Shown: positions 1-64,000 of the stretch, one piece after another
Position numbering within the stretch: the stretch's first letter is position 1
Layout: each line of letters begins with the position of its first letter
DNA from: a virus
Strand: one strand, 5' to 3'
IMG/VR virus record: IMGVR_UViG_3300031957_002938
Location: 1 to 64,000 of that record
Length of the DNA: 64,000 bases
Made by a program: the position numbers and the translations under genes
The notes under the pieces: generated by a model
Database searches by the model: none
Seen by the model: only the letters and a program-made list of their open reading frames with translations
What the model was told of the DNA's origin: nothing

Positions 1-57
1 GTCATCTAACAATACGTGACCTCTGCTTCTGGCAATACATGCATAAGGAATTCTCAT
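1..57 (-). CDS. 5' end of an unidentified CDS running off the window
   Basis: An ATG at 57 opens a reading frame that stays open to the window edge, giving 19 residues beginning MRIPYACIAR. It lies one base beyond the stop of the upstream minus-strand gene, so it is the next cistron of the same operon. The fragment is too short to assign. Confidence 0.55.
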   Translation of the reverse strand, partial: MRIPYACIARSRGHVLLDD

Positions 58-58
58 T

Positions 59-367
59 TTAATAGGTTTTGTGTTTTTTTTGTATGTATCCTTCTAAGTC
101 TATGTCTTTGCCCAAAATAGCATCTTTGATAATTTTGACTATCTTCTCGTCAATCTCGTCAATCAAAACATTCCTTTGAGCATTTAGATCACAACATTTC
201 TTAATAGAGGTAAAAAGATCTTGTTGTTTTTCTTCAGTCGAAGTGTATTTTTCTTTAAACTCTTCAAATGAACATTTCCTAACCTCGTATAAAAACTCTT
301 GATTATTCCACATTTTCATATCGACAGTTATAAGCTTGTCTATAATTGAACCTAATGTATCAGCCAT
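59..367 (-). CDS. Hypothetical protein, 102 aa, predicted helical
   Basis: I do not recognise this protein. It is acidic/basic mixed and probably mostly helical (many E, K, I), without signal peptide or membrane segment. Its start overlaps the end of the GNAT gene by 8 nt and its stop abuts the next start, so it belongs to the minus-strand operon that begins near 3283. Confidence 0.7.
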   Translation of the reverse strand: MADTLGSIIDKLITVDMKMWNNQEFLYEVRKCSFEEFKEKYTSTEEKQQDLFTSIKKCCDLNAQRNVLIDEIDEKIVKIIKDAILGKDIDLEGYIQKKHKTY

Positions 368-758
368 TTTTAAATTTCATTGTGTAATATTTTTTATTCT
401 TATCTTTTATTATAAAGCCAAAATTATTATATAGCTTTATAGCAGCCGTGTTAGTTTTATCTACTGTTAATTGTATATCGTTTTCCACATGCGTCAATAA
501 AACTGCCATAATTATTTTGCCATATCCTTTACTTCGATACTCGGGAGCTACATAAATTCCCAACCAAATTATACCGTCTTCTGGGTCAAGATGGCCATAG
601 CCAATAGGCTCTCCTTTTTCGTAAATTAAAAAAGTAAATAAATGATTTTCTATGCAAGAAAAATCTCTATTATCGAAATAACGGAACGTATTAGAATTGT
701 CCTTTATAGTAAATAATTTTTTTACTTGTGCTTCAGAGGGAGATGTGACTATTTTCAT
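360..758 (-). CDS. GNAT-family N-acetyltransferase, 132 aa
   Basis: A small single-domain acetyltransferase expected to move an acetyl group from acetyl-CoA to an amine; the substrate is unknown. The acetyl-CoA pyrophosphate loop is visible around residue 80 as RSKGYG (R-x-x-G-x-G), after a beta strand WLGIYVAPEY. A conserved end YNNFGF follows, typical of GNAT motif B. I start it at 758, where its ATG overlaps the TGA of the upstream gene (ATGA), rather than four codons earlier. Next to glycosyltransferases it may modify a sugar or virion protein, which is inference. Confidence 0.85.
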   Translation of the reverse strand: MKIVTSPSEAQVKKLFTIKDNSNTFRYFDNRDFSCIENHLFTFLIYEKGEPIGYGHLDPEDGIIWLGIYVAPEYRSKGYGKIIMAVLLTHVENDIQLTVDKTNTAAIKLYNNFGFIIKDKNKKYYTMKFKNG

Positions 759-1435
759 ACAATAATCCATTTTTTTCTACTAGAAAGAATATTAGGTTTC
801 ACACTATTGTGGTGAAACAGTGAAATATTTTTAGTATCTAAATGCTCGGAATAACATCTTATGCAACTTTCTATGCAGTGAAACTCTTTTGCATTTTCAA
901 TTACTTTACCATAATGAAAAATACTCTCGGTAATATCATTTTTAATTATTTTGTAATCGCTTTCGATGTCGATTTTAAATCCTCTTTCAGTATCATCATG
1001 AACAAAAATATAATCTTCACCTAATGGGTTCAACTTTTCGAAAACTCTTTGTTCTTCTTTAGTATCCCTATCAATTCTAAATCCATCAAATCTTTCCTCA
1101 TAAGAGACTCCAGCTATTTCGTAAAAATATACATCACATGTTTTGTTTCTAGGTATATTACAAAATCCAACTCTTAAAAATTTGTCGTATGGAGAAATAT
1201 TTTTACTCGTAAATTTATTGACATATTCTATCTCTTTGTTCGGATCATTATCAATTGGTATTAATTGTATTTCGTCTTGAGTATATAAAATCTTTAAATT
1301 ATTAAGATACTTCTCTTTACAAAATAAGAATATTTTTTCAAATTCACCAGTTCTCAAGAAACTCAAAACCATTCCGTTTAAACAGATATGATCTCCAAGA
1401 CCTAAATGATGGTGAAGAAATAATTTTTTTTTCAT
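755..1435 (-). CDS. Glycosyltransferase-like protein (GT-B type, weak), 226 aa
   Basis: The N-terminus has FLHHHLGLGDHICLNGMV, a glycine-rich first strand/loop resembling ADP-heptose-type (GT9-like) transferases. The C-terminal half has VIENAKEFHCIES, as in the second Rossmann half of such enzymes. The protein is short for a GT-B enzyme. The chosen ATG (1435) overlaps the TGA of the upstream glycosyltransferase as ATGA; an ATG seven codons upstream is less likely. Likely role: modification of a glycan together with its neighbour. The family call is an inference. Confidence 0.55.
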   Translation of the reverse strand: MKKKLFLHHHLGLGDHICLNGMVLSFLRTGEFEKIFLFCKEKYLNNLKILYTQDEIQLIPIDNDPNKEIEYVNKFTSKNISPYDKFLRVGFCNIPRNKTCDVYFYEIAGVSYEERFDGFRIDRDTKEEQRVFEKLNPLGEDYIFVHDDTERGFKIDIESDYKIIKNDITESIFHYGKVIENAKEFHCIESCIRCYSEHLDTKNISLFHHNSVKPNILSSRKKWIIV

Positions 1436-2283
1436 TTGTTTAAAACCCTTTCCCAAAATATAGATGGAGCATTTTCACAACCATCCCTGAACTTTTCATA
1501 GCCGACATTATTAAATTCAAGATAGGCTCCTATTTTTGATTTGTCACCTATAATTTCCTCCACACCGCATAAAATTGCCTCACCCACCATTCTGCAAAAT
1601 GGTTCATTTACTATAGGTTGATGGAAAATAGCTTTTGATGATTGCAATATTGAAGGAATATTTTCATATTTTGCCTCACCATTAAAGTTAATATTATCAT
1701 AACCTTTAAACGTTTCTTGAGGAGAAAGTTCTCCCCACCCAAAAATATCAATTTGCCTATCTGTATTTTGCTCCGCAAACCTAAGTAAGTTGTTTAAACC
1801 TTTAAGGGGATGTAAATAACCACAATAGACTACATCATATGTCTTTTCATGGTCCGATTTTTTAAACTTAGAAGCGTTGATAGGATCGTAGACAATTTCT
1901 ACATTGTGAAAGTAATCCCCATACAAATGTTTAAAATAATTGTAATGATAATTACTTAAAAAAAAATTCTTTTCCGCTTTAGAAAACAAAAGCTTCCTTG
2001 TGTCATCATCTAAATAACTGCAAGAGTCATGCTCCAACCTAACAGAATTAGGAGATTTAATAATCAAAGGTATTTTTGGAGGAGTTATTTTACTAATGGC
2101 TTCCAAATTGGAATTAACCACTAAATCATAAGAAGATAGAAAATCAGTAACTGATGAGTTGTGATGGTGTTCTTTTATATCAAGACCTAACTCCCTGCCT
2201 TTGTCGATAAGCAATTTATTGCTTACTTGAGCGCCACCTTGTCTTTGTTCGAGTGTGAAATCAGATATAAATAATACTCTCAT
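1432..2283 (-). CDS. Glycosyltransferase, GT4-like, 283 aa
   Basis: GT-B fold glycosyltransferase. The N-terminal domain opens with MRVLFISDFT and a GGAQV loop. The C-terminal nucleotide-sugar domain has DVVYCGYLHPLKGLNNLL, and near residue 245 EPFCRMVGEAILCG, the E-x7-E type motif of GT4 enzymes. It is shorter than cellular GT4 proteins (about 350-400 aa). It overlaps the next gene by ATGA and follows the basic protein at 2303-3283 by 20 nt. The acceptor is unknown; a virion protein or host surface glycan is possible. Confidence 0.8.
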   Translation of the reverse strand: MRVLFISDFTLEQRQGGAQVSNKLLIDKGRELGLDIKEHHHNSSVTDFLSSYDLVVNSNLEAISKITPPKIPLIIKSPNSVRLEHDSCSYLDDDTRKLLFSKAEKNFFLSNYHYNYFKHLYGDYFHNVEIVYDPINASKFKKSDHEKTYDVVYCGYLHPLKGLNNLLRFAEQNTDRQIDIFGWGELSPQETFKGYDNINFNGEAKYENIPSILQSSKAIFHQPIVNEPFCRMVGEAILCGVEEIIGDKSKIGAYLEFNNVGYEKFRDGCENAPSIFWERVLNK

Positions 2284-2302
2284 GCAAATGCATGATTATA
2301 CC

Positions 2303-3283
2303 CTATAAACCCTCTTCTTCAACAACTTCCTCAATTTCAGCTAGAAATGGAAAAGAATTTAATAAATCTTGATGATCAGCAAAGTTAGCATCATCCCAGC
2401 CCCACTCGCTTAATACTTCTTCATCATCCCAAGCCAAGGCTTCACTAGAAGTCATCTTACTTACTGGCTTTTTGCTCCAAAATCTACAAGACCAATATCT
2501 AGCCTTATGTTTTGGTCCTGGGTTAGAATCGCATTTATGACGCGCTCTAAAGTTCCTCCGTCTAGCAGGATCGTCTCGTTTGATTTCCATATTAGGATCA
2601 CCAAACTTTACCATAACCGTATTACCTTTGGGGCTTTTTACATAAACACCAAATTTCTTTTTGGAGCCAGAGGGTAATCGGAAAGGTTTATTTAAAGTTT
2701 TTTTTTCTGCCTCGGAGTAATCGATGTCTTCTATATCTTGATCCATTTCCTCTTCAGAAACACCAGCTTTTAAAAGATCAATTTTAGCAAGACCAAATTC
2801 TACCTCATTGTAGTCAACATACCCCTCTCCATTTTCCTCATTGTAGTATTGTTCACTGCCTCTAGCGATGTCGCCATCAGCAGCTCTATAAGATTCTTTT
2901 ACTTTACCCCCGCGAACCATTTTAAGAAATGTATTTACGCGAGCCATAGACCACTGACCCCTACTTTTCCCAGGACGGTGGCTGCTAGAAAAAGCCCCCG
3001 AACCTCTCCTATATACCTTTTTAAGTTGGCCAAGAGTGACTTTTTTAGAATATTTCTCGTTATGCTCTTTAACTTTATTCTTAAGAGCAGTAATAATTTT
3101 TTCAGAAAAAGTAATAGATGGAGCTTTTTTATCGCCACCTGCGGAACCTTTAGGATTCTTTTCAGAGCCTTTTTTACGCTCGGAGGGTTTTGCAGGAGTT
3201 TGAGCAGAACTGCGTGGTCCTTTGCGTTTAGCGCTTTGGCTTTCTAAAAACTCTTTAGCTTGGTCTGAAAAGTCGTATTCCAT
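2303..3283 (-). CDS. Conserved phage protein, basic N-terminus, possible structural role, 326 aa
   Basis: The first 70 residues are lysine/serine/proline rich and disordered. Residues about 80-130 hold a compact motif with HRPGKSRGQW and ARVNTFLKMVRGG. The C-terminal half has FGDPNMEIKRDDPARRR followed by RARHKCDSNPG and ARYWSCRFW, a block I recall from marine phage proteins near capsid genes; I cannot name it. An acidic tail follows. I use the ATG at 3283; the codon before it is TTG. An AGTGTAA promoter-like motif lies 10 nt upstream, so this gene heads the operon down to position 1. Confidence 0.65.
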   Translation of the reverse strand: MEYDFSDQAKEFLESQSAKRKGPRSSAQTPAKPSERKKGSEKNPKGSAGGDKKAPSITFSEKIITALKNKVKEHNEKYSKKVTLGQLKKVYRRGSGAFSSSHRPGKSRGQWSMARVNTFLKMVRGGKVKESYRAADGDIARGSEQYYNEENGEGYVDYNEVEFGLAKIDLLKAGVSEEEMDQDIEDIDYSEAEKKTLNKPFRLPSGSKKKFGVYVKSPKGNTVMVKFGDPNMEIKRDDPARRRNFRARHKCDSNPGPKHKARYWSCRFWSKKPVSKMTSSEALAWDDEEVLSEWGWDDANFADHQDLLNSFPFLAEIEEVVEEEGL

Positions 3284-3293
3284 CAAGAATTTA

Positions 3294-3300
3294 TTACACT
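3294..3300 (-). promoter_or_regulatory. AGTGTAA late-promoter-like motif for 3283
   Basis: The minus strand reads AGTGTAA 10 nt upstream of the ATG at 3283. The same heptamer recurs before other operon heads. Confidence 0.55.
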
Positions 3301-3321
3301 TTTAAATATTAAAAATGAATA

Positions 3322-4968
3322 TTATCCCTCACAAGAAGAGCAATTTAGTATAGATCTTGCTAATTCTTGACTAGGATTTGCACTCCTTTGATAATAAAAG
3401 CTTTTTACTCCCTGTTCCCAACCAAATATAAGCAATTCACTAGCTTGTTTTGGTGGGCATTTTGGAGACACCATAACATTTAAGCTTTGTCCTTGATCAA
3501 TAAATTTTTGTCTTTGGGCTGCTTGAATCACAACTTCTTTTTGAGAGATTTCTCCAAAAGTCTTAAATACAGCTTTCTCTTCATCTGAAAGAAAATCTAG
3601 ATGCTGGACAGAACCCCCTTTGACAAGAATAGATTTCCAAGTAGTCTGGGTATTTTTTTTCTTTTCTTCTAATAAGGACTCTAGGTAAGGATTCTTATAA
3701 GTAAACTTACCTTTAGCTAAATCTTTTGTAAAATAGTTGCTATTCAGAGGCTCTATAGAAGGAGATACTGCGCCTAATATAAAAGAACTTGAAGTGGTCG
3801 GCGCGATAGCCATCGTGGTCATATTGCGCTTGCCATATCCTTTTAGATGTTCTGGCTCTCCAAACAAAACAGCTAATTCTTTGGTGGCTTTGTCGCATTT
3901 TTCTGAAATAGTTTTGTGAATTTCAGAATTTAAAAACTTAGCATCCATGCTTTCAAAAGAAATCATTTTTGATTGTAGGTAAGAATGCCAACCTAAAACG
4001 CCCACGCCTAAAGCCCTTTGTCTTTTAGAAAAGTTATGAGAAGACTTCATGTAAGGAATATCTTCTGTTTTTTGGATATATTCCTCCATCACTGCATCTA
4101 AAAAGTAAGTCAAGGTTTCTACAGCATCAGTCTCTACCATTTCATCCCAATTTAATAAGTTCAGTGAAGATAAACAACAAACAAAAGATTCATCCTCCGA
4201 AGAATGAAGAAAGATTTCGCTACAAAGATTAGATGCATGTATTTTAAGTTTTTTATCCTTGTAGGGTTTGGGTGCGTTAGCGTTTGCAGTATCAGAAAAA
4301 AATATGTATGGATAACCAGATTCATACCTTTTCTTAATAACCTGAAGCCAAATAGATCTTTTCTTTTTATCACCCTCGACCATAGACCTCATCCACTCAT
4401 CAGTAATGCAAACAGCAAAGGACATTTCTTGTATAGGGTTTCCCTCTGATCTAATCCTAAGAAATTCAGAAATATCAGGATGATCTATAGGTAAGTAAGC
4501 AGCGAAAGATCCTCTCCTGACATTACTTTGTGAGACGACGGATGTAACCTTATCAAAAAGCTCCATAAAATGAACAGGACCACTAGATGTTCCTCCATCA
4601 GAAATATTAGCTCCCCTAGATCTTAAGGAGCCAAAGTAACCAGATGTACCTGAACCGAGTTTGGTTTGCATACCAACTTCGGCTTGTTTATCAAGAATAG
4701 CGTCCATACGGTCTTCGATGTATACACCATTACAAGATATTGGTAGACCTCTTTCTCTGCCGAAATTAGCCCAGACAGGACTTGATAAAGAATAAAATCC
4801 TCTGCGAAGGTAATCCTCGAACTTTTCTGCGAAGCCTTTTATTTTAAGATGTTTTTCAGCAGCTACTGCAATATCATGGCCTCTGATTTCAGCCGTTTCA
4901 TTATCTTGAAGATAACCGTTGTTTAAAAACTTACGAGCATCCTTGTTAAGCCATTTATATTTTTTCAT
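3322..4968 (-). CDS. nrdA: Ribonucleoside-diphosphate reductase alpha subunit (class I)
   Basis: This is the catalytic subunit reducing ribonucleotides to deoxyribonucleotides. Active-site residues are visible: C79 (PISCNG), N247-x-C249-x-E251 (SNLCSE), C264/C265 as redox partner, the radical-transfer tyrosines Y525-Y526, and the C-terminal shuttle cysteines C543 and C546 (NCSSCEG). At 548 aa it is much shorter than cellular NrdA (about 750). The N-terminal ATP-cone is absent, so the usual dATP feedback inhibition should be missing, a known feature of some phage enzymes. It follows nrdB; the stop of nrdB and this ATG share bases. Confidence 0.95.
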   Translation of the reverse strand: MKKYKWLNKDARKFLNNGYLQDNETAEIRGHDIAVAAEKHLKIKGFAEKFEDYLRRGFYSLSSPVWANFGRERGLPISCNGVYIEDRMDAILDKQAEVGMQTKLGSGTSGYFGSLRSRGANISDGGTSSGPVHFMELFDKVTSVVSQSNVRRGSFAAYLPIDHPDISEFLRIRSEGNPIQEMSFAVCITDEWMRSMVEGDKKKRSIWLQVIKKRYESGYPYIFFSDTANANAPKPYKDKKLKIHASNLCSEIFLHSSEDESFVCCLSSLNLLNWDEMVETDAVETLTYFLDAVMEEYIQKTEDIPYMKSSHNFSKRQRALGVGVLGWHSYLQSKMISFESMDAKFLNSEIHKTISEKCDKATKELAVLFGEPEHLKGYGKRNMTTMAIAPTTSSSFILGAVSPSIEPLNSNYFTKDLAKGKFTYKNPYLESLLEEKKKNTQTTWKSILVKGGSVQHLDFLSDEEKAVFKTFGEISQKEVVIQAAQRQKFIDQGQSLNVMVSPKCPPKQASELLIFGWEQGVKSFYYQRSANPSQELARSILNCSSCEG

Positions 4969-5939
4969 TAGAAAAGATCGTCAGCGTCAAATGTTTGAGA
5001 ATTTTTTGAATATTCCACTGGTCTTGAGTGGAAAAAATCAGTGGCATTATTGCCCATTAATTCTTCTTCGAACCACATTGTATCTTCCAACAATGAAGTG
5101 TCAACATCAAACGCCGAATGAAAACCAATTTTTTCCAAAGAGTCATTAATTCTATTTTTTATAAACTCTTTAAGAATATCAGCATTCAATCCTTTCTCAT
5201 TAAAACCATTAATCATCCAGTCAACAATTTCACTTTCTGCTGAAAATGCAGCTTTGGACTCACTAGCCACTCTATCTTCTAACTCATCATCAAACAAATC
5301 AGGATGTTCGCTGCGAATAGTATTTATAATTTTAATTCCAGCTAAAGCATGAATATTTTCTTCGTTACGAGTATACTTTACTTGCTGGCCAGTGTCTTTG
5401 AGAACATTCCTGTAACGATTAAACCAATTAACAATATAAAACTGACTAAACAAAGATACATTTTCTACGAAAAGAGTAAAAAGTATAATTGAATAAACAT
5501 ACTGTTTTTTAGAGTCTTTGTAAAACTTATGGTTGTATTTCCGAAGATATTTCACCCTGCCTTCAATAAAATCAAGCTCCAAGTTCTTCTCAAAAACATC
5601 CTCTAGACCCAATACCTTTAATAACCTTTCGTAAGCATTGTTGTGAATCACTTCAGTATTAGCCATTACATAGCCCAAATCAGTTAAGCTTGGATGTGGT
5701 AAATTATCTCCGAGTTTGCTCCAGAATTTTTTTACTGCAACTTCAATCTGACCAATAGCAGAAAGAGTCCTGATGACCATTTCTTTTTCGTCTTCTGATA
5801 AATTTACGTTAAAATCTTGAATATCACTGCTAAAACTAAATTCTTTGTCGGTCCAGAAACCGTTGTGCATTGCCTCAATAAACTCCTGCGCCCAAGGGTA
5901 GTGGTCGGGCTTCCTCGATACTTGTTCTTCAAAAATCAT
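4968..5939 (-). CDS. nrdB: Ribonucleoside-diphosphate reductase beta subunit (class I)
   Basis: Ferritin-like subunit that generates the radical for NrdA. Metal ligands are E96, H99, E159, E194 and H197. Y103, in the E-x2-H-x3-Y context, matches the radical tyrosine. The first-ligand position is glutamate (E66, in IGQIEV) where E. coli has aspartate. The C-terminus ends DADDLF, the kind of tail that docks into NrdA. An AGTGTAA motif lies 12 nt upstream of the ATG. nrdB-nrdA are co-transcribed, and their products supply dNTPs for phage replication. Confidence 0.95.
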   Translation of the reverse strand: MIFEEQVSRKPDHYPWAQEFIEAMHNGFWTDKEFSFSSDIQDFNVNLSEDEKEMVIRTLSAIGQIEVAVKKFWSKLGDNLPHPSLTDLGYVMANTEVIHNNAYERLLKVLGLEDVFEKNLELDFIEGRVKYLRKYNHKFYKDSKKQYVYSIILFTLFVENVSLFSQFYIVNWFNRYRNVLKDTGQQVKYTRNEENIHALAGIKIINTIRSEHPDLFDDELEDRVASESKAAFSAESEIVDWMINGFNEKGLNADILKEFIKNRINDSLEKIGFHSAFDVDTSLLEDTMWFEEELMGNNATDFFHSRPVEYSKNSQTFDADDLF

Positions 5940-5951
5940 GGTTAAAATATT

Positions 5952-5958
5952 TTACACT
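5952..5958 (-). promoter_or_regulatory. AGTGTAA late-promoter-like motif for nrdB
   Basis: The minus strand reads AAGTGTAAAA, with GTGTAA ending 12 nt before the nrdB ATG at 5939. No convincing -35 partner is seen. Confidence 0.5.
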
Positions 5959-6012
5959 TAGACCTGATCGAAGGCAAGCTCAAATACGATATTTAGGAAA
6001 AAATTTTTTTTG

Positions 6013-6040
6013 TTGACAAATAATCACAAAGAAGTATAAT
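6013..6040 (+). promoter_or_regulatory. Consensus sigma70 promoter upstream of the sigma-factor gene
   Basis: TTGACA at 6013-6018 and TATAAT at 6035-6040 are separated by 16 bp, a perfect consensus for both boxes. It points towards the sigma-like gene at 6162, leaving a leader of about 115 nt. That leader is AT rich with several ACGT-centred repeats (TAATACGTTTAC, TATACGTTTT), which could be a regulatory site. Confidence 0.75.
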
Positions 6041-6161
6041 AACCGTGAAACGGGATAAACGTAATTCTTAGCTATTACGTTATAGATAAAGTAATACGTT
6101 TACTGTATCGTATACGTTTTATAAATATATTATAAAATATAATCAGATTTTTTTAATTTCT

Positions 6162-6773
6162 GTGGAAAAAGGAAATACAGATGATAGAATTGGTTCAGTG
6201 GAAAGCGATCTGACACTAATTTCTAAAATACAAGACGATAATGCCGATCAGGAAAGCCTAATAACTTTGGTGGATCGACATTCTGGGATATTTCATACGA
6301 TGGTTAATCATTTTATGTCAAGTCCTCAATGCGTCTTAGATAAAAATTTAATTGTTGAGGATAAAGAAATGACAATTTATGATTCTGCTCTGAATTACGA
6401 TCCTTCTAGGAACACTAAATTCTCTACTCATTTAGCCAACCAAACTAAGTGGAAATGTCTTAACGCATTGAACAAGAAGAAGAAAAATAGGGAGTATTTT
6501 ATCGACGATGAAAATACTTACATAGAGCCTAGTTGTGATTCATTCATTAAAGATATCAACAAAGAAGAGGCTTTAGATGTGTTTAAAAGATGCTTAGAAA
6601 CAGAAGAAGACGAAAGAGTGAAAAAAATAGTTGACATGCGCTATGGATCGACTAATAATAAACTCATCCCTTGGAGATCTATAGCTGAAAATCTTGATTT
6701 AAGCATTCAAGGGTGTATTAACATCCACAATAAATTTATTAACAAAGTAAAAAAAGAAGCAAATTATGTATAA
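6162..6773 (+). CDS. Sigma-70-like RNA polymerase sigma factor, 203 aa
   Basis: Likely a phage sigma factor that redirects host RNA polymerase. Residues about 35-60 (DRHSGIFHTMVNHF) resemble region 2.1. NYDPSRNTKFSTHLANQTKWK resembles the region 2.2-2.4 DNA-melting helix (YDPxxGxKFSTYA). The C-terminal IPWRSIAENLDLSIQGCINI is a region-4 helix-turn-helix. The start is a GTG without a clear ribosome-binding site, so the exact N-terminus is uncertain. It heads the plus-strand cluster that includes ssb. Confidence 0.75.
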   Translation: MEKGNTDDRIGSVESDLTLISKIQDDNADQESLITLVDRHSGIFHTMVNHFMSSPQCVLDKNLIVEDKEMTIYDSALNYDPSRNTKFSTHLANQTKWKCLNALNKKKKNREYFIDDENTYIEPSCDSFIKDINKEEALDVFKRCLETEEDERVKKIVDMRYGSTNNKLIPWRSIAENLDLSIQGCINIHNKFINKVKKEANYV

Positions 6774-7134
6774 TTCTATTACAGCCGCAGCATATCTGGT
6801 TAAAGACCCAGAAGTAAGAACGACCAACAATGGTAAAAAAGTAGTCAGCCTAAGAGCTGGTATCTCCACATCTAATGCAAAAACTAAGTGTTTCGTAGAT
6901 GTTGAATATTGGGACAAGACAGCAGAGATTGCTGAAAAATACTTGTCAAAAGGTAGAGAGTTTATTGTGAATGGAGAACTTTGTATGTCATCTTGGGAAA
7001 AGGATGGTAAAAAATTCAGTAAATACTTTGTTCGTGGAAAAGATCTTCAGTTTTTAAGTTCTAAAAAGTCTGAAGGAGACGGAGACGGAGACAATAGCTC
7101 AAGTGATGTTAAAGGTGACGATGTTCCATTTTAA
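6766..7134 (+). CDS. ssb: Single-stranded DNA-binding protein
   Basis: OB-fold SSB coating single-stranded DNA during replication and recombination. The N-terminal domain (about 1-100) has the usual pattern: YLVKDPEVRTTNNGKKV, FVDVEYWDKTAEIAEKYLSKG, then GELCMSSWEKDGKKFSKYFV. A short acidic, glycine-rich linker leads to the terminal DDVPF, equivalent to the DDIPF tip that recruits replication partners. At 122 aa it is short, like other phage SSBs. It overlaps the sigma-factor gene by 8 nt and its stop overlaps the next ATG. Confidence 0.95.
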   Translation: MYNSITAAAYLVKDPEVRTTNNGKKVVSLRAGISTSNAKTKCFVDVEYWDKTAEIAEKYLSKGREFIVNGELCMSSWEKDGKKFSKYFVRGKDLQFLSSKKSEGDGDGDNSSSDVKGDDVPF

Positions 7135-8216
7135 TGAACTTAATATTAGAAGCTCCCTTAAATAGCTTAAGCTTTGGTAATGTTAGTTTTAACATTATTA
7201 GAGAGCTTCATAAGCTAGAGGTAAATCTGGCCATCTTCCCGACAGGTGAGCCAGATTTATCTGCTTTTGATATAAGTGATGATCTAAAAAAATACATTGA
7301 AGATGCTATAAACAATAGATGGAAATTAATTTCCAAACTAACACCCACTTTTAAATTATGGCATTTAAATGGCTCTGAAAACAGAAAGACCAAAGATCAA
7401 CATTTGTTTTCATTTTATGAATGTAGTGAACCTACAAAACTAGAAACTACGATAGCAGGTCTTCAAGACAATGTTATTTTTTCTTCTAAATACGCCCAAA
7501 ATCTTTTTAAAGAAAAAGGTCTCGAAAACACTAACTTTATTCCCCTTGGTTTTGATGAAGATTTCCATATCACTGGAAAAGAGTATCTAAAAGATATTAT
7601 CCATTTTGGCCTTATGGGTAAGTATGAGAACAGGAAACATACTAAAAAGATTATACAAACTTGGCTGAAAAAGTATGGGAATGATTCCAAATATCAACTT
7701 TCATGTTGTGTAAATAATCCTTTTTTAAATCAAGAGCAAATGCGAGGGGTCTGGAATGATATTACACAAGGTGTAAACTACAACAATCTCAACATCATCC
7801 CAAGATTAGCTAAAAATTCTGAAGTAAATGAGTTTTTAAATGCTATAGATATCGACCTCACAGGTCTATCTGGAGGAGAAGGCTGGAACATACCAGCTTT
7901 CAATGCTACTTGTTTAGGTAAGTGGAGTGTAGTTTTAAACGAAACCTCTCATAAAGATTGGGCGACTGAAGATAACTCAATTTTGGTTGAATCATCTGGA
8001 ACAACACCCTGTGAAGACGGAGTGTTTTTCACTAAAGAAAATGATTTTAACAATGGTATTTTTTATACATGGTCTGAAGATGAAGCTGTCTCCGCTATGG
8101 AAAAAGCTGAATCTAAAGTAGGACAGGTTAACACAGAGGGTGTCAAAATGGGAGACAATATGACATACAAGAAAACTACTCAAGCTATTTTATCCCTTGT
8201 TTTCAACAAAAAATAG
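7134..8216 (+). CDS. Glycosyltransferase-like protein (GT-B), 360 aa
   Basis: GT-B type architecture. The N-terminal half opens LILEAPLNSLSFGNVSFNIIRELHKL. A middle segment has NVIFSSKYAQNLFKEKG and NFIPLGFDEDF. The C-terminal half has FGLMGKYENRKHTKKIIQTW and the donor-binding segment DIDLTGLSGGEGWNIPAFNATCLGKW, whose SGGEGWNIP resembles the S-x-E-G-x-x-x-P acceptor/donor loop of GT4 enzymes. The substrate is unknown. It begins in the ssb stop codon, so it is co-translated with replication genes. Confidence 0.75.
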   Translation: MNLILEAPLNSLSFGNVSFNIIRELHKLEVNLAIFPTGEPDLSAFDISDDLKKYIEDAINNRWKLISKLTPTFKLWHLNGSENRKTKDQHLFSFYECSEPTKLETTIAGLQDNVIFSSKYAQNLFKEKGLENTNFIPLGFDEDFHITGKEYLKDIIHFGLMGKYENRKHTKKIIQTWLKKYGNDSKYQLSCCVNNPFLNQEQMRGVWNDITQGVNYNNLNIIPRLAKNSEVNEFLNAIDIDLTGLSGGEGWNIPAFNATCLGKWSVVLNETSHKDWATEDNSILVESSGTTPCEDGVFFTKENDFNNGIFYTWSEDEAVSAMEKAESKVGQVNTEGVKMGDNMTYKKTTQAILSLVFNKK

Positions 8217-8246
8217 AATGGCATAATAAATGTTAAATAAGTAAGT

Positions 8247-8561
8247 ATGCATACATTAATTAACAACATTCTTAACGATATCAACAAAACAACTAAAACT
8301 CACCCAGTCAAAGAGTCTGGAGATGTTTATACAGCAGAATTTGAATTGGCTGGGTTCTCTAAAAAAGATGTAGATATCAAAGTCACAGATAATATCTTAA
8401 CAGTAAATGCTAAAACTGAAGGTAGAAAAAAGTCATACCAATTATTTCTCTACGATTTAGTAGCAGAAGACCACATCTCTGCTTCGTTGAAGAATGGTCT
8501 TTTAAAAATAACTCTCCCCAAAAAGGCGGTTGCGGAGGCAAAAAAAATAGATATTAAATAA
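8247..8561 (+). CDS. Small heat-shock protein (Hsp20/alpha-crystallin), 104 aa
   Basis: ATP-independent holdase chaperone. The alpha-crystallin domain covers most of the protein: VYTAEFELAGFSKKDVDIKV, DNILTVNAKTEGRKK, and the signature ASLKNGLLKITLPK (A-x3-NGxLxIxxPK). N- and C-terminal arms are minimal. Phages of T4-like and marine groups often carry such genes, probably to help capsid or tail protein folding. Its terminal bases and the following spacer contain a 14-bp tandem duplication (ATAGATATTAAATA twice). Confidence 0.9.
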   Translation: MHTLINNILNDINKTTKTHPVKESGDVYTAEFELAGFSKKDVDIKVTDNILTVNAKTEGRKKSYQLFLYDLVAEDHISASLKNGLLKITLPKKAVAEAKKIDIK

Positions 8562-8574
8562 TAGATATTAAATA

Positions 8575-8961
8575 ATGGCTATTTATGTTTACAGACATCC
8601 TGAAACCAAAGAAGAAAAAGAAGTCTTCCAAAAAATGGATGATGAACATGTTTATTCAGAAGATGGCGTTGAGTGGGATAGGGTCTTCTCTGTCCCACAC
8701 GCATCTATAGACAGCTCTATCGACCCTTTTAATAGTCAACAGTATATGGATGCCACATACAATAAAAAAGGCACTATTGGAGACATGATGGATCTTTCTG
8801 CTGAATTAAGTGCGAAGAGAGCAGAAAAATCTGGCGGCTTAGATCCAGTAAAGGAAAAGTTCTACGACAATTACAAAAAAGAACGCAAAGGCGCAGAACA
8901 TCCGAACAGAATTAAAGAAAAAGGTTACAATAGCAAAAATATTAAAATCGATTACGATTAA
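8575..8961 (+). CDS. FmdB-like phage protein, zinc site lost, 128 aa
   Basis: The first 45 residues (MAIYVYRHPETKEEKEVFQ, then GVEWDRVFSVP) match the layout of FmdB-type putative regulators found in phages, which begin MPxYxYxC and have a zinc ribbon. The ribbon cysteines are absent here. The rest is charged and ends in a KNIKIDYD tail. Function unknown. It starts 13 nt after hsp20 and ends convergently with the tail operon. Confidence 0.6.
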   Translation: MAIYVYRHPETKEEKEVFQKMDDEHVYSEDGVEWDRVFSVPHASIDSSIDPFNSQQYMDATYNKKGTIGDMMDLSAELSAKRAEKSGGLDPVKEKFYDNYKKERKGAEHPNRIKEKGYNSKNIKIDYD

Positions 8962-8973
8962 TAGTTGCTCGCG

Positions 8974-10071
8974 CTAAACATAGGCGCTCCCGCTAAACCT
9001 TAATCCTTTCTCTTCTGTGACTGTAAAACTAAAACTTGCGTCAAAAGTCATTTTATCATTTATGGGCATTCCATAATTATAAGAGTCTAGTTTAGCTTCT
9101 TGTATTTCATATATCATTTTTTTGTCTCCTGAAGCCAATACTAACTCAAAGTCATACTTTCTGTCATTGCTTAAAACACCTGTTACAAATCCCTCATCAA
9201 ATCCCGAAACTAAAGAAGAAACTGAAAAAGTTCCTTGAGCTGGGAATTGAGCTTTTCTGTTATAAGGAAAATCATTACCTAATCCATATGATGAAACTCT
9301 AGGAAGTGAGACTTGCATATCTACAGCTTGTATAAAGTGTATCCCAGATAAACGTTGTCCTCCTACTTGCAAATTTTGCAAAGTAACGCTACTTTGAGGA
9401 TCTGTAGGATTAATTATCGGGGGATTTCTATCTCTTGTTGATTGAGGATCAATTTGAAACGAACATCTTCCAACATTATCATTATTACCTCCAGTTAAAT
9501 TTATAGCTGGAGACTCCATAGAAGTTCCTGTCAGGTGTTCGAAAACCATATTAGAACAAATATAACTAGTAGTTACAGAAGGCAACGTCCCTATCCCATA
9601 AGACAAACTATAAGAAGTAGGGAAACAATTTCCAAAAGCCATACAATCAAAGCCTGTTAAATTGAACTGGCTTCCGTCAAATGTGATGGAATCAAAAGCA
9701 TCAGTATTCCCAGTTTCAGGAGTGTTAACTACATAAAAGTTTGTCGCTCTTTCAGAAACACCTGAAAACATATTTTTATATGGTGGACCTGCTAATGAAG
9801 CGCTTTTAAAGTTACCAAAAGCTTCATTGTCAAAAGAGGGTTCTGGTATATAAGTGAAATTCAACTGCACATCAGGCTGTTGTGTCATCTCTTTTAGAGA
9901 TAAATCTTGACTCCCTATTTGTTTCAATTCTTGTCTGGGCAAACTAACGGAATAACTAAAATTCTGAACCAGTTTATACAAAACAACATCTAAATTCAAT
10001 TCAGAAAAAGATACTCCGTTCTGTACAAATACAGCAGCGTTTGGGCTTTTTATTGATACTCCTCTACTCAT
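8974..10071 (-). CDS. Tail tube-like structural protein (paralogue A), 365 aa
   Basis: A beta-rich protein with the same length and layout as the putative tube protein at 22296-23393. Both have an N-terminal YSxxxxRQEL/DINQ...G segment. Both share the motif TSYSLSYGIGTLPSVTTSY here versus SDYSVEMAVGAIPTVSVAF there, and a C-terminal VSLPRVSSYGLGNDFPY...FPAQGTFSVSSLVSGF segment. It lies two bases after the M-like gene, in the tail operon behind the tape measure. I infer a tail tube or distal tail role. Confidence 0.65.
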   Translation of the reverse strand: MSRGVSIKSPNAAVFVQNGVSFSELNLDVVLYKLVQNFSYSVSLPRQELKQIGSQDLSLKEMTQQPDVQLNFTYIPEPSFDNEAFGNFKSASLAGPPYKNMFSGVSERATNFYVVNTPETGNTDAFDSITFDGSQFNLTGFDCMAFGNCFPTSYSLSYGIGTLPSVTTSYICSNMVFEHLTGTSMESPAINLTGGNNDNVGRCSFQIDPQSTRDRNPPIINPTDPQSSVTLQNLQVGGQRLSGIHFIQAVDMQVSLPRVSSYGLGNDFPYNRKAQFPAQGTFSVSSLVSGFDEGFVTGVLSNDRKYDFELVLASGDKKMIYEIQEAKLDSYNYGMPINDKMTFDASFSFTVTEEKGLRFSGSAYV

Positions 10072-10072
10072 T

Positions 10073-11029
10073 TTATGTTCCTGTTGGAATTACACCCAAA
10101 GGGTCTTCTACAAAGTCTACGGTCAATGTATTAGAATTAACATAGTTCCAAGTGTGCGTCCATTTTGGACAATAGTAAACTTTTGGTCTATTATAAACAG
10201 AAGGTATTTGATGTTCGAATCTTCTGTAACCACCTTTGTTTTCTAAAAAGTGGATCATGCTTTTGGTTTGGGAATCAGAAATATTATTAAAACTATAACT
10301 AATATCAAAAGTAGAAATATTGTCATTGGTTTTTAATCTTTGTTTAAAAGAGTTCTTATACTGTAAAACATCTGCTTTTATAGTTACGTCATTTTGTGTG
10401 CCTATATCTGGCTCGAAAAAGAACTTTTGGCTCCACATAGAAGATACTCCTGTAGGACTATTACTTTCTGTAGAGCTATGGTCTCCAGTGCAATAATAAA
10501 AATTATCTAATTTATTTTGATTTAAACCAGAATATACTACATTATATTTTTTGTATGTAGTTGCTGGACTCCAACCGTCAAAATTTAAATTAGCAAAACA
10601 TCCCATTCCTGACCACTTTAATAAAGTCGGAGCATGATCTACACTTATAGTTGATGCTACTTCATAATGTTGATTATTAATAAAATTAATAGCATAATTA
10701 TTACAAAAACCTGTTACCGTTTTATATATATTTGAAGAATCAGGAGTGAAAGGAATATCTTCTACACCCGATTGATTTTCAAAAAATACAGCTAATCTTT
10801 GAGCATTAGTTTCATTTACATCATACCTTACATTAAATTGAGCAGTTAAACTATTTACTGAATAAGGAACTAAATTGTAATAAAAATCATCAGTATTATA
10901 ACTATTATTAGTAGCTTGAAAATTAACTTGTGATCCATAAACAGGAGTAAGATTTAACGCGCCAATAGTAGAAGGAACGGTGATTCCAGAGATATTGTTG
11001 TCTCTATTATAAAATAAACTTTCGCTCAT
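10073..11029 (-). CDS. Minor tail protein M-like with inserted sugar-binding-like module, 318 aa
   Basis: Two copies of a lambda gpM-like pattern are seen: residues 56-95 (SVNSLTAQFNVRYD, QRLAVFFENQSG) and 240-300 (DISYSFNNISDSQTKSMIHFLENKGG, then YYCPKWTHTW). Between them, residues about 151-200 (DGWSPATTYKKYNVVY to SPTGVSSMW) form a W-x-P-x3-Y module like that in the L-like protein at 60911. Expected role: tail tip assembly after the tape measure. It overlaps the neighbouring tube-like gene by ATGA at 11026-11029. Confidence 0.65.
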   Translation of the reverse strand: MSESLFYNRDNNISGITVPSTIGALNLTPVYGSQVNFQATNNSYNTDDFYYNLVPYSVNSLTAQFNVRYDVNETNAQRLAVFFENQSGVEDIPFTPDSSNIYKTVTGFCNNYAINFINNQHYEVASTISVDHAPTLLKWSGMGCFANLNFDGWSPATTYKKYNVVYSGLNQNKLDNFYYCTGDHSSTESNSPTGVSSMWSQKFFFEPDIGTQNDVTIKADVLQYKNSFKQRLKTNDNISTFDISYSFNNISDSQTKSMIHFLENKGGYRRFEHQIPSVYNRPKVYYCPKWTHTWNYVNSNTLTVDFVEDPLGVIPTGT

Positions 11030-11835
11030 TGATGTCCTATATAGTTGAGTGTTAAACGAACTGCTCCGTCAGAGCTAGATGTCAATTGTTCAGAAACAAG
11101 AGATGCATTAGGTATTGTTAATAATTGTATTCCATCTCCATTTTTTGCAGAGAGTAAAAAGCTAACGGTTTTATTTTCTCTATCATTTAAAAAATCAAAT
11201 CCACTTTGCAAAAAAGTATCATCCACTTCCATTTGTACAGAAGCTGAATACTGAATTGGATTTATATGTTTTACTTCCGTTGGTGTTTCAGACCCAATTG
11301 TATAGTATGGTTTTTTATTCATAGTTAATGAATAATCAAAACCAATCACACGATTACTAGAGCTATTATCACAAGTAGCAGTTATAGACCCTTGGCTTGG
11401 TATATAAATTGGAGTTGGTGTTGTTCCACTAGCATTAACCCCACTTCTCATTTCATCATAAACAACAAAAGATGTGTTAACTTTCGGAATAGCCCCTACA
11501 GCGCAATTAACAGAATAAGAAGATAAATATCCACTATTAAACCCATAAGAACTATTATTATTATAGTTAAAACTTCCCGCCATAGCTTCAGATGCCCCCG
11601 TAAAAGCTAAAATAGGATCTTCATAAATTAAATTTCTAGAAAAAGAAACAGTTTGACTTGTAGCGCCGCCTACCGCTGTTAAACCACGGCTCGATCCTAA
11701 AGGAGCTAAAACAGTGCTACTATTTGAGTAACCTATATCAAGACTTTCTACCCCAGAAAGCTCTCTTGCGCTTGGGCTTCCATCCGCTCCTGATATAAAG
11801 AAGTGGCAGTCGTAATTTAATGTTGTGTCATACAT
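11026..11835 (-). CDS. Tail tube-like structural protein (paralogue B), 269 aa
   Basis: Serine/asparagine-rich beta protein. It carries SSYSVNCAVGAIPKVNTSF, almost identical in pattern to SDYSVEMAVGAIPTVSVAF of the 22296-23393 protein, so both likely share the tube fold. The second half has two-fold similarity inside (MNKKPYYTIG, then QYSASVQMEVDD). It starts in the stop of the tape measure gene, so production is coupled to it. Probable distal tail or tube component. Confidence 0.6.
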   Translation of the reverse strand: MYDTTLNYDCHFFISGADGSPSARELSGVESLDIGYSNSSTVLAPLGSSRGLTAVGGATSQTVSFSRNLIYEDPILAFTGASEAMAGSFNYNNNSSYGFNSGYLSSYSVNCAVGAIPKVNTSFVVYDEMRSGVNASGTTPTPIYIPSQGSITATCDNSSSNRVIGFDYSLTMNKKPYYTIGSETPTEVKHINPIQYSASVQMEVDDTFLQSGFDFLNDRENKTVSFLLSAKNGDGIQLLTIPNASLVSEQLTSSSDGAVRLTLNYIGHQ

Positions 11836-14800
11836 TATGCTCTAGCTTGTCTTAAAGATCCTCCTAGCCTTTTTTCATCATCAATAACCTGTTTTACAAC
11901 ATCTCTTATTCTTCCTGCAAGATTTGTATTTTCTTCATCTGCGTTTCCATTTTCGCTAGATGTTCCATCTGAATTTACAGTGATGTTAATTATAGTTTCT
12001 CCTTGGTTATCAGAAACAGAAATTAATTCATCGAGCTTGTTTATAACAGCTCCTCCATCTCCAGAACCTCCACCAGAATTCATAGAGGATAATGCACCCC
12101 TACCAATTCTTTGTGTCGCCGCTGCATTCATTACAAACTCTCCTCCTGACAACATAGTAGGAACAGTATCTACTCCCGCTGCATAAGGTATAGATCCTCC
12201 TGTAGCGGCTTTTTTAGCAGCTTCACCGCCGCCGCCACTGAATAGACTATTTAAACCAAAAGACAAAGCGAAAGATGCTACAGAACCCAACAAAGCTTTA
12301 TTAGCTTGCTTCTCTTGCTCTCGCATTTGTTTCTCTTTGTTAATCTGTTGGACATATAATCCAAATGCTGATTTTTTACTAGCTTGCTCTTGTGCAAATT
12401 GTGGGCTGTTCCTACGCCCAAACATTGTAAGAGCTGCACTTTGAGGCTCTAGCGCAACAGAGGCGAATCCAGCCCCACCAGAAACAGAATCGAAAGCTCC
12501 AGTTGTAAATCCTTGAGTCGCGAAGTCTAAAAGGTTATTTTTACCCTTTATTGATTCCTGCCCATAAGTTCCTGGGGTGAATAATCCCCCTCGGTTCATC
12601 ATGGGAATTTGCCCTTGGTTCAAAGCTGCCATAAAACCTGCTCCATATTTTTGAACAGCTCCTTTTTTCATTACGAACTCTCCACCAGTCAAAAGAGCTG
12701 GAACATCATCTCTAGCCCCAGATCCTCCAGTAACTGGACCTCCAGAGTTTCTACCTAAAAACCCTAAAATGCTGCCAAAAAATCCTCCTCCTGATCCTGA
12801 CCCTTCACCGACTATACTATTAACAGCCTTTTGCATGAATGCTTGAGACAGAGTATTGAAGAAATCCGCAGCAGCACTTCTCAACAACCCGCCTAAATCC
12901 TCTCCTTTAGCGATAGCGTCTGTCATCGCTCTCCCTATGTTTTGGGCAAATTGAGCTGATGCATCTATTAACTGACCTGAAAATTCTTCCTGCTCTTTTA
13001 AAAGTCTTACTGTTTCTGTATCGTCTGCAATAATAGCATTACCCATGTTAGTTCTATTTTTTTCTCTTATGGCTAACTTTGCTCTCTGGGCTGGATCTGT
13101 GGCTAAATCTCGCTCAATAGCGCCTTGTCTTGCGCCTCTTAACATATCAGTCCCCATATCATCTAAAAGTTGACCCCGACTCTTTAGGAAGACACCTGCG
13201 GCTTCTAGATTAGCTTGAGCATTTTTTTTCGCTGCACTTGCTTGGTTATTCATCTCTTCGCGAGATCTTGCAAAACCGTCTCTTAAATTTGAAAGCTCTT
13301 GAGCAATTTTGTCTCCTTCTTCAGAGTCTCTTCCAAGTTGTAGTTCTATTGCTTTGTCTAAAGCAAAATCTGAACCCACATTTTGAATAACATCAGAGGC
13401 AGACGATCCTTGACTACCCGTCTGCATTACAAGCTCTGATATTGCTGCTGGACCTAACTTCTCTATTCTATTTGTAATTTCTTTGTTTATACTTAAATCA
13501 AGAGCATCTCTTCTATTTCTATTGTCATCTTTAACATCTGATAAAGCGTCTTGAGCAGCCTGTATTCGCAAACCCTCACTTTGCCTATTTGAAAACGCTC
13601 CAGTCTCTCTGGCAGCTCTATCTTGCTCTCTAGATCTCATGCGCTCTTTTCTCCCTTCCACAAGACCAAAAGTGCGCTCCTCTTCTCCTCCTAGAAATGA
13701 AAGATCGCTAGCTGCTCTAATATTTGCGATTTCAGATGCTTTTACTTTAATATTACCAAGAACTCCTAACTGACCAGTAAGTTCTCTAGTTTTCTTTTCT
13801 TCTACTTTTAAAGAATTTAATTCTCCCTGTAATTTTTCTTTGATTCTGTCATCACTTTCTTCTAATAACTTATTAGTCTGTTCTATTAAAAGTTTTGTTT
13901 CTTCTTTTGTGAAACTTTCTTTATTAGAAGCATCAGCTATTAATTTTTGAAGTTCTAGAGATTCATTTTCTTTAAACGTTATCTCTTTACTGGCTTTAGC
14001 CATCGCAGCTACAGCATCTAAAGTTTTGTCTCTTAAACCAACATTAGCATTTAATATGTCTTGCTCTGTTTTTAGAGCAATCATTTCTTCTTCAGCAAGA
14101 CTTTTCGACAACTCTGCTTTCAATACTCTCTGATCCATTTGATCCAAAACAGTTCTATCTGCTTTGGCGAGATCAACTGCGAACTGTATTTGTTGTTTAG
14201 CCAAGTTACTTGCAAGTCGAGCAGTGTCTACTCGAAGTTTTTTTTGATCTGCTAACCTTTTATTTTCTTCTAATGTAAAAATATTTTCTTTTTGACTCTT
14301 AGGAATTGTAATACCTTTTTCTCCTAAACCAGCTTGGACAGCTTCACTTCTAAACATGTCCTGTGTATTTCCTCCACGGAATCCTTTCACAAGGTTTTTA
14401 AAATCTTCATCGCTTAAATCACTAATAGCTTTAGTAAATTCATCTAAATCTTTTTTAACTTTCTTATTGGTTGTCGATAGAAAATCAAGAAATTCATTTA
14501 AAGCGTCTTGCCCTAACTTTACTCGGAAAATTCCCTCGCTAGTTTCGCTAGCTTTACTTCCTAATTCATCTAATTTAGCATCTACTTGCTCCGAAGTTAC
14601 ACCTAAAGACAAAAGAGAGGTCGCTGCTTTGGTAAACATTTCTTTAAAAGATTCTCCACTTTCTGCATCTTTACCCCCCTCGAACAATCTTGATCTTTGA
14701 AAATTTTTGAATGTTGCATTTTTAATAGCGTTTGTATCAACTGCTCTAGCACCAGTAACAGGAGGTAAATCTAATTCTCTTGTTGTAACCGTCCCACCTA

Positions 14801-17800
14801 CAACAGCTTTAGCTTCATCTTTAAGATTTTGTTGTTCTACGGCACTAAGATTAGAAAAGTTAAATGTAAGTTTTTTTGTGGCATCTGTTAAAGCTGCCAT
14901 AGCTAATGAAGCAGCTTTATTTTTACCAGTTGCTTCATTTATTGCTTCGTTTATGCCTTTAAATACAGATATCCCAGCGCCTATAGCAGCCCCATAAATT
15001 CCTAATTTGCTTACAAATTTTCCTCCTACACCTTTTATATTTTTTCCAAAATCGTTCAAAGCTACCCCTGCAAAAGCGGCGCTTGTGGCTCCAGATAAAC
15101 TTTCACTGACTATGTTTGTATATTTCTTAACAGCACCACCAGCTCCTTCTGTGGCAGCGCTTAAGAAACTTAAACCAGCTTGAAGTGCAAATATCGGACC
15201 TAGCAAATCTCTTTGAGCTTTACCTTGTTTTTTGGTATCTTCTATTTGGCCTTTGGCTGCATCCGCTGTTGCGTTTTGAGTTTTCTCGTTGTTAGACAAG
15301 CTCCTAGCAAATTTATCGACTTCTTTAGAGGCTTTATCATAAGACATTGTGCCTTCTGCCACTTCTTTATTTAATGAATCTATTTTTGAATTCAATTCAT
15401 CTAAGTTAGCCGCGACTTTCTTAGATCTCGTTCCTATCTGTTGTAATGTAAGATTTGCCCCACTTGCACCTTGATAATTTGGAATAAACCCTCTAGAAGC
15501 AGAAGGTATCGCTCCAGTGGGTTCGTCTCTTGTATTAGTGACAGCAAGACCCATTGGGTTTCCAGCATTTCTTAATGTTGGATCTTGATTGATTCTTATT
15601 TGATTGATTGGAAGACCTGCGGCTTTTTCTCTTCCTATCGCATCTTCAAGAGGTGAAGCAAAATTTGGAATGTAACCAGAAGCTCCTCTTGTCGAAGCTT
15701 TCATACCCAGTTTACTCAAAACTTCCTGTTTTCCTTTGTCACTAGCTTTTGTTAACTCGATTACCCCTTTTTGACTAATTGATCTTCCACTAGCAGAAGC
15801 GCCGAAATAACTAAATATTTTCTTAGCCATGCTATTTCTAGTTCCAGAATTGTCTGCAATTTTAGCATCTAAAAATTTAATACCACTACCTTTCAAAGCT
15901 GGAGATATATCTCCGATACTATTAATCGCAGATTGACCCACATAATCAAATGTAGCTGTTTCTCCAAAATCGAAATCTTTACTTTTTAATAAAGAACTTA
16001 AAGCTGTTTCAAAAATCGCTCCAGCTAATCCACCTATCGCTCCTTGGTTGGCGAGGCGATTAATTTTACCCGCTGTTGGTCGGCCACCAGTCATGGATTT
16101 TGATTCTCTTGTAGCTAACCCTATAGAAAATCTTTCGACTGATCTTTTTATATCTTTTTCTTCTCTTACTTTTTCTCCTGCCGAATCAATCCCAAAAACT
16201 GGGAAACTATAAGTATTTCCTCCAAAGGTTCCTGTAGCTCTTCTCGACCCTACACCTTTACGTGGAATAATCATACCAGCGGCATTAGTTTTAACTGGTT
16301 TTTTAGCAAAATTAGGTATATATCCTCCAGCCGCGCCCACTCTTCTCGCTCCAGCAGGAAGCCCCATCGAAGAAACCATATCTTGGTTAAATATAGCAGA
16401 TCCTCCAGTGCCAGCAAAATTAGGAACCATATATTCGCTGGTGTTTGCCACCATTGTTCCCTTCTGACCACTACCAAAATTAAAGTTCGGTATGGTAACT
16501 GGTCTTGCTGATTTAGGCGCTCCTCCCACTCCACGGTTTATATCTGACTGTTCAGAGCCATAACCTATAACTGCATTAAAGTTAGGGATATAACCTCCAG
16601 CACCGCGACCTTTAAGCTTTTTAGTTCCACCCATAACTCCAGGAGCTATTGTAGCTGCAATACTTTGCATCCTAGTCATTATCCCCACTTGCTCATTTAA
16701 AGCTGTTGTGAAAAATTTTACTTGAGCTTTCCTTTTATCTGCAACGCTTAACTGCGAATTTTCAATAGCTAAAATTTGTTTTTGAATACTCTCGTTACCT
16801 AACAAAGTCGAAGCGATCTGTCCTTGTAGAGTAGCTTGCTCTTTCGCTGCTCTATTAAGACCAAAGAAAGTTTTTAAAGAACCAACACCGAACTTCGCTA
16901 AATCGGCAGTGAGCTTTAGAATGATAGCTCCAAAGATGGCCAACCCAGGTCCAGCGATTACACCTCCTATACCTTTTACTATTCCTTTAGCAAAAGTAGA
17001 TCCTGTCTCTTCTCCACCCCCAAGCAGTTCATTCACTTTAGCAAAAATACCACTAAAAAAGTCTAGAATACTTTTTAAATTATCTGTAACACCAATTTCT
17101 CCTAAAGTGTTAGCTAACTCTTTTAAATTAATAGTAGTCTCATTAAGAACAGCAGATAAAGTTTGGTTTAAGGCTATATTACGACTGTAAGCTTCATTGG
17201 TGGCTTTGCCAGCAATTTCAGTTACCTTAATAGCTGTAGAAGTTTCTTTATTATAATCTTCGAGAATAGCTAAGAACGGAGCGATTTGGAACTTGCCCAC
17301 TAAATTCTCTGCAATCTGCAACCTTTTAGCGTCAGGTAAAGTCTCTAAAGTTTTTCCTAAATTTTGAATTAATTTTGTTGCACTTAAAACCTGTCCTGAT
17401 GCATCAGTTACTTGGACACCAAGGTTTTGCATTGTCTCAAGTTTATCGAGACTTTGTATACGAGTGAAAATTGTTTTAAAGGAGTTACCAATAACTGCTC
17501 CCCCTCGGGCGGTTCTTTCTTGTACTGCTGTAATAACACCAACCAGTTCATCGAAAGAAACACCTGCCTGAATAGCAACAGAACCAGATCTCTTAATACC
17601 TTCGATCAAATCTTTTTCTGAAACAGCAGCCGAAACAGCGGCAGCAGATAATTTATTAAGAACTTCTGCACTAGTAATCCCAGTAGAATTGAAAGAGTTA
17701 ATAGCTGATGTCAAACCAGCAACCGCTTCAGCAGCACCCAAACCAGACAAACGACTTAAAACCAAAGAATCATTTAATCTTTTTGTAACTTCTTCTGCTT

Positions 17801-18233
17801 TTAAACCTTGTCGGCTTAATTCTAAAGCGGCGTTCGCCACTGTTTCAAATGATTGCTCTGTATTTCGAGCTACATCAAAAATGGTTCCCTTAAAGGTATT
17901 TAACTCTTTGTTAGTCGTTCCAAGAATCGAATTAATACTAGCAAGAGATTTTTCTACTTCGATAGTTGTTCTTACTAAATCCGCGAAACCTCTTTGGACT
18001 GCCGAAAGCACACCCACTGAAGCTCCAAATGCCAACACACGGGCGTTAGCTGCCTCCATAGATTTAGTGAATTCATCTGCTTTACCAGTAATTCGACCAA
18101 GAGGTTGAGAAAGTCCCTCGATGCTCTTCGCACCTGGACCCATATTAATTTTAAGGCTTTTCCCCGCTTTTTTAGCAGCAGCTTCTATGCTGGCCTCTAA
18201 TCCTGTTTGTGTGACTGGTATTCTAACTGGCAT
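11835..18233 (-). CDS. Tail tape measure protein with embedded nuclease-like domain, 2132 aa
   Basis: Sets tail length and is threaded through the tail tube; helix-rich throughout. Residues 80-330 are a TP901-type tape measure domain (EVEKSLASINSILGTT, RGGAVIGNSFKTIFTRIQ). Residues 545-920 contain six IPNF-type motifs (547, 580, 602, 637, 853, 915). Between the fourth and fifth lies a globular segment with E742, D763 and D789-A-K791, a PD-(D/E)XK layout. The C-terminus has two copies of a VPALLTGGEFVM / VPTMLSGGEFVM motif common in tape measures. Lambda gpH, by comparison, is 853 aa. At about 0.15 nm per residue a fully helical protein would span about 320 nm; the inserted domain makes the true tail shorter. 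Confidence 0.92.
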   Translation of the reverse strand: MPVRIPVTQTGLEASIEAAAKKAGKSLKINMGPGAKSIEGLSQPLGRITGKADEFTKSMEAANARVLAFGASVGVLSAVQRGFADLVRTTIEVEKSLASINSILGTTNKELNTFKGTIFDVARNTEQSFETVANAALELSRQGLKAEEVTKRLNDSLVLSRLSGLGAAEAVAGLTSAINSFNSTGITSAEVLNKLSAAAVSAAVSEKDLIEGIKRSGSVAIQAGVSFDELVGVITAVQERTARGGAVIGNSFKTIFTRIQSLDKLETMQNLGVQVTDASGQVLSATKLIQNLGKTLETLPDAKRLQIAENLVGKFQIAPFLAILEDYNKETSTAIKVTEIAGKATNEAYSRNIALNQTLSAVLNETTINLKELANTLGEIGVTDNLKSILDFFSGIFAKVNELLGGGEETGSTFAKGIVKGIGGVIAGPGLAIFGAIILKLTADLAKFGVGSLKTFFGLNRAAKEQATLQGQIASTLLGNESIQKQILAIENSQLSVADKRKAQVKFFTTALNEQVGIMTRMQSIAATIAPGVMGGTKKLKGRGAGGYIPNFNAVIGYGSEQSDINRGVGGAPKSARPVTIPNFNFGSGQKGTMVANTSEYMVPNFAGTGGSAIFNQDMVSSMGLPAGARRVGAAGGYIPNFAKKPVKTNAAGMIIPRKGVGSRRATGTFGGNTYSFPVFGIDSAGEKVREEKDIKRSVERFSIGLATRESKSMTGGRPTAGKINRLANQGAIGGLAGAIFETALSSLLKSKDFDFGETATFDYVGQSAINSIGDISPALKGSGIKFLDAKIADNSGTRNSMAKKIFSYFGASASGRSISQKGVIELTKASDKGKQEVLSKLGMKASTRGASGYIPNFASPLEDAIGREKAAGLPINQIRINQDPTLRNAGNPMGLAVTNTRDEPTGAIPSASRGFIPNYQGASGANLTLQQIGTRSKKVAANLDELNSKIDSLNKEVAEGTMSYDKASKEVDKFARSLSNNEKTQNATADAAKGQIEDTKKQGKAQRDLLGPIFALQAGLSFLSAATEGAGGAVKKYTNIVSESLSGATSAAFAGVALNDFGKNIKGVGGKFVSKLGIYGAAIGAGISVFKGINEAINEATGKNKAASLAMAALTDATKKLTFNFSNLSAVEQQNLKDEAKAVVGGTVTTRELDLPPVTGARAVDTNAIKNATFKNFQRSRLFEGGKDAESGESFKEMFTKAATSLLSLGVTSEQVDAKLDELGSKASETSEGIFRVKLGQDALNEFLDFLSTTNKKVKKDLDEFTKAISDLSDEDFKNLVKGFRGGNTQDMFRSEAVQAGLGEKGITIPKSQKENIFTLEENKRLADQKKLRVDTARLASNLAKQQIQFAVDLAKADRTVLDQMDQRVLKAELSKSLAEEEMIALKTEQDILNANVGLRDKTLDAVAAMAKASKEITFKENESLELQKLIADASNKESFTKEETKLLIEQTNKLLEESDDRIKEKLQGELNSLKVEEKKTRELTGQLGVLGNIKVKASEIANIRAASDLSFLGGEEERTFGLVEGRKERMRSREQDRAARETGAFSNRQSEGLRIQAAQDALSDVKDDNRNRRDALDLSINKEITNRIEKLGPAAISELVMQTGSQGSSASDVIQNVGSDFALDKAIELQLGRDSEEGDKIAQELSNLRDGFARSREEMNNQASAAKKNAQANLEAAGVFLKSRGQLLDDMGTDMLRGARQGAIERDLATDPAQRAKLAIREKNRTNMGNAIIADDTETVRLLKEQEEFSGQLIDASAQFAQNIGRAMTDAIAKGEDLGGLLRSAAADFFNTLSQAFMQKAVNSIVGEGSGSGGGFFGSILGFLGRNSGGPVTGGSGARDDVPALLTGGEFVMKKGAVQKYGAGFMAALNQGQIPMMNRGGLFTPGTYGQESIKGKNNLLDFATQGFTTGAFDSVSGGAGFASVALEPQSAALTMFGRRNSPQFAQEQASKKSAFGLYVQQINKEKQMREQEKQANKALLGSVASFALSFGLNSLFSGGGGEAAKKAATGGSIPYAAGVDTVPTMLSGGEFVMNAAATQRIGRGALSSMNSGGGSGDGGAVINKLDELISVSDNQGETIINITVNSDGTSSENGNADEENTNLAGRIRDVVKQVIDDEKRLGGSLRQARA
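15657..16325 (-). other. PD-(D/E)XK nuclease-like domain between GYIPNFA motifs (inside tape measure)
   Basis: Residues 637-859 of the tape measure start and end with the same heptapeptide GYIPNFA. Inside, GAIGGLAGAIFETAL supplies a helix with E742. ATFDYVG gives a strand with D763, and IKFLDAKI a strand ending in D789-x-K791. Order and spacing fit the PD-(D/E)XK nuclease core. No enzymatic proof is possible from sequence alone; a degenerate fold is the alternative. Confidence 0.55.
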
Positions 18234-18254
18234 ATCCGTAAACCTTTACTGTAA

Positions 18255-18261
18255 TTACACA
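18255..18261 (-). promoter_or_regulatory. GTGTAA motif upstream of the tape measure gene
   Basis: The minus strand reads TGTGTAATTACAG, with GTGTAA 21 nt before the tape measure ATG at 18233. Spacing is longer than at other copies, so this is a weaker candidate. Confidence 0.35.
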
Positions 18262-18266
18262 AAGAT

Positions 18267-19250
18267 TTACACATCATGCCCAGCTAATCGCATCATTTGT
18301 TTCATATCTAACTTGCCACCAGCCTTTTTCGCCTCTTCAGATAATAAGACATTACCCTTTTTAGCTTTTAGATTCTTCATATCTTCTTCTGTCGCTCCAA
18401 AAACAGCAGAAGCATCTGCATCTTCTCTTATTCCACCAGAATTTTTACCATCATTCCTTTGAGACTCTGAATAAGCTATTAGTTTTTCAGGATCATCTTT
18501 AACGTGGTCTGGAATGTCTTCGGTATACTGGAATATATTATGAAACATTCTTCCAAAAAGAACCACCCTCAATTGATATATAGTTAACTCTGTTATCGGT
18601 TTACCATAGAAACCATTGACATCTTCACACAAAGAAAGATACATACTAAAAAATGGCCTTAAAACCGCTTTTTGTATCGTAGAGTCAGTTAATCTTTTTT
18701 GAACATCTCTGTGGATTTCGCTCAATTTCAAAATTTGCCAAGACTCCAATTCACCAAACTCTTCTTCAGAATATAAATGATCTGTTAATTCTTTATTTTT
18801 AAACAATAAAAATCTTAATATTTCATCACCACTTCTGATTTCAGCATAACTCTCTGCTGTTTGGCCTACAATTTCTTTCCTTTTCTCTTGTAATGAGATT
18901 AGCTCCTTAGACTTTTCTTCTACTTGATTTAAAAAGTCTTCTTTTTGAGATTGTAGGAATACAGCTCTAGCTGTTTGTTTGAGGTTTTTAATCTCAAATT
19001 TTAAATTTTCTATAGCTAACTCATCAGAATCTTCCCAAATACCTTCATTTCTAACATACTCTAATTGATATTCCTCTGACGGCAATCCTTTAGAAAGAGC
19101 AAGTTCTCTGTATTTTTCATAATAGTTATGAAGATATCTTTGATCTCTTATACTTACATGTTTTATGAATACAGTCTTCTCTTCAAATGAGGCTTTGGTA
19201 TAACCATCAAAAGCTTCACCTACAAGAGAGATGTAAAACTCTTCCTTCAA
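18267..19250 (-). CDS. Probable tail assembly chaperone-like protein, 327 aa
   Basis: Charged, helical protein directly upstream of the tape measure, where tail assembly chaperones are normally encoded. Residues 55-130 contain GIWEDSDELAIENLKFEIKN followed by a long coiled coil (QKEDFLNQVEEKSKELISLQ). The same arrangement (GGVWSEDDAQDYGKLYKEI plus coiled coil) appears in the upstream 251-aa protein, so the two look paralogous. The C-terminus ends in KLDMKQMMRLAGHDV. The start overlaps the upstream stop as ATGA. Function is inferred from position. Confidence 0.5.
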   Translation of the reverse strand: MKEEFYISLVGEAFDGYTKASFEEKTVFIKHVSIRDQRYLHNYYEKYRELALSKGLPSEEYQLEYVRNEGIWEDSDELAIENLKFEIKNLKQTARAVFLQSQKEDFLNQVEEKSKELISLQEKRKEIVGQTAESYAEIRSGDEILRFLLFKNKELTDHLYSEEEFGELESWQILKLSEIHRDVQKRLTDSTIQKAVLRPFFSMYLSLCEDVNGFYGKPITELTIYQLRVVLFGRMFHNIFQYTEDIPDHVKDDPEKLIAYSESQRNDGKNSGGIREDADASAVFGATEEDMKNLKAKKGNVLLSEEAKKAGGKLDMKQMMRLAGHDV

Positions 19251-20002
19251 AGTTCACCTTTTTCAAGATCTTCTATTAGTTTGTTGAATTCTTTAGGAGT
19301 CGAAGCTTGGTTGAAAAACCAAAACGCTAAAATAGTTGTCACTTTTTTGACGATAGCTTGATAAAAATCTGTCGATAAATCTTCTTTATTGTAATAGTCT
19401 TCGATTTTTTCATCGAATTCTTCTCCTTTGAAATAAGGAATAGGCTTTTCATCTTCCTCTCTTTGAATATGAGTCAACATAAGAGTATACCATAATAGAA
19501 GCCTATTTTGAGCTTTTGTATCAGCAGTGTGATCAAAAAGTGACTGCATCGAACTTTCAGCATCTACAATTTTCCTTTTTGTTTTGGCTAGGTTTTCTTT
19601 TAAAGATTCTAGCTTTTCTTTTTGCTTCGCAGTTTTTTTGTCTACACTTTCTAATCGGACATATTCGTTTTGAATATCAAAGATTTCTTTGTAAAGTTTT
19701 CCGTAATCCTGTGCATCATCTTCACTCCAAACGCCCCCTGTGTCGCTATACTTCTTATAAAGCATAGCTTTCGTAAGAATTCCTTTTTTGACACAACGAC
19801 TCATTTCTACAGAATATTCTAGTTCCGCTTCCTCTAGCTCTCTCCTAGAAGGTCTTTTTAATTTAATATGAACAGGAGACTTCTCTTTTACTTTTTTAGT
19901 AATAGTCGTCTCTTCGCCAGTTTTCTTATTCTTGCGAGTGCTTTTCTTTTCGACTTCTTTCTCTTCATCTAGAGAGAATGAATATAATTCTTTAAATGCC
20001 AT
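19247..20002 (-). CDS. Probable tail assembly chaperone-like protein, 251 aa
   Basis: Helical, highly charged (lysine-rich residues 10-45), with GGVWSEDDAQDYGKLYKEI, then a coiled coil of K/E heptads, then LLLWYTLMLTHIQ. It shares this layout with the next gene and overlaps it by 4 nt. The pair sits between neck/tube genes and the tape measure, like the lambda G/GT pair. I see no slippery sequence at the junction, so these look like two independent proteins rather than a frameshift product. Confidence 0.5.
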   Translation of the reverse strand: MAFKELYSFSLDEEKEVEKKSTRKNKKTGEETTITKKVKEKSPVHIKLKRPSRRELEEAELEYSVEMSRCVKKGILTKAMLYKKYSDTGGVWSEDDAQDYGKLYKEIFDIQNEYVRLESVDKKTAKQKEKLESLKENLAKTKRKIVDAESSMQSLFDHTADTKAQNRLLLWYTLMLTHIQREEDEKPIPYFKGEEFDEKIEDYYNKEDLSTDFYQAIVKKVTTILAFWFFNQASTPKEFNKLIEDLEKGEL

Positions 20003-20013
20003 AACCTTTTTCC

Positions 20014-20301
20014 TTATTTAAATATAAAACTTACTGTATAATTATCTAGTTCAGAATACAAATTTCTAATAGATTCGTTACCTTGATCTAGAATTCTTTT
20101 CCTAATCCAATTGACTTTTTTAGAAGTAAAATGATTAGCTGTATTTATAACATCATGATGCTCCTTTGGTATATTATCGTAGAGTTTTTCATAATGAAAA
20201 TCATGATCAGCCTTCATATCTTCTAATAAAGAAAGCATTTCTTTAAAAAGGTTAGAAATTTCATATTCAGCCCTTTTATTTAAACTTTTTTTCGCGTCCA
20301 T
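20014..20301 (-). CDS. Hypothetical protein, 95 aa
   Basis: Small helical protein rich in H, D, K and E. It is the first gene of the minus-strand tail operon, divergent from the neck gene at 20347, with a 45-bp region between them. No motif recognised. Confidence 0.65.
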   Translation of the reverse strand: MDAKKSLNKRAEYEISNLFKEMLSLLEDMKADHDFHYEKLYDNIPKEHHDVINTANHFTSKKVNWIRKRILDQGNESIRNLYSELDNYTVSFIFK

Positions 20302-20331
20302 GCCTTAATCCTATCTTATTATAGGAATAAA

Positions 20332-20338
20332 AGTGTAA
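20332..20338 (+). promoter_or_regulatory. AGTGTAA late-promoter-like motif for 20347
   Basis: AAAAGTGTAAAA lies upstream, with GTGTAA at 20333-20338, exactly 8 nt before the ATG at 20347. It probably drives the plus-strand neck/tube operon. Confidence 0.6.
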
Positions 20339-20346
20339 AAATCAAC

Positions 20347-20814
20347 ATGGCAGGTTTTTTATCAGACGATCAAATAACAAAAGTTAGAAATTTAGCAGAC
20401 ACCTTGCACAGCACTTTCGCAAGGACCATTACTGTTTATAAAAATGCTAAAAAAACCTTAATAGCTTCTAACTCTTCATGGAACTCATTGTATAGAAGAA
20501 CTAATACTGGCTCAAATAGCTCTGTAGAATACACAGAAGTTTCTCAAAGTTTTACTGCTAGAATATATTACAAAGACATGGATAGCTCATACTTAACCGA
20601 TGATGGTCCATCTCAACAGGCTGGCTCTCAAAACAAGGTAGTTGTTCCTGCTGGAACTGTAGAAATTACAGTCAAAGAAGATGCTTACAATTATTTAAGT
20701 GAAGCCCGAAGAGTAGAATTCGATGGTCAAAAATTCATAATTGAAAGCGATGGACAGCCAAGGGGTCTTACATCAAATCAGTTTTATACTTTCACACTTA
20801 GCCCCACAGATTAA
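20347..20814 (+). CDS. Putative head-tail connector (head closure) protein, 155 aa
   Basis: Beta-rich protein of the size of head-closure/stopper proteins. Features are ITVYKNAKKTLIASNSSWNSLY, then ARIYYKDMDSS, VVVPAGTVEITVKEDAYNYL, and RRVEFDGQKFIIESDGQPRGL near the end. It heads a four-gene block (closure, completion, terminator, tube) whose order fits siphoviral necks. The assignment rests on gene order and size, not on a diagnostic motif. Confidence 0.5.
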   Translation: MAGFLSDDQITKVRNLADTLHSTFARTITVYKNAKKTLIASNSSWNSLYRRTNTGSNSSVEYTEVSQSFTARIYYKDMDSSYLTDDGPSQQAGSQNKVVVPAGTVEITVKEDAYNYLSEARRVEFDGQKFIIESDGQPRGLTSNQFYTFTLSPTD

Positions 20815-21401
20815 TGGCCGCTCTTCCTTTAGACGTAAAAAACGCTTTAAAAAGGCAAGTTCCCAAAGCTGTTAGAAAAGACTTTGAAAAGGAAATTAGA
20901 GACAAATTTAAAAAAATAAAACAGGAAATGATAAAAGAGTTTTTGAGTGATCCTGTTACTATGGAAATTATGGCTGGCCCTTCATCCACAAACATCAGCG
21001 GGACATTAGGAGGAATCAGCAATTTGTTTGCTTTTATAGGATTTGATCAAGGAGATCAACCAATAGCTCCAATACTAAATTCTTTAGAAAGTGTAGACAT
21101 TATTTATAACAAAGAATTAAATAAAACAAATCAAATAGGCGTTAGTTTCAATGTATTCTTACCTACAGCAGAAGAAATTTTTGCCATAACCCCTTTACCT
21201 TGGGCTACAGGAAGAAGTTGGGCGCAAGGAATAGAAAGAGGTCTATCAGGATTAGGGTTTTTATTAAGGAAAGAAGGGGGTAGATCGGGAGCAGCGGTCC
21301 AATCGCGTGTAAACAAAGTGAGGGGAGGCAGGTTCCAGAATAGACCCTATATCTCTAGTTTTATAAATAAGTATAAAAAAAGATTTGAAGAGTTAAAATG
21401 A
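20814..21401 (+). CDS. Putative neck/tail completion protein, 195 aa
   Basis: The basic N-terminal helix region (KRQVPKAVRKDFEKEIRDKFKKI) precedes a segment with PWATGRSWAQGIERGLSGLGFLL and a basic C-terminus (KKRFEELK). HK97 gp10-like tail completion proteins have a similar helix-then-beta arrangement and position. Its ATG follows the previous stop by overlap of the last A, and it overlaps the next gene by 4 nt. Confidence 0.5.
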   Translation: MAALPLDVKNALKRQVPKAVRKDFEKEIRDKFKKIKQEMIKEFLSDPVTMEIMAGPSSTNISGTLGGISNLFAFIGFDQGDQPIAPILNSLESVDIIYNKELNKTNQIGVSFNVFLPTAEEIFAITPLPWATGRSWAQGIERGLSGLGFLLRKEGGRSGAAVQSRVNKVRGGRFQNRPYISSFINKYKKRFEELK

Positions 21402-22246
21402 TCGAACAATTCCAACATAAACTAACCACATCTTTCTTTTTGTGGTTTGATAATTTTCTCCTTAAACATGGAGAAGCGTATACCAATACTACTGGTCAAT
21501 TTTTTTATTACGACGATTCTAGGTTGGATTCTGACTATAAAGCTTACGGAAGCCCCTATAAACAATGGGTTACAGACTCATCCATAACAGGCGCTACTGT
21601 TCCTTCTGGAGTTTTTATTGATGGATCATTTTCTGGAAGAAGTGATGGAGTTGTCTTAGATTTTGATAACGGAAGAGCTTTAATAAATAATTCTGTTACA
21701 GGGTCTAGCATAACTGGCGAATTTGCAGTAAAAGATTTTAGTGTTTATTTAACAAATGACACAGAGGACGATTTGATAGTGGAAAACAAATATTCCATAA
21801 ATTCTAGGCTTCCTTCAGGCCCACTTACTTACATAGACCCATATGATGATGTTGTGCCAGCTATATTTTTATCTACTGCTCAATCAGAGAATGAACCTTT
21901 CGCATTTGGGGGTATGCAAGAAACAAAAGTCCAAGCTAAAGCTGTAATCATAGCTGAAGATACTTATCAATTAGATGGAGTTTTATCTATTTTTATGGAC
22001 TCTATAGATGAAACAATAACTCCAATTCCTATGTCAGATTACCCTATAACAGAATTGGGAGATTTAAAAGGAAACACTTATAGCTACACAGGGACAACTA
22101 ATAACCACACAGGACAAATTAATTTCTATGTTGATAAAGTAAGGACATCCAAACTAAGCGACAGAACTAGAAGAGAGCTAGCTAATGAACTTTACATCGG
22201 ATTTATCGATTTTGACTTACAACAACATAGATTTCGATTCCAATAA
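21398..22246 (+). CDS. Putative tail terminator / neck protein, 282 aa
   Basis: Beta-rich protein with FQHKLTTSFFLWFDNFLLKHG at the start and repeated short strands. A late segment AKAVIIAEDTYQLDGVLSIFMDSID is followed by DRTRRELANELYIGFIDFDLQQHRFRF. It lies directly before the tube gene, where the tail terminator is expected. The call is positional. Start overlaps the previous stop (ATGA). Confidence 0.45.
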   Translation: MIEQFQHKLTTSFFLWFDNFLLKHGEAYTNTTGQFFYYDDSRLDSDYKAYGSPYKQWVTDSSITGATVPSGVFIDGSFSGRSDGVVLDFDNGRALINNSVTGSSITGEFAVKDFSVYLTNDTEDDLIVENKYSINSRLPSGPLTYIDPYDDVVPAIFLSTAQSENEPFAFGGMQETKVQAKAVIIAEDTYQLDGVLSIFMDSIDETITPIPMSDYPITELGDLKGNTYSYTGTTNNHTGQINFYVDKVRTSKLSDRTRRELANELYIGFIDFDLQQHRFRFQ

Positions 22247-22295
22247 TTTCATATTTTAATAATAAAACTGTAAACAAAAGAAAGAATCTTTAATT

Positions 22296-23393
22296 ATGGC
22301 TAGAAACAGAGTAATTTATCAATCAGAAGCAGTATTCGTCAACCAAGACGCTGGACAAAGAAACGGATACAATCAGCTAGAGCGAGTGCAAAGCGCTAAC
22401 TATAGCTTCACCATTAACCGTCAAGATATAAACCAATACGGACAACTAGGAAAACTGGATAGTATTCAGCTAGACGCTCCTACCGTGAACGCAGATATCA
22501 GTTATTATCTCACTGATGGGTTTACAGAGCGAGCTTTAGGCTTTTTCGTGCAAACAGGGAGCAATACTCAAGGTTTTTGTTCAGGCCATTTAGCTGACGG
22601 TTCGGGTAGAAACCTTATTGTTCTTACAGTTCCAGAAGGAGAAGATGCAAGTATTCCTTCACAAACTCCAACCGCTACAGATAGCACAATTGGAATTGGA
22701 AATGCTTACTTAAGCGATTATTCAGTGGAAATGGCTGTAGGAGCTATTCCTACAGTTTCGGTGGCTTTTGACGCTCTTAACATTAATTCAGATGATAATG
22801 CTTCCGCTATCGCCAGCCCAGCTATTGACCCAGTAAATGGAACTGAAATTGGTGAGGCTGCGGTTTTACCTAGTACAAGAACTGGTCAAGGAGATATCGC
22901 CGCATTGCGCCCAGGAAATATTACGGTTAACTTGAGCAATTTTGATAGCACTCCTTTCCCTCTTGCTAACATTGGCACTGATAAAGATGGAGGCCACATT
23001 CAAAGCGCTAGTCTTAGCGTTCCTTTGAGCAGAAGTAAACTTGAGCGTCTTGGAAGTCGCTCTGCTTATGCACAAAGCGTTGATTTCCCAGTCACAGCGA
23101 CTCTTAATGTTTCTGCTATTCTTAATGAAGTCGAAGCTGCCAACTTAGCCGCTATTGTAGATGATGAGAGCGAAAAAGAAATCACTGTGTCAATTGTAGA
23201 TGACAATGCAGCGCCTACTATTAAATATACTCTTAAAGGTTGCTCAATGGACTCACAGTCTATCTCTTCTAGTATTGGTTCTAATAAATCAGTTGATCTG
23301 ACTTTCAGCACTTCTGTTGGTGGTCCTAACGATACCACTCATGGAGTATTCATGAGCGGAGCTTCTACAACTGCCTTAAACGCTCCATCTTAA
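22296..23393 (+). CDS. Putative major tail tube protein, 365 aa
   Basis: Alanine/serine-rich, regularly patterned beta protein with RVQSANYSFTINRQDINQYGQLG at the start. The tube motif SDYSVEMAVGAIPTVSVAF lies near residue 150, and SLSVPLSRSKLERLGSRSAYAQSVDFPVTATLNVSA in the second half. Codon use is more GC-rich than its neighbours, consistent with high expression. It is related to three other proteins in this window (8974, 11026 and, more weakly, 36311). It is preceded by an AT-rich gap with ACTGTAA, a near match to the AGTGTAA motif. Confidence 0.7.
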   Translation: MARNRVIYQSEAVFVNQDAGQRNGYNQLERVQSANYSFTINRQDINQYGQLGKLDSIQLDAPTVNADISYYLTDGFTERALGFFVQTGSNTQGFCSGHLADGSGRNLIVLTVPEGEDASIPSQTPTATDSTIGIGNAYLSDYSVEMAVGAIPTVSVAFDALNINSDDNASAIASPAIDPVNGTEIGEAAVLPSTRTGQGDIAALRPGNITVNLSNFDSTPFPLANIGTDKDGGHIQSASLSVPLSRSKLERLGSRSAYAQSVDFPVTATLNVSAILNEVEAANLAAIVDDESEKEITVSIVDDNAAPTIKYTLKGCSMDSQSISSSIGSNKSVDLTFSTSVGGPNDTTHGVFMSGASTTALNAPS

Positions 23394-23394
23394 T

Positions 23395-23643
23395 ATGAGC
23401 AAAAAAGATTTTCTACCTAAAAAGGAAAACTACTCTTCCCCGTCTAACGGGGAGGAGAAAATTTTCGCAAAGAAATCAATTTTATCTGACATTAAGAAAG
23501 ATTTCAAACATGTATCTGAACTTTCTCGTTATGTCGGCAAATTAAACTCTTCTGATAAAAAGAAATTTGCTGAAAAATATGGCATTTCTTATAAAGACGA
23601 AAGTGAAATTAGAGGTAAAGCAAAAGCCAAATACTTAAAATGA
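23395..23643 (+). CDS. Small lysine-rich protein, 82 aa
   Basis: Basic, helical small protein starting one base after the tube stop. Features: SILSDIKKDFKHVSELSRYVGKL and a KAKAKYLK end. No family recognised; its place directly behind the tube gene suggests a head or tail accessory role. Confidence 0.65.
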   Translation: MSKKDFLPKKENYSSPSNGEEKIFAKKSILSDIKKDFKHVSELSRYVGKLNSSDKKKFAEKYGISYKDESEIRGKAKAKYLK

Positions 23644-23861
23644 GTGATTTAAAAAAGAAAACAACTACCAAGCCTAAAGCTGCTCCTAAAAAAGCTACTC
23701 CTAAAAAAGAAGCTCCCAAAGAGATTAAAAAACCTCAAGCTAAAACTTTAGGTCAGTTAAAAAAAGACTTTGTAAGTGCGCGTAAGGCTAATCCTGAAAA
23801 AAGCGATACTCTTCGTAGTGAATACTTAGAAGCCAAGAAAGCTTTAAAAGCCTCTCTCTAA
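23640..23861 (+). CDS. Small Lys/Ala/Pro-rich protein, 73 aa
   Basis: The first 35 residues are a histone-like KPKAAPKKATPKKE stretch, followed by a helical part TLGQLKKDFVSARKANPEKSD. It overlaps the previous gene by ATGA. The strong basic N-terminus suggests nucleic-acid or capsid interaction, but this is inference. It converges with the minus-strand gene at 23858, sharing bases of the stop codons. Confidence 0.65.
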   Translation: MSDLKKKTTTKPKAAPKKATPKKEAPKEIKKPQAKTLGQLKKDFVSARKANPEKSDTLRSEYLEAKKALKASL

Positions 23862-24343
23862 ATATAGGTTACGCCTACTCCACTGGCATCAATACCACCC
23901 AGTTGTCTGGGTTGAGCTTGGTATATATTATACTGTGCAGATAGCTGTGTGACTCTATCCATGCAGTCGTTGGCTAGCCCTCTGTATACTTTTGATACTT
24001 CATTGCGATTAACGAACGTAACAGCGCTTTCTCCATCTCGTAGAGACAATACGTTATCTCCACTGGCAGTAGACGTTGTAATGCCTCTAAGGGCGTTTCT
24101 CGCTTGTTTATTGTAGTAATTAGAAAGGTATAGTTCTTTTAACACACCTTGAGCCTCAATATCCATTTCTCCATATGTGCCGCTAGCTCCATCTCCACTA
24201 AAGTTAGTATACAAATAGGTATTTACTTGCCCTAGATTTTCAAACAACCAACCACTGACATTAGATACAGTAGCAATTCCTGTGTCACCATCAAACTCTG
24301 TGACAACAATTCCTGAAGCGAGATCTTCTAATACGTTCGGCAT
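23858..24343 (-). CDS. Putative head-tail adaptor protein, 161 aa
   Basis: Mixed alpha/beta protein with NVSGWLFENLGQVNTYLYTNF, then IEAQGVLKELYLSNYYNKQARNAL, and VSKVYRGLANDCMDRVTQLSAQYN. The size and helix content fit connector/adaptor proteins that sit beneath the portal. It is transcribed with the capsid side of the genome. A promoter-like motif lies 8 nt upstream of the ATG inside a palindrome. Confidence 0.5.
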   Translation of the reverse strand: MPNVLEDLASGIVVTEFDGDTGIATVSNVSGWLFENLGQVNTYLYTNFSGDGASGTYGEMDIEAQGVLKELYLSNYYNKQARNALRGITTSTASGDNVLSLRDGESAVTFVNRNEVSKVYRGLANDCMDRVTQLSAQYNIYQAQPRQLGGIDASGVGVTYI

Positions 24344-24346
24344 ATA

Positions 24347-24360
24347 GTGTATTACACTAT
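24347..24360 (-). promoter_or_regulatory. AGTGTAA motif inside palindrome, for 24343
   Basis: The minus strand reads ATAGTGTAATACACTAT, a near-perfect palindrome containing AGTGTAA; GTGTAA ends 8 nt before the ATG. The symmetry could also be an operator. Confidence 0.55.
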
Positions 24361-24371
24361 CTTTTAGTATT

Positions 24372-24821
24372 TTAACTCTCTAACCAATCAAGAAGTTCTT
24401 TATGCTGTGGATTATTTGGATCTAGCTCAATAGCTGGAACTGGTTGGGGCGCTGTAGCTATATTACCTCTGCTTTTATATCTATTAAATTCTTTGATAAT
24501 ATTGTCCCTTACAACTGATGCATTATAGTAAGGATTCACTCCTACCTTCCTAGAGAAAGCCTGTAAGTCTGCTTTACTCATTTTGTTTAACTTTTCTTTT
24601 AGAACTTCTAAATCATTTGTTCCAAAAGAGTTAGTTTCTCCTGTGCCAAAAATAACTTCAATCTCCTGCATCACCTCTTTATAACGAGCGGTGCTAGTCT
24701 CCCCCTTTTCTCTAAGCTCCTCCAATTCTTCCAGAAGACCTTTTTTAGCAGGTTTTTCTTGCCCTGTAGTTACTTCTTCAAATGGGACTTCTTTATTTTT
24801 AGCTGTTTTCTTTTTAGCCAT
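24372..24821 (-). CDS. Hypothetical protein with possible SAP/Rho-N-like helices, 149 aa
   Basis: The lysine-rich start leads to helical LLEELEELREKGETSTARYKEVM. A later segment has LEVLKEKLNKMSKADLQAFSRKVGVNPYYNASVVRDNIIKEFNRYK, whose helix-extended-helix pattern resembles SAP/Rho-N nucleic-acid-binding motifs. A proline-rich tail follows. It lies downstream of the capsid gene beyond a strong terminator. A variant motif GTGTAT is 10 nt upstream of its ATG. Confidence 0.55.
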   Translation of the reverse strand: MAKKKTAKNKEVPFEEVTTGQEKPAKKGLLEELEELREKGETSTARYKEVMQEIEVIFGTGETNSFGTNDLEVLKEKLNKMSKADLQAFSRKVGVNPYYNASVVRDNIIKEFNRYKSRGNIATAPQPVPAIELDPNNPQHKELLDWLES

Positions 24822-24851
24822 ACAATATTATATACACTTAATTAATAAATT

Positions 24852-24885
24852 ACAAAAAAAAAGCCGCTCCCGAAGGAACGGCTTT
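24852..24885 (-). terminator. Rho-independent terminator after the major capsid gene
   Basis: Read on the minus strand, an 11-bp stem AAAGCCGTTCC / GGAGCGGCTTT (one G-U wobble) closes on a UUCG tetraloop flanked by C and G, followed by a run of T. It lies between the capsid stop (24909) and the next gene. Confidence 0.92.
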
Positions 24886-24908
24886 CTTTATAATTTAAAA
24901 GGTTGTTG

Positions 24909-26072
24909 TTAACCTCCCTTAATAAGTCCGAGAAGAACACGGTTGTCGAGGACAACTCGTCCTTCTTCAAGCTGACCGTAGTAACCAATCTTGTTCTGAC
25001 GAACGCTATACTGGTCATCTGCGACGAGATTAAGCTCACTGCTGCTATCTGGATCAGTAGCAACAACACGCATAAGTGAATCGCGAGTACGATCAACACC
25101 GACGATAATTTCGTCAGTTGCACCTGCAAATTGTGCGCCTCTAGCACCATCATAGGTCTTATAGGTCGCATTTCCAGCAGCGGTGTCGAAGATAGAGTTA
25201 AACTTCTCTCCTTTACCCATCTCGTTAAATTCCAAGATGTTAACACCCATGAAGCTATCAAGACCTGCATTCTGATAAAGCTCGTTACGAAGCCCTTCAG
25301 GAGCAGCAAGAGGGTTTTGAGATCCATCTGTAGCAGCCGCTCCAGCTCCGTCACCACCGCGAGTGTTCACAGGGTTATAAGCCATTGCGCGGATACTTCC
25401 AACAACTTCTGGAGAACAAACGATATCAGTGATACCGCGAGTACGAGTAGTGGGAGTTCCACCGATCCAAGAAGTGTTGATGCGCTTCGCAAGAGTCATG
25501 AGCTTATTGAAATCATCAATAAGAACACTGTCTGCAAGAGCAGTCCTGAAGATCTGCTTGTCCTCAAACAAAGGAGAAGTTTTAATCGAAGCGCCAGCAA
25601 GAGAAGTCATAAGAAGAGAAGCAGAAGTGCGCTCTTGCTTAAGAAGAATCTCTTGGGCAACACGGGTAAAGGTTTTCCCAACAACATCCATGCGGCTCTT
25701 TGCTGCATAGCGGCGATCAAAATCAACAGCGGCATCAAGAGTGTAAGTAGCTAACTTAAGCTCGGAAGCTGTAGGAAGCACTTGGTTGCTTGGAAGACCA
25801 CCTGCGTGACTTTGACTCCAAACTCTGACGTAATCTTCGTCAGCGATGTCGTAGTAAAGATCAAGCGGGATGCTTGGGTTGTCATCCGCGTCAAATTGAA
25901 GCGAATTGAAAAGGTTGCTAACAGTAGGAGCGTTGTTGAGAACCTCGGCCAAAACTGGTCCGATGAATTCAGCAAGTGCTACTTGAGCCTCGTATGCCAC
26001 AGAGCGGTTACGAGAAGCCATAGCTTTTACAAGCTCGACTTGTTCTGGAGTTCTTTTTAAAGTAATTTTCAT
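24909..26072 (-). CDS. Major capsid protein, HK97-fold (probable), 387 aa
   Basis: Likely shell subunit. The sequence has an N-terminal helix (VELVKAMASRNRSVAYEAQVALAEFIGPVLAEVLN), strands SLQFDADDNPSIPLDLYYD, and a long middle helix RVAQEILLKQERTSASLLM. A loop-rich C-terminal half ends RQNKIGYYGQLEEGRVVLDNRVLLGLIKGG. GC-rich codon choice compared with neighbours, a good ribosome-binding site (AAAGGA) upstream and a strong terminator downstream fit very high expression. Position after decoration, protease-scaffold and portal genes supports the call. Confidence 0.85.
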   Translation of the reverse strand: MKITLKRTPEQVELVKAMASRNRSVAYEAQVALAEFIGPVLAEVLNNAPTVSNLFNSLQFDADDNPSIPLDLYYDIADEDYVRVWSQSHAGGLPSNQVLPTASELKLATYTLDAAVDFDRRYAAKSRMDVVGKTFTRVAQEILLKQERTSASLLMTSLAGASIKTSPLFEDKQIFRTALADSVLIDDFNKLMTLAKRINTSWIGGTPTTRTRGITDIVCSPEVVGSIRAMAYNPVNTRGGDGAGAAATDGSQNPLAAPEGLRNELYQNAGLDSFMGVNILEFNEMGKGEKFNSIFDTAAGNATYKTYDGARGAQFAGATDEIIVGVDRTRDSLMRVVATDPDSSSELNLVADDQYSVRQNKIGYYGQLEEGRVVLDNRVLLGLIKGG

Positions 26073-26091
26073 GTTATAAAGTCCTTTCTAA

Positions 26092-26760
26092 TTATGAGTT
26101 ACAATCAAACGACACAACGATGTAATTACCAGAGAACTGATCTGTGGTAGGCCCAACATTGGAGCGTGTTCCTGTTCCGAGAACGTGACCAAAAACCTTA
26201 TCCTCATCTACTAAGTCTCCAGTAGTAATATTAGCAAGTGCAACACTTGTAAAACCAGTAATTTTACCAGCGTTAGAAGAGAGCTTGATCTTATTTCCTG
26301 GGGCGTAGCTTGTAATTGGTCCGTCGAAAGCAGCAGCAGCTAAAGTAAAGATTCCTTTAGTTGCAATAGGAACAGCTTGCCCTGGGAGCATTGCTTGGAG
26401 TTCCTCTTGCTTTTGTGGATTGTAAAGCAGCTTTTCGCCGTTCTCATCGTTTTTAGCGGTCTGATAAAGAGTCATACCAATAGCATGATCTTCGTCTTTA
26501 GCGCCTGTAACTTTAATATTAACTTCAGGATACATCTCTGTAGTTCCAAGGAACGGATAGCTGGTGTTACCCAAGTAGCTGTTCGTTTGGTAAGTTACAG
26601 GATCGTTATCGAAGTTACCGTCTGACACCTTCACAAATACGCCAGCATCGCCAGCGCCTGTTCCAGTGGTACTATCGAGAACATCACTATCAATGATAGA
26701 GTACATGTTCACGACATCGTGATCAGAGTATTGTCTGAATGGTAGAATACGTAATGCCAT
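26092..26760 (-). CDS. Putative head decoration protein, 222 aa
   Basis: Beta-rich protein of decoration-protein type: it begins MALRILPFRQYSDHDVVNMY and contains KGIFTLAAAAFDGPITSYAPGNKIKL and VFGHVLGTGTRSNVGPTTDQF, ending YIVVSFDCNS. It lies directly upstream of the capsid gene and uses the same GC-richer codons, expected for an abundant virion protein. The family is inferred from order and composition. Confidence 0.65.
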   Translation of the reverse strand: MALRILPFRQYSDHDVVNMYSIIDSDVLDSTTGTGAGDAGVFVKVSDGNFDNDPVTYQTNSYLGNTSYPFLGTTEMYPEVNIKVTGAKDEDHAIGMTLYQTAKNDENGEKLLYNPQKQEELQAMLPGQAVPIATKGIFTLAAAAFDGPITSYAPGNKIKLSSNAGKITGFTSVALANITTGDLVDEDKVFGHVLGTGTRSNVGPTTDQFSGNYIVVSFDCNS

Positions 26761-26780
26761 AATTTTAGTTTTTTTTTAAA

Positions 26781-28271
26781 TTAAGAAATTTCAATGTTTT
26801 CGCGAGAAAAAGCAGATTTAAACTTATCCCGCAAAGAGGGTTCGTTAGATGCAACAGCCTCATTTGCATTAGAGACTTCTGCGTCTACAGGTTCAGCAGC
26901 GTCAAGAGCTTCTCCAATTTCGACTTCTTCAACAGAAGCGTTAGAGAGCTTTTTAGCTACTTCTTCATCAATACGAGCTTGAATTTGAGAATTAAATTCT
27001 TCTTGGACCTCTTTGTTCTTGTTTTTCCAAAGAACATCGAGCTTAGAAGCGAAAGCTTCGTAAGAAGCATCATCATCTAAAGTTTTCAGTTCAGAGGCGA
27101 GAAACTCACGATCTTGATCATCAAGTTCGAATTTCTCGTCAATTTGGTCCATACGAGTGTTAAACGAAGCGATAGCTTTTTGAGCTTTCTCCTCATTTTC
27201 ATAACCAGAAATGCGCTCGCTAGCGTTTCCTAGTTTTTCCTCAAGCGCCTTTACAGAAGCTTTAAGGTCTTCGTATTCTTTAATTTTATCTTCTTTTTCC
27301 AATCTCTCTGCTTCGAGATCCTTACGGTACTGTTCGTCCCGTTGACGGATTGCATCAGCAAAGGTATCAGTCATGGAAGCGACAGCTTCCTTTGAGAATT
27401 TCTTCTCATTCAGAAGATCCTTCAATTCATTTAGAGTATTTTCAAGTTCCATATCGATAATGTTCTTTTGTGTGTTTACATTTAAATTATTATTTTGTGA
27501 AATTTTATCCCTCTTATCGTTTATAAAAATTTGAGTTTTTTCAGGAGGCTTCGAATATAAACCTTTCACATCTGCTGCTGGATTTAATGTATAAGCGATG
27601 CCTAGCGGGTATATATCACCCATGATTAATCTGTTTATTTTCTCCCCTTTATCAGTCTTACCATTACCGCCATAACTCCTTAAATTACCTTGTAACTTAG
27701 CTATTTCTTCAGGATCAGATATAATTCTAGCCTCACTTAATTTGTCGCTGCCAACAGCTAAAACATAACTATTGAATCCAACTTCCCAACTAGCAGAAAC
27801 CTTTTGATATTTATCGCTTTCAGAATCTAAGGAATTTTTTACTAAATTAGTAAAATTTGGGTTTACAGTCTTATATAAGACAGCTCCCAAAGAGATATTA
27901 AAAGGTTCTTTAACGGTTTTAACCTCCTCTTCCCCCATTAACTCACTAGACCCGAACTTGCTATAACCAGCAGAAACGATGTGTCCGACAATCTTTTGTT
28001 TATCATGCTCTATATTTGTAGGCTTATGAATAAACTTGTCAGTGTATTTTATGGCTGTAGATGTATCCATCCCATCACCATTTTTGTTAAATTCATTAAT
28101 TACCGCAGCATTAAATGCGACACCCATCAAATCTACGTTTTCATCGTAGTTGATGTTATCAGGCACTAAAGGCTCTAGATTTTCCAAAGAAGCTTTAGAA
28201 ATCAAAGAAGCCTCGCTAATTTCACAAGAAATTAAAGGAGCTTGAAATGTTGTTGTATACTTATACTCCAT
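26781..28271 (-). CDS. Prohead protease fused to scaffold, 496 aa
   Basis: The N-terminal half looks like a phage maturation protease: GVAFNAAVINEFNKNGDGMDT, then NIEHDKQKIVGHIVSAGYSKFG with a candidate catalytic His, and KVSASWEVGF with a candidate catalytic Ser. From about residue 270 it becomes a long acidic coiled coil (ELENTLNELKDLLNEKK onward), typical of scaffold. An in-frame ATG at 27451 could start a separate scaffold. I chose the ATG at 28271 (MEYKYTT), overlapping the previous gene by 11 nt; an upstream in-frame start would overlap it by about 90 nt. Confidence 0.75.
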   Translation of the reverse strand: MEYKYTTTFQAPLISCEISEASLISKASLENLEPLVPDNINYDENVDLMGVAFNAAVINEFNKNGDGMDTSTAIKYTDKFIHKPTNIEHDKQKIVGHIVSAGYSKFGSSELMGEEEVKTVKEPFNISLGAVLYKTVNPNFTNLVKNSLDSESDKYQKVSASWEVGFNSYVLAVGSDKLSEARIISDPEEIAKLQGNLRSYGGNGKTDKGEKINRLIMGDIYPLGIAYTLNPAADVKGLYSKPPEKTQIFINDKRDKISQNNNLNVNTQKNIIDMELENTLNELKDLLNEKKFSKEAVASMTDTFADAIRQRDEQYRKDLEAERLEKEDKIKEYEDLKASVKALEEKLGNASERISGYENEEKAQKAIASFNTRMDQIDEKFELDDQDREFLASELKTLDDDASYEAFASKLDVLWKNKNKEVQEEFNSQIQARIDEEVAKKLSNASVEEVEIGEALDAAEPVDAEVSNANEAVASNEPSLRDKFKSAFSRENIEIS

Positions 28272-28644
28272 CGCTATATTTTTTAGCCGCGATATCAGTA
28301 AGTAGTTGAGCGTAACTCTTTTTGTCAGACTTTTCCTTCTTTTTGCCATCTTTATAGCCAGCCTTCATCTTTTCTTCAGAATCTTTGTCGAACTTCATGT
28401 CTTTTTTAAGATCCTTTTTTTCAGCATCTTTTTTCTCTGAAGGAGCGCCTTTATCGAGTTTTTTCATTTTGCTCTTGTCATCCTTAACAGCATCTTTTTC
28501 ATGTTCGACTTTTTCTTTTTTGCTGTCTTTCTTCAGTTCTTTGGTATCGATCTTATCATACTGCTTCTTTGTCATTGCGGCTTCGATCTCTTCTGAAGAA
28601 ATAGATACTTCAATTTCTGTAGACTTAAAATTATTGTTTTTCAT
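28261..28644 (-). CDS. Lysine-rich charged protein between portal and protease, 127 aa
   Basis: About one third of residues are lysine, alternating with D and E (KKDSKKEKVEHEKDAVKDDK and similar), with a short helical end SYAQLLTDIAAKKYSDGV. It is low-complexity and probably disordered. It overlaps the portal stop by 14 nt and the protease start by 11 nt, so it belongs to the morphogenesis operon. Possible internal core or scaffold partner. Confidence 0.65.
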   Translation of the reverse strand: MKNNNFKSTEIEVSISSEEIEAAMTKKQYDKIDTKELKKDSKKEKVEHEKDAVKDDKSKMKKLDKGAPSEKKDAEKKDLKKDMKFDKDSEEKMKAGYKDGKKKEKSDKKSYAQLLTDIAAKKYSDGV

Positions 28645-30589
28645 GGCTGTGATATAAAATTGCGGCTGGGTAAGTTTCTAAAGTATGTTGAGCTGAAATA
28701 TCTAAAACTTCTTTTAAAGTGTCTAAATTTTCAATTTCGTTAAAGTCTTTTACACAAGATTCTAACGTTTCGCCCCAATATTCTTTATTATGGGAACAAA
28801 CGATGGATTCACATAAATTCGACACCATCTCTTCTTGGGCTTGACTAAGCTTAGAAACTTTAAGATGAGATATCATTTTATCTTTTGCATCATGAACAAA
28901 GCTGTCTATATCATAAATAGTTTTTTGTATATTTGATCTAGAATATTTAGCATTAGCCAAGGGGATGTCAGTTGTTCCTTCTGGCCTACCTGCTTCTTTT
29001 CTAGGCCCACTAGCTTTATCATCTGGAGAATATACAGGCACTCCACCCACAATTGGGTTGTAGTAACCTTTTTCTCTGTCTTCCAAGAAGTCTTGTTGTG
29101 CAGAGTCTAATTGATCTGGCTCTGGGAATTTACCATTATGGAACATTTCCATTCCTTGCTCTGGAGTAATAATTCCAAGCTCCATAAGCCTTGTAGATGC
29201 TCTCATCAGTTGCACCTCATCTCTCATATCAATGTCCTTCATCTTAGCTTCTGGCCATGAGCGGAATCCTAAGTCTTTAGCTATTCTTTTAATCTCTTTG
29301 TTTAAGAAATCATTTAAAAATCCATATCTAGACTCTTGTAGCCTATCAATAAATATTTGAGCCTTTACTTGAGTAGAATTAAACTTTTCTTCTCCAACTA
29401 CGATATTCTGCAAGCCCTGCTTGATATCCTCGTTAAGTATTTGATATTTTTGAGGACCGAGAACTAGGTTTAGTTCAGGAATGATAAATTCTGCTTTAGT
29501 CGTGTAATCAGAAACCAACACGCGCCCGACACTCTCGTTTTTAAACAAGTTTTGCATAGCAGCCATGTTATTTGGGTTTACCCCTCCTTTTTCTGGATCA
29601 GCACCCATAGTGATAAGTAAAATAACATTCTCTACAGTTCTAGTGATGGCTTGGTCCATTTTCTTCAACTCCATCTTGGCGTTGATATCTTCAAGGACAG
29701 GGAAACCAAAAGGAACCGCAAATGGCTCATAGTCTTGTTTTTTATAAAAAGAGTAAGATAACCTTTTAGGGTCTAAGTTTATTTTAATACCTTTATTACT
29801 ATAAGATCCGTTATTGATAGAATCTTTAATCTCTGGGTCTAGAGCTTCAAATATAGCTAAGTCTTCTTCTGTTTGAGGGCTTCCAAGTCGCGCTATCTCA
29901 TATTCAGATAATACCTTTTGGTATACACCCCCGTTAGTAAATGTTGTTGACCTTCTAGCAATAACATCGTAAGGATTTAGAAGAATATATTTTAAAGGAA
30001 CTTTATTTGCGGTAGCTCCGATATTGCCTACTTGGTTAATTAATCTAGCATAATCGTCTGCTTTAAATTTGCCATCAATTCTATATAAAAAGATATTACC
30101 ACTTCTGTAATATTCTCTAAAATATTGGTCTTTAAGCCCGATAATGTTAACTTTTTTAAACCACTCGTAAAAAAACTCCCTGCTCTTTTTACTGCCCCCT
30201 TCTAAGTAAATGTCAGTGTTTGTGAACTCTGACATTATATCAATTGCGTTTCTAAATACAGCTACATTACAATAAGCTTTTTGGCACAGCTCAATAGCAT
30301 CTCTACAAGTAACTCCATCAGCACCATACTCATAAGGCAGCAATCCCCTACGGATGCTTGAGAACCTCTCTTTTTGAGTCACATAGGCAGATCTGTTTGT
30401 TCTAGACCCACTGAAAGTGCTTGTGGAAGCTCCTTGCCTTCTAGCTTCAGATGTAGAACTATAAGAGGCATCGGAAGTATAAAAAGGTTCTCCTAAAAGT
30501 TCTGGAGAAGGTTCTTCTCCGATAGTCTGTGATGGGTGAGTGAATTTATCCCAATAATCAGAGCGCTTGGTGTATTTTCTTTTAGCCAT
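28631..30589 (-). CDS. Portal protein, 652 aa
   Basis: Dodecameric vertex through which DNA is packaged. Features: a disordered serine-rich N-terminus, AYCNVAVFRNAIDIMSEFTN, a middle region with PLKYILLNPYDVIARRSTTF, and the stem/clip-type segment MELKKMDQAITRTVENVILLITMG. Then GEEKFNSTQVKAQIFIDRLQESRYGFLNDFLNKEI and WPEAKMKDIDMRDEVQLMRASTRLMELG, a pattern of portal proteins in T4-like and marine phages. It lies next to terminase. A GTGTAA motif 14 nt upstream suggests it heads the morphogenesis operon. Confidence 0.88.
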   Translation of the reverse strand: MAKRKYTKRSDYWDKFTHPSQTIGEEPSPELLGEPFYTSDASYSSTSEARRQGASTSTFSGSRTNRSAYVTQKERFSSIRRGLLPYEYGADGVTCRDAIELCQKAYCNVAVFRNAIDIMSEFTNTDIYLEGGSKKSREFFYEWFKKVNIIGLKDQYFREYYRSGNIFLYRIDGKFKADDYARLINQVGNIGATANKVPLKYILLNPYDVIARRSTTFTNGGVYQKVLSEYEIARLGSPQTEEDLAIFEALDPEIKDSINNGSYSNKGIKINLDPKRLSYSFYKKQDYEPFAVPFGFPVLEDINAKMELKKMDQAITRTVENVILLITMGADPEKGGVNPNNMAAMQNLFKNESVGRVLVSDYTTKAEFIIPELNLVLGPQKYQILNEDIKQGLQNIVVGEEKFNSTQVKAQIFIDRLQESRYGFLNDFLNKEIKRIAKDLGFRSWPEAKMKDIDMRDEVQLMRASTRLMELGIITPEQGMEMFHNGKFPEPDQLDSAQQDFLEDREKGYYNPIVGGVPVYSPDDKASGPRKEAGRPEGTTDIPLANAKYSRSNIQKTIYDIDSFVHDAKDKMISHLKVSKLSQAQEEMVSNLCESIVCSHNKEYWGETLESCVKDFNEIENLDTLKEVLDISAQHTLETYPAAILYHSHEKQ

Positions 30590-30603
30590 AAATATAATTT
30601 ATC

Positions 30604-30609
30604 TTACAC
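30604..30609 (-). promoter_or_regulatory. GTGTAA late-promoter-like motif for the portal gene
   Basis: The minus strand reads TCGTGTAAGATAAATT; GTGTAA ends 14 nt before the portal ATG at 30589. Confidence 0.5.
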
Positions 30610-30637
30610 GACAAAGTTAACTTTCAACTTTTAAAAG

Positions 30638-32503
30638 TTAAGAAATAAACATCGGAGTGAAAGTCGTTTGGGTATCAGAGATATCATCAGACTCCATATC
30701 ATAAAAAATATTCATCATCCAATTACCTAGCACTAAAGCTGAATAAGAGTCTTTTCTGGCTTTATCAGCCCCACTTTGTTTTCTCAAGTTACGTGGTAAA
30801 TCAAAACTTTGTGTGCCTTGGGCAGAAGTCGTAATTTGCACCAAAGCACACTGAACTTTTATTAAGTCCATCATATCTTTTTGATGCTCTACAAAATCAA
30901 TCATTCTAGCTCCTTTACCCCCTTTATCATTATTATCACCTTTAATGAACTTTAAATCATCTATCGGGACTCTAGATTTCCTTTGATTGTTATAATCGTC
31001 ATTCATTGCCGCTCCTGCGAAAAATATTCTTTTATGATCGAATGCTGATTGTAAAGATTCGTTAGCTAGCCTGATCCATGCCGAAGTCGGCTTCCGAAGA
31101 AACACAAATTTCTTTTCTGACTTATTATATTGATTTTTAAGCCTTCTTAAGTTTTTATCATAGTCTTTAGATTTATCTAGGTCGGCTTCTATGACACCAA
31201 GATTTAAATTTTTCTTTTTAAAGATTTCACTCTCATTGCAGGAGTTAATAAATTGAACTCCTCCATTGTAGTCACCTACTACAGCAGCTACATTAAAGTG
31301 GGTCAATACGTAAGCCATGTATTTAATATGTGTTTTTAAACTCGATCCAGAAAGCGCATAGCTATGGACAGCAGTTCCTTTTCTAGTGTCACGATTCAAT
31401 TTTATTAAAAGCATCGCGAAATCGTCTGAACTTTCGCTTTCAGACCAAGAGGGGTCAAAAGCTAGAATATATTCATCTTTGGGATTACCCACAACCTCCA
31501 CACATTGCCCTTCTCCGTCTGGTATCGTGCAAGCAGCCATCTTACTAACCTTAAAGTATCCAGAGCTGTCATCTGTGAATATAGCACCAAACTCCCTGTC
31601 AAACTGGGAATCACTCATGGTGGATTTAGATTGATTGATTAGACTCTGATCATACAACTGTTCAGGAGCGCAATCATAACTAAAATGCATTATTGTTCTG
31701 TGTGCTCCGTCTTGCTTTTTTTTATTTAAGATAAGAGCTTCATATTGCTGATAGATTTTATATAAATATTCAAATTTATAAGAAGCCGAGGATAAACCAA
31801 TAATTTTGTTATTAGGCCACCTTTTTCTTTCTTCTTGTTTCATTTTACCCTGCTCAATCATCTGGGTTTCTAAATCATAAACCTCTTGACGTTCTGTAGG
31901 GTTTTCCACAACAGATAGGAATGGTATGATAACCTCATTGTAAATTTTTTCAGGCATCAACAATAACTCATCAATAATCATTCTTTGGAATCGGAAACCC
32001 CTTAACTTTTCTCCATCTCCCAAAGGAAGCGCTCTGATACTACTTCTGCCGATCTCCATAACCCACTCATCGTTCATCTTAGATGTTCTAGTTATGCATT
32101 GAGAAAAGAAAGTAGCCTTGGGGCTTTTTGCTATATCTTCGATCTTTTTGAAAATCATTTTAGATTGCCTAAAAGACTTAGACAAAATACCTATCTGCAC
32201 CCCCTGATTGAGAATAGCGTCTAATAGCGCGAAAACGCCCGTAGAGAAGCTTTTGGACATTCCCCGACTCCATATCCCCAAAAAGTAGTCAGACTCCATC
32301 ATGGCCTTAATAGCCATATGCTGGAATGGGAATAATTTAACCCCTGTAAACAATTCACAAGCAAAAGAAGGATTTTCCCTCAAGAATTTATAAAGCAAAA
32401 CTTTCGCTTCAGTTTCCTCTATAAAACCCTCTTTTTCGAGAATATCTTTGTTTATATCCTTGTACTGTCGGTGTAGTTTCTGTTTTCCTGTTTCCCAAGC
32501 CAT
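30638..32503 (-). CDS. terL: Terminase large subunit, 621 aa
   Basis: DNA-packaging motor. N-terminal ATPase: variant Walker A at residues 78-85 (WSRGMSKS) and Walker B IIDEL at 176-180, with coupling segment GLSSASYKFEYLY near 236. C-terminal RNase H-like nuclease: D350 in YILAFDPSW, D411 in VVGDYNGG, and a late acidic residue in ARMIDFVEH near 545. The ATG at 32503 is the only plausible start, so it overlaps the upstream nuclease gene by 95 nt. Together with portal and capsid it defines the packaging/head module. Confidence 0.95.
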   Translation of the reverse strand: MAWETGKQKLHRQYKDINKDILEKEGFIEETEAKVLLYKFLRENPSFACELFTGVKLFPFQHMAIKAMMESDYFLGIWSRGMSKSFSTGVFALLDAILNQGVQIGILSKSFRQSKMIFKKIEDIAKSPKATFFSQCITRTSKMNDEWVMEIGRSSIRALPLGDGEKLRGFRFQRMIIDELLLMPEKIYNEVIIPFLSVVENPTERQEVYDLETQMIEQGKMKQEERKRWPNNKIIGLSSASYKFEYLYKIYQQYEALILNKKKQDGAHRTIMHFSYDCAPEQLYDQSLINQSKSTMSDSQFDREFGAIFTDDSSGYFKVSKMAACTIPDGEGQCVEVVGNPKDEYILAFDPSWSESESSDDFAMLLIKLNRDTRKGTAVHSYALSGSSLKTHIKYMAYVLTHFNVAAVVGDYNGGVQFINSCNESEIFKKKNLNLGVIEADLDKSKDYDKNLRRLKNQYNKSEKKFVFLRKPTSAWIRLANESLQSAFDHKRIFFAGAAMNDDYNNQRKSRVPIDDLKFIKGDNNDKGGKGARMIDFVEHQKDMMDLIKVQCALVQITTSAQGTQSFDLPRNLRKQSGADKARKDSYSALVLGNWMMNIFYDMESDDISDTQTTFTPMFIS

Positions 32504-33419
32504 CTTTTTTTAATTGTTTGTCCCAAAAATACTGAAGGTCTACTGCCCAGAGCTTCGTGCCTAAAACAAGAATTTTAGGAATTAGTTCTTCGCTTTTTTC
32601 TCTAGACCCACTAAACACAAATTGACAGCAGTCTGTATACTCTGCCTGTATTTCACGCATCCTATGATAAACATAATCTAATTTAAATTTTTTGTATACC
32701 TGTTTATTAACAGCCCACATTTGGTCGAAAGCTGTTTCTATCACTATAAACAAGTAACAACCCGTAGATCTGCACCTATCTAATTCTTTTAAGAACCGAT
32801 TGTATCCATTTGTGACAGTAGAACAAAAATCCTGGTAAGACTTCCTATCCACGAATGTATAGTCATATAAATCGCCCCCCACTGCATAATCCCCGACATC
32901 AAGCTTCAACAACTTAGAATTGGTGAAATGCAGGGGCTTCTGCTCTCTTGTATCTATCAGTATGGGTGTATCTGAATAATCTTTGTTGAATTGCTTCGGC
33001 AGAGGTTCGGAAAGCATGGGTTTCATGTCTAACTGTTTACATGTCTCTTTGTAGCTGCCGAAGATCTGTTTACACAGATCTATGTCTGGCAGATTGCTAG
33101 TGAGTAGGTAAGTGGACGGGGGTCCAGACGAAACCGCTTTGGAAAGGAATTTTTTGTCTAAGGATGCGACAATGAAATCTTTAACTTCCTCCTTTGGTGC
33201 TTGGAGACACCATTTTTTCATATTTCTTTTATTTATGAAATCTGTAGCGAAATACTGTTTATAATTTTTAAAAGGTATTAACTCTCCAGTTAACTTGTCT
33301 TTTCTTCCGTAATTCTCGACATAGTAGTCTCCCAACAGTTTACCGTGCTTTCTCATGTGAGAATGCAGTCCTTTTAAGGAATCAAATGAATCCCCACATA
33401 TTTTACATTTATATGACAT
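32409..33419 (-). CDS. C2H2 zinc-finger plus ERCC4-type nuclease, 336 aa
   Basis: Residues 5-25 form a C2H2 finger (C5, C8, H21, H25). From residue 150 an ERCC4/XPF nuclease core is visible: ILIDTREQKPL (D156, R158, E159), DVGDYAV (D177) and FVDRKSYQDF (D191-R192-K193). Such nucleases cut branched or flap DNA. The last ~31 codons overlap the terminase start in another frame. The gene lies between terminase subunits, so a role in resolving DNA before or during packaging is plausible but inferred. Confidence 0.85.
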   Translation of the reverse strand: MSYKCKICGDSFDSLKGLHSHMRKHGKLLGDYYVENYGRKDKLTGELIPFKNYKQYFATDFINKRNMKKWCLQAPKEEVKDFIVASLDKKFLSKAVSSGPPSTYLLTSNLPDIDLCKQIFGSYKETCKQLDMKPMLSEPLPKQFNKDYSDTPILIDTREQKPLHFTNSKLLKLDVGDYAVGGDLYDYTFVDRKSYQDFCSTVTNGYNRFLKELDRCRSTGCYLFIVIETAFDQMWAVNKQVYKKFKLDYVYHRMREIQAEYTDCCQFVFSGSREKSEELIPKILVLGTKLWAVDLQYFWDKQLKKDGLGNRKTETTPTVQGYKQRYSRKRGFYRGN

Positions 33420-34458
33420 CTTGCTGTCCTATTCCCAAAACTCTTGCTTTCCATTCTGCCATACCCTCTAATCTTTCCGCTTCCTGCTTCACAGCCTCCT
33501 TTTGCATCTCTGCAATTCTTACCATTGTTTCTCTTTCTTCCTCTTCTTGGAAAAGTTGCACTATAGACAAAAACGAAGCATTTTCTTTGTTCATCTTCTT
33601 CATCCTTTCGCTTCTGTCTCCTTGAAGCTTTTTTGTCAGGTTCTCGATGCGGGTTTCACATTGATGATACTCTCCGCTCTTAGCTTTGATGATTTCAGCC
33701 AACCTGATAGACATTTCTTGCTGCTCGTCAGCATCATCGAACATGCTATTCAGTTTGTTCAAGTGAGCGCTAATAACTTCTAAGTTTATGACTTCCTTGC
33801 ACACGTTTAAATACAAATTTATTTCGTCTGCGGTTAAGTCGGGTTTATCCCAAGTCAATCGAGTAAATTCGTGTTCGAACAACACTCGATCCTCTTGATT
33901 TAAATAATTGTTAATAATTTTAAGAAATCTTGAGTTAGAAAAGTTAACCCCTAGTTTTTCTACGCAAATTTGTTTTTGTCTATTAAGTTTTGATTCATCT
34001 AACCTCAAACCAGTGGCATCATTGATTTTTTTGATGATTCGTGATGAAGACTTCGGTGCAATGTATGAATTGAGAGCGCCTGAATCTTGAGAAGGTAAAA
34101 TGTCAGGATTTACCTCTCTAATTTGCGACAGAACAGCTCTTTGCTCATTACTCAATGGTCTTACAGATCTAGACGGAAAAACTATGCGAGCTATCTCTAA
34201 AGAAGACAACCCTTCTCCAGCTTGTTGAATTATAAAATCTTTTTGCTCTTTTGTGAATTCTATAGTCTCGGTAGGCATTCTCGCTGTAGTTTTGAAATCT
34301 ATAGAATTTTCTACCAAAAATTTTCTTACAGCCCTACCTTCTTTGGACCTTCCGTCTAAAGAATCGTCTTCGAAACACTGTTTCGTTAAATCAATTAGAT
34401 CAGGGATCTTTGATGCGTTCTCCCTTAAAAAATCCTTCTGTTCTTTAGTTAGATCCAT
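33409..34458 (-). CDS. Candidate terminase small subunit (two helix-turn-helix-like repeats), 349 aa
   Basis: The N-terminus has two related segments beginning TKEQKDFLRENASK (about 4) and TKEQKDFIIQQAGEG (about 68). Each is followed by a helix-turn-helix-like stretch (LSSLEIARIVFPSRSVRPLS in the second), as expected for DNA recognition. The middle is helical (ENLTKKLQGDRSERMKKM coiled coil) and the end charged. It sits just upstream of the nuclease and terminase large genes. Role as small terminase or packaging-linked DNA-binding protein is inferred from position and repeats. Confidence 0.55.
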   Translation of the reverse strand: MDLTKEQKDFLRENASKIPDLIDLTKQCFEDDSLDGRSKEGRAVRKFLVENSIDFKTTARMPTETIEFTKEQKDFIIQQAGEGLSSLEIARIVFPSRSVRPLSNEQRAVLSQIREVNPDILPSQDSGALNSYIAPKSSSRIIKKINDATGLRLDESKLNRQKQICVEKLGVNFSNSRFLKIINNYLNQEDRVLFEHEFTRLTWDKPDLTADEINLYLNVCKEVINLEVISAHLNKLNSMFDDADEQQEMSIRLAEIIKAKSGEYHQCETRIENLTKKLQGDRSERMKKMNKENASFLSIVQLFQEEEERETMVRIAEMQKEAVKQEAERLEGMAEWKARVLGIGQQDVI

Positions 34459-35131
34459 CTCCTATAATATCTTGGTCCCTAAGTATTTCCATAGCTACCT
34501 GTAGGAACTTCTTTTTTAAATTTTTTACTTGTCTATAGCCAAGTTTTCTTTTTTGAGCAGAAATTTTGTAACCCATGAACTTAGCTACGTCTTCTTCACT
34601 GTTTTTTTCGAAATACAACATCCTATACGCAGTATAATGAATATTACTTAAACGAATTTTCATTTGACCGTTTAACCTCTCTAAAGATACAGTAAAATCA
34701 AAATCTATGTATTCTTTACCTTTTACCTCTTTAACAAAATCTTCAGTGGAAAGTGGTAACTTAACTTCTAAAGCTGATTTTTTTGTTTTTTTCCATTTTT
34801 GACATATAGGGCAAGTTGATGAATCATGATCTGGCTCATGTTGCTTGGGACAAGGGTTAACATAATTGCCGTAGTGATTTCTCACTAGGTTTCTTATTTG
34901 ATTAGATATTATTCTACCAATCCAAGGTTCAAGAGGTCTTTCTTGATCCCACATATGCCACTTCTTAGAAATGTGCAATTTGATGATTTGCTGAACATCA
35001 TCGAAGTCAAACCATTTTACAGCGTTAAGTCTCCACTTATATTGCTGTTTTTTAATCGCTGCGTCAATTACTTCAGAAAAGTCTTCATAAGTATACTCAC
35101 CCTTCTTTTTTCTTTTCATCAATAAATTCAT
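34445..35131 (-). CDS. Sigma-factor-like protein with zinc-binding insert, 228 aa
   Basis: Residues 32-90 resemble sigma region 2: WRLNAVKWFDFDDVQQIIKLHI, then KKWHMWDQERPLEPWIGRII and NQIRNLVRNHYG. A zinc-knuckle candidate follows (C94, H98, C107, C110). The C-terminus has a region-4-like part (SEEDVAKFMGY, LGYRQVKNLKKKFLQ). An internal ATG four codons in (35119) is an alternative start. It overlaps both neighbours. Placed among late genes, it is a good candidate for reading the AGTGTAA promoters; that link is hypothesis. Confidence 0.65.
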   Translation of the reverse strand: MNLLMKRKKKGEYTYEDFSEVIDAAIKKQQYKWRLNAVKWFDFDDVQQIIKLHISKKWHMWDQERPLEPWIGRIISNQIRNLVRNHYGNYVNPCPKQHEPDHDSSTCPICQKWKKTKKSALEVKLPLSTEDFVKEVKGKEYIDFDFTVSLERLNGQMKIRLSNIHYTAYRMLYFEKNSEEDVAKFMGYKISAQKRKLGYRQVKNLKKKFLQVAMEILRDQDIIGDGSN

Positions 35132-35447
35132 TAATAGATCTAGCCCTCTTAGCCCGACCCTGATCGGAGTTAGTTGACTCGCCTACCAATGAACCAAAAG
35201 TCATAGGACTTTTGTCAGACGCTTGGACTTCTACTTCAAAATTTGAAATTGTAGGTACACTCTCTGCATCTGTCTCGTCTTGAGAAATAACTACAGATTT
35301 TTCTAGCACAGGCATACCTGCTGAAGTGTTGGTCGAAGTTGTAGAAGCTAAAGAGTTAAGTTGTATACCACACTTCCCACAAAAATTAGGTTTTGCATTA
35401 GCATAAGAAAGTTTCGCACCGCAACTGTGACAAAATAGATGAGCCAT
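35097..35447 (-). CDS. Zinc-ribbon protein, 116 aa
   Basis: Two CxxC pairs in the first 30 residues (FCHSCGAKL, FCGKCGIQL) form a classical zinc ribbon. The rest is a serine/threonine-rich linker ending in a helix RARSINEFIDEKKKEG. It overlaps the sigma-like gene by 35 nt, so the two are probably co-regulated; it might assist transcription, but the sequence does not prove this. Confidence 0.75.
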   Translation of the reverse strand: MAHLFCHSCGAKLSYANAKPNFCGKCGIQLNSLASTTSTNTSAGMPVLEKSVVISQDETDAESVPTISNFEVEVQASDKSPMTFGSLVGESTNSDQGRAKRARSINEFIDEKKKEG

Positions 35448-35570
35448 ACTATATATTTATATAATTAAAATTAAATTTTTCAAAAAAAGAAAAACAAGGC
35501 TTGTGTCTTTTATGTTTGTAGCAGTTCGCCGCTTGCGCGTAACACTTTTTTCTTGCTTTAATATATAATA

Positions 35571-36287
35571 TTACACTTTCTTGCCTTTTTCTAACTTAGA
35601 AATGATAAATTTTAATATTTTGCTTCTAACAATATCGTTTTTGTTAAATGAAAAACAACTTATACCGTTTTCTTTAGACTCATCATCAGAAAATATATCA
35701 AACATATCTTTAAACCCAGTCTTACCATTAATATCGCTCTGCATAAAGTCTCCGCATATACACAGCTTAGTATCTTCTCCGATACGAGTGATTAATGTAG
35801 TTAATTCTTTGAACGTAAAGTTTTGAGCTTCATCCGCTACAATTAACTTATTGTTCCAGTTAGCGCCCCTCAAAAAGTTTATAGGTATAGCGGATACTCT
35901 TTCCTTCTGTTTTAAGAACGCTGTATCTCCCTCATGTATTATTTCTTCCAATTTATCATATAGAGGTAGAGTGAAAGGGTTAAACTTTTCAGACATATCT
36001 CCAGGAAGACTCCCTAACCCTTTATCTGCGCTTTCTACAATGCTTCTGATGTAAAGAAGGTCTTTCTCGTTATCTTCAGCCATTAAACGTAAACAACCAT
36101 ATAAAGACATGTATGTTTTACTAGAACCCGCTGGCCCAGACACAAACATGATTTTTACTTCAGGATCTAGCAGAGTCGCTAGAAATTTGCGTTGATTCGG
36201 GGTGAACTTAAATTTCCTCTCTTTGAATTTAATAGAGAAGAATGTATGAGGCTCTAGACGAAAATTAGACAATTTTTTAAGTGCCAT
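35571..36287 (-). CDS. phoH: PhoH-like ATPase, 238 aa
   Basis: P-loop ATPase of the PhoH family, common in marine phages; cellular role unsettled (RNA or phosphate-stress related). Walker A GPAGSSKT at 51-58, Walker B region KLIVADEAQN at 148-156, and the family segment ICGDFMQSDI near 170. The length matches compact phage PhoH proteins. It ends with GTG TAA, so the GTGTAA at its end is coding and not a promoter. Its own AGTGTAA motif lies 12 nt before the start. Confidence 0.92.
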   Translation of the reverse strand: MALKKLSNFRLEPHTFFSIKFKERKFKFTPNQRKFLATLLDPEVKIMFVSGPAGSSKTYMSLYGCLRLMAEDNEKDLLYIRSIVESADKGLGSLPGDMSEKFNPFTLPLYDKLEEIIHEGDTAFLKQKERVSAIPINFLRGANWNNKLIVADEAQNFTFKELTTLITRIGEDTKLCICGDFMQSDINGKTGFKDMFDIFSDDESKENGISCFSFNKNDIVRSKILKFIISKLEKGKKV

Positions 36288-36299
36288 ATGTAATATACA

Positions 36300-36306
36300 T
36301 TACACT
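36300..36306 (-). promoter_or_regulatory. AGTGTAA late-promoter-like motif for phoH
   Basis: The minus strand reads TCAGTGTAATG; GTGTAA ends 12 nt before the phoH ATG at 36287. Confidence 0.5.
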
Positions 36307-36310
36307 GAAA

Positions 36311-37156
36311 TTATAATTTAACCTGTTTAATTGTCGCGCTAGTCGTTAAAGTCTCTCCTCCTTGATTAGAGTAAGATTCTGTTAATAACCTAGAACCGAC
36401 AGTGAAATTAATTAAATCTTGTACAAATGGAGTAGTAGTACCTATTCCATGAACATTCACACTTAGACTACTTGATAGCGACTCTCCACTGAAATTTATT
36501 AAATTTTTTAAACCTGTAGATGATATGGTTATTTCTTCCTCTACTCCATCAAGAAGCATAGATGAAGCGTTTATTGACCCAATCCCGTAAACTGGTGTTC
36601 GGGCGTAACTTCTTTGAAAGCTTATTTGAGATTTAACATCACTTAGAATGTTTGCGTTGTCATTTACAGAACATGTATGACCATATGCGATTAGATTACT
36701 ATCTAATGGTATTTCTCCCCCATTATAAGGATTTGGATCTCCGCTCACAGGTTGACCAACCGCAGGTTCCAAAGAAACAAAATTAGCCTTTAATGTAACA
36801 GGAGCGAATGGACTAACGTCTATAGAAACATCTTTAGCGTAACATTTATGATAAACACCACTCCCCACTTGGATTGATACAAAATTATCTTGATTCGCAT
36901 CTTTTAAAAAGTCTAAACCAGATACCATACCTGATTGGAAAACGCAGTTAACTGATATATCAGCAGTAAGCGCTCCATTAAAACCAAACTGGTCATTAGA
37001 GGCTATTGTTTTTCCTTGTTTACGGTTGGGGCTATGATTTGTATTGTAATTTACACTGGCTTGAGTGGCAGGAACATAACCATTTACTTCATTCGGAACG
37101 GCTGTAGATCCGACACTCCCAATATAAACAGGAAACTCACTATATGGTAAACTCAT
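36311..37156 (-). CDS. Tail tube-like structural protein (paralogue C), 281 aa
   Basis: Beta-rich serine/valine protein with two-fold internal pattern: GALTADISVNCVFQSGMVSGL in the first half and SSSLSVNVHGIGTTTPFV in the second, plus AKDVSIDVSPFAPVTLKANFV resembling the SVxxxxGAIPxVxxxF motif of the other tube-like proteins. It is distant from the tail cluster, beside phoH. Likely an additional virion tube or decoration component. A GTGTAA motif lies 9 nt upstream. Confidence 0.55.
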   Translation of the reverse strand: MSLPYSEFPVYIGSVGSTAVPNEVNGYVPATQASVNYNTNHSPNRKQGKTIASNDQFGFNGALTADISVNCVFQSGMVSGLDFLKDANQDNFVSIQVGSGVYHKCYAKDVSIDVSPFAPVTLKANFVSLEPAVGQPVSGDPNPYNGGEIPLDSNLIAYGHTCSVNDNANILSDVKSQISFQRSYARTPVYGIGSINASSMLLDGVEEEITISSTGLKNLINFSGESLSSSLSVNVHGIGTTTPFVQDLINFTVGSRLLTESYSNQGGETLTTSATIKQVKL

Positions 37157-37165
37157 TTGTTTAAT

Positions 37166-37171
37166 TTACAC
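37166..37171 (-). promoter_or_regulatory. GTGTAA late-promoter-like motif for 37156
   Basis: The minus strand reads ATGGTGTAAATTAAAC; GTGTAA ends 9 nt before the ATG at 37156. Confidence 0.5.
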
Positions 37172-37175
37172 CATT

Positions 37176-37337
37176 TTACTGATTACCAACTACCATAAGG
37201 CCAAAATTTGCCGTAGCATATGATATCCAGATCACACCCCAACCATATTCCTTCTTCATGAAATACGCAACAGCCACAACCCCATACATCAATCCCGCCA
37301 ACAAAGGCACATACTTTGTTATATCGTCAAGAGTCAC
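37176..37337 (-). CDS. Small membrane protein, 53 aa, GTG start
   Basis: Open frame from a GTG: MTLDDITKYVPLLAGLMYGV continues to a second hydrophobic stretch WGVIWISYATANFGLMVVG. Two transmembrane helices joined by a basic MKKEYG turn are expected. Codon pattern is protein-like and there is no competing gene. It is a candidate small membrane effector; function unknown. Confidence 0.6.
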   Translation of the reverse strand: MTLDDITKYVPLLAGLMYGVVAVAYFMKKEYGWGVIWISYATANFGLMVVGNQ

Positions 37338-37569
37338 TCTTAATTATAGGGTCTGATTATTTTTTTTAAACAATAAATAGAACTCATGCCCCCGTTTACC
37401 ACGCCCAGACAAATGGGTGGGGGTTTCACCGTTGATAAATTGATAATGGACTCCCCCGCTCATTTTGCCACGCAAACGCTTAAAAATATTTTCAGAAATG
37501 GGGTGGGGTCTTGTGGGGTGTCAAGTCTTTTTTTAAATAAAAAAAAATAAAAAAAATACAATAAACTAG

Positions 37570-37598
37570 TTGCGTTTAGTTTTAATCTGTGCTATACT
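37570..37598 (+). promoter_or_regulatory. Leaderless sigma70-type promoter for 37605
   Basis: TTGCGT, 17 bp, TATACT, then 6 nt to the ATG at 37605. Transcription should start at or next to the start codon. Confidence 0.8.
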
Positions 37599-37604
37599 TA
37601 CTAC

Positions 37605-37835
37605 ATGAAAAACAAAGAATTAATAAATCGTTTAGGTAATGGAGTTGAGTTCACCGCACAAGGTGAGTGGTTTGTAGTCGCAGACACCGACTTTGAAAAT
37701 GGTGTCGTGTGGGGCGTTGATCAAGACGGCGGCGAGCGCGAGGTCTCTATAGATTCTATAGATGACATAAGCGAAAGTTTAGCCGACATGGTAAGCCGTG
37801 ATTGGTCGCCTATGCTCAACAAATTGAGCATATAA
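37605..37835 (+). CDS. Small protein, 76 aa, leaderless
   Basis: Acidic protein with FTAQGEWFVVADTDFENGVVWGVDQDGGE, a small beta-sheet-like pattern, and a C-terminal helix. No ribosome-binding site is possible, because the promoter -10 box ends 6 nt before the ATG. First member of the small-gene array. Function unknown. Confidence 0.75.
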   Translation: MKNKELINRLGNGVEFTAQGEWFVVADTDFENGVVWGVDQDGGEREVSIDSIDDISESLADMVSRDWSPMLNKLSI

Positions 37836-37865
37836 AAAAAAGATCAAAAAAGATCAAAAAAGATC

Positions 37866-37894
37866 TTGATTAACTTTTAACCCTGTGCTATATT
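37866..37894 (+). promoter_or_regulatory. Leaderless promoter for 37900
   Basis: TTGATT, 17 bp, TATATT with an extended TGC before it; 5 nt to the ATG. The boxes and spacer are nearly identical to those at 38065-38093. An AAGATC-A6-GATCTT inverted repeat lies just upstream. Confidence 0.8.
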
Positions 37895-37899
37895 CAGAT

Positions 37900-38046
37900 A
37901 TGGAAAATAAAACAGATAAATACATCATCTACGGTCAGTATGACCGAGATCATGAGTTTGACGGCACACTCGAAGAGTGCCGCGAGTGGATTCGCGTAGT
38001 CGATCCTAAGTGCAAGTGGTACTTCATAGCTCACGAGAGTGAGTAA
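37900..38046 (+). CDS. Small protein, 48 aa, leaderless
   Basis: Reads MENKTDKYIIYGQYDRDHEF and onward to KCKWYFIAHESE. It has a compact beta-like pattern (YIIYGQYDRD, CREWIRVVD, WYFIAHE). It is real by virtue of its dedicated promoter and clean codon use, although short. Function unknown. Confidence 0.7.
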   Translation: MENKTDKYIIYGQYDRDHEFDGTLEECREWIRVVDPKCKWYFIAHESE

Positions 38047-38064
38047 AAAAGATCAAAAAAGATC

Positions 38065-38093
38065 TTGACTAACTTTTAACCCTGTGCTATAGT
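38065..38093 (+). promoter_or_regulatory. Leaderless promoter for 38100
   Basis: TTGACT, 17 bp, extended TGC plus TATAGT, 6 nt to the ATG. Near copy of the promoter at 37866. Confidence 0.8.
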
Positions 38094-38099
38094 ATAAAC

Positions 38100-38303
38100 A
38101 TGACAGCAAAACAAGAATTACAATCAATCGAAGGCGAGGAAATCATTTTCAACATCTTTGACAATCAAGTCGAGCAAGGCATCCTTTCCTTTGATGCAAA
38201 TGAAAATGCGATAGTGACCTTTGACGATGGCGAGACAATGCAAATAAAAGTCGAGCAGTTCGTTGACACATACGAAAATTGGAGCAAAGAAAACTTCAGC
38301 TAA
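38100..38303 (+). CDS. Small acidic protein, 67 aa, leaderless
   Basis: MTAKQELQSIEGEEIIFNIF followed by short strands GILSFDANENAIVTFDDGE and a helix VDTYENWSKENF. Suggests a small beta-barrel/SH3-like fold, not a recognised family. Starts with ATGACAGCA like two other genes of the array. Confidence 0.75.
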   Translation: MTAKQELQSIEGEEIIFNIFDNQVEQGILSFDANENAIVTFDDGETMQIKVEQFVDTYENWSKENFS

Positions 38304-38321
38304 AAAAATATAATAAAATAG

Positions 38322-38350
38322 TTGCAATCAATTCTAATCTAGATTATACT
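38322..38350 (+). promoter_or_regulatory. Leaderless promoter for 38357
   Basis: TTGCAA, 17 bp, TATACT, 6 nt to the ATG. Confidence 0.8.
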
Positions 38351-38356
38351 TAAGCC

Positions 38357-38557
38357 ATGACAAAGACCAATCAAATCAGAATCACACGTTACTCTCACGC
38401 AAATCAGTATGACAATTCTCATTGTGGAATTGTTATAAACAAGGACAGATCAAAAGCATATGTCACGGTTCACGTTGCAGAAATGGCTTTTAAGTGCGTA
38501 GATGTCTCAAGAGAGGACGCGCTAAAGATCCTCAAGACAATGAAATCGGAGGCATAA
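38357..38557 (+). CDS. Small basic protein, 66 aa, leaderless
   Basis: Contains ITRYSHANQYDNSHCGIVIN, then KAYVTVHVAEMAFKCVDVS, ending in helix REDALKILKTMKSEA. Two cysteines. Function unknown. Confidence 0.72.
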   Translation: MTKTNQIRITRYSHANQYDNSHCGIVINKDRSKAYVTVHVAEMAFKCVDVSREDALKILKTMKSEA

Positions 38558-38574
38558 AAAGATCAAAAAAGATC

Positions 38575-38603
38575 TTGATTAAAATCTAAAATTCAACTAT
38601 ACT
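38575..38603 (+). promoter_or_regulatory. Leaderless promoter for 38610
   Basis: TTGATT, 17 bp, TATACT, 6 nt to the ATG. The stretch AAATTCAACTATACTAC to ATGACAGCAA is duplicated at 38798-38828. Confidence 0.8.
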
Positions 38604-38609
38604 ACCCAC

Positions 38610-38783
38610 ATGACAGCAACCGAAGAAGCACTAGCAGCAATGGCCAAAGCAGAAGAAGCGTGGAACGAAATGGTTAACAGAACCGTCGATGTCTCGGGCC
38701 AGTTCGTAAAAGAATGCCAAGAGTTCCAGAAAGAGCAGCGGGAATGGCTGCGCGAAAAAAAAGATTCTAAAAACGCAAAATAA
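38610..38783 (+). CDS. Small helical protein, 57 aa, leaderless
   Basis: Alanine/glutamate-rich helix MTATEEALAAMAKAEEAWNE and charged end. Its start region (ATGACAGCAA) and promoter are shared with 38821. Function unknown. Confidence 0.7.
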   Translation: MTATEEALAAMAKAEEAWNEMVNRTVDVSGQFVKECQEFQKEQREWLREKKDSKNAK

Positions 38784-38786
38784 TCC

Positions 38787-38814
38787 TTGCACTAATCCAA
38801 AATTCAACTATACT
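38787..38814 (+). promoter_or_regulatory. Leaderless promoter for 38821
   Basis: TTGCAC, 16 bp, TATACT, 6 nt to the ATG. Confidence 0.78.
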
Positions 38815-38820
38815 ACTCAC

Positions 38821-39081
38821 ATGACAGCAAGCAAAGAATACTACCGCAGCGTAACTTGGGACGATGGCCGCACAGTCAAATTCAACGATGACTTCGAAGT
38901 CGAAGGCTTCACCAAGGTCACCGATATATGGCCTTCTGAAAGTTCTATAGCTAGGAACCTTGAGCAACGCAAAGCTTTAGGCGGCGGCAAGTCTTTCGGA
39001 TACCGCTACAAGTCTATGCAAAGACAAGACTGGTATGTAGACTTCGACGCAAAAGCTTTCTGGGCTTCTGATAACGTCTAA
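38821..39081 (+). CDS. Small protein, 86 aa, leaderless
   Basis: MTASKEYYRSVTWDDGRTVK, then FNDDFEVEGFTKVTDIWPSE, and a C-terminal SMQRQDWYVDFDAKAFWA. Aromatic-rich; no family recognised. Confidence 0.72.
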   Translation: MTASKEYYRSVTWDDGRTVKFNDDFEVEGFTKVTDIWPSESSIARNLEQRKALGGGKSFGYRYKSMQRQDWYVDFDAKAFWASDNV

Positions 39082-39089
39082 AAAAAAAC

Positions 39090-39118
39090 TTTACTAACTT
39101 CTAAAACTACACTATACT
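39090..39118 (+). promoter_or_regulatory. Leaderless promoter for 39125
   Basis: TTTACT, 17 bp, TATACT, 6 nt to the ATG. Confidence 0.75.
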
Positions 39119-39124
39119 ACCCAC

Positions 39125-39373
39125 ATGAAAAAATTATTCTCTACTATCAATCACTTCATCGACCGCTTTCTCTTTAGCCTGATGATATGCGTTAGCTTTA
39201 ACCTTGCGCTCATATGCATAGCCGTCTTAATCGGTAGCGGTCCCGCACTTTTCAAAAGCGTTCTTCACGGTTGGGATGGCCTCGACTTTCTCGCTGTCAT
39301 GTTTATACCGAGCACTTTCGGCGCGGTTGTGTTATTGTTAGGGGATGCAGTCTTGAAAATAGTTCACAAATAA
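39125..39373 (+). CDS. Small membrane protein, 82 aa, leaderless
   Basis: Two hydrophobic segments: about residues 15-36 (FLFSLMICVSFNLALICIAV) and about 57-78 (FLAVMFIPSTFGAVVLLLGD). The positive N-terminus suggests both termini in the cytoplasm. Followed by a strong terminator. Possible phage accessory or exclusion protein; unproven. Confidence 0.72.
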   Translation: MKKLFSTINHFIDRFLFSLMICVSFNLALICIAVLIGSGPALFKSVLHGWDGLDFLAVMFIPSTFGAVVLLLGDAVLKIVHK

Positions 39374-39403
39374 TCTTGACAGGGTAACCTGTCGCTGTCA
39401 TGG

Positions 39404-39434
39404 AGCCTCGTCACCCAAGGGTGGCGGGGCTTTT
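39404..39434 (+). terminator. Rho-independent terminator after 39373
   Basis: AGCCTCGTCACCC pairs with GGGTGGCGGGGCT (two G-U wobbles) around a 2-nt loop, followed by TTTTA. Ends the membrane-protein transcript. Confidence 0.85.
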
Positions 39435-39500
39435 ACTTTCTAAAAAAAAGTTAAAAAAAAACTTGACAAAGCTGCTTGTTGATAGTATGTAAAAAGCCTC

Positions 39501-39580
39501 GTAACTCACTGATAGTCAACGACTTACAAGGGCGCGGCCCCCGCCGCCCCGTAAGTGACTGATACTCAACGACTTACGAG
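39501..39580. repeat. Palindromic intergenic element, copy 1
   Basis: Two imperfect 12-bp hairpins (39501-39527 and 39551-39577), each of the form GTAACTCnnTGA-TAC-TCAACGACTTAC, flank a GC-rich core GGGCGCGGCCCCCGCC. Related to copies near 40773, 41795, 42960 and 44352. Confidence 0.85.
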
Positions 39581-39724
39581 CCTTTATACGCACAGTCGAT
39601 CTGGGGGGCTGTCAAGTAAAAAAACACACTATTTACTATTTATCTATTTAACGTGTGACCTGCGACCTGCAACGTGTCAAGTGAAATTTAAATAATAAAA
39701 AATAATAAAAAAGAATAAAAATGG

Positions 39725-39752
39725 TTGCATTAAACAAAAAATAGGTTATACT
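39725..39752 (+). promoter_or_regulatory. Near-leaderless promoter for 39762
   Basis: TTGCAT, 16 bp, TATACT, 9 nt to the ATG, giving a leader of at most about 3 nt. Confidence 0.75.
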
Positions 39753-39761
39753 TACCCCATC

Positions 39762-39932
39762 ATGACAGAGACAAAATCAGATCTTCAACAACTCCTCCAA
39801 GAACAGACTGCGGTCGCACTTATGAGAGACGACATCTCGTTTCTTATCGGTTGGACTAAAGCCGACAATCCAGAAATCGCTCAAAGACTTGAGGACATCT
39901 TGGCTAATCACACAAAAAACAGAAATAAGTAA
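39762..39932 (+). CDS. Small helical protein, 56 aa, leaderless operon head
   Basis: MTETKSDLQQLLQEQTAVAL, DDISFLIGWTKADNPEIAQR and a basic end. First of three cistrons (39762, 39934, 40127) that follow with 1-bp spacers. Function unknown. Confidence 0.7.
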   Translation: MTETKSDLQQLLQEQTAVALMRDDISFLIGWTKADNPEIAQRLEDILANHTKNRNK

Positions 39933-39933
39933 A

Positions 39934-40125
39934 ATGATAAATCGAATCGATCAAATCCTAGCAAACCTAAACTGTGCCGCTGTAGATGGCGGCTTCTGCC
40001 TCTTTGTAAAGGATGGGGAAATTGTAGCCAAGGATCTTCTCTCCGAGGAGCCTCTTGAGTTTAATATCAGATTCGTTGGAACTGACATCTCTGACATCGA
40101 AGCAAAACCACTCACCAAAAAGTAA
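39934..40125 (+). CDS. Small protein, 63 aa
   Basis: Starts one base after the previous stop (TAAAATG), so it is probably translationally coupled. MINRIDQILANLNCAAVDGG then FCLFVKDGEIVAKDLLSEE. A longer frame starting at 39889 overlaps the previous gene and is rejected. Function unknown. Confidence 0.65.
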   Translation: MINRIDQILANLNCAAVDGGFCLFVKDGEIVAKDLLSEEPLEFNIRFVGTDISDIEAKPLTKK

Positions 40126-40126
40126 C

Positions 40127-40501
40127 ATGGGACTAGACCAATACGCAAAAAAAGTAAAGAGGAGATACAATCACGAAACCCTCACGGAGACAATCGTCAA
40201 AACTGAAATAGGTTACTGGCGCAAGCATCACGCACTAGAGTCTTATATGGCTGAACTATACAGCACTAAGACATATGATACAGGAGAGTTTAACCTTAAA
40301 ACTCTTAATCTTGACTCTGATGACTTGGATACCTTGGAAATGGTAATTAAAAAAAGTTTGTTACCTAAAACAGTATGGGGAGGGGTCAAGGATTGCACTG
40401 AAGATAATGACGAATATAAAGAAACTGATCTTGAGTTTATAACTAAAGCAAGAAAATGTCTCGCCAAAGGTTTCGAGGTGCAATATACATCTTGGTGGTA
40501 A
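40127..40501 (+). CDS. GYWRK-motif phage protein, 124 aa
   Basis: Begins MGLDQYAKKVKRRYN and contains EIGYWRKHHALESYMAELY. MGLDxY plus GYWRK defines a widespread phage/bacterial family I recognise by pattern but cannot name functionally. The C-terminus CLAKGFEVQYTSWW is also typical. The start one base after the previous stop is chosen over an upstream in-frame ATG at 40055. Confidence 0.75.
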   Translation: MGLDQYAKKVKRRYNHETLTETIVKTEIGYWRKHHALESYMAELYSTKTYDTGEFNLKTLNLDSDDLDTLEMVIKKSLLPKTVWGGVKDCTEDNDEYKETDLEFITKARKCLAKGFEVQYTSWW

Positions 40502-40528
40502 AGACTTAAAAAAAAAGTAATAAAACGC

Positions 40529-40556
40529 TTGCGCCCTCATAGGATCGGGGTATACT
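40529..40556 (+). promoter_or_regulatory. Leaderless promoter for 40563
   Basis: TTGCGC, 16 bp, TATACT, 6 nt to the ATG. Confidence 0.8.
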
Positions 40557-40562
40557 AATAGC

Positions 40563-40769
40563 ATGACAGTTCAAAATCCAATAGGCGACTTACAACCAAT
40601 GAATGAAACCGATCTCCGCGAAATGCTCGACGACGGGCCTCGCGCTGGCAACTGGAATCCCACACCCGACGAGGTGCAGGAGGCGCTAGCGCAGATCCAC
40701 GCCGACATGGGTGACCGCGACCCTAACTGGTCATCGGAGGTTGAGGATCAAGACGAGATCCCGATGTAA
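40563..40769 (+). CDS. Small acidic protein, 68 aa, leaderless
   Basis: Acidic and GC-rich in its second half (TPDEVQEALAQIHADMGDRD). Base composition differs sharply from neighbours, possibly a recent acquisition. Function unknown. Confidence 0.7.
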   Translation: MTVQNPIGDLQPMNETDLREMLDDGPRAGNWNPTPDEVQEALAQIHADMGDRDPNWSSEVEDQDEIPM

Positions 40770-40772
40770 GCT

Positions 40773-40850
40773 GTAACTCCCTAAGTCTCAACGACTTAGG
40801 GGGGCGCGGCCCCCGCCCACTCGTAACTCGTTGATACTCAACAGGTTATG
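40773..40850. repeat. Palindromic intergenic element, copy 2
   Basis: Arms GTAACTCCCTAAGTCTCAACGACTTAG and GTAACTCGTTGATACTCAACAGGTTAT (12-bp stems, 3-nt loops) flank GGGGCGCGGCCCCCGCCC. The first arm has diverged in sequence but still contains paired bases. Confidence 0.8.
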
Positions 40851-40888
40851 AAGCAAAAATAAAAATGCATTTAAATGCAAAAAAAAGG

Positions 40889-40916
40889 TTGCAATCTCTA
40901 TTTGTTGTGATATACT
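40889..40916 (+). promoter_or_regulatory. Leaderless promoter P1 for 40923
   Basis: TTGCAA, 16 bp, TATACT, 6 nt to an ATG at 40923 that is in frame with the later ATG at 41010. Confidence 0.75.
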
Positions 40917-40922
40917 ACGTCC

Positions 40923-41297
40923 ATGAAGTTGAAATTCCCCAAACTCTGGAGCAAAAAAAACAACAAATTACCACTTGACCTAACCCCACTTATCGGTTAT
41001 ACTACTCTCATGAATAAAACAACACACATCCTCAACACAGGTCCACACAACGACCTTCCTTCCAACCCTATCGAACTCGCCTCTGCTTTGACTGGCAAAA
41101 CTTTGGTATACAATGCTATCAAGTCCACCGTTAAAAGTAATAACACTAGAGTGTTTAAAGTTCAAAAGGTTGATGACGTATATACTTCAAACTCTACTGG
41201 TGAGAAGTGCGTGACTGTTTGGGCTAACGACATCGATAGAGATGGAGAACTTGTCCCTCGCACTTTGCACGTTCACGGTATCAAATCAATTTCCTAA
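40923..41297 (+). CDS. Dual-start protein, 124 or 95 aa
   Basis: Two leaderless promoters serve two in-frame ATGs (40923 and 41010). The long form adds 29 residues (MKLKFPKLWSKKNNKLPLDL and more) including a basic N-terminus. The shared part contains NPIELASALTGKTLVYNAIK and a strand VFKVQKVDDVYTSNSTGEKCVTVWA. The N-terminal addition might be a coding accident of the promoter region, so 41010 is the safer start. Function unknown. Confidence 0.65.
   Translation: MKLKFPKLWSKKNNKLPLDLTPLIGYTTLMNKTTHILNTGPHNDLPSNPIELASALTGKTLVYNAIKSTVKSNNTRVFKVQKVDDVYTSNSTGEKCVTVWANDIDRDGELVPRTLHVHGIKSIS
40975..41003 (+). promoter_or_regulatory. Leaderless promoter P2 for 41010
   Basis: TTGACC, 17 bp, TATACT, 6 nt to the ATG at 41010, located inside the longer reading frame. 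Confidence 0.8.
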
Positions 41298-41376
41298 TGG
41301 GGGAAGTGTGTGGTGGGGGGTGGTCTGCTGAAAGTAAAAGTATGTAGGCGGCTGCCCCCCATTTCCCTAAAAAAAC

Positions 41377-41405
41377 TTTACAAACAATAAACAATAAACT
41401 ATACT
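41377..41405 (+). promoter_or_regulatory. Leaderless promoter for 41411
   Basis: TTTACA, 17 bp, TATACT, 5 nt to the ATG. Confidence 0.78.
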
Positions 41406-41410
41406 AACCC

Positions 41411-41629
41411 ATGTCAAAATCACCTGAATCAATTCGTATCGAAGTCCAAAATAAAGATCAAGCTATCTTGCTTCAACACGCCTTACGTATCGTTCATCAA
41501 GACCTCGCCTCATATATGGGAGAGGTGCAAGATGACAAGTTCGAAAATTTTGTGGATAATGTGAAATGGACGCGTAAGCATCTAACTTCATTAGACAAAA
41601 AGTTTTCTTTGACTGCTAGCGAGTCTTAG
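41411..41629 (+). CDS. Small helical protein, 72 aa, leaderless
   Basis: MSKSPESIRIEVQNKDQAIL then LQHALRIVHQDLASYMGEVQ; helical, no family recognised. Confidence 0.72.
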   Translation: MSKSPESIRIEVQNKDQAILLQHALRIVHQDLASYMGEVQDDKFENFVDNVKWTRKHLTSLDKKFSLTASES

Positions 41630-41794
41630 AAAATCGGTGGTAACAGTGACCAACTCTTAATTGACTGGCACTCGTCAACAAGCCGACCCTCTCCTGTTTT
41701 TTCAGCGCAGTCTAATTAGTGGGAGGGGGAACCAATTTTCTTTTGGACATATCTACCTCGTCCCCTTCTGTCATGGGGGGCGGGGTTTTCCTTT

Positions 41795-41873
41795 GTAACT
41801 CACTGATACTTAGGGGGTTACGAGGCAGCGGCCCCCCGCGCCGTGTAACTCGTTGATACTCAATGACTTACGA
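41795..41873. repeat. Palindromic intergenic element, copy 3
   Basis: Left arm GTAACTCACTGATACTTAGG with GGTTACGAG, core GGCAGCGGCCCCCCGCGCC, right arm GTAACTCGTTGATACTCAATG with ACTTACGAG. Confidence 0.8.
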
Positions 41874-41977
41874 GGCAAAAATAAGCACACTTTTCTAGGT
41901 CTGTCAAGCATTTATTCTAACTATTTTGTCAAGAACTATTTTACCCAAAAAAGATTCAAATTAAATGCAGAAAGTTA

Positions 41978-42005
41978 TTGCAATCCGTCTCATTCTCGCT
42001 ATACT
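41978..42005 (+). promoter_or_regulatory. Leaderless promoter for 42012
   Basis: TTGCAA, 16 bp, TATACT, 6 nt to the ATG at 42012. It fixes the start of the DUF932-like gene. Confidence 0.82.
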
Positions 42006-42011
42006 TCTTGC

Positions 42012-42866
42012 ATGAGCTTAATCCTAGCTAAAAACAAAGTAAGTCGCGAGCAACTCGCGGCTGTCGATTCAGACACAGGTCTGTTTCTCGAAGGATTCGG
42101 TGAAAACGGAGTAGCTAAAAGGACTCCTGATTCCACCGATACCCACACACCAATCGCTCACTCGCTTCTCGTTGATGAAGCGCACAAGGCATTGGATCGG
42201 TTCGGCTTCGCAGTCGAAGAAGAAGAACACGCTCTCGCGTGTGCAGGTGACCAATACTTTGGCGGCTTTGCCATCAAAGGTCAAGATATCGAAGCTGCTG
42301 ACCGCCGTTTGGTTGTCGGTCTTCGCAACTCGCATAACAAGCGTTTTTCCGCTTCGGTTTGCATCGGCAACCAAATGATGGTTTGTGAAAACCTTTGTTT
42401 CTCTTCTGATGTAAAGCTTGCTCGCAAGCATACAAAATACATCGTCGGGGATCTTTCGCGCCTCCTTTCGGATGCAATCTCTAGTGTCGTCGAGCATTGG
42501 TCCGACATGGGCGACCGCATCAAAGCCTACAAGGCTACAGAGGTCGCTTCTAATCGCGTTGCCGACTTGGTTGTAGACTTGGTTGATGCCAAGGCCGTTG
42601 CTAAAGGTCGCATCTACGATGTTGTCGAAGAGTTTCGCAACCCTCGTCACGACGAGTTCAAAGGCGGCTCTCTCTGGACTCTCTACAATGGGATCACAGA
42701 GAATCTCAAGGGCAACGATATGACTTTGTTGTCAAATCGGACTCGCAAGATTCAAGGAATCTTTGACAGGGTAGCGGGTCACACCTCGCTCGCGCAAATC
42801 GAAGCGGCTAAAAAAGCCGCCGAGGAAGCCGCGAAAGAGGCCGAGATGGTCGCGCTTCCCGCGTAG
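42012..42866 (+). CDS. DUF932-like protein, 284 aa
   Basis: Phage/plasmid family of unknown function. The family region is visible as VVGLRNSHNKRFSASVCIGN, then QMMVCENLCFSSDVKLARKH. A helical C-terminus (AKKAAEEAAKEAEMVALPA) follows. GC-rich codons compared with the structural genes and its own strong promoter and terminator suggest high early expression. Some related proteins are linked to DNA metabolism or anti-restriction, but that does not follow from this sequence. Confidence 0.8.
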   Translation: MSLILAKNKVSREQLAAVDSDTGLFLEGFGENGVAKRTPDSTDTHTPIAHSLLVDEAHKALDRFGFAVEEEEHALACAGDQYFGGFAIKGQDIEAADRRLVVGLRNSHNKRFSASVCIGNQMMVCENLCFSSDVKLARKHTKYIVGDLSRLLSDAISSVVEHWSDMGDRIKAYKATEVASNRVADLVVDLVDAKAVAKGRIYDVVEEFRNPRHDEFKGGSLWTLYNGITENLKGNDMTLLSNRTRKIQGIFDRVAGHTSLAQIEAAKKAAEEAAKEAEMVALPA

Positions 42867-42880
42867 GTAAACCCATCACA

Positions 42881-42911
42881 GCCCGTCCCCGAGAGGGGGC
42901 GGGTTTTTTTG
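42881..42911 (+). terminator. Rho-independent terminator after DUF932 gene
   Basis: GCCCGTCCCC, GAGA loop, GGGGGCGGGT, then a run of T. One G-U wobble in a 10-bp stem. Confidence 0.93.
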
Positions 42912-42959
42912 TGCTTTCTTAAAACTTTTTTCTTGACACGCATTAAAGTAATAACCTTC

Positions 42960-43036
42960 GTAACTCGTTGGTTATCAATGAGTTAGGCGGCGCGGGGGGC
43001 CGCGCCCTCGTAACCCCTTGACTATCAACGTGTTAC
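42960..43036. repeat. Palindromic intergenic element, copy 4
   Basis: Left arm GTAACTCGTTGGTTATCAATGAGTTAG, core GGCGGCGCGGGGGGCCGCGCC, right arm GTAACCCCTTGACTATCAACGTGTTAC. The core runs G-rich here (opposite to copies 1-3). Confidence 0.82.
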
Positions 43037-43060
43037 AACTGAAAATAAATGCAATTAAAT

Positions 43061-43089
43061 TTGACAACGGTTTGCCCCCGTGCTATATT
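43061..43089 (+). promoter_or_regulatory. Leaderless promoter for 43096
   Basis: TTGACA, 17 bp, extended TGC plus TATATT, 6 nt to the ATG. Confidence 0.82.
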
Positions 43090-43095
43090 TAAGCC

Positions 43096-43332
43096 ATGAC
43101 ACCACCGAGACTAACCACAGAATCTTTTTCTATTTGCTATTATGATGGCAATACTGGAGAAGTAATAGAGCTTAAAACTTATCTTAATAACACTGGCCGA
43201 GTAATAGATACTTTGGAAATGGCTGTTGACAGCAAGCCCGAGTATGATGGACTTGTGCTATGGGATATAAACACTGTGAAAGAAGCAGATGACGACAGGA
43301 AACACATTGCAAAAAAAGTTTACCACAAGTAA
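43096..43332 (+). CDS. Small protein, 78 aa, leaderless
   Basis: MTPPRLTTESFSICYYDGNT with an acidic C-terminus containing VLWDINTVKEADDDRKHIAK. Function unknown. Confidence 0.72.
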   Translation: MTPPRLTTESFSICYYDGNTGEVIELKTYLNNTGRVIDTLEMAVDSKPEYDGLVLWDINTVKEADDDRKHIAKKVYHK

Positions 43333-43362
43333 ATTAATTTAATTAATTTTAATTAAAAAAAA

Positions 43363-43390
43363 TTGACAAACCGAGCGAGTCTTGTATACT
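43363..43390 (+). promoter_or_regulatory. Leaderless promoter for 43398
   Basis: TTGACA, 16 bp, TATACT, 7 nt to the ATG at 43398. An in-frame ATG at 43392 is only 1 nt from the -10 box and cannot be transcribed. Confidence 0.82.
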
Positions 43391-43397
43391 AATGCTC

Positions 43398-44084
43398 ATG
43401 TCAAACCTACTTAATTCAGGAAACTATAAAACGAGTAAGGGCGAAAAGTATGGTTGGAAAACCTATGGCTTGCACCTTGCACCCTTTAACTTATCAGGAA
43501 AAAATGTTTGCTCTTCTGCTTCTGTTGGTTGTTCTACTGCTTGCCTCAATACTGCTGGTCGTGGATCAATGCATTCAGTTCAAGATGCCCGAGTTAAAAA
43601 AACACAGAGGTTTTTCGAGGATCGGGTTGAATTCTTATCGCAGCTATTCAAGGAAATCAAAAGCTCGGTCAAGAGCGCGGCGAAGAAACAAATAAACTCT
43701 TGTTTCAGGCTTAATCTCACAAGCGACTTGCCTTGGGAGAATATGGTGGTCAAACACTTTCCAGATTCTCAATTCTACGACTACACAAAACACTTAAAAA
43801 GATTCGTTGCATACTTAGAGGGAAAGCTCCCTGACAATTACCATCTTACTTACTCCAGGGATGAAACAACGCCCGATACATTAGTTCAAAGCTTGTGTGC
43901 AAGTGGTGGAAACGTCGCTGTCGTTTTCCGAGGAAGTCTCCCAAAGACATGGCTTGGAATCGAAGTGATCGATGGCGACGATTCAGACTTGCGCTTTAAA
44001 GATGGCAACGGTAAAATTGTTGGGTTGCTAGAGAAAGGTCTTGCTAAGAAAGATGAAACTGGATTCGTAGTAGAGCCATGTTAA
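43398..44084 (+). CDS. Gp88-family phage protein, 228 aa
   Basis: Matches the phage gene-product-88 pattern: HLAPFNLSGKNVCSSASVGC, then CLNTAGRGSMHSVQDARVKK and a helix FEDRVEFLSQLFKEI. Clustered cysteines suggest a metal site. Biochemical function is not established. The start is set by the leaderless promoter. Confidence 0.8.
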   Translation: MSNLLNSGNYKTSKGEKYGWKTYGLHLAPFNLSGKNVCSSASVGCSTACLNTAGRGSMHSVQDARVKKTQRFFEDRVEFLSQLFKEIKSSVKSAAKKQINSCFRLNLTSDLPWENMVVKHFPDSQFYDYTKHLKRFVAYLEGKLPDNYHLTYSRDETTPDTLVQSLCASGGNVAVVFRGSLPKTWLGIEVIDGDDSDLRFKDGNGKIVGLLEKGLAKKDETGFVVEPC

Positions 44085-44155
44085 TAGATCCTCACTGGTT
44101 TATAATAATGATGACTTTACTTTTAACCCTTTGCTGCTATAGAAAACGAGAGTAA
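44078..44155 (+). CDS. Possible 25-aa hydrophobic peptide
   Basis: An ATG overlapping the end of the Gp88 gene gives MLIDPHWFIIMMTLLLTLCC and a basic end YRKRE. It could be a coupled one-helix membrane peptide. It may be chance; a promoter relic (ACTTTTAACCCTTTGCTGCTATAG) lies inside it. Confidence 0.3.
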   Translation: MLIDPHWFIIMMTLLLTLCCYRKRE

Positions 44156-44161
44156 TAAGAT

Positions 44162-44344
44162 ATGACAATAGAAGTAACACAAAAAGAAGTTTATGGAAAC
44201 ACCCTCACCTATGTGGCAGATGAATCCATAAGGAACTCCATAAAGAAACTAACGGGAAGAAAAACCTTGACAGACTATGACATCGAAGCTCTTAAAGAGC
44301 TAGGCTTTGTCTTAGTGCTTAAGCAAATGACCGTTGCTATCTAA
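44162..44344 (+). CDS. Small protein, 60 aa
   Basis: MTIEVTQKEVYGNTLTYVADESI, then a helix TDYDIEALKELGFVLVLKQM. Unlike most genes of the array it has an upstream GAGAG-like site instead of an abutting -10 box; a TTTACT/TATAGA pair lies about 18 nt before the ATG. Function unknown. Confidence 0.65.
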   Translation: MTIEVTQKEVYGNTLTYVADESIRNSIKKLTGRKTLTDYDIEALKELGFVLVLKQMTVAI

Positions 44345-44351
44345 AACCCCC

Positions 44352-44428
44352 GTAACTCCTTGAGTATCAAGGGGTTAGAGGGCGCGGGGGGGCGCTCCCG
44401 CCTAACTCGTTGAGTATCAGTGACTTAC
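44352..44428. repeat. Palindromic intergenic element, copy 5
   Basis: Left arm GTAACTCCTTGAGTATCAAGGGGTTAG, core GGGCGCGGGGGGGCGCTCCC, right arm CTAACTCGTTGAGTATCAGTGACTTAC. Confidence 0.82.
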
Positions 44429-44457
44429 AAGGCGAATCTTTATGAATGCACACAAAA

Positions 44458-44479
44458 AAACCCGCATTGCTGCGGGTTT
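44458..44479. terminator. Bidirectional rho-independent terminator
   Basis: AAACCCGCA, TTGC loop, TGCGGGTTT: a perfect 9-bp stem with A-rich left and T-rich right flanks, between the convergent genes ending at 44344 and 44525. Confidence 0.88.
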
Positions 44480-44524
44480 GGTTATTTATTTGATCTTATT
44501 TGATCTGGTATTATAGTTATTTAG

Positions 44525-45007
44525 TCAAGATCTCACGACCTGCAACTTACCATATGTTTCTTTCTTTCTACCTCTCATCCACATACAATCCCAACGCTGT
44601 CTTCGAGGTTTGCGGTGGTAGTATCGATAGACCTCACCTGTTTCTTTATTAATGAGTTTATATTTACCCTTGATTGTTTTTACATTGCCCCCGTTATCTT
44701 CTGATTTATAACACCTCTCTGGTCTGGCCCCGACCTTCCGACACATACGTTTCCATACAAAGTCATGCCCATGTCCTGGGCCTGTAAGTGCGTGGGCGAT
44801 TTCATGGAGAACAACATCTTTTGTTTCTTCGAGAGTATTAATACTTGCGAGTTTCTTCGTAATACCAATCTCCTTACTTCCGTATCGGCACTGCCCGTAT
44901 CTTCGAACAGCTCTAGTATCCCATACAAACTTCCAATCAGATATGCCCCACTTGTCCATCTCTTCTAATGCGAACAGTTTTACTTGGTGTAATTTAATTA
45001 AGTCCAT
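44525..45007 (-). CDS. SprT-like zinc metalloprotease, 160 aa
   Basis: HExxH zinc motif (H68-E69-I-A-H72) within VVLHEIAHALTGPGHGHDFVWKRMC, with H81 as third-ligand candidate, typical of SprT/Spartan-type proteases that digest DNA-protein crosslinks. The C-terminal half is basic with C, W and H residues. The family's role on DNA is known from cellular proteins. A role in phage DNA metabolism is inference. Confidence 0.85.
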   Translation of the reverse strand: MDLIKLHQVKLFALEEMDKWGISDWKFVWDTRAVRRYGQCRYGSKEIGITKKLASINTLEETKDVVLHEIAHALTGPGHGHDFVWKRMCRKVGARPERCYKSEDNGGNVKTIKGKYKLINKETGEVYRYYHRKPRRQRWDCMWMRGRKKETYGKLQVVRS

Positions 45008-45056
45008 TTTCTTAAGGTCTGTATAAACAATAATATTAATAGTAATAAGACTTCAA

Positions 45057-45341
45057 TCACTGGTTGTGGATATGTTCGATGTGCTTCTCAACATACTGCT
45101 CGAAGTCTCCTATATTGTTTAGGTGCTTGCGCCTCTCATCATATGCCATAGAGAAAGCATCAACATCCACAGCTTCCAGATCTTGGATATAATAATCTCT
45201 GCCGTGGAATTCACAAGAACTAATAGCTTCCCTTAATTCATTAATAGCAGATAGGATTCGAACATTTCCCTCCAATAACGATTCTTTTGAAGTGCCATTA
45301 AGGTGAACTGTCGGTAGTGGATACTCTTTTGTTTCAGTCAT
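45057..45341 (-). CDS. Hypothetical acidic protein, 94 aa, leaderless
   Basis: Reads MTETKEYPLPTVHLNGTSKE, with a helical second half including CEFHGRDYYIQDLEAVDVDAF. The ATG at 45341 is chosen because it lies 6 nt after the -10 box; the ATG two codons upstream abuts it. Function unknown. Confidence 0.7.
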   Translation of the reverse strand: MTETKEYPLPTVHLNGTSKESLLEGNVRILSAINELREAISSCEFHGRDYYIQDLEAVDVDAFSMAYDERRKHLNNIGDFEQYVEKHIEHIHNQ

Positions 45342-45347
45342 GTGCAT

Positions 45348-45376
45348 ATACTACTACCACCTACGGTGGTAGTCAA
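45348..45376 (-). promoter_or_regulatory. Leaderless promoter for 45341 with internal palindrome
   Basis: On the minus strand TTGACT, 17 bp, TAGTAT, 6 nt to the ATG. The spacer holds ACCACCGTAGGTGGT, a palindrome between the boxes and so a likely repressor operator. Confidence 0.65.
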
Positions 45377-45570
45377 GAAATAAAAAGAAAAAAAATTAAA
45401 TTTAATTCAAAACCCAAAACAGATCAAATTCGTTCGCGATTGGATATCACGGCATCAACATCATTATTAAGCGTTATATGCCGCGACCTGCATTATTTAG
45501 TTATTTACGTTTGATCCTACGACCTGGGCCTTCTTGTTTATTTAGATTATTTGAATTGAACTGGGCAATC

Positions 45571-45644
45571 TAGGTGCGGTGGGATTCGAACCCACACTTT
45601 ACGGATTTTAAGTCCGTTGCCTCTGCCAGTTGGGCTACGCACCC
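45571..45644 (-). tRNA. tRNA with anticodon UAA (Leu), short variable loop
   Basis: The minus strand folds as a cloverleaf. Acceptor stem GGGTGCG/CGCACCT (G1-U72 wobble), anticodon stem ACGGA/TCCGT with loop CTTAAAA (anticodon UAA), variable loop AAAGT, T-arm GTGGG-TTCGAAT-CCCAC. CCA is not encoded. Bacterial leucine tRNAs normally have a long variable arm, and this one does not. It would read UUA, common in this AT-rich genome. Confidence 0.85.
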
Positions 45645-45769
45645 TAGCCATCAGACCAGTAATCGTCTATGTCTTCGTCTCTATGTGATGTTTTCTCTCC
45701 CCTACTAAAAGCAAGTAAAACAAAAGAAAAAAAGAGAATAATTGTCCCCCAAGGGGTTCCGTCTTCCAT
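45644..45769 (-). CDS. Small single-pass membrane protein, 41 aa
   Basis: MEDGTPWGTIILFFSFVLLA is followed by a short charged tail FSRGEKTSHRDEDIDDYW. One transmembrane helix at residues 8-21. Its stop touches the tRNA 5' end. It is likely part of the minus-strand operon and resembles other small one-helix phage proteins here. Confidence 0.5.
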   Translation of the reverse strand: MEDGTPWGTIILFFSFVLLAFSRGEKTSHRDEDIDDYWSDG

Positions 45770-45945
45770 AAACTATTTAAAAATAATAAAAATGTTATTT
45801 AATTAATTAAAAAGGGTAGGTTGAAAGCTATCCTGCTAATAAAGATTAATCCTTATGTTTACAGTATATTCTTTTATATTCTCCCCTATATGTATCTTAT
45901 GCTGTGAGTGATTGTAAATGCGTGAAAGAAGAGGTGTTTTTATAA

Positions 45946-46158
45946 TTACAAACGGCGATTGAATAAATCTATATTCTTAGCGTTGGAATACTTGTTATTA
46001 TATTCTACTAGTTCTTTTACTCTGTATATCTCCCCTAGAGTCTCTTTAGTCCTACCAGAATTGTCTACCTGACGTAGTGCTATGAGATCTGCTTCAGCAG
46101 ATGATAGGACGTTGAAAAGCTCTCTGATAAGCTCATCGGGGGATTGATACTCACTCAT
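45946..46158 (-). CDS. Hypothetical protein, 70 aa
   Basis: Helical: MSEYQSPDELIRELFNVLSS, then ADLIALRQVDNSGRTKETLG. Last strongly supported gene of the operon from 48391. Function unknown. Confidence 0.68.
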   Translation of the reverse strand: MSEYQSPDELIRELFNVLSSAEADLIALRQVDNSGRTKETLGEIYRVKELVEYNNKYSNAKNIDLFNRRL

Positions 46159-46170
46159 TGTCGATCTGAA

Positions 46171-46473
46171 TTAATCATTAATAAGAATAATAATCTTACC
46201 CCGATTCTTTTTGAGTGTTACTGTATCTCCTGCCTCTGCTTGATGTTTTAGCTTGGTAATAGAGATTCTCTTATCTCCTCTGGTCTTAGCCTTATAGAAG
46301 GTCACCTTGGCTTCTGTCCCATCAGGATACTTACCCGATACTAGATGCTTGGCTCCACTCTCTGCTTCTGAATAATCAAAAGAGAATTGCTTGGCTAGTT
46401 CACAAACTGATTTGTTTGCGTCTATGATGCTCTTGTTGAGCATGGTGTCTGTTATGTTAATGGTTGCTTTCAT
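46171..46473 (-). CDS. Hypothetical protein, 100 aa
   Basis: Mixed alpha/beta: KATINITDTMLNKSIIDANK, GAKHLVSGKYPDGTEAKVTF and a basic C-terminal strand region TVTLKKNRGKIIILIND. Not recognised. Confidence 0.68.
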   Translation of the reverse strand: MKATINITDTMLNKSIIDANKSVCELAKQFSFDYSEAESGAKHLVSGKYPDGTEAKVTFYKAKTRGDKRISITKLKHQAEAGDTVTLKKNRGKIIILIND

Positions 46474-46476
46474 AAA

Positions 46477-46752
46477 TTAATTAATCTCGTAAACTGATGT
46501 TATTGTCTCTATCTCATGATCTGGGTTGTCACTGCCATCCCAAGTCTTTCCTACTAAATCGTTATCTTCTGACAACTCTTCTTTCTCGAAGTAATAAGAA
46601 ATAGTGCCATCCATAGCAACTAAATCTAAATCTTCTACTTTATCGTGGTCGAAGTTCTTAATGTCTTCTGAAAATTTATCATCCCCCAACCAACAAACAG
46701 TTGTAGCATATCCTGTCTTATCTATTACTGTGATTATCTTGCTCTTCTGCAT
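46477..46752 (-). CDS. Hypothetical acidic protein, 91 aa
   Basis: Acidic, with KIITVIDKTGYATTVCWLGD at the start and strands later. Overlaps the next-upstream gene by 35 nt in another frame. Not recognised. Confidence 0.65.
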   Translation of the reverse strand: MQKSKIITVIDKTGYATTVCWLGDDKFSEDIKNFDHDKVEDLDLVAMDGTISYYFEKEELSEDNDLVGKTWDGSDNPDHEIETITSVYEIN

Positions 46753-46909
46753 TTTCTGTTTCTATGTTACTATCTGCTAGTATCTGGTCTTCTGTCCCTA
46801 ACAATTCTGTGAGAACTAGGCTTTCTGCCCTGTTACAAGCATCTGTATTGTTTCCTGCTACCACTCGCACATCTTGAGTTACGGTGACTTTTACTGTATA
46901 CCATTTCAT
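46718..46909 (-). CDS. Hypothetical protein, 63 aa
   Basis: MKWYTVKVTVTQDVRVVAGN, then a helix ACNRAESLVLTELLG; small alpha/beta pattern. ATGA overlap with the upstream metalloprotease gene. Not recognised. Confidence 0.65.
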   Translation of the reverse strand: MKWYTVKVTVTQDVRVVAGNNTDACNRAESLVLTELLGTEDQILADSNIETENAEEQDNHSNR

Positions 46910-47226
46910 TTGCCGCTAATATACCTCTTGTATTCTGCTTTGACAAGTGGAATAACCATATAATCCACAATTCTTACTAAAGCCTCTTCTGTATTATCGC
47001 AGTCGAGAATGTTAGATAAACCGCCGACTCCTAAAGCTGCATGATGAGCTTCATGAATCAAAGTATCTAACTGCTCCTCTGGACTAAGACCTTTTCTGAT
47101 TGCAATAACCCTCTTATCAAAATCCATTTGCCCGAAATCATCCATCTCTTTGAAGACAACTTTGAACTTCATCCCTCCCACGGTTATCGTGGAAGGGGGC
47201 TTGTAAATCTTTTTTCTTTGGGCCAT
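46906..47226 (-). CDS. Small HExxH metalloprotease-like protein, 106 aa
   Basis: Zinc motif H58-E59-A-H-H62 in LDTLIHEAHHAALG, preceded by strands KFKVVFKEMDDFGQMDFDKRVIAI. Resembles minimal SprT/ImmA-type proteases. Lies directly after the RuvB-like gene (adjoining stop/start), so a DNA-linked job is plausible; the target is unknown. Confidence 0.75.
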   Translation of the reverse strand: MAQRKKIYKPPSTITVGGMKFKVVFKEMDDFGQMDFDKRVIAIRKGLSPEEQLDTLIHEAHHAALGVGGLSNILDCDNTEEALVRIVDYMVIPLVKAEYKRYISGK

Positions 47227-48149
47227 TATCCTATCTTTTCTAATGCTTTAATTCCTTTACCTGTAATCTCTCTCTTGCCATCGATTCTCATAAACCCATT
47301 CTTCAAGAGAAACACTTCTGAATCTTTTTGTAATGCGGTTCTAGACATACCAGTAACAGCAGATAACATCTGCAAGGTGCAAGCTCCACGCTCTTTCAAG
47401 ATTCGCATCACTTGTAGCTCGGTGTTATTGATACCATATGGCATAATACCTAGCAAGTCACATAGATTATCCCACTCTTTTTTGCCGAATCTGGATTTGT
47501 TATTAACTTCGGCCCATGCACTGATCTCTAATGCTCTCTTGATAGCAGACCGTGCATTACCTCGAACTGTTTGGCAGACTTCTTTAAGAACATTACCCTC
47601 GAACTTAATCCAGTCTAATTTTCTTTGCAGTATGCCACCCAACTGATCTGCGGTATAAGGTTCAAAATCAAGTTGAGTAAGGCGATCTTTAAATGGTGGG
47701 AACAATTTATCAAGCTCTGTAGTAGCGAATAGAAAAGTCTGACGCTCGAACTCGAAGAATAAGGTAGATTCACCGAACTCAAACCTCTTGGTCTTCGCTC
47801 CCTCTACGTTAAATATTGTAAGGAATGCCATCTCAAGATCTTTGGGTAGTGAGTGACACTCATCCAAAAGAATGGTAACGTCCTTATCTAAAATAGCAGG
47901 AATAAAAATTTGTTCAAAGAACTGCTCTGCATTACGAATGGTAGAACAATTAATTTCAATCATTGGCTTCTGTAGAGACTTAGCAAAAGATTTCGCAAAC
48001 TCTGTCTTGCCCAATCCTTTAGCTCCATTAAAAACAATAAAAGGAAGCGTTCCTGTAGCTTTCTTTGCTCTGCTGTAAAACTTGAGACGCTTTTTAAGTG
48101 TCTCCTGTCCAATCAGCCCATCAAACATATCAGTGGTATTGCTCATCAA
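47226..48149 (-). CDS. RuvB-like AAA+ ATPase, 307 aa
   Basis: Close to the Holliday-junction branch-migration motor. Walker A GAKGLGKT (42-49), Walker B LLDECH (94-99), sensor 1 ATTEL near 160. Then the characteristic C-terminal winged helix LGIMPYGINNTELQVMRIL to GFMRIDGKREITGKG. RuvB proteins normally act with RuvA, which is not seen here, so it may use host RuvA. It starts within 4 nt of the previous stop in an operon from 48391. Confidence 0.88.
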   Translation of the reverse strand: MMSNTTDMFDGLIGQETLKKRLKFYSRAKKATGTLPFIVFNGAKGLGKTEFAKSFAKSLQKPMIEINCSTIRNAEQFFEQIFIPAILDKDVTILLDECHSLPKDLEMAFLTIFNVEGAKTKRFEFGESTLFFEFERQTFLFATTELDKLFPPFKDRLTQLDFEPYTADQLGGILQRKLDWIKFEGNVLKEVCQTVRGNARSAIKRALEISAWAEVNNKSRFGKKEWDNLCDLLGIMPYGINNTELQVMRILKERGACTLQMLSAVTGMSRTALQKDSEVFLLKNGFMRIDGKREITGKGIKALEKIG

Positions 48150-48391
48150 TCAAATGTGTTTACGGTAAATTCGATTCTCTCTTCGGTTTCTTCTTTTTTA
48201 GCGGGAGCAGGATCGATTGTCAAGGCTTCTTGTGCTTCGATTACATCTTCCAGCCAACGCTTGGATACTACAATGGTCGCTTGATTGGTCATGCCTACAT
48301 CACGCAAACGATCAGACAAGTCTTTAAGTCTGATCTTAGTGAATGAAGTAGAACCTTTCTTGCGTCCTCTTTTCTTTGGTGTTTCGCTCAT
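48146..48391 (-). CDS. Hypothetical protein, 81 aa
   Basis: Basic N-terminus (KKRGRKKGSTSFTKIRLKDL) with helical middle TNQATIVVSKRWLEDVIEAQ and acidic end. First gene of the RuvB operon. Possibly DNA-binding. Not recognised. Confidence 0.65.
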   Translation of the reverse strand: MSETPKKRGRKKGSTSFTKIRLKDLSDRLRDVGMTNQATIVVSKRWLEDVIEAQEALTIDPAPAKKEETEERIEFTVNTFD

Positions 48392-48400
48392 ATGTTGGGT

Positions 48401-48428
48401 ATTATATATGGGTCAGAACCAAGCGCAA
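48401..48428 (-). promoter_or_regulatory. Promoter for the 48391 operon
   Basis: On the minus strand TTGCGC, 16 bp, TATAAT, 9 nt to the ATG, leaving a leader of about 2-3 nt. Confidence 0.75.
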
Positions 48429-48464
48429 GTCTTTTTTTTCATTTAAATTAATTTTTTTTCTATA

Positions 48465-48471
48465 AGTGTAA
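48465..48471 (+). promoter_or_regulatory. AGTGTAA late-promoter-like motif for 48480
   Basis: ATAAGTGTAATTAATAGT precedes the ATG; GTGTAA ends exactly 8 nt before it. Confidence 0.6.
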
Positions 48472-48479
48472 TTAATAGT

Positions 48480-48812
48480 ATGACTCTCATTGTAGTTTCC
48501 CAACTCACAACAAAGGAAGGACTATACTTTAGATATCTGACAAGTGCTATAAAATTACACTATAATATGGACGTAATTGTAGAGGCACAAAAAGCACAAA
48601 TAGATCATTATTATTCGTTATTAAAAAAAAGAGGTCTATATGATTTTGTATCAGAGATTGTGACCCCAGAGATGAGAGAGGAAGGAATTAGACTTGATAC
48701 GGAGATGAATTATCCACTCACCGTAACGACACAGAAAATAAACGTAATTAACGTTTCAGGTTTAATTACTTCCATAAATAATCTTTATCAAATTAAAAAT
48801 AATTTTAATTAA
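48480..48812 (+). CDS. Hypothetical protein, 110 aa, single plus-strand gene
   Basis: MTLIVVSQLTTKEGLYFRYL, a helical middle YNMDVIVEAQKAQIDHYYSLLKK, and EMREEGIRLDTEMNYPLTVT. It is isolated between two minus-strand operons and has its own motif. Not recognised. Confidence 0.65.
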   Translation: MTLIVVSQLTTKEGLYFRYLTSAIKLHYNMDVIVEAQKAQIDHYYSLLKKRGLYDFVSEIVTPEMREEGIRLDTEMNYPLTVTTQKINVINVSGLITSINNLYQIKNNFN

Positions 48813-48874
48813 TTTTAATTGTTTTTAAATAATTTTAATTCTTTTATTTGAAAAAAAATCATTCGATCTGGGAC

Positions 48875-49363
48875 TTATTTGGCGCAAGATGATTCGATCT
48901 GGGAAATAAACCAAGAAGGGGTTTCTCTTTTACTCCATTTAGCGAAGTAAGCTTTCTCTCCATTGTAATAAGAGCGGTAAGCTGTAACAGAGCATTCGTT
49001 TTTGTATTCATCTGGCATTGCTTGAGCGAACTTAGTCAGACCTATGCGTGGTAGATCTAATTTGTGGTAGTTACACCCACACCAGTGGATAGCTTCTAGA
49101 GATTTATGCACCTTACTGTAGCGTCTAGTATACTCTTGGCACATGGCGTAAGCGTGAGAAAGTAGCCATTCGTAATTTTCTTCGGATTCTCTTGCCCATT
49201 TAGTGCATGGATGATTGTAGAATGCTCTTTTGTATGGAGCATCTCCCTTGGGGAAGACAGCGCAAAGCATTTGGGCTGACTCAAGAATCATTTTTACTAC
49301 ATGTTTATCGCACAATTGTTGTGCGGCTATCTTGGGGTCGGTATCTACTGCGAATATATTCAT
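48875..49363 (-). CDS. Conserved phage protein of unknown function, 162 aa
   Basis: Begins MNIFAVDTDPKIAAQQLCDKHVVKMILESAQML, with later NHPCTKWARESEENYEWLLSH and EYTRRYSKVHKS. I recall similar proteins from T4-like and marine phages (DKHVVKMILE and NHPCxxW signature) with no settled function. It could be an enzyme on nucleotides or DNA, which the sequence does not decide. Confidence 0.72.
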   Translation of the reverse strand: MNIFAVDTDPKIAAQQLCDKHVVKMILESAQMLCAVFPKGDAPYKRAFYNHPCTKWARESEENYEWLLSHAYAMCQEYTRRYSKVHKSLEAIHWCGCNYHKLDLPRIGLTKFAQAMPDEYKNECSVTAYRSYYNGEKAYFAKWSKRETPSWFISQIESSCAK

Positions 49364-49366
49364 GTT

Positions 49367-50083
49367 TCAGACACTGTGTCCGAGAAAACGGAGAAGATCA
49401 AGATATTTTTTTGATTCCTCATCTCTTATATCATGATCACCAGCCATATGAAAGACATATGGTAAAGCTTTCAATTTAGCTAGTATCTCGCGCTCACTGA
49501 CATTGTAATGCTGAAGCTCTAAATAAGGAATAAGTTTTGTTATGCTATTTACATTATCTACATCGTCTTGATAAAAACCTCTGACAAGAGCTTGGTCTTC
49601 AATCCAGTTCATTTTAGGACACAATAAACTTTTCCATTTTCTTTTTCCGCAATATTTATCTTTTAGTTCATCTGAAAAAGACCATTTCTTTAAAATCTCC
49701 ACGACCCTCTGTGTATTTTTGAAAATAGCAACGCCTGTATTTATTGCAGGGGGATTGATTTTAGAATCGTCCTCGCCAAACATAATTTCTTTTTTATACT
49801 TTTTAATTATTTTAGTTATAGGAGGAGACATATTATAAAAAAAAGCATCAGCATCTACCCATACTATGTAATCATAATCATTTATGTATTCAAGTATGAA
49901 CGGATATCTCTCCCAATGACCGCTTCTAGGTTCTCCCTTCCAAGCAGAAGATGTATAATACTTCTTAGAAGATTTTATTAAATCATATCCATATTTGTCG
50001 CAATAAACTTTATTTATTTTATGGCAGTTATCTCCATAAGATTTAAATTTTCCGTCATACCACATTAAAAAAGCGATCTTCAT
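49367..50083 (-). CDS. Glycosyltransferase, GT-A (GT34-like), 238 aa
   Basis: Compact GT-A fold with DxD motif in DYIVWVDADAFFY. N-terminal KIAFLMWYDGKFKSYGDNC, then WKGEPRSGHWERYPFILEYI as in the alpha-galactosyl/alpha-mannosyl transferase (GMA12/MNN10) families, and AINTGVAIFKNTQ. The start at 50083 overlaps the upstream stop as TAATG. It could decorate the phage, the host surface or modified DNA bases; not determined. Confidence 0.78.
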   Translation of the reverse strand: MKIAFLMWYDGKFKSYGDNCHKINKVYCDKYGYDLIKSSKKYYTSSAWKGEPRSGHWERYPFILEYINDYDYIVWVDADAFFYNMSPPITKIIKKYKKEIMFGEDDSKINPPAINTGVAIFKNTQRVVEILKKWSFSDELKDKYCGKRKWKSLLCPKMNWIEDQALVRGFYQDDVDNVNSITKLIPYLELQHYNVSEREILAKLKALPYVFHMAGDHDIRDEESKKYLDLLRFLGHSV

Positions 50084-50238
50084 TACCAATTCTTTATAAT
50101 ATTAGCTACAATAAATAAATTACAGACGACAGCTTGAAGGATAATTACAGTTCTAATGAAAGCTACACAATCAGCTTCATGATTTTTTCCCTGTTTTTCT
50201 CCTAATGCTTTTGCCCACAATCTCCAAACATTTTTCAT
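50083..50238 (-). CDS. Small membrane protein, 51 aa
   Basis: Reads MKNVWRLWAKALGEKQGKNH followed by ADCVAFIRTVIILQAVVCNL and a hydrophobic end. Two-helix or one-helix membrane protein with an N-terminal amphipathic part. ATGA and TAATG overlaps with its neighbours strongly support it. Similar short proteins are frequent in phages; function unknown. Confidence 0.68.
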   Translation of the reverse strand: MKNVWRLWAKALGEKQGKNHEADCVAFIRTVIILQAVVCNLFIVANIIKNW

Positions 50239-50693
50239 GGCATATCTCCCTCTCCGACAGAGTAAGTCTGCTTATAGTGAAGACCTTCGTTACCGTTTTG
50301 TCCGATAACATTCATACGCTTTTCCGCTTGGATCTCTTCTTTTCCAGTTGGTAATTTGGAAACTGGTCGTTCGATCTGGGATCTTTCTTCCATCAACATC
50401 GCTTTAGCTAATATCGCGTAATTTACGATATCATCGCAAGCGTCCTCCACTGTCTCATTTGGAACAGATAGTTCTTTATCGTTAGTGAACGAACGGATTC
50501 TCTGCACCTTATCTATAACACGCAAGAGTAAACCCTGCACAGGATGGATGTTAAGGATTTTGGATGAATTAAAATTAGCGAATATATCTGTGGCAGTTTT
50601 GCCTCCAGTGTAATCATTATTTTTCTTAAGCATGATGTCCCTACAAGATTTGCAAGTGTCATCGTGGAGTTGGAGTAGTTCTTTACTGTTCAT
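50235..50693 (-). CDS. Nmad1/DUF1599-like nucleotide-modification protein, 152 aa
   Basis: Pattern HDDTCKSCRDIMLKKNNDYTGGK, then PVQGLLLRVIDKVQRIRSF and NETVEDACDDIVNYAILAKAM matches the nucleotide modification-associated domain 1 family, related to MazG-type all-alpha NTP pyrophosphohydrolases (D..C..D-D cluster). A role in nucleotide-pool editing for modified bases is a family expectation. Confidence 0.75.
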   Translation of the reverse strand: MNSKELLQLHDDTCKSCRDIMLKKNNDYTGGKTATDIFANFNSSKILNIHPVQGLLLRVIDKVQRIRSFTNDKELSVPNETVEDACDDIVNYAILAKAMLMEERSQIERPVSKLPTGKEEIQAEKRMNVIGQNGNEGLHYKQTYSVGEGDMP

Positions 50694-50727
50694 TTTGATA
50701 TTTTTTTATGGAAGGTAAATAAACATG

Positions 50728-50865
50728 TTATTTCGATTCCCTTTCTGCTTCTTTTAAAAATTTATCCAACTCTTCTTCAGTGGGATAACGCATCTCGTCT
50801 TTCATTCCCTCGGGAATTTGACCAAGCCAGCAAATACTTTTTTCTTTTTCTGGTTTATGTTTCAT
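50728..50865 (-). CDS. Small protein, 45 aa
   Basis: MKHKPEKEKSICWLGQIPEG, then a helical end TEEELDKFLKEAERESK. Its ATG overlaps the endonuclease VII stop (ATGA), which supports it. Function unknown. Confidence 0.6.
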   Translation of the reverse strand: MKHKPEKEKSICWLGQIPEGMKDEMRYPTEEELDKFLKEAERESK

Positions 50866-51275
50866 TGTTTAAGATATTCTATTGCTTTTTTAAGTAAATT
50901 AACATCGTCTTTAAAACACCCAATCGCACGATTACATGGATGGCAAAGCCAACCTCTGGCCTTATCTGTTAAATGGCAATGATCTAAAACCCAAGCGCCC
51001 AACTTTAACCCTCCTTTTCCTACGACATCCCCTTCACTTCCCCCACAAATAGGACAGCGGTGATCGGGTGAGGGAGGAGGTGTTATTTGTTTTAAACGCT
51101 CTCGGACATGAGCTAGTTCATTATTACATTTTCTGCACTCTGGTCGATAATAGTTTGCTCCTCCATGCATCGAAAAGCTATCAATAGGTAGAACCTTGTG
51201 ACATTTATTGCACTGGCGAGTTTCTACTCCTTTAGGTATCGAATAAATTTCTCCAAATAATTCTGTTTGGATCAT
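50862..51275 (-). CDS. Recombination endonuclease VII-like HNH nuclease, 137 aa
   Basis: Holliday-junction resolvase family typified by T4 gp49. Visible motif LDHCHLTDKARGWLCHPCNR (D98-H99, H101), zinc cysteines C74, C77, C111, C114, and a second CxxC pair set (C22, C25, C47, C50) at the N-terminus. Ends LLKKAIEYLKQ, as in the family. It would debranch DNA before packaging. ATGA overlaps both neighbours. Confidence 0.9.
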   Translation of the reverse strand: MIQTELFGEIYSIPKGVETRQCNKCHKVLPIDSFSMHGGANYYRPECRKCNNELAHVRERLKQITPPPSPDHRCPICGGSEGDVVGKGGLKLGAWVLDHCHLTDKARGWLCHPCNRAIGCFKDDVNLLKKAIEYLKQ

Positions 51276-51580
51276 TCAATTGGTTTCCTAGCTAAATGCG
51301 TAGAAGAAATATTATATTCTTCTGAATGTTTACTTCCTTTAGCTATCGAGGTAAAGGTAAGACTGTCTTGGGGTGCAGCAGGACCACCATAACCGCTATC
51401 TTCATCGATCATGTTAAGCATTTTCTCCAGTTGATACTTAGTGAGAGTGACTTTGACTGGAATTTCTTTTTGTTTGTTGTAAGTCACCACTAATTCTTCA
51501 TTAAGAATGATTTTATCTTTTTTGAGATAAATTAAACTGGCGGCGGTTACAATTCCCACGGATAATAATATGTATTTCAT
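51272..51580 (-). CDS. Membrane-anchored protein, 102 aa
   Basis: The N-terminus MKYILLSVGIVTAASLIYLK is a transmembrane or signal-anchor helix. The rest is hydrophilic and includes VTLTKYQLEKMLNMIDEDSG. Overlaps neighbours by 1-4 nt. Function unknown. Confidence 0.65.
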   Translation of the reverse strand: MKYILLSVGIVTAASLIYLKKDKIILNEELVVTYNKQKEIPVKVTLTKYQLEKMLNMIDEDSGYGGPAAPQDSLTFTSIAKGSKHSEEYNISSTHLARKPIE

Positions 51581-52059
51581 TACTCTACTAGTAGTTGGAA
51601 TATTTGTTCGTCTGTATATTTGTCAGGATTATTAGAAGCGTCAATCAATAAGTCTGTATGATTTAATAGCTCCTGTCTAATTTGGCCATAAGTTTTAGAA
51701 TCAAGAACTAATTCTCTTGTTTTTAGATCATAAACATATAAGTCTTCATGGAATCTCGTATACTCATTTAGATAATCTAAAACATCTTCTATTGTAGGGA
51801 GGACTTCTAGCTGCTCATCATCATATGAATTCTGTATTCTTATTTCATATTTGAATGTTACCTCTGTGACATCTGGCTCACCTTCTTCTAAAGGGTGAAC
51901 CTCTGGAGCCATAACTTCGACTTTGATTTTTGGTTTTAAAACTTCATCTGTTTCAAACTCTGTGTCTACAAAAAACAAAAAGATTTGAATGAATACGAAT
52001 ACGAGTAAACCGAATACAAGTCCACCTACTAAAGCTTTTATTAAATCTTTTTTAGACAT
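51580..52059 (-). CDS. Membrane-anchored acidic protein, 159 aa
   Basis: Basic start, then a 20-residue transmembrane helix (ALVGGLVFGLLVFVFIQIFL). A long acidic soluble part follows (EVMAPEVHPLEEGEPDVTEV, then helices). N-in topology places the acidic domain in the periplasm. Function unknown; could be an envelope factor. Confidence 0.65.
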   Translation of the reverse strand: MSKKDLIKALVGGLVFGLLVFVFIQIFLFFVDTEFETDEVLKPKIKVEVMAPEVHPLEEGEPDVTEVTFKYEIRIQNSYDDEQLEVLPTIEDVLDYLNEYTRFHEDLYVYDLKTRELVLDSKTYGQIRQELLNHTDLLIDASNNPDKYTDEQIFQLLVE

Positions 52060-52369
52060 CTTTTACAAATTTTCCGTCAACCATCTTGCCAGTTCTATCT
52101 TTAATTTCGTTGTATGCTTGCTCCAGACAAGTAGTAGGATCAAGATCCATCATTTTGGCAGCAATGATAATAGTAACAAGCATATCGCCAATACCATCAG
52201 CTATTTCAGTATGATCACCGCCATGAAAATCATTCTTTACTGCCTCTATTGTTTCATTCAACTCTTCTTGAGTCTTATCTAATTGAGCCAAAGGATCTCC
52301 ACCATTGAAAATACCTCTCTCTTCTGCCCATTTTATGACATACAAACTTAATTCGTAAAACGATTTCAT
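52052..52369 (-). CDS. MazG-like nucleotide pyrophosphohydrolase, 105 aa
   Basis: All-alpha NTP pyrophosphatase fold. Metal-binding pattern E36-x2-E39 (TQEELNETIEAV) and E55-x2-D58-x3-D62 (EIADGIGDMLV). It removes pyrophosphate from (d)NTPs or (p)ppGpp-related compounds in related systems. Overlaps adjacent genes by 8 nt and 1 nt. Confidence 0.85.
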   Translation of the reverse strand: MKSFYELSLYVIKWAEERGIFNGGDPLAQLDKTQEELNETIEAVKNDFHGGDHTEIADGIGDMLVTIIIAAKMMDLDPTTCLEQAYNEIKDRTGKMVDGKFVKDV

Positions 52370-52671
52370 TAGTTATTATTATTGTTGTTCTTTTTTTGTT
52401 CCATTCTTCGGATATGTTTATCCCAAATAGATTCTTCTTGAGCGGGGACTTGAAAATCGGCACGTTTAAAGTCTTTGGAGACACCAAAAATTTTCTGTAA
52501 CCTTCTGACCCGAGACGCTTCTACAGACTGCTTGTAAATTTGCAAGGGAAATGTGACAAGAGAATTAAAAAAAGCACAAAGCCCAATAAATACTGCCAAA
52601 AGCAAACCCACTGTCAATCCTGCCACTAAGCTAAATAAGCCATATAAAAAGTTTCTGTAATTAAATTTCAT
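52369..52671 (-). CDS. Two-pass membrane protein with Asn-rich tail, 100 aa
   Basis: I start at the ATG at 52671, MKFNYRNFLYGLFSLVAGLT, overlapping the upstream stop. The hydrophobic segment FSLVAGLTVGLLLAVFIGLC and the rest predict one or two membrane passes. The protein ends in an asparagine run encoded by a short trinucleotide repeat (AAC/AAT), a slippage-prone tract. Function unknown. Confidence 0.6.
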   Translation of the reverse strand: MKFNYRNFLYGLFSLVAGLTVGLLLAVFIGLCAFFNSLVTFPLQIYKQSVEASRVRRLQKIFGVSKDFKRADFQVPAQEESIWDKHIRRMEQKKNNNNNN

Positions 52672-52885
52672 AAACAACTGTGTAGTTATCAGGTTTGATG
52701 CCAACAACATTGAACTCAATGTATTCAGCAGCTTCGTCTACACTCATGCCAGACTTAGAAAAATAGTCAAGCATTTTTTTATGAGAATAAACAAGAAACC
52801 CTCTTTGATCGTTGCCAATGATACAATCATCTAGACCATCAAACTTTATTGCCTCTTCACATAAGGCTAATTCGTCTATCTCCAT
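52661..52885 (-). CDS. Conserved small phage protein, 74 aa
   Basis: DGLDDCIIGNDQRGFLVYSH with KKMLDYFSKSGMSVDEAAEYIEFNVVG is a pattern I recall from other phages, function unknown. The downstream gene overlaps it by 11 nt. Confidence 0.68.
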   Translation of the reverse strand: MEIDELALCEEAIKFDGLDDCIIGNDQRGFLVYSHKKMLDYFSKSGMSVDEAAEYIEFNVVGIKPDNYTVVYEI

Positions 52886-52955
52886 ATAAAATAATTAGAT
52901 AAAATATAAAAAGAATACAATAAAAAAAGCAAATAAATAAAGGCTTCTATTCTAG

Positions 52956-52988
52956 ACATGTCGATTTTAACGTTAACGTTCGACATGT
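52956..52988. repeat. Inverted repeat between 52885 and 52996
   Basis: ACATGTCGA and TCGACATGT (9-bp perfect arms) are separated by 15 bp that include AACGTTAACGTT, itself a palindrome. No T run follows, so it is not an obvious terminator; it could be an operator. Confidence 0.6.
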
Positions 52989-52995
52989 ATTACAT

Positions 52996-53229
52996 TCATG
53001 CGTTCACATTCGACGCATGTTCTTCAGGAAAATACCTGCGAAGACAATCCAAACGATCATCTGCATCGACCAAAAGTTCCAAAGCTTGCCTCGCATTCTT
53101 CCAGTAATCATCTGTAGAATGATCGCCAATACCTACGGAATGGTCAGATAGTAAATCAAGAGAAAGCAATGCCTTATCTCTTTCCGCAATAGCTTCGCTG
53201 TGAAGCATGTCATATAGTTGTCGTTTCAT
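52996..53229 (-). CDS. Hypothetical protein, 77 aa
   Basis: Helical, with IAERDKALLSLDLLSDHSVG, then NARQALELLVDADDRLDCLR. Second gene of the operon beginning at 53357 (ATGA overlap). Not recognised. Confidence 0.65.
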   Translation of the reverse strand: MKRQLYDMLHSEAIAERDKALLSLDLLSDHSVGIGDHSTDDYWKNARQALELLVDADDRLDCLRRYFPEEHASNVNA

Positions 53230-53357
53230 TTATTTTCTTCTTTTTTTCTTTGATGCTCCTCAATAAAGCGGTCCTGTTCTGCATTAATCCCTAGAAGGCG
53301 GCAAACAAATAGGATAAAGGCTATCCAGGCGATAATAATAAATATCCATAATAGCAT
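53226..53357 (-). CDS. Small membrane protein, 43 aa, leaderless
   Basis: MLLWIFIIIAWIAFILFVCR is a single membrane helix followed by a charged tail (EEHQRKKEENK). Its ATG follows a perfect -10 box by 7 nt, and its stop overlaps the next ATG. Head of the 53357-48875 operon. Confidence 0.65.
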   Translation of the reverse strand: MLLWIFIIIAWIAFILFVCRLLGINAEQDRFIEEHQRKKEENK

Positions 53358-53364
53358 AGAGTCG

Positions 53365-53392
53365 ATTATACTTACAATTTAAGTTGCGTCAA
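53365..53392 (-). promoter_or_regulatory. Leaderless promoter for the 53357 operon
   Basis: On the minus strand TTGACG, 16 bp, TATAAT, 7 nt to the ATG. Drives the MazG/endonuclease VII/Nmad1 operon. Confidence 0.82.
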
Positions 53393-53417
53393 TAGATTTT
53401 TCAAGAATCTAGAAAAA

Positions 53418-53424
53418 AGTGTAA
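53418..53424 (+). promoter_or_regulatory. AGTGTAA late-promoter-like motif for 53435
   Basis: AAAAAGTGTAACTAAAAGAGT precedes the ATG; GTGTAA ends 10 nt before it. Confidence 0.55.
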
Positions 53425-53434
53425 CTAAAAGAGT

Positions 53435-53710
53435 ATGCCTATAGACTTATTAAGCGAAATTCATTCTAGCATTTCAGTTGAATCTGGTGATTGGGCCAGT
53501 TTTAGAGCTGAAGTCACTGGTATGTATTTATTAAGTGGACAAAATGGTGAAGTCGGTAGACAACACTTATTAAGAGAATACAACAGGAATATCAACGAGA
53601 GATATAAATCTTGGACTGGTTCTGCACCTGTCACCACTGGTTTGTTTATAGAGCCTTATAATAACGGGTTTAGTTATATAGGGACTGGAGACTTCAGAGA
53701 CTACCCTTAA
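53435..53710 (+). CDS. Hypothetical protein, 91 aa, single plus-strand gene
   Basis: LLSEIHSSISVESGDWASFR, then TGMYLLSGQNGEVGRQHLLRE and NNGFSYIGTGDFRDYP. Encoded alone between minus-strand genes, with its own motif; ends convergently with 53707. Not recognised. Confidence 0.65.
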   Translation: MPIDLLSEIHSSISVESGDWASFRAEVTGMYLLSGQNGEVGRQHLLREYNRNINERYKSWTGSAPVTTGLFIEPYNNGFSYIGTGDFRDYP

Positions 53711-54243
53711 ACACTATCTATAGGTAGCTCATACTCCTGATATGGGAGAATCCAATGTTCGCAATTGGCAATGAATATATCTTGTAGATTAACCATAGAC
53801 ATTAAGTCTTTCCTACCTTTTCTCCTATAACCTTTATAAAGACACTCATTTACTTTTGTTACAGTGTCTCTCAAATCACATTTTTTCTTTGCTAACTGGT
53901 ATAAATCAGAATTTTTAACATGCAAAAAGAAAGCTCCTACATCAAAAGCTATCCAAACTGGGGTTCCACTTTCATTGCACCAACCAGTTTTGCCACCGAC
54001 ATTTAGAAACTCTAAAAGTATCTTACCTTCTCTTGTAGAGTTTTTTAAACCTTTTAAATCCACAGTCTCACCTTCTACAACAAAATCAACATGCCCTATG
54101 TCTTGAGCTTTACCTGTCTTCTTGATAGATAAACCTGCCGACAAACAAGAGTCATGATACCTCTTTACAGACTCATCCATCAATTTTTTTGTATGAGCTA
54201 CATGGCTTAAGCCAGACAGACCTTTAGCTTTATTGGAGATCAT
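53707..54243 (-). CDS. PD-(D/E)XK nuclease-like protein, 178 aa
   Basis: Pattern IGHVDFVVEGETVDLKGLKN provides a beta hairpin with D and the D-L-K core, followed by ILLEFLNVGGKTGWC and VWIAFDVGAFFLHVKNSDL, a layout known from phage nuclease-like proteins. The helical N-terminus has a second acidic residue candidate. It may be a restriction or DNA-processing nuclease. Its stop converges with 53435. Confidence 0.6.
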   Translation of the reverse strand: MISNKAKGLSGLSHVAHTKKLMDESVKRYHDSCLSAGLSIKKTGKAQDIGHVDFVVEGETVDLKGLKNSTREGKILLEFLNVGGKTGWCNESGTPVWIAFDVGAFFLHVKNSDLYQLAKKKCDLRDTVTKVNECLYKGYRRKGRKDLMSMVNLQDIFIANCEHWILPYQEYELPIDSV

Positions 54244-54294
54244 AAGTTGTATTGTAGCTTATAATTAATTTAAATCAAGTAAATATACAGCAAA

Positions 54295-54319
54295 ACCCCC
54301 AACCCAAAAGGGAGGGGGT
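54295..54319 (-). terminator. GC-rich hairpin, probable minus-strand terminator
   Basis: ACCCCC-AA-CCC / GGG-A-GGGGGT with an AAAA loop; on the minus strand it is followed by TTTTGC. Lies after the 54353 gene. Confidence 0.55.
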
Positions 54320-54352
54320 GTCTAGAGATTAATCTATAAAATAACCCGTAGA

Positions 54353-54535
54353 CTATTTCTGCTTGGCTTTCCCGACATTTAACGCCGCCCAATCAATTAT
54401 AGAATAGATTTTAGACCAAATCGTCCCCTCTTTAGGGGTAGGGGTGGCAGCAGCGATTGCAGATGCGAAAGCGATTCCAGCAGTCACTACACCAAACCAA
54501 GGGTTATCTTGAACTAGTTGAAGAATGATATCCAT
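54353..54535 (-). CDS. Small membrane protein, 60 aa
   Basis: MDIILQLVQDNPWFGVVTAG leads into IAFASAIAAATPTPKEGTIW, a single hydrophobic helix with an amphipathic N-terminus. The remainder ALNVGKAKQK is basic. Could be a holin-type or antiholin peptide, unproven. GTGTAA lies 8 nt upstream of the ATG. Confidence 0.62.
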   Translation of the reverse strand: MDIILQLVQDNPWFGVVTAGIAFASAIAAATPTPKEGTIWSKIYSIIDWAALNVGKAKQK

Positions 54536-54543
54536 ATTGTTAT

Positions 54544-54549
54544 TTACAC
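54544..54549 (-). promoter_or_regulatory. GTGTAA late-promoter-like motif for 54535
   Basis: The minus strand reads TAGGTGTAAATAACAAT; GTGTAA ends 8 nt before the ATG. Confidence 0.5.
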
Positions 54550-55152
54550 CTAATCAGGATAAACTATGTAACCTTTTTCTTTGATTTTAGACCAAATTTG
54601 CCTTTCTGCCCATTCCTCCTGAAATCTTTCTTGATTAGATTTTAGCCATCTTTCGTGAGAGTCTTTTGTTATTTGAAGAGCTGCACTCTTAGATTTCCAA
54701 TCTCCCACTTTAGTATCAGAATCTCTGTCTATTTTGTAAATTTTGAAAAATTGCCTGTAGATTTTAAGGTGGGCTAATTCAATATCGTGAACTGTTTTGT
54801 ATTTATCCACAGGTGACCAATGAGGCACGGCAATTAGTTTATTATCAACTTCTCCACCGTCAATAAAACCTAAAACCCCAAGGACACGGCAAGATACTAA
54901 ACTCCCTCTATCTATAGGGTCATGGTTAAAAATTAAAACATCTAGAGGATCGTTATCAAGGGCAATAGTTTGTGGAATAAACCCATAATTTATTGGATAT
55001 TGCAAAGAAGAAACAAGACATCTATCTAATTTAAATATGTTTAAACTCTCATCATACTCATATTTTGTATTAGTCCCTTTAGGTATTTCTACGATACAAT
55101 TCACATGCTCATAATCATCTGAAGTAATAGGAATATCGTTAACTAAATTCAT
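54550..55152 (-). CDS. ppa: Inorganic pyrophosphatase (family I), 200 aa
   Basis: Hydrolyses pyrophosphate, pulling DNA and dNTP synthesis forward. The active site is preserved relative to E. coli numbering: E22, K30, E32, R44, Y52, Y56, D66, D68 and D71 (LDNDPLDVLIF), and DGGEVDNKLIAV near 98. Length is typical for prokaryotic family I enzymes (about 175) plus a C-terminal tail (ERFQEEWAERQIWSKIKEKG). Its start overlaps the upstream nuclease-like gene. Confidence 0.93.
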   Translation of the reverse strand: MNLVNDIPITSDDYEHVNCIVEIPKGTNTKYEYDESLNIFKLDRCLVSSLQYPINYGFIPQTIALDNDPLDVLIFNHDPIDRGSLVSCRVLGVLGFIDGGEVDNKLIAVPHWSPVDKYKTVHDIELAHLKIYRQFFKIYKIDRDSDTKVGDWKSKSAALQITKDSHERWLKSNQERFQEEWAERQIWSKIKEKGYIVYPD

Positions 55153-55636
55153 TTAAATCTTTATTTTCTATTTCCCAATTATCTGCTCTTAGGGGAAAAG
55201 ATTCTGGACCCCTCATCCGAACCGTCCCTTTCGGGTAGAAAGACGCTCTCTTTTTAAAATCTTTTTTAGAAACCCAACCACAGATAGAGAGATTTTTCTT
55301 TTTAGTATTCAAGGAAGTAAAAATGTAAGCCTCTGATTTGTGTTTCAATTGCACATCAAAAACATTATTTATGTAAAAAGGTTTGGGATCTACAGTCCTA
55401 TTCATAGACTTTATGTCGGTTTTCTGGCCTTTATACATTACATCGTAACCGCCATCAAACCCTTTAGGTTCTATTAACGGGAGTTTTAAATATTGCCTCA
55501 CCATATTTTCAGAAAGTATCCCAATAAATTGTTCTTTGGGACTTCCATCATCTTTACCTCTTTGCCCAAAATTATTTTCTTCTACTAATTTTTTACTGTA
55601 ATCATAAACTTCTTTCTTAATAGGTAATGTTATCAT
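55139..55636 (-). CDS. PD-(D/E)XK nuclease-like protein, 165 aa
   Basis: Helix with E43 (GILSENMVRQYLKL), then FDGGYDVMYKGQKTDIKSM with D and D-I-K, matching the PD-(D/E)XK endonuclease core. SEAYIFTSLNTKKKNLSICGWVSKKDF completes the pattern. Similar small proteins are found in phages. Target unknown. Overlaps the pyrophosphatase gene by 14 nt. Confidence 0.65.
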   Translation of the reverse strand: MITLPIKKEVYDYSKKLVEENNFGQRGKDDGSPKEQFIGILSENMVRQYLKLPLIEPKGFDGGYDVMYKGQKTDIKSMNRTVDPKPFYINNVFDVQLKHKSEAYIFTSLNTKKKNLSICGWVSKKDFKKRASFYPKGTVRMRGPESFPLRADNWEIENKDLNEFS

Positions 55637-55642
55637 TTGTTT

Positions 55643-56902
55643 TTAATTATTGAATTCAAGCTTAATAGCTTTTGAAGTCCCAGCCAAACCAAGATAAACA
55701 TCGTCGCCTTTTACTAAAGGTGCTGTTGAGTATCCCGTCCCGATGCTCATAATACCAGAGCCGTCTTCAACAGTCAAGTTGCCATCTGAAAATTCATATT
55801 CATAATCTTTCCACTGTATCTCATAAGTCTCTGGATTAATCCTAAAACATTTTGTATCAGCCCAAAACGTGCTGTAAACCCAACCGTCAGGGGCTAAATA
55901 ACCTTGAAAGCTTTTGTTTTTATTAGCTACCGCCAAGAAATCTGGAGGCAAATCAATCTCTTCATAGCTATCGTCAGAACAATCAATGATAAGAATTTTT
56001 CTACCTGTTCTTGGGATGCAAAATACTTTATTAACTGATGCAACATATGTAGCTCCTACATATTTGACATCAAACCCACTGGTCCCAGATTTAACAGGTT
56101 CTCCCTCAAGATATTTAAAAACGCCATTTTTATCTATTTTAGCGACGCTTTGATTCAAAGCAGGGGGCATATAAATCTCTCCCTTTGCATCTGCTGCTGC
56201 ACCCCAAATATGGCCAAAAGCTGACCAAAATCCACCTTTGACTGGTTTATCTGGGGTGTATGATCCTACTTCTCCAGTATTTGTATCTAAAGTATAAATC
56301 TTTAGAGTCTTAGTGTATGAGGGCATATAAATAATACCATTTAACCCCTCTGCCCCAGATCTAATTTGAGGACTCGTCCTGAATTTTTTTTCTATGGTTA
56401 TAGAACCAGTCTTCCTACCAAGCTTACCAATAGAACTCGCATAAGCTGGCATAAAATAAGTGTATCCATCTGAAGCTTCAACAGTGCCGATAAAACCTTT
56501 ATAACCTAATTCATTTCTTTTTATAGAATCAGTAGCTGTATCAGTCTCAATATGCATATTCGACTTATAACCTAATGAATGAATTGTCCCGTTATCATCC
56601 ATAGCCATAGTGCGTGTTTTGGTAAGATTACCTACTATTTCATTTTTTAAATATTTAAAATTCGGCCAAGGCAAATTCCTTAAATTAATACTGACGCTCG
56701 TCGAACCGATGCCAACACTCGTCGAACCAATGCCAACGCTCGTCGAACCGATACCAACGCTCGTCGAACCGATACCAACGCTCGTCGAACCAATGCCAAC
56801 GCTCGTCGAACCGATACCAACTCTTGGAGACACAACCTCGTCAACTGCTTTGTTGTAACTTTTAAATAAGTTAATTATTTTTTTTATAAATCCAAAAAAC
56901 AT
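55643..56902 (-). CDS. Beta-propeller-like protein with VGIGSTS repeats, 419 aa
   Basis: The N-terminus (about 1-27) is amphipathic. Then six perfect VGIGSTS heptapeptides at about 28-69, encoded by 21-bp DNA repeats. From residue 100 a series of beta blades with repeated DGxxYMPxY... elements (GYTYFMPAYASS, GIIYMPSYTKT, GEIYMPPALNQS, KVFCIPRTGR, GWVYSTFW) resembles a propeller. Likely surface- or receptor-interacting virion protein, or secreted; inferred. Confidence 0.65.
   Translation of the reverse strand: MFFGFIKKIINLFKSYNKAVDEVVSPRVGIGSTSVGIGSTSVGIGSTSVGIGSTSVGIGSTSVGIGSTSVSINLRNLPWPNFKYLKNEIVGNLTKTRTMAMDDNGTIHSLGYKSNMHIETDTATDSIKRNELGYKGFIGTVEASDGYTYFMPAYASSIGKLGRKTGSITIEKKFRTSPQIRSGAEGLNGIIYMPSYTKTLKIYTLDTNTGEVGSYTPDKPVKGGFWSAFGHIWGAAADAKGEIYMPPALNQSVAKIDKNGVFKYLEGEPVKSGTSGFDVKYVGATYVASVNKVFCIPRTGRKILIIDCSDDSYEEIDLPPDFLAVANKNKSFQGYLAPDGWVYSTFWADTKCFRINPETYEIQWKDYEYEFSDGNLTVEDGSGIMSIGTGYSTAPLVKGDDVYLGLAGTSKAIKLEFNN
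56696..56821 (-). repeat. Six in-frame 21-bp repeats coding VGIGSTS
   Basis: Six tandem units of 21 bp with few synonymous differences (e.g. GGCATTGGTTCGACGAGTGTT-type units on the coding strand) occupy 56696-56821. Copy number changes would keep the frame. Confidence 0.93.
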
Positions 56903-56907
56903 CTTTT

Positions 56908-57207
56908 TTAATAATCTAAAAGAACATACGTAGGTGCAATTTCAGAAATTTCTTTGCAGACACTTTCTATCTCTTGTTTTTCCATTTTCCGAGACAATCT
57001 CTTAAGCCTAGTGACCTCCCAACAAAACTTTTGGTATTCTTCGTTTTGGGTGATGTTTGTTCTAGTCTCGCTGTCGTAGACAAACGAGTCAAAAGTCTCG
57101 TATCTTGTCGGGTCGATACACCTCTCAATAGGATCAAAAACTGAATTACCAACAACCCAATTAAAGATATCATGGGTGTTGACCTTGATGTTGAATTTAT
57201 TCATCAA
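56908..57207 (-). CDS. Hypothetical protein, 99 aa
   Basis: NTHDIFNWVVGNSVFDPIER, then YDSETRTNITQNEEYQKFCWEVTRLKRLSR; mostly helical. Placed between the propeller protein and the endolysin. An in-frame ATG one codon later is an equal start. Not recognised. Confidence 0.62.
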   Translation of the reverse strand: MMNKFNIKVNTHDIFNWVVGNSVFDPIERCIDPTRYETFDSFVYDSETRTNITQNEEYQKFCWEVTRLKRLSRKMEKQEIESVCKEISEIAPTYVLLDY

Positions 57208-57237
57208 GTATTATATATAGCGATAACTATATGTCTA

Positions 57238-57858
57238 CTAAACTATTCTGATTCTACTCCTGATTTTAGAGACATGGCGTTTCTTCTCTAATACGGAGCC
57301 ACCTTCTCTACTACCAGCGCCATTAGTATTGCCTTCTATAGTGATAACATAACCACTAGAATCAATGTCTTTTACAGCGAGACCTATATGAGAGAATGAG
57401 AAAACAACAATGTCACCAGCTTTGATGTCCTCATTCGTTGGCTTACGTAGGTCTACACCTTTACCAGATTGTTGTTTAGCCCAATTTTCAAAATCCCAAG
57501 CACCCGCAGTTCTAGGACGTTTAAAAGAAACGTCTTCTCCTTCTATAGCTTCTCTGACTAGCCAACAAATAAAAGCCGCGCACCAAGGCCAACCTTTATC
57601 TGGGTCTAACCAAGTAGCAGCTTTATATTGATCTACTCTTGGGCCACAATTACTACCATCAACTTCTGATACTCCTATCTCTCCGCGAGCTAATTGAACC
57701 ATTTTATCTCCTATACCACCAGAGAGATTAACGGCTTCTTTTGTAGATAGTTCCGCTAATATAGCATTCCAAGTTACAGGTCCATCAGCACCATCAGAAG
57801 AAACACCGAGGAGTTTTTGAATCGCTTTTACAACTTCTTTTTTACCTTTAAAATTCAT
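57238..57858 (-). CDS. Endolysin-type CHAP peptidase, 206 aa
   Basis: The N-terminus (about 5-45) has a peptidoglycan-binding-like SDGADGPVTWNAILAEL motif. The CHAP catalytic part has C93 (WPWCAAFICWL), H157 (FSFSHIGLAV) and E175/N177 (EGNTN). It cuts peptidoglycan for lysis. Start at 57858 overlaps the upstream stop (TAATG). Upstream are the sensor-like membrane protein and the holin. Confidence 0.88.
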   Translation of the reverse strand: MNFKGKKEVVKAIQKLLGVSSDGADGPVTWNAILAELSTKEAVNLSGGIGDKMVQLARGEIGVSEVDGSNCGPRVDQYKAATWLDPDKGWPWCAAFICWLVREAIEGEDVSFKRPRTAGAWDFENWAKQQSGKGVDLRKPTNEDIKAGDIVVFSFSHIGLAVKDIDSSGYVITIEGNTNGAGSREGGSVLEKKRHVSKIRSRIRIV

Positions 57859-58463
57859 TACGCACACTTTCTACTAAATCCAGTACATATCGACATTACA
57901 ACACATAATACGATAGCCAAGATCATAAAATCTCTATAAGTCGAAATTTCATTATTTAAAATTTCAGATTGAGCTTCATTATAATACATTTTTATATCCA
58001 TTATTTGATTAATAGCGTCAATCGTGGGGTCGGTCATCTCATACATTACAGGAACTGAAGCTTTAATTTTATCTACCTCACCAGCTTGACCCCATTTAAT
58101 TAACTTATCTACATACAAAGTTATTTTTTCTTCTTGATCAAAAACAAATTGAGCGAATTCTTTTTCTTCAGAAGTAATATTTTTTTTATAATCTTTTAGA
58201 AGTTTATCTTTATTAACCCTTTCCTCTTCTAAAACATCCACCATTTCTAAAGGAGTAATGACTCCATGAGAAGTTTTAACTACGGAATCGACTATAATTA
58301 CTCCATACCAATCAAAACACATCCCTATTTCCATAATAGAAGACTCCGATTGCCTAGCATTTTCTTTTAAGGTCGATTCGATATTCTCCGTAAGAATTAA
58401 ACCTTTCCAAGCAAAGCAAAGGGAAATAGCAGCTAAACAATAAACTATAAATTTAGGTCTCAT
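57858..58463 (-). CDS. Membrane protein with periplasmic helical bundle, 201 aa
   Basis: First helix FIVYCLAAISLCFAWKGLIL and last FMILAIVLCVVMSICTGF embed the protein. Between them lies a ~150-residue helical part (ERVNKDKLLKDYKKNITSEE and more) like the four-helix bundle ligand-binding domain of chemoreceptors, but with no signalling domain. It lies between the holin and endolysin genes, with ATGA and TAATG overlaps. Possible lysis-timing or sensing role; inference. Confidence 0.6.
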   Translation of the reverse strand: MRPKFIVYCLAAISLCFAWKGLILTENIESTLKENARQSESSIMEIGMCFDWYGVIIVDSVVKTSHGVITPLEMVDVLEEERVNKDKLLKDYKKNITSEEKEFAQFVFDQEEKITLYVDKLIKWGQAGEVDKIKASVPVMYEMTDPTIDAINQIMDIKMYYNEAQSEILNNEISTYRDFMILAIVLCVVMSICTGFSRKCA

Positions 58464-58777
58464 CTTTTAATAAATTTCGCTGGGTTTTTAGCGAATTTTT
58501 CTCCTAGACGCACAATTCCAGCAATTATTTCAGGGCTAATTACACCAATAATACCATAAGTAACTGCTTTCGTAAGAGAGGATACATCTGTTTGCTCTAA
58601 AACAAACCAAGCAATACCAGCAGATATGGCTGCTGTTAATACTCTTTTTAATTGTTGTTTTATTGATAATCCATTATGACCAGACAAAAGTCTAGCAAAC
58701 ATAGCTGCTGCGCCGACTAGAGGTACTAACCATCCCCCATTTAAAAACTCTCTTAAAATAGACTTTTCAGGTTCCAT
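58460..58777 (-). CDS. Holin (LydA-type), 105 aa
   Basis: Forms membrane lesions at lysis. Pattern EFLNGGWLVPLVGAAAMFARLLSG, then VLTAAISAGIAWFVLEQTD and VTYGIIGVISPEIIAGIVRL gives three membrane helices and the conserved SPEIIAG loop as in LydA-like holins. A GTGTAA motif lies 10 nt upstream of the ATG. Confidence 0.85.
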   Translation of the reverse strand: MEPEKSILREFLNGGWLVPLVGAAAMFARLLSGHNGLSIKQQLKRVLTAAISAGIAWFVLEQTDVSSLTKAVTYGIIGVISPEIIAGIVRLGEKFAKNPAKFIKR

Positions 58778-58787
58778 GTTTAATTAA

Positions 58788-58793
58788 TTACAC
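58788..58793 (-). promoter_or_regulatory. GTGTAA late-promoter-like motif for the lysis cassette
   Basis: The minus strand reads CCGTGTAATTAATTAAAC; GTGTAA ends 10 nt before the holin ATG at 58777. Confidence 0.55.
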
Positions 58794-58798
58794 GGAAT

Positions 58799-58829
58799 AT
58801 AAAAAAAGCCCCCCTTTCGGGAGGCTTTT
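58799..58829 (-). terminator. Rho-independent terminator after the outer-membrane protein gene
   Basis: On the minus strand AAAAGCCTCCC, GAAA loop, GGGGGGCTTTT and a T run; 11 pairs including one wobble. Confidence 0.9.
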
Positions 58830-58853
58830 AATAACAATTTTTTTAGTCTGTTA

Positions 58854-59546
58854 TTAGAATTCGTATTTAAATCCTAGTCCAAAGTTCCAATCATGATCAA
58901 GACTATATGGTGAATTGTCTACATCATTGTGGTTATAAGTAGCTTTAGCTGCGACTGAAAGTCCGTTGCCAAAATCATAATCAACAACTGTCCCAACCTC
59001 TACTGCGTTGTAAGAGTTAGCTAAGTTAGTTGTGATAAATGGAATGACGCTAAGATTAGCGACTGGAGTTTCAAAGATTCGGGAAGCAGTAAGCTCTACA
59101 CCGTAGGAAGCGCTTGATCCAAGCTCATGCCAAACAGTTGCACTTACGTCAGCCAACTCATGAGAGTAAGCTAAACCCAAACCAACTTGCTCCCAACCTC
59201 CGAAATCAGTTTCTACCTTTTGGAAAGATACTTTAGCATCGAAAGCTTGACCCAAAAAATCGACACCTCTACTCCAAGAAACATCAACCTGTGAATCAGT
59301 GTCATTATCTGTTTCGAAGAGACCTACACCAGCAGAAAGAGATCCTCCACCAACATCAGTGCCGAGAAGAAGAGAATAGTTAAATGCATCATCTCTTACT
59401 TTTAGACCCCTAGTGTTTGTTAATTCAGTGTGAGAAACTCCGAGATCTACAGAGATACCTTGAGTAAGGCTAGAAGAAGTTTCGGTTCCTGCGCTACTGA
59501 AAGCAGCGCCCAACATAGTCATAAGACCAATTACTAGTTTTTTCAT
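58854..59546 (-). CDS. Phage-encoded outer-membrane beta-barrel protein, 230 aa
   Basis: Sec signal peptide (KKLVIGLMTMLGAAFSSAG, cleavage near residue 20). It continues with alternating beta-strands of a barrel (SLLLGTDVGGGSLSAGVGLFE, NYSLL..., KATYNHNDVDN). It ends in GLGFKYEF, an aromatic C-terminal residue used by the BAM complex. Its own AT-rich promoter and terminator bracket it, as in phage accessory genes. It could change host surface properties, e.g. receptor masking; inferred. Confidence 0.85.
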   Translation of the reverse strand: MKKLVIGLMTMLGAAFSSAGTETSSSLTQGISVDLGVSHTELTNTRGLKVRDDAFNYSLLLGTDVGGGSLSAGVGLFETDNDTDSQVDVSWSRGVDFLGQAFDAKVSFQKVETDFGGWEQVGLGLAYSHELADVSATVWHELGSSASYGVELTASRIFETPVANLSVIPFITTNLANSYNAVEVGTVVDYDFGNGLSVAAKATYNHNDVDNSPYSLDHDWNFGLGFKYEF

Positions 59547-59557
59547 ATATATTTTCT

Positions 59558-59587
59558 ATTATTACAATTTTTTAATTTTTGTCAAAT
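59558..59587 (-). promoter_or_regulatory. Promoter for the outer-membrane protein gene
   Basis: On the minus strand TTGACA, about 15-17 bp, TAATAAT-type -10 box, 12-14 nt before the ATG at 59546. The exact -10 phasing is ambiguous. Confidence 0.55.
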
Positions 59588-59604
59588 AAAAGTTACACTA
59601 AAAG

Positions 59605-59847
59605 TTATTTTCCAGAGTAAATTTCTCTTTCTAATCTACGGAAACGAGCATCTGAATGCCAAACTTCATCAGTTTGAGGTGTATAAATACCCTCTTTAGT
59701 CTGTATTGGAAGCCCCTTGTCCAGTTTTAGAATAGAAGGTTGATAAATGTTTAAACTGTTTACGCTCATCAGCGAGTTGCTGGCGCAAGAGGTCAGCCCT
59801 ATCAGCGTCATCGCTAGTGCCATTTTGCCTAAGTTTTTCAATTTCAT
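59605..59847 (-). CDS. Candidate outer-membrane spanin-like lipoprotein, 80 aa
   Basis: Signal peptide with lipobox: MKLKNLGKMALAMTLIGLTSC, where LTSC supplies the lipidation cysteine at residue 21. It overlaps the 3' half of the neighbouring coiled-coil gene in another frame, the layout of o-spanin inside or overlapping i-spanin genes. Lysis-related role is inferred. Confidence 0.65.
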   Translation of the reverse strand: MKLKNLGKMALAMTLIGLTSCASNSLMSVNSLNIYQPSILKLDKGLPIQTKEGIYTPQTDEVWHSDARFRRLEREIYSGK

Positions 59848-59965
59848 TAATAAGTTTTACTTCTGTTTGTTGATGTTCCTTATGTAAATCGTAATAAAAT
59901 TTATTATTTTTTATATTTAAAAATAATTCTAAAGATTTTAAAATAGATTTAATTATGGAAAACAT
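59696..59965 (-). CDS. Candidate inner-membrane spanin-like coiled-coil protein, 89 aa
   Basis: The N-terminus MFSIIKSILKSLELFLNIKN is amphipathic/hydrophobic but contains lysines, so membrane anchoring is weak. Residues 34-75 are a coiled coil (VKLINEIEKLRQNG, ADLLRQQLADERKQFKHLS). It overlaps the lipoprotein gene by 152 nt, as i-spanin/o-spanin pairs often do. Confidence 0.5.
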   Translation of the reverse strand: MFSIIKSILKSLELFLNIKNNKFYYDLHKEHQQTEVKLINEIEKLRQNGTSDDADRADLLRQQLADERKQFKHLSTFYSKTGQGASNTD

Positions 59966-60162
59966 TATTTTTTGGCTTTCTTACTATAATCAAAAATAAG
60001 TTTTTCTGTAACATCGCCGTCATAGACTTCTTTTACAACGCCTCTAACTGCTTTAGCACAATCAATAGCCCAATCGCGAGAACCTTTTAGCTTTGCACTG
60101 TAGCCATGATGATACTCGCCCTTCTTCGTATATACCCTGTAAAGGATAGGTTTCGATTTCAT
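59965..60162 (-). CDS. Hypothetical basic protein, 65 aa
   Basis: KPILYRVYTKKGEYHHGYSA with WAIDCAKAVRGVVKEVYDGD; small alpha/beta, basic end (YSKKAKK). It overlaps both neighbours by 1-4 nt. Not recognised. Confidence 0.65.
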   Translation of the reverse strand: MKSKPILYRVYTKKGEYHHGYSAKLKGSRDWAIDCAKAVRGVVKEVYDGDVTEKLIFDYSKKAKK

Positions 60163-60869
60163 TTATTTGGTATAAATTGCAGGGAGATATTCCCTACATT
60201 GTTTTCATTATCAGAGATAAGTCCATTTAGAAGAACAGATTCAGAGAGAAAGTCAACCCCTTTTTCATCTAAAAGGTAAATTTCTTCATCAATAGCAATT
60301 TCTCTTAGCAATCCATGCTTAACTCTTCGAGTTGATCTAAGGAACGCATCCTTACCAACTAAATGTTCAGTTGCTTTATTTGTTCCTACTACTTTGAATT
60401 TAACGGTCATAATATTTTTATTACAGAAAATTACAGTGTTGTCCTCGTCATTGAGGATAATAGCGTTTTTGCAATATTTTTCAATCCATTTTTTGAAAGA
60501 CCTAACTTTAAAAGTGCGCCTGATTTCACTTTTTAAATAAGCTTTATCAGAGTCTTCAAGAGCTTTTTTTACCAAAAGACGAGCTGTTGATGCGAGCTTA
60601 AAGTTGCCAGCTTTTGAAGAAATACCAAAAATAAAAACTAAATCTAAACACATCTGCTCTTCTTTGATAAACGAAAAAGCAAATGGCCCGTCTTCTTTTT
60701 CAACTTTATAAACCCTGTAAGACGAAAATTCTTCGAATACGTTTTTTATTTTATAATCCCTTAAAGCTTTTGATTTGAGAGAGCAGAAGTCATAAGGTTT
60801 TGATTTTACACAAAACTCATAAAAATATGGCCATACTTCAGCAGGGTCTTTTACCTGTGTAATTTTCAC
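60159..60869 (-). CDS. Hypothetical protein, 236 aa
   Basis: MKITQVKDPAEVWPYFYEFC, strands VEKEDGPFAFSFIKEEQMCLDLVFIFG, helices LASTARLLVKKALEDSDKAYL and FKKWIEKYCKNAIILNDEDN. The first 150 residues have a GNAT-like alternation of strands and helices, but no R/QxxGxG loop is present. Function unknown. Divergent from 60911. Confidence 0.62.
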   Translation of the reverse strand: MKITQVKDPAEVWPYFYEFCVKSKPYDFCSLKSKALRDYKIKNVFEEFSSYRVYKVEKEDGPFAFSFIKEEQMCLDLVFIFGISSKAGNFKLASTARLLVKKALEDSDKAYLKSEIRRTFKVRSFKKWIEKYCKNAIILNDEDNTVIFCNKNIMTVKFKVVGTNKATEHLVGKDAFLRSTRRVKHGLLREIAIDEEIYLLDEKGVDFLSESVLLNGLISDNENNVGNISLQFIPNK

Positions 60870-60895
60870 TTCTTTTTTATATTATATAATAATAA

Positions 60896-60902
60896 AGTGT
60901 AA
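60896..60902 (+). promoter_or_regulatory. AGTGTAA late-promoter-like motif for the tail-tip operon
   Basis: ATAAAGTGTAATTTAAAAT precedes the ATG; GTGTAA ends exactly 8 nt before it. Drives L-K-I-like genes. Confidence 0.6.
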
Positions 60903-60910
60903 TTTAAAAT

Positions 60911-63064
60911 ATGGCGGCAGAAGGAAAAAACAAAGTAGCAAGTAGTCTATTAGACCTACAACCGACCGCCATACTAGAATTATTTAGGGTTTTCCCCGAC
61001 AGAATTAACAAACCCACTTTGTTTTTAGGGTTTCACGGAGGTGCTGTTTATGAAAAATCAATTGTTTGGCAAGGAGTAGAATATTTGCCGTTAGCTGTAG
61101 AAACAGAAGGCTTTGATATATTGGGAGATGGTAAGCTAGCTAGACCAAAAATAAGAGTAGCCAATCAAAACAATATCATCACTAATTTCCTACAAAATTA
61201 TAAGGATTTTAAGAATGCTAAGATAGTTAGAAAGAGAGTATCTGTAAAATTTATAGACGATGTGAACTTTGAAGGAGGAAACCCTTTCGGTTCAGCAGAT
61301 CCTAAAGCAGAACTAACGGATGAAACATGGTTAATGGGCAGAAAAACCCAAGAATCAAAGATATTTGTTGAGTTTGAATTAAATTCTCCATTAGATTTAG
61401 AAAATTTTTCAGTCAACAATAGAAATATCGTATCTAAGTTCTGTTACTGGCAATATAGAGGGGAAGGATGTAGATATGCTGGAATCCCTATAGAAAGAGC
61501 TGATGGAGATAAATTTCTAGATCCCACTGGGGGACCAGTCGTTCCTAAATATAGGCCAGAAGGGAATGCAAATCCTGCCGCTGCTGCATCTCCAACATAT
61601 TTTTTAGCTGATCGAAATGCGATATGGAACCCCACAAAAGAATATATAAAAGGAGATATAGCTGTCACTGAAAGCCCGACAATTCTTTTACCTAGCCCGA
61701 ATCCTAATGAAGATGGCAAACCTTTAAAAACAGTTTTTGTTTGTGTCTCTGGTAACAGCGGTCAATCCCCAGAAGGTAATCCTACATATTGGCAAAGAGA
61801 TGGTTGCACTAAAAAATTATCAGCCTGTCGCAAAAGATTTAATGATATCGATTTAGTGAGTTTTATATCTGCACAAAATATACAAAGTGGTTTCAGTGGA
61901 ATCAGAATATCAGGCTCATCGAGTGAAAATAATCACTTAATCCCAAATCACACAGGGTTATTTCATTCTACAGAACAAGGATTAACTGGCCATTTCACAG
62001 GAGCATGGACAATTATGGGATGGGTAAATATTAATACAAACAGCCCTGTAGGGGCTGGGGTCTTAAGCACCACACCTAGAGATGATCAGAATTGGCCGAA
62101 TATGCAATTCTTAAACATCAATGCTAATACAACCACACAAACACAAGATGGTAGTAGCTCAAGAAAAATAAGAGGTAACAAAACGAACACAATTGCCGCT
62201 AACTATTTAGGCTATAAAATTAATAGTACAAGCACAAATGCCGACAAGAACGCTTTTAGAAATGTTTCCCTCCACGAAGAACAAAACGGCGGGGATTCAA
62301 GAGAATGGGTCCAATATGTAATCACTAACAGCACAGGAACAGCTAATTTTATTAATGGTGAGGGCGCAGAACAAGATACAATTATAAAATTCTTTGTAAA
62401 TGGTGTCAGTAAATCTGCTGATAATACTACTAGGTTTGCTAGACATGGACTGGATCGGGAAAACCAATTATTATCACAGAATCTTGGAAACTTCGGCAGT
62501 TTAGCGGAGAGACTAGCAACAACCAGTTTAGCTCACCAGCCTGTCGCCGCGCCAGCATTACCTCAAACATTTATGTTGGGAGCTGTGGAATATTACCCAG
62601 GAAGGATAGGTTATGATACCAGATTCGGAGGCGTTACAACCCCTTACACGACTTCTATGAACGGATGCCTTGGACCGTGGGCTGTTTGGAATAGAGCTAT
62701 TAATCAAGAAGAGATCGGTTTTCTATATAAAAGCATAAGAACTCCAAATGGAGTTACAAACTCTTTAGATTTTGTCCCAAGAGATTATTATGAATGCACA
62801 GGGACATACAGCGGTGTGACTGGAGATGGATTAATCGCTTGGTGGGATGGGTCTACAGGTAATATGAGTATCGGTAACGGGATGGTAGATATACATACTG
62901 TCGGGCCTTATCATTTAACAGGTAGTGGAGAATTCGAAGCTATTGAAGAAAGCTACCAAGAAGCCCCACAAACACTTTTACCAAACCCGACACCTAAATT
63001 TCCAAGATTTGGTGGATTCCCAGGAACTGACGGATTTAGCTATGGCAGAAACGCACAAATGTAA
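60911..63064 (+). CDS. Minor tail protein L-like with sugar-binding-like and LamG domains, 717 aa
   Basis: The N-terminal part matches lambda gpL (YLPLAVETEGFDILGDGKLARPKIRV, ANQNNIITNFL). Four cysteines with gpL spacing C178-x8-C187 and C299-x6-C306 are present, as in the Fe-S cluster of gpL. Residues 200-298 between them hold an insertion with WNPTKEYIKGD and SPEGNPTYW, like the M-protein module. Residues about 345-620 form a LamG/concanavalin-like domain (GAWTIMGWVNINT, GPWAVWNRAINQEEIGFLY). Likely tail-tip receptor-binding hub. Confidence 0.85.
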   Translation: MAAEGKNKVASSLLDLQPTAILELFRVFPDRINKPTLFLGFHGGAVYEKSIVWQGVEYLPLAVETEGFDILGDGKLARPKIRVANQNNIITNFLQNYKDFKNAKIVRKRVSVKFIDDVNFEGGNPFGSADPKAELTDETWLMGRKTQESKIFVEFELNSPLDLENFSVNNRNIVSKFCYWQYRGEGCRYAGIPIERADGDKFLDPTGGPVVPKYRPEGNANPAAAASPTYFLADRNAIWNPTKEYIKGDIAVTESPTILLPSPNPNEDGKPLKTVFVCVSGNSGQSPEGNPTYWQRDGCTKKLSACRKRFNDIDLVSFISAQNIQSGFSGIRISGSSSENNHLIPNHTGLFHSTEQGLTGHFTGAWTIMGWVNINTNSPVGAGVLSTTPRDDQNWPNMQFLNINANTTTQTQDGSSSRKIRGNKTNTIAANYLGYKINSTSTNADKNAFRNVSLHEEQNGGDSREWVQYVITNSTGTANFINGEGAEQDTIIKFFVNGVSKSADNTTRFARHGLDRENQLLSQNLGNFGSLAERLATTSLAHQPVAAPALPQTFMLGAVEYYPGRIGYDTRFGGVTTPYTTSMNGCLGPWAVWNRAINQEEIGFLYKSIRTPNGVTNSLDFVPRDYYECTGTYSGVTGDGLIAWWDGSTGNMSIGNGMVDIHTVGPYHLTGSGEFEAIEESYQEAPQTLLPNPTPKFPRFGGFPGTDGFSYGRNAQM

Positions 63065-63449
63065 AGGAGAAGTTTCAGCTCTCCATAAGATAAAAGAAAT
63101 AGCTCACAAGTATTTTACGAAGGAGATATGTGGTTTTCTTGGGTATGATCATGAAAATAAAGAATTTATTGTGCAATTAGAAGACAATGTTTCTGAAGAC
63201 CCTAGATCATATTTTTTAATAAATCCTCTAAGTTATTTATTGTTTAAAGATTCCTACGATATGGTAGCCGTTTTCCACAGTCATTTGATAGGAGATGAAA
63301 CAGAATCTGAATTTGATATCAAAATGTCTGACAATTGCTGCCAACCATTTTTGATTTATAGTTTAAATACAAAAAAAATAAATATTTATACGCCCAAAAC
63401 CATAGAAGCTGATGTAAATATACTAGAAAGGATTAAGGCAGTAGCATGA
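63042..63449 (+). CDS. Tail assembly protein K-like with JAMM peptidase motif, 135 aa
   Basis: JAB/MPN-type metalloprotease: E28 in TKEICGFLGY and H79-S-H81-x7-S89-x2-D92 (HSHLIGDETESEFD), a complete JAMM motif. Lambda gpK has a similar N-terminal domain; the NlpC/P60 part of gpK is absent. I use the ATG at 63042, overlapping the end of the L-like gene by 23 nt; a longer upstream frame would run deep into it. It overlaps the next gene by ATGA. Confidence 0.85.
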   Translation: MAETHKCKGEVSALHKIKEIAHKYFTKEICGFLGYDHENKEFIVQLEDNVSEDPRSYFLINPLSYLLFKDSYDMVAVFHSHLIGDETESEFDIKMSDNCCQPFLIYSLNTKKINIYTPKTIEADVNILERIKAVA

Positions 63450-64000
63450 CACAAGTATACATACATGGAATTTTGGCTCGGGAATACGGCGATAATTTTA
63501 AATTGAGCCTACCAAACCCAAAAGATGTCTTAGAGGCTATAGATTGTAATAGGATTGGTTTTATTCAAAGGTTAGTGGAATTACAAAAACAAGGATTTTG
63601 CTACGATATTATAATAGACAAAAAAAGAGTCACCCAAGAAGAACATATGACAGGGGTCAAAAACCCTAAAACTATAGATTTAGTTCCAGCTATCACAGGA
63701 GCAGGACCATTCGCGGGTGTTTTTCTTTTTTTAGGCTCGGGAACCCTTTTAGCTAACATAGCCGTTTCACTTATATTCGCTGCGATTTCTTACGCTTTAA
63801 CACCTAAACCAGAAGTAGAAGCTTTGGAGATCGAGGCAGATGCATCTAAATCTTCCCTTATATTCAGTAATACAGTCAATGTAGCTAGCCAAGGTTCCCC
63901 AGTCCCGATTGGATATGGTAGATTAAAGGTAGGTTCACAAGTGATACAAGCCACAATTAAATCATTTCCTCAACATCAAGCGCCACAAGAATCTTTAGGG
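63446..64000 (+). CDS. Tail assembly protein I-like, 5' part
   Basis: The ATG at 63446 overlaps the K-like stop (ATGA) and the frame is open to the window end (185 codons). The start MTQVYIHGILAREYGDNFKL and hydrophobic middle (FAGVFLFLGSGTLLANIAVSL), then NVASQGSPVPIGYGRLKVGS match lambda gpI. The host-specificity protein J should follow outside the window. Confidence 0.85.
   Translation, partial: MTQVYIHGILAREYGDNFKLSLPNPKDVLEAIDCNRIGFIQRLVELQKQGFCYDIIIDKKRVTQEEHMTGVKNPKTIDLVPAITGAGPFAGVFLFLGSGTLLANIAVSLIFAAISYALTPKPEVEALEIEADASKSSLIFSNTVNVASQGSPVPIGYGRLKVGSQVIQATIKSFPQHQAPQESLG

What the first reader, a model, noticed from the sequence alone, without database searches (positions are those of the whole stretch)
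15657..16589. PD-(D/E)XK-like domain inside the tape measure, framed by repeated GYIPNFA motifs
IPNF-type motifs recur at residues 547, 580, 602, 637, 853 and 915 of the tape measure. Between the perfect GYIPNFA copies at 637 and 853 lies a globular domain with E742, D763 and D789-A-K791 in the order of the PD-(D/E)XK nuclease core. The tape measure is the only protein threaded towards the host during DNA entry, so an embedded enzyme could be delivered with the genome, for example to act on host DNA. The framing repeats look like sockets for exchangeable cargo.
Basis: partly seen in the sequence, partly recalled or inferred. Interest (0 to 1): 0.75.

Follow-up and report, generated by a model that had tools for sequence, protein, structure and literature searches.

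The report
Swappable enzyme cassette inside tape measure

Summary
The 2132-aa tape measure protein (TMP, 11835-18233, minus strand) has the six IPNF motifs as described. GYIPNFA copies 637 and 853 frame a domain with E742, D763 and D789-A-K791. In 68 distinct cargos fetched by flank alone, that motif order occurs in 68/68 (shuffles: mean 0.6). D763 and K791 are invariant, 742 is E/D, 789 is D/E, although most cargos are only 20-30% identical.

The frames are sockets. TMP pairs about 90% identical on both sides carry cargos at the shuffled baseline, with DNA breakpoints at the GYIPNFA codons. One cassette is 82-98% identical in DNA between flanks of 51-83%: a recent transfer. No slot is empty. 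Distant relatives have arrays of such slots holding other domains (P-loop NTPase, HAD-like).

PD-(D/E)XK membership is supported by motif and a weak profile match to Mrr, not by fold: two AlphaFold models (pLDDT 82, 86) match nothing in PDB. Delivery and nuclease activity are inferred. No covarying immunity gene was found near the TMP.

Verdict: a real, exchangeable, probably injected enzyme cassette; a new variant of phage-injected polymorphic effectors.

The parts
11835..18233 (-). tape measure protein, 2132 aa
   Evidence: PhageMin_Tail E 2.7e-27 and several PHROG tape measure families
17295..17873 (-). PhageMin_Tail domain, residues 121-313, conserved backbone
16869..16988 (-). hydrophobic segment, residues 416-455, membrane-segment-like
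   Evidence: hydropathy scan
16305..16598 (-). left frame module, residues 546-643: GGYIPNFN (16575-16598), PVTIPNFN (16479-16502), EYMVPNFA (16413-16436), GGYIPNFA (16305-16328)
   Evidence: motif scan; conserved in relatives
15681..16304 (-). exchangeable cargo, residues 644-851, nuclease-like domain
15819..16022 (-). catalytic-type core of the cargo, residues 738-805: G738, E742 (16008-16010), D763 (15945-15947), D789 (15867-15869), K791 (15861-15863), K805 (15819-15821)
   Evidence: conservation in 68 flank-selected and 107 wider cargos
15471..15680 (-). right frame module, residues 852-921: SGYIPNFA (15657-15680) through NPMGLAVTNTRDEPTG to RGFIPNYQ (15471-15494)
   Evidence: 74-89% and higher identity in most relatives; used as scan query
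13212..15470 (-). second variable stretch of the TMP, about residues 922-1674 (end approximate, inferred from relatives); varies independently of the cargo
   Evidence: breakpoint just after the IPNF motif in swap pairs; clusters do not follow cargo clusters

Best explanation
The TMP carries an exchangeable effector cassette. Shown: between two fixed peptide frames (GYIPNFA) sits an enzyme-like domain of about 205-300 aa with a conserved (E/D)...D...(D/E)xK...(K/Q) constellation; phages of this group replace it through recombination in the conserved frame modules, so that near-identical TMPs carry versions that look unrelated. Inferred: the domain is a metal-dependent nuclease of PD-(D/E)XK type, closest in motif layout to Mrr, with a fixed catalytic core and variable parts around it that set its target. 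It travels in the tail lumen as part of the TMP, leaves it at genome injection and acts in the newly infected cell on host or competitor nucleic acid. Diversification and swapping reflect an arms race over the target or over host inhibitors. With no linked immunity gene, the phage probably avoids self-damage because the domain is inactive in the tail or because its own nucleic acid lacks the target.
For: Cassette: pairs with 90-96% identical flanks and cargo at shuffled baseline; breakpoints in the GYIPNFA codons in seven pairs; recent transfer in L035/L078, cargo dS 0.19 against 1.23 in the N-terminal TMP, 82-98% DNA identity between flanks of 51-83%; no empty slot in 118 TMPs. Enzyme: D763 and K791 invariant, E/D742, D/E789, K/Q805 in 68 flank-selected cargos and in 107 wider ones but for one N at 789; pattern 68/68 against 0.6/68; dN/dS 0.17-0.51. 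Nuclease type: alternation D/E at position -2 of the invariant K; profile alignment with Mrr_cat on G..FE and D, score 15.5 against a column-shuffle null of 7.9 +- 1.3. Effector: distant TMPs carry other enzyme-like domains in the same frames; lambda TMP reaches the inner-membrane injection site (PMC13190303).
Against: No Pfam, PHROG, NCBIfam or PDB sequence match. Two good models match no known fold, and a helix separates the D and (D/E)xK strands, which is unusual for the family. The hhalign probability with Mrr is low in absolute terms. No direct evidence of ejection or activity. No covarying immunity gene within the compared 17 kb, unlike polymorphic toxins.
Confidence: 0.55

Rival explanations
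1. An exchangeable, injected enzyme that is not a PD-(D/E)XK nuclease: a fold of its own in which the acidic residues, the lysine and the K/Q serve another reaction.
For: Neither AlphaFold model matches any PD-(D/E)XK structure or anything else; no family library names it.
Against: Residue order, D/E alternation before the invariant lysine and the Mrr alignment fit PD-(D/E)XK. PD-(D/E)XK families are known to be hard to recognise from one another; Mrr and VRR_NUC did not find each other here either.
Confidence: 0.22
2. A surface or host-interaction module of the TMP, diversified to suit different inner-membrane partners or to escape host defences that sense the TMP (such as SNIPE); any catalytic activity is secondary.
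For: TMP variants decide inner-membrane partner use and SNIPE sensitivity in coliphages (PMC13190303). A second TMP stretch also varies.
Against: Pure escape or binding would not keep a five-position acidic/lysine constellation through changes down to 20-30% identity, nor place other enzyme-like domains in the same frames.
Confidence: 0.12
3. A selfish, homing-like element: the cargo nuclease cuts other TMP alleles in mixed infections and spreads itself by repair through the conserved flanks.
For: Would explain a variable nuclease-like cargo, breakpoints in shared flanks and recent transfers.
Against: No empty alleles among 118 slots; no intein or homing-endonuclease domain in Pfam; cargos without the nuclease-like pattern sit in the same frames; ordinary phage recombination suffices.
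Confidence: 0.07

Closest known systems
MuF polymorphic toxins of temperate phages (PMC5576092)
   Same: A conserved virion part joined to highly variable effector domains, nucleases among them, thought to be delivered with phage DNA.
   Different: MuF is a head protein with the toxin at its C-terminus, usually followed by a small putative immunity ORF, in temperate phages. Here the cargo is internal in the TMP, framed on both sides, without a linked immunity gene found, and the record shows no integrase or resolvase.
Polyvalent proteins (PMC5512222)
   Same: Large multi-domain phage proteins thought to be injected, with exchangeable effector domains, including zeta-like kinases, ADP-ribosyltransferases and nucleases.
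   Different: The paper does not mention tape measure proteins ('tape' occurs 0 times). Here the carrier is the TMP and insertion points are fixed peptide frames.
Tme, TMP-related endonuclease effector of the Streptomyces davawensis contractile injection system (PMC11126660)
   Same: A TMP-like protein with an attached endonuclease shown to be active.
   Different: C-terminal EndA-type (DRGH) nuclease in a bacterial injection system, not a phage TMP with framed, swappable PD-(D/E)XK-like cargo.
Sequence-based mosaicism of TMPs (PMC10684548)
   Same: TMPs were over-represented in sequence-based mosaicism.
   Different: The authors could not confirm any genuine case of recently emerged mosaicism; here recent cassette transfer and exact breakpoints are shown.
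Mrr-type PD-(D/E)XK nucleases (PF04471)
   Same: G..FE helix motif, D, then (D/E)xK in the same order; these align in the profile comparison.
   Different: No significant sequence match; longer spacing with a helix between D and (D/E)xK; no fold match.

Membership tests
Tape measure protein | PhageMin_Tail / PHROG tape measure homology, long ORF next to minor tail genes | tested here: met
PD-(D/E)XK nuclease superfamily | E ... D ... (D/E)xK in this order with D and K invariant | tested here: met
   68/68 and 107 cargos, one N at 789
PD-(D/E)XK nuclease superfamily | alpha-beta-beta-beta-alpha-beta core fold | tested here: inconclusive
   two models, pLDDT 82 and 86; no fold match in PDB or BFVD
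PD-(D/E)XK nuclease superfamily | sequence profile link to a known member family | tested here: inconclusive
   Mrr_cat score 15.5 against null 7.9 +- 1.3, low absolute probability; VRR_NUC at noise; Mrr and VRR_NUC do not find each other
PD-(D/E)XK nuclease superfamily | metal-dependent nuclease activity | not testable with these tools
   needs a bench assay
Polymorphic toxin (MuF type) | conserved carrier with variable effector domains | tested here: met
Polymorphic toxin (MuF type) | effector at the C-terminus of the carrier | tested here: not met
   cargo is internal, residues 644-851 of 2132
Polymorphic toxin (MuF type) | small immunity ORF that tracks the effector, next to it | tested here: not met
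   neighbours are conserved across cargo types; no covarying gene in the about 17 kb shared by G004 and G005
Polyvalent protein (injected multi-domain phage protein) | injected into the host with the DNA | not testable with these tools
   inferred from TMP biology
Intein or homing element | splicing or homing-endonuclease domain, and empty alleles in relatives | tested here: not met
   no such Pfam domain in the TMP; 0 empty slots in 118 TMPs

The most novel reading that the evidence does not exclude
GYIPNFA modules are a general socket system in tape measure proteins of uncultivated phages: a platform that loads one to several interchangeable enzymes (PD-(D/E)XK-like nucleases, P-loop NTPases, HAD-like, possibly ADP-ribosyltransferase and ParB-like domains) into the tail and injects them, a phage counterpart of polymorphic toxins that works without linked immunity genes.
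Probability: 0.45. Interest if true: 0.88.

Novelty: new variant of a known kind. Interest (0 to 1): 0.74.

Why it matters
Tape measure proteins are among the longest and least understood proteins of tailed phages. If their middle parts are sockets for injected enzymes, many unexplained TMP lengths and mosaics become readable as effector arrays, and the IPNF frames give a sequence handle to find them. It makes directly testable whether long-tailed phages inject enzymes through the TMP, as T4 does with Alt by another route, and it would point to a natural protein delivery system with defined insertion points.

Tried and rejected
Pfam, PHROG, NCBIfam and PDB-sequence searches for the cargo gave nothing above noise. 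Fold searches in PDB and BFVD gave no recognisable match; weak Ras/Rab rows (Z about 2-3) were dismissed because the cargo has no P-loop. No cultured phage matched the flank modules or the cargo at the limits used. A covarying immunity gene was looked for and not found near the TMP. Counting invariant columns as proof was rejected: aligned shuffles also give 1-4 single-residue columns, so the ordered-pattern test is used instead. hhalign against VRR_NUC was uninformative because Mrr and VRR_NUC, both of the superfamily, do not find each other either. UPF0102 gave no loci. The ART reading of one L182 cargo rests on motifs seen by eye; Pfam and PDB did not support it. Host assignment failed: genome hits are single contigs in Flavobacteriaceae, Verrucomicrobiales and Halobacteriovorax MAGs, which may be binned phage contigs.

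Full report
WHAT IS THERE. The window is part of an 89,658-base virus record. On the minus strand, 11835-18233 encodes a 2132-aa tape measure protein (TMP), followed by two minor tail genes; a terminase lies at 30638-32503. Between them is a folded domain (AlphaFold2 pLDDT 82) holding E742, D763 and D789-A-K791.

CONSERVATION OF THE SITE. A scan of IMG/VR with the domain gave eight clear relatives and two (L011, L012) in which the same frames hold a different domain with the same residue order. A scan with the right flank alone matched 246 places, of which 80 were kept. From these and the first scan, 81 TMPs including the window have a complete frame, with cargos of 223-315 aa counted with the frames. 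They fall into five clusters that hardly see each other by BLAST. In 68 distinct cargos, chosen by flank rather than by content except for the first ten, D763 and K791 are invariant, 742 is E (65) or D (3), 789 is D (34) or E (34), 738 is always G and 805 always K or Q, with tight spacing. A pattern made from this occurs in 68/68 cargos, in 0.6/68 shuffled cargos and in none of 125 other TMP stretches. In 107 cargos, some chosen with a profile of the core and so less independent, the site still holds but for one N at 789. Cargo dN/dS is 0.17-0.51 against 0.04-0.18 for the N-terminal TMP: faster, but under purifying selection.

THE FRAMES ARE SOCKETS. In TMP pairs the 500 aa before the cargo and the 50 aa after it can be 90-96% identical while the cargo is at the shuffled baseline of 24%. 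In DNA, L021 and L071 are 92.7% identical over 5.2 kb up to 22 nt inside the left GYIPNFA codons; the cargo shows no similarity; the right module of 180 nt is 93.3% identical; a second non-homologous stretch starts right after the next IPNF motif; then 92.2% identity resumes for 3.7 kb. Six more pairs break at the same left and right places. The reverse also exists: in L035/L078 the cassette is 82-98% identical in DNA between flanks of 51-83%, and cargo dS is 0.19 against 1.23 in the N-terminal TMP. These are older and recent exchanges through the conserved modules. No slot is empty in 118 distinct TMPs (one misaligned case, L182, has filled slots). The two GYIPNFA copies within one TMP differ at synonymous positions, so the peptide itself is conserved.

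OTHER CARGOS. More distant TMPs have up to nine or more IPNF motifs with several filled segments. Of 121 distinct slots just before a conserved DEPxG module, 108 carry the nuclease-like pattern (in a looser form) and 13, all in distant TMPs, carry something else. Seven segments share a Walker A motif and weak P-loop/AAA matches. Four share DxD(G/E)T and further HAD-like motifs, with sub-threshold support for one. One looks ParB-like and one ART-like by eye only.

FOLD AND FAMILY. Two models from different cargo clusters (pLDDT 82 and 86) agree in topology: N-terminal strands, helices, a helix with E742, a strand with D763, a helix, a strand with (D/E)xK, and a helix with K/Q805. Neither matches a PDB structure, and the second matches no viral model. 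Profile comparison with Mrr_cat loci aligns G..FE and D and exceeds a column-shuffle null, but with low absolute probability; the method is weak even between known members of the superfamily. So the motif test is met, the fold test is inconclusive, and activity is untested.

MECHANISM. TMPs fill the tail lumen and leave it at infection (established knowledge); in lambda the TMP is found at the inner-membrane injection site (PMC13190303). A cargo that is always present, keeps a catalytic constellation, is otherwise hypervariable and is swapped fits an injected enzyme in an arms race. Inferred, not shown: delivery into the cytoplasm, nuclease activity, target. MuF polymorphic toxins usually have small putative immunity ORFs next to them (PMC5576092); here the TMP neighbours are conserved and none tracks the cargo over the about 17 kb compared, so self-protection should come from inactivity in the tail or from target choice. 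One other variable block of about 1.1 kb does not follow the cargo. No integrase or resolvase was found in the record, which may be incomplete.

NOVELTY. Phage effectors on MuF proteins and polyvalent proteins are known (PMC5576092, PMC5512222), as is a TMP-related endonuclease effector in a bacterial injection system (PMC11126660). TMP mosaicism was suspected but not confirmed (PMC10684548). No paper in the library holds the string GYIPNFA, and no cultured phage matched the modules. Internal, framed, recombining cargo slots in a TMP are, as far as these searches show, undescribed: a new variant of a known kind.

Noticed in passing
window about 13212-15470; L021 6181-8437: A second exchangeable stretch of the TMP (hydrophobic and coiled-coil part) starts right after the next IPNF motif and varies independently of the cargo.
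   Followed up: partly
L103, L206, L208, L209, L210, L211, L218 (for example L218 5654-6163): IPNF-framed P-loop NTPase-like domain with a Walker A motif in the slot before or near the nuclease-like cargo.
   Followed up: partly
L203, L206, L211, L212 (for example L211 5669-6139): IPNF-framed HAD-like domain with DxD(G/E)T.
   Followed up: partly
L182 4822-5544: IPNF-framed segment that looks like an ADP-ribosyltransferase by eye (YRG, STS); not supported by Pfam or PDB.
   Followed up: partly
L224 5645-6322, L111 76-705, L205 segment at TMP residue 646: Other framed segments that by eye hold E...D...(E)xK and may be further nuclease types not caught by the core profile.
   Followed up: no
L229, L230 (contigs in a Halobacteriovorax MAG): TMPs of 4.2 kaa and more with many IPNF-framed segments, none with the nuclease-like pattern.
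   Followed up: no
L176 and L179, TMP residues about 650-1150: Long low-complexity repeats of the type GSKNQ...PPQERQ inside the TMP.
   Followed up: no
G004 13637-14732 against G006 7771-8881: A variable block of about 1.1 kb some 6 kb upstream of the cargo; it does not follow cargo type.
   Followed up: partly
window 3322-5939, 54550-55152, 1432-2283, 7134-8216, 43392-44084, 45571-45644: Ribonucleotide reductase large and small subunits, inorganic pyrophosphatase, two glycosyltransferases, a GP88 family protein and a tRNA-Leu.
   Followed up: no

What the first reader, a model, noticed from the sequence alone, without database searches (positions are those of the whole stretch)
37560..43400. 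Array of small genes each with a sigma70 promoter placed to give leaderless mRNAs
Thirteen starts on the plus strand (37605, 37900, 38100, 38357, 38610, 38821, 39125, 40563, 40923, 41010, 41411, 42012, 43096) have TTGnnn-like and TATACT-like boxes at 16-17 bp, ending 5-6 nt before ATG; 43398 has 7 nt and 39762 has 9 nt. Normal initiation 6-7 nt after the -10 box then falls on the ATG, leaving no room for a ribosome-binding site. The same layout occurs on the minus strand (45341, 53357, nearly 48391). Single leaderless phage transcripts are known (lambda cI), but a whole array with one promoter per small gene is unusual. Most of the proteins are unknown and would be made very early and in fixed doses, candidates for host-takeover factors.
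Basis: partly seen in the sequence, partly recalled or inferred. Interest (0 to 1): 0.85.

Follow-up and report, generated by a model that had tools for sequence, protein, structure and literature searches.

The report
Phage gene array with leaderless promoters
This uncultured marine virus of bacteria gives almost every gene in a 6-kb run of small genes its own promoter, placed so that the messenger RNA should start exactly at the start codon, and the same layout recurs in its relatives and in other, unrelated phages, so it looks like a shared way of building early viral genes that has not been tested in the laboratory.

Summary
In 37.6-43.4 kb, 15 ATGs follow sigma70-type promoters: the gap from -10 box to ATG is exactly 6 nt in 11 cases (others 5, 5, 7, 9). 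Shuffled sequence gives 0.03 where 12 are seen. In 32 relatives fetched by protein, not by motif, the gap peaks at 6 nt: 172 distinct sites against 8-29 at other gaps, and the base before ATG is C in 93%. That is the expected start point: pyrimidine at -1, A of ATG at +1. Orthologues keep the 6-nt gap while spacers and -10 letters drift. The small ORFs are under protein-level constraint. No Shine-Dalgarno fits. One frame has two nested leaderless promoters, conserved in relatives. Similar arrays (up to 16-18 genes) occur in unrelated uncultivated phages; seven named phages and one single-cell viral genome sampled showed no such peak, phiYS40 only a weak one. Leaderless genes are known; one leaderless promoter per small gene, conserved across phage families, is the new part. 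Actual 5' ends, host, timing and protein function remain untested. A second promoter-like class (GTGTAA) implies 0-7-nt leaders.

The parts
37570..37835 (+). unit 1: TTGCGT-17-TATACT (37570-37598), 6 nt, ATG 37605; 76-aa ORF
   Evidence: L087 orthologue keeps TATAGT + 6 nt
37866..38046 (+). unit 2: TTGATT-17-TATATT (37866-37894), 5 nt, ATG 37900; 48-aa ORF
   Evidence: L093 homologue has TATACT + 6 nt
38065..38303 (+). unit 3: TTGACT-17-TATAGT (38065-38093), 6 nt, ATG 38100; 67-aa ORF
   Evidence: no relative found
38322..38557 (+). unit 4: TTGCAA-17-TATACT (38322-38350), 6 nt, ATG 38357; 66-aa ORF
   Evidence: layout kept in L085, L086, L222 with a diverged spacer
38575..38783 (+). unit 5: TTGATT-17-TATACT (38575-38603), 6 nt, ATG 38610; 57-aa ORF
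38787..39081 (+). unit 6: TTGCAC-16-TATACT (38787-38814), 6 nt, ATG 38821; 86-aa ORF
   Evidence: 94% identical in L107/L108 although several other genes there are far more diverged, which suggests exchange as a cassette
39090..39373 (+). unit 7: TTTACT-17-TATACT (39090-39118), 6 nt, ATG 39125; 82-aa ORF with hydrophobic stretches
39402..39433 (+). intrinsic terminator closing units 1-7
39725..39932 (+). unit 8: TTGCAT-16-TATACT (39725-39752), 9 nt, ATG 39762; 56-aa ORF. Expected +1 is the A of ATC just before ATG (3-nt leader)
   Evidence: relatives L104, L105, L107, L108 have the 6-nt layout directly at ATG
39934..40501 (+). two ORFs (39934-40125, 40127-40501) following unit 8 closely, without a promoter of their own
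40529..40769 (+). unit 9: TTGCGC-16-TATACT (40529-40556), 6 nt, ATG 40563; 68-aa ORF
   Evidence: orthologues have TATGTT, TAGATT, TAGGTT, all 6 nt before ATGACAGT and, except T in L086, with C at -1
40889..41297 (+). unit 10: TTGCAA-16-TATACT (40889-40916), 6 nt, ATG 40923; 124-aa ORF (long form)
   Evidence: conserved in L085, L086, L087
40975..41297 (+). unit 10b: second leaderless promoter inside the same frame, TTGACC-17-TATACT (40975-41003), 6 nt, ATG 41010; 95-aa short form
   Evidence: both starts 87 nt apart and in frame in L085, L086, L087
41377..41629 (+). unit 11: TTTACA-17-TATACT (41377-41405), 5 nt, ATG 41411; 72-aa ORF
   Evidence: L085 TAGAAT + 6 nt, L104 TAAATT + 6 nt
41755..41786 (+). 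intrinsic terminator
41978..42866 (+). unit 12: TTGCAA-16-TATACT (41978-42005), 6 nt, ATG 42012; DUF932 protein, 284 aa
42880..42905 (+). intrinsic terminator
43061..43332 (+). unit 13: TTGACA-17-TATATT (43061-43089), 6 nt, ATG 43096; 78-aa ORF
43363..44084 (+). unit 14: TTGACA-16-TATACT (43363-43390), 7 nt, ATG 43398; GP88-family protein, 228 aa
   Evidence: (PF17338, 7.4e-47)
45057..45376 (-). minus-strand unit: TTGACT-17-TAGTAT, 6 nt, ATG 45341

Best explanation
The region is an array of self-contained transcription-translation cassettes. Each has an A-rich upstream stretch, a -35 box, a 16-17-bp spacer and a TANNNT -10 box whose end lies 6 nt before ATG, with C at -1 and the A of ATG at +1. 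RNA polymerase with the host's main sigma factor would start on the A of ATG, and the ribosome would load on the 5'-terminal AUG without a leader or Shine-Dalgarno. Transcription and translation start signals are thus fused in about 35 bp, so a small gene can be gained, lost or swapped with its full expression signal. Shown: the layout, its statistics, its conservation, coding constraint, and recurrence in other phages. Inferred: use of the host sigma factor, the actual 5' end, leaderless translation, early timing.
For: Gap of exactly 6 nt in 11 of 15; 0.03 expected by shuffling. In relatives fetched by a protein query: 172 distinct sites at 6 nt against 8-29 at other gaps, C at -1 in 160 of 172. 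Aligned sites show -35, -10, A-tract and C(-1). Orthologous upstream regions keep the 6-nt gap through changes TATACT/TATGTT/TAGATT/TAGGTT/TACATT. Third-position excess in the ORFs (0.23/0.16/0.48 differences per codon position; 0.20/0.15/0.39 in the first 20 codons, which fits translation from the first ATG). Peak only for ATG, not GTG or TTG. Unrelated phages show the same peak with the search hits themselves left out. TANNNT about 12 bp upstream of the start codon is the published signature of bacterial leaderless genes (PMC3160421; tested experimentally in D. radiodurans, PMC12340547).
Against: No transcript data exist. Start-site choice by RNA polymerase varies by 1-2 nt, so a fraction of transcripts may lack the A or carry a short leader. 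The host is unknown, so its capacity for leaderless translation is unknown: 377 kb of one Verrucomicrobiales genome showed no 6-nt peak, and the MAG bins holding relatives disagree. Seven named phages and one single-cell viral genome sampled do not show the array, and phiYS40 shows only a weak peak.
Confidence: 0.85

Rival explanations
1. The array is an ordinary early operon; the boxes are real promoters, but most protein comes from long read-through mRNAs and the position next to ATG only reflects compact intergenic spaces.
For: Few terminators separate units 1-7, so transcripts overlap; intergenic gaps are short.
Against: Compactness predicts a spread of gaps, not a sharp peak at 6 nt with C at -1 in 93% of 172 sites. 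No Shine-Dalgarno is available for internal genes on read-through mRNA. Intergenic space is not always short, for example before 39762 and 42012.
Confidence: 0.08
2. The -10-like box plus CATG is mainly a translation or regulator-binding signal, not a promoter.
For: The motif is unusually uniform, and several units share a longer A-rich/GATC block upstream (D4).
Against: A -35 box at 16-17 bp is conserved with it and the box itself varies within the TANNNT rule in orthologues, as expected of a sigma70 -10 element; unrelated phages use TACAAT, TATAAT, TAGAAT.
Confidence: 0.04
3. The layout is simply how many genes of the host group are expressed, so the phage only copies host habit.
For: Leaderless genes exceed 20% in some phyla (PMC3160421); the phage as a whole is poor in Shine-Dalgarno motifs.
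Against: In the same phage the layout is nearly confined to the array (11 of 12 sites at 6 nt), while structural genes carry a different GTGTAA motif. One candidate host-group genome showed no peak, although the true host is unknown. This rival would explain, not remove, the leaderless reading.
Confidence: 0.3
4. Chance: AT-rich DNA makes many promoter-like boxes.
For: The generic promoter scan finds 23 sites against 12.6 expected.
Against: With the gap fixed, 12 observed against 0.03 expected; conservation in relatives.
Confidence: 0.01

Closest known systems
TA-led leaderless genes of Actinobacteria and Deinococcus-Thermus (PMC3160421; PMC12340547; mycobacteria PMC4633059)
   Same: TANNNT ending a few nt before the start codon; expected mRNA start at the start codon; many small ORFs in mycobacteria
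   Different: There scattered over a cellular genome, with little information in the middle of the box and GTG starts also used; here a phage array with -35 boxes, an A-tract, ATG only, C at -1, one promoter per small gene
Leaderless transcripts of Thermus phage phiYS40 and relatives (from memory)
   Same: Lytic phage using leaderless mRNAs
   Different: As recalled, phiYS40 uses them for middle and late genes; 40 kb of it gave only a weak peak at 6 nt and no strict -35/-10 hit at that gap
lambda PRM-cI (from memory)
   Same: Single phage mRNA that starts at the AUG
   Different: One regulatory gene, not an array
T4, SPO1 or T5 early regions (from memory)
   Same: Many strong sigma70 early promoters in front of small host-takeover genes
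   Different: Their early mRNAs carry leaders with Shine-Dalgarno sites and promoters often serve several genes

Membership tests
Bacterial leaderless (TA-led) gene | TANNNT about 12 bp upstream of the start codon, fixed gap | tested here: met
Bacterial leaderless (TA-led) gene | no Shine-Dalgarno site between promoter and start codon | tested here: met
   only 5-7 (once 9) nt lie between -10 box and ATG
Bacterial leaderless (TA-led) gene | mRNA 5' end at the start codon | not testable with these tools
   needs 5'-end mapping; C(-1)/A(+1) is indirect support
Bacterial leaderless (TA-led) gene | protein made from the first ATG | tested here: inconclusive
   codon-position pattern and conserved first codons support it; no protein data
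sigma70-type promoter | -35 TTG... and -10 TATAAT-like boxes at 16-18 bp | tested here: met
sigma70-type promoter | recognised by the host housekeeping holoenzyme | not testable with these tools
   host unknown
Phage early (immediate) gene region | expressed first, by host polymerase | not testable with these tools
   inferred from small genes and promoter type only
phiYS40-like leaderless phage | same array layout in the named phage | tested here: not met
   40 kb of NC_008584: loose layout 5 at 6 nt against 0-4 elsewhere, strict layout 0 at 6 nt

The most novel reading that the evidence does not exclude
Arrays of fused promoter-start-codon cassettes are a general, repeatedly evolved early-gene architecture in several lineages of uncultivated phages. 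They let these phages swap small effector genes as plug-in units, express each without a ribosome-binding site, and perhaps keep translating them when ordinary initiation is disturbed. In this family both promoter classes (TATACT and GTGTAA) give leaders of 0-7 nt, so much of the phage's transcription may be leaderless.
Probability: 0.5. Interest if true: 0.82.

Novelty: new variant of a known kind. Interest (0 to 1): 0.68.

Why it matters
Leaderless mRNAs in phages are mostly known as single cases. A sharp, conserved 6-nt rule shared by unrelated phages would show that phages build early regions from cassettes whose promoter also sets the translation start. It gives a practical rule for finding true starts of small phage genes that gene callers may miss or mis-start, points to sets of candidate host-takeover proteins, and predicts that the unknown hosts translate leaderless mRNA well. 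It also makes testable whether phages favour leaderless initiation to escape translational shut-down.

Tried and rejected
Host identification failed. The three MAG contigs with a related terminase belong to bins named Flavobacteriaceae, uncultured bacterium and Verrucomicrobiales. The full promoter pattern occurred 12 times in 57 Verrucomicrobiales genomes against 0 for the reversed control, and 2 against 3 in 60 Flavobacteriaceae, which looked like a host signal, but 377 kb of the genome with most hits showed no 6-nt peak and four of the 12 share a nearly identical promoter sequence in four genomes, so I dropped it. The D1 palindromes as a host repeat: apart from the bins, the strict pattern is in 1 of about 580 Verrucomicrobiota and Bacteroidota genomes searched, so they belong to the phage family. 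GP88 as a guide to named phages with the layout: HMO-2011, HTVC134P and MedDCM-S42-C7 are negative. Limnohabitans DC31, Caulobacter Cr30, Tunturi_5, S-PM2 and the single-cell record AG-345-D19 are also negative; phiYS40 is at most weak. Rfam: nothing credible in the array. In one search the gene called 39936 was read out of frame (the start is 39934) and is not used.
Full report
What was checked. The window is part of an 89,658-bp IMG/VR virus record of 37% GC, a tailed phage with terminase, PhoH, RuvB-like, SprT-like and ribonucleotide reductase genes and a 2132-aa ORF that looks like a tape measure. Its terminase has 339 relatives in IMG/VR, the best 80 at 85-99% identity, but only about 22-28% identity over half the protein to named phages: it belongs to an abundant family without a cultured member in the collection searched.

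The layout is real and not chance. The gap between -10 box and ATG is exactly 6 nt in 11 of 15, and 5, 5, 7 and 9 in the rest. TATACT-N6-ATGA occurs nine times in the record, all in the array, and the reversed pattern never. With the gap held at 5-7 nt the array has 12 strict sites; 300 dinucleotide shuffles give 0.03 on average. In the whole record 11 of the 12 sites at 6 nt are in the array.

It is conserved. I fetched relatives of the array with the DUF932 protein encoded at 42012, not with the motif. In those 32 loci the TATACT-to-ATG gap peaks at 6 nt, 81 against about 4 at other gaps, with no peak for GTG or TTG. With a looser rule and duplicates removed there are 172 sites at 6 nt against 8-29 at 4, 5, 7, 8, 9 and 10 nt, and the base before ATG is C in 160 and T in 11 of 172; at other gaps that base is mixed. 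An alignment of 61 sites shows an A-tract at -38 to -44, the -35 box, T at -17, the -10 box and C at -1. A pyrimidine at -1 and a purine at +1, seven bases after the -10 box, is the usual start site of bacterial RNA polymerase (general knowledge), so the predicted +1 is the A of ATG.

Orthologues make the point gene by gene. For 40563 the -10 box reads TATACT, TATGTT, TAGATT or TAGGTT in different phages, always 6 nt before ATGACAGT and with C at -1 in all but one. GP88 has TATACT or TATAGT here and in near relatives, and TACATT + 6 nt in L105-L107. For 41411, TATACT + 5 nt here is TAGAAT + 6 nt or TAAATT + 6 nt elsewhere. The odd case 39762 (9 nt) has the 6-nt form in four relatives; here and in L087 the predicted +1 is the A of an ATC before the ATG, a 3-nt leader.

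The ORFs are genes. Differences between orthologues fall on the third codon position (0.23, 0.16, 0.48 per position over 10,833 codon comparisons; 0.20, 0.15, 0.39 in the first 20 codons; pairs overlap, so these are not independent). Units seem to move as cassettes: the 38821 protein is 94% identical in L107 and L108, where 41411 and 41010 are only 46-57% identical; 39762 is 100% identical in L087 and 62% in L085, while 40923 is 94% identical in L085 and 71-73% in L087. Neighbouring promoters resemble each other (families D3, D4, D6, D8), which would help such exchange (inference).

Two details. First, 40923 and 41010 are one frame: a second complete promoter lies inside the coding sequence and would give a 95-aa form beside the 124-aa form; both starts, 87 nt apart, are kept in L085, L086 and L087. 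Second, only three strong terminators lie in the array (39402-39433, 41755-41786, 42880-42905), so transcripts of units 1-7 probably overlap and doses are not strictly separate.

It recurs in unrelated phages. Three exact-pattern scans of IMG/VR brought in contigs whose other sites, search hits excluded, again peak at 6 nt: 74 against at most 12, 80 against at most 16, 21 against at most 6; pooled and deduplicated, 232 at 6 nt against 23-83 at other gaps, with C at -1 in 62% against 16-39%. Examples are L163 (146-kb contig, 55% GC, about 18 units), L337 (16), L215/L198 (13), L199, L322, L393 (about 10 each), L382, L310, L209 (8-10). By blastp they fall into several groups with little in common with each other or with this phage; some seem to carry T4-like genes (a gp32-like protein in L382, a gp17-like terminase in L310; my reading of the sequences, no family search; the L215 peptidase matches T4-like cyanophages at 30-32%). 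Named phages sampled were negative (HMO-2011, HTVC134P, MedDCM-S42-C7, Limnohabitans DC31, Caulobacter Cr30, Tunturi_5, S-PM2), as was the single-cell viral record AG-345-D19; phiYS40 was weak. The sample is small and most records were read only in part.

Mechanism. The most economical reading is that the host's main holoenzyme starts RNA synthesis on the start codon and ribosomes load on the 5'-terminal AUG. A TANNNT box about 12 bp before the start codon is the published mark of bacterial leaderless genes (PMC3160421) and was shown to be a -10 element in Deinococcus (PMC12340547); [quoted passage not shown] What is shown here is sequence; the 5' ends, the translation, the timing and the host are not. 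Phage transcripts have been called often leaderless in passing (PMC5312081), so single cases are not new. I found no paper describing such arrays, but the library holds only open-licence papers and I made nine searches.

A second class. Upstream of many structural and other genes of this family lies (A)GTGTAA(T), with ATG 8-10 or 12-15 nt downstream. Where ATG is not at 8 nt, an A still sits 8 nt after the motif in 79% of 91 sites, so a fixed start and leaders of 0-7 nt are likely. A weak sigma-70 region 2 match at 34445-35131 (E 7e-4, below Pfam's cut-off) is a candidate factor for it.

Verdict. Real, conserved, and a new variant of a known kind. Host takeover and fixed dosage remain guesses.

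Noticed in passing
window, e.g. 20347+, 48480+, 60911+, 54535-, 58777-, 37156-, 36287-: A second promoter-like motif, (A)GTGTAA(T), precedes ATG by 8-10 or 12-15 nt at structural and other genes throughout the family; an A 8 nt after it suggests a fixed start and leaders of 0-7 nt.
   Followed up: partly
window 39500-39590, 40772-40862, 41794-41884, 42959-43049, 44351-44441: Five copies of a 91-nt element between array genes: two 27-nt imperfect palindromes (GTAACTCGTTGATACTCAACGACTTAC type) around a GC-rich core, folding into strong hairpins. Matching palindromes are present in all 32 array loci of relatives (1-8 per locus), absent from the other array-bearing phages checked and from nearly all bacterial genomes searched. 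Function unknown.
   Followed up: partly
window 40923-41297: One frame with two in-frame leaderless promoters 87 nt apart, conserved in three relatives, predicting long and short forms of one protein.
   Followed up: yes
window 34445-35131 (-): Weak sigma-70 region 2 match; possible phage sigma factor for the GTGTAA class.
   Followed up: no
window 45571-45644 (-): A tRNA-Leu (anticodon taa) gene of only 74 nt, short for a leucine tRNA.
   Followed up: no
window 37847-37868, 38046-38067, 38556-38577: AAGATCAAAAAAGATCTT palindrome directly before or overlapping the -35 box of three units; possible operator.
   Followed up: no
window 55643-56902 (-): Protein with six tandem copies of VGIGSTS near its N terminus.
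   Followed up: no
L190, L385 and L241: Array-like leaderless layouts with different GC and gene content (L241: 58% GC, genes up to 517 aa), suggesting the layout is not restricted to tiny genes.
   Followed up: partly
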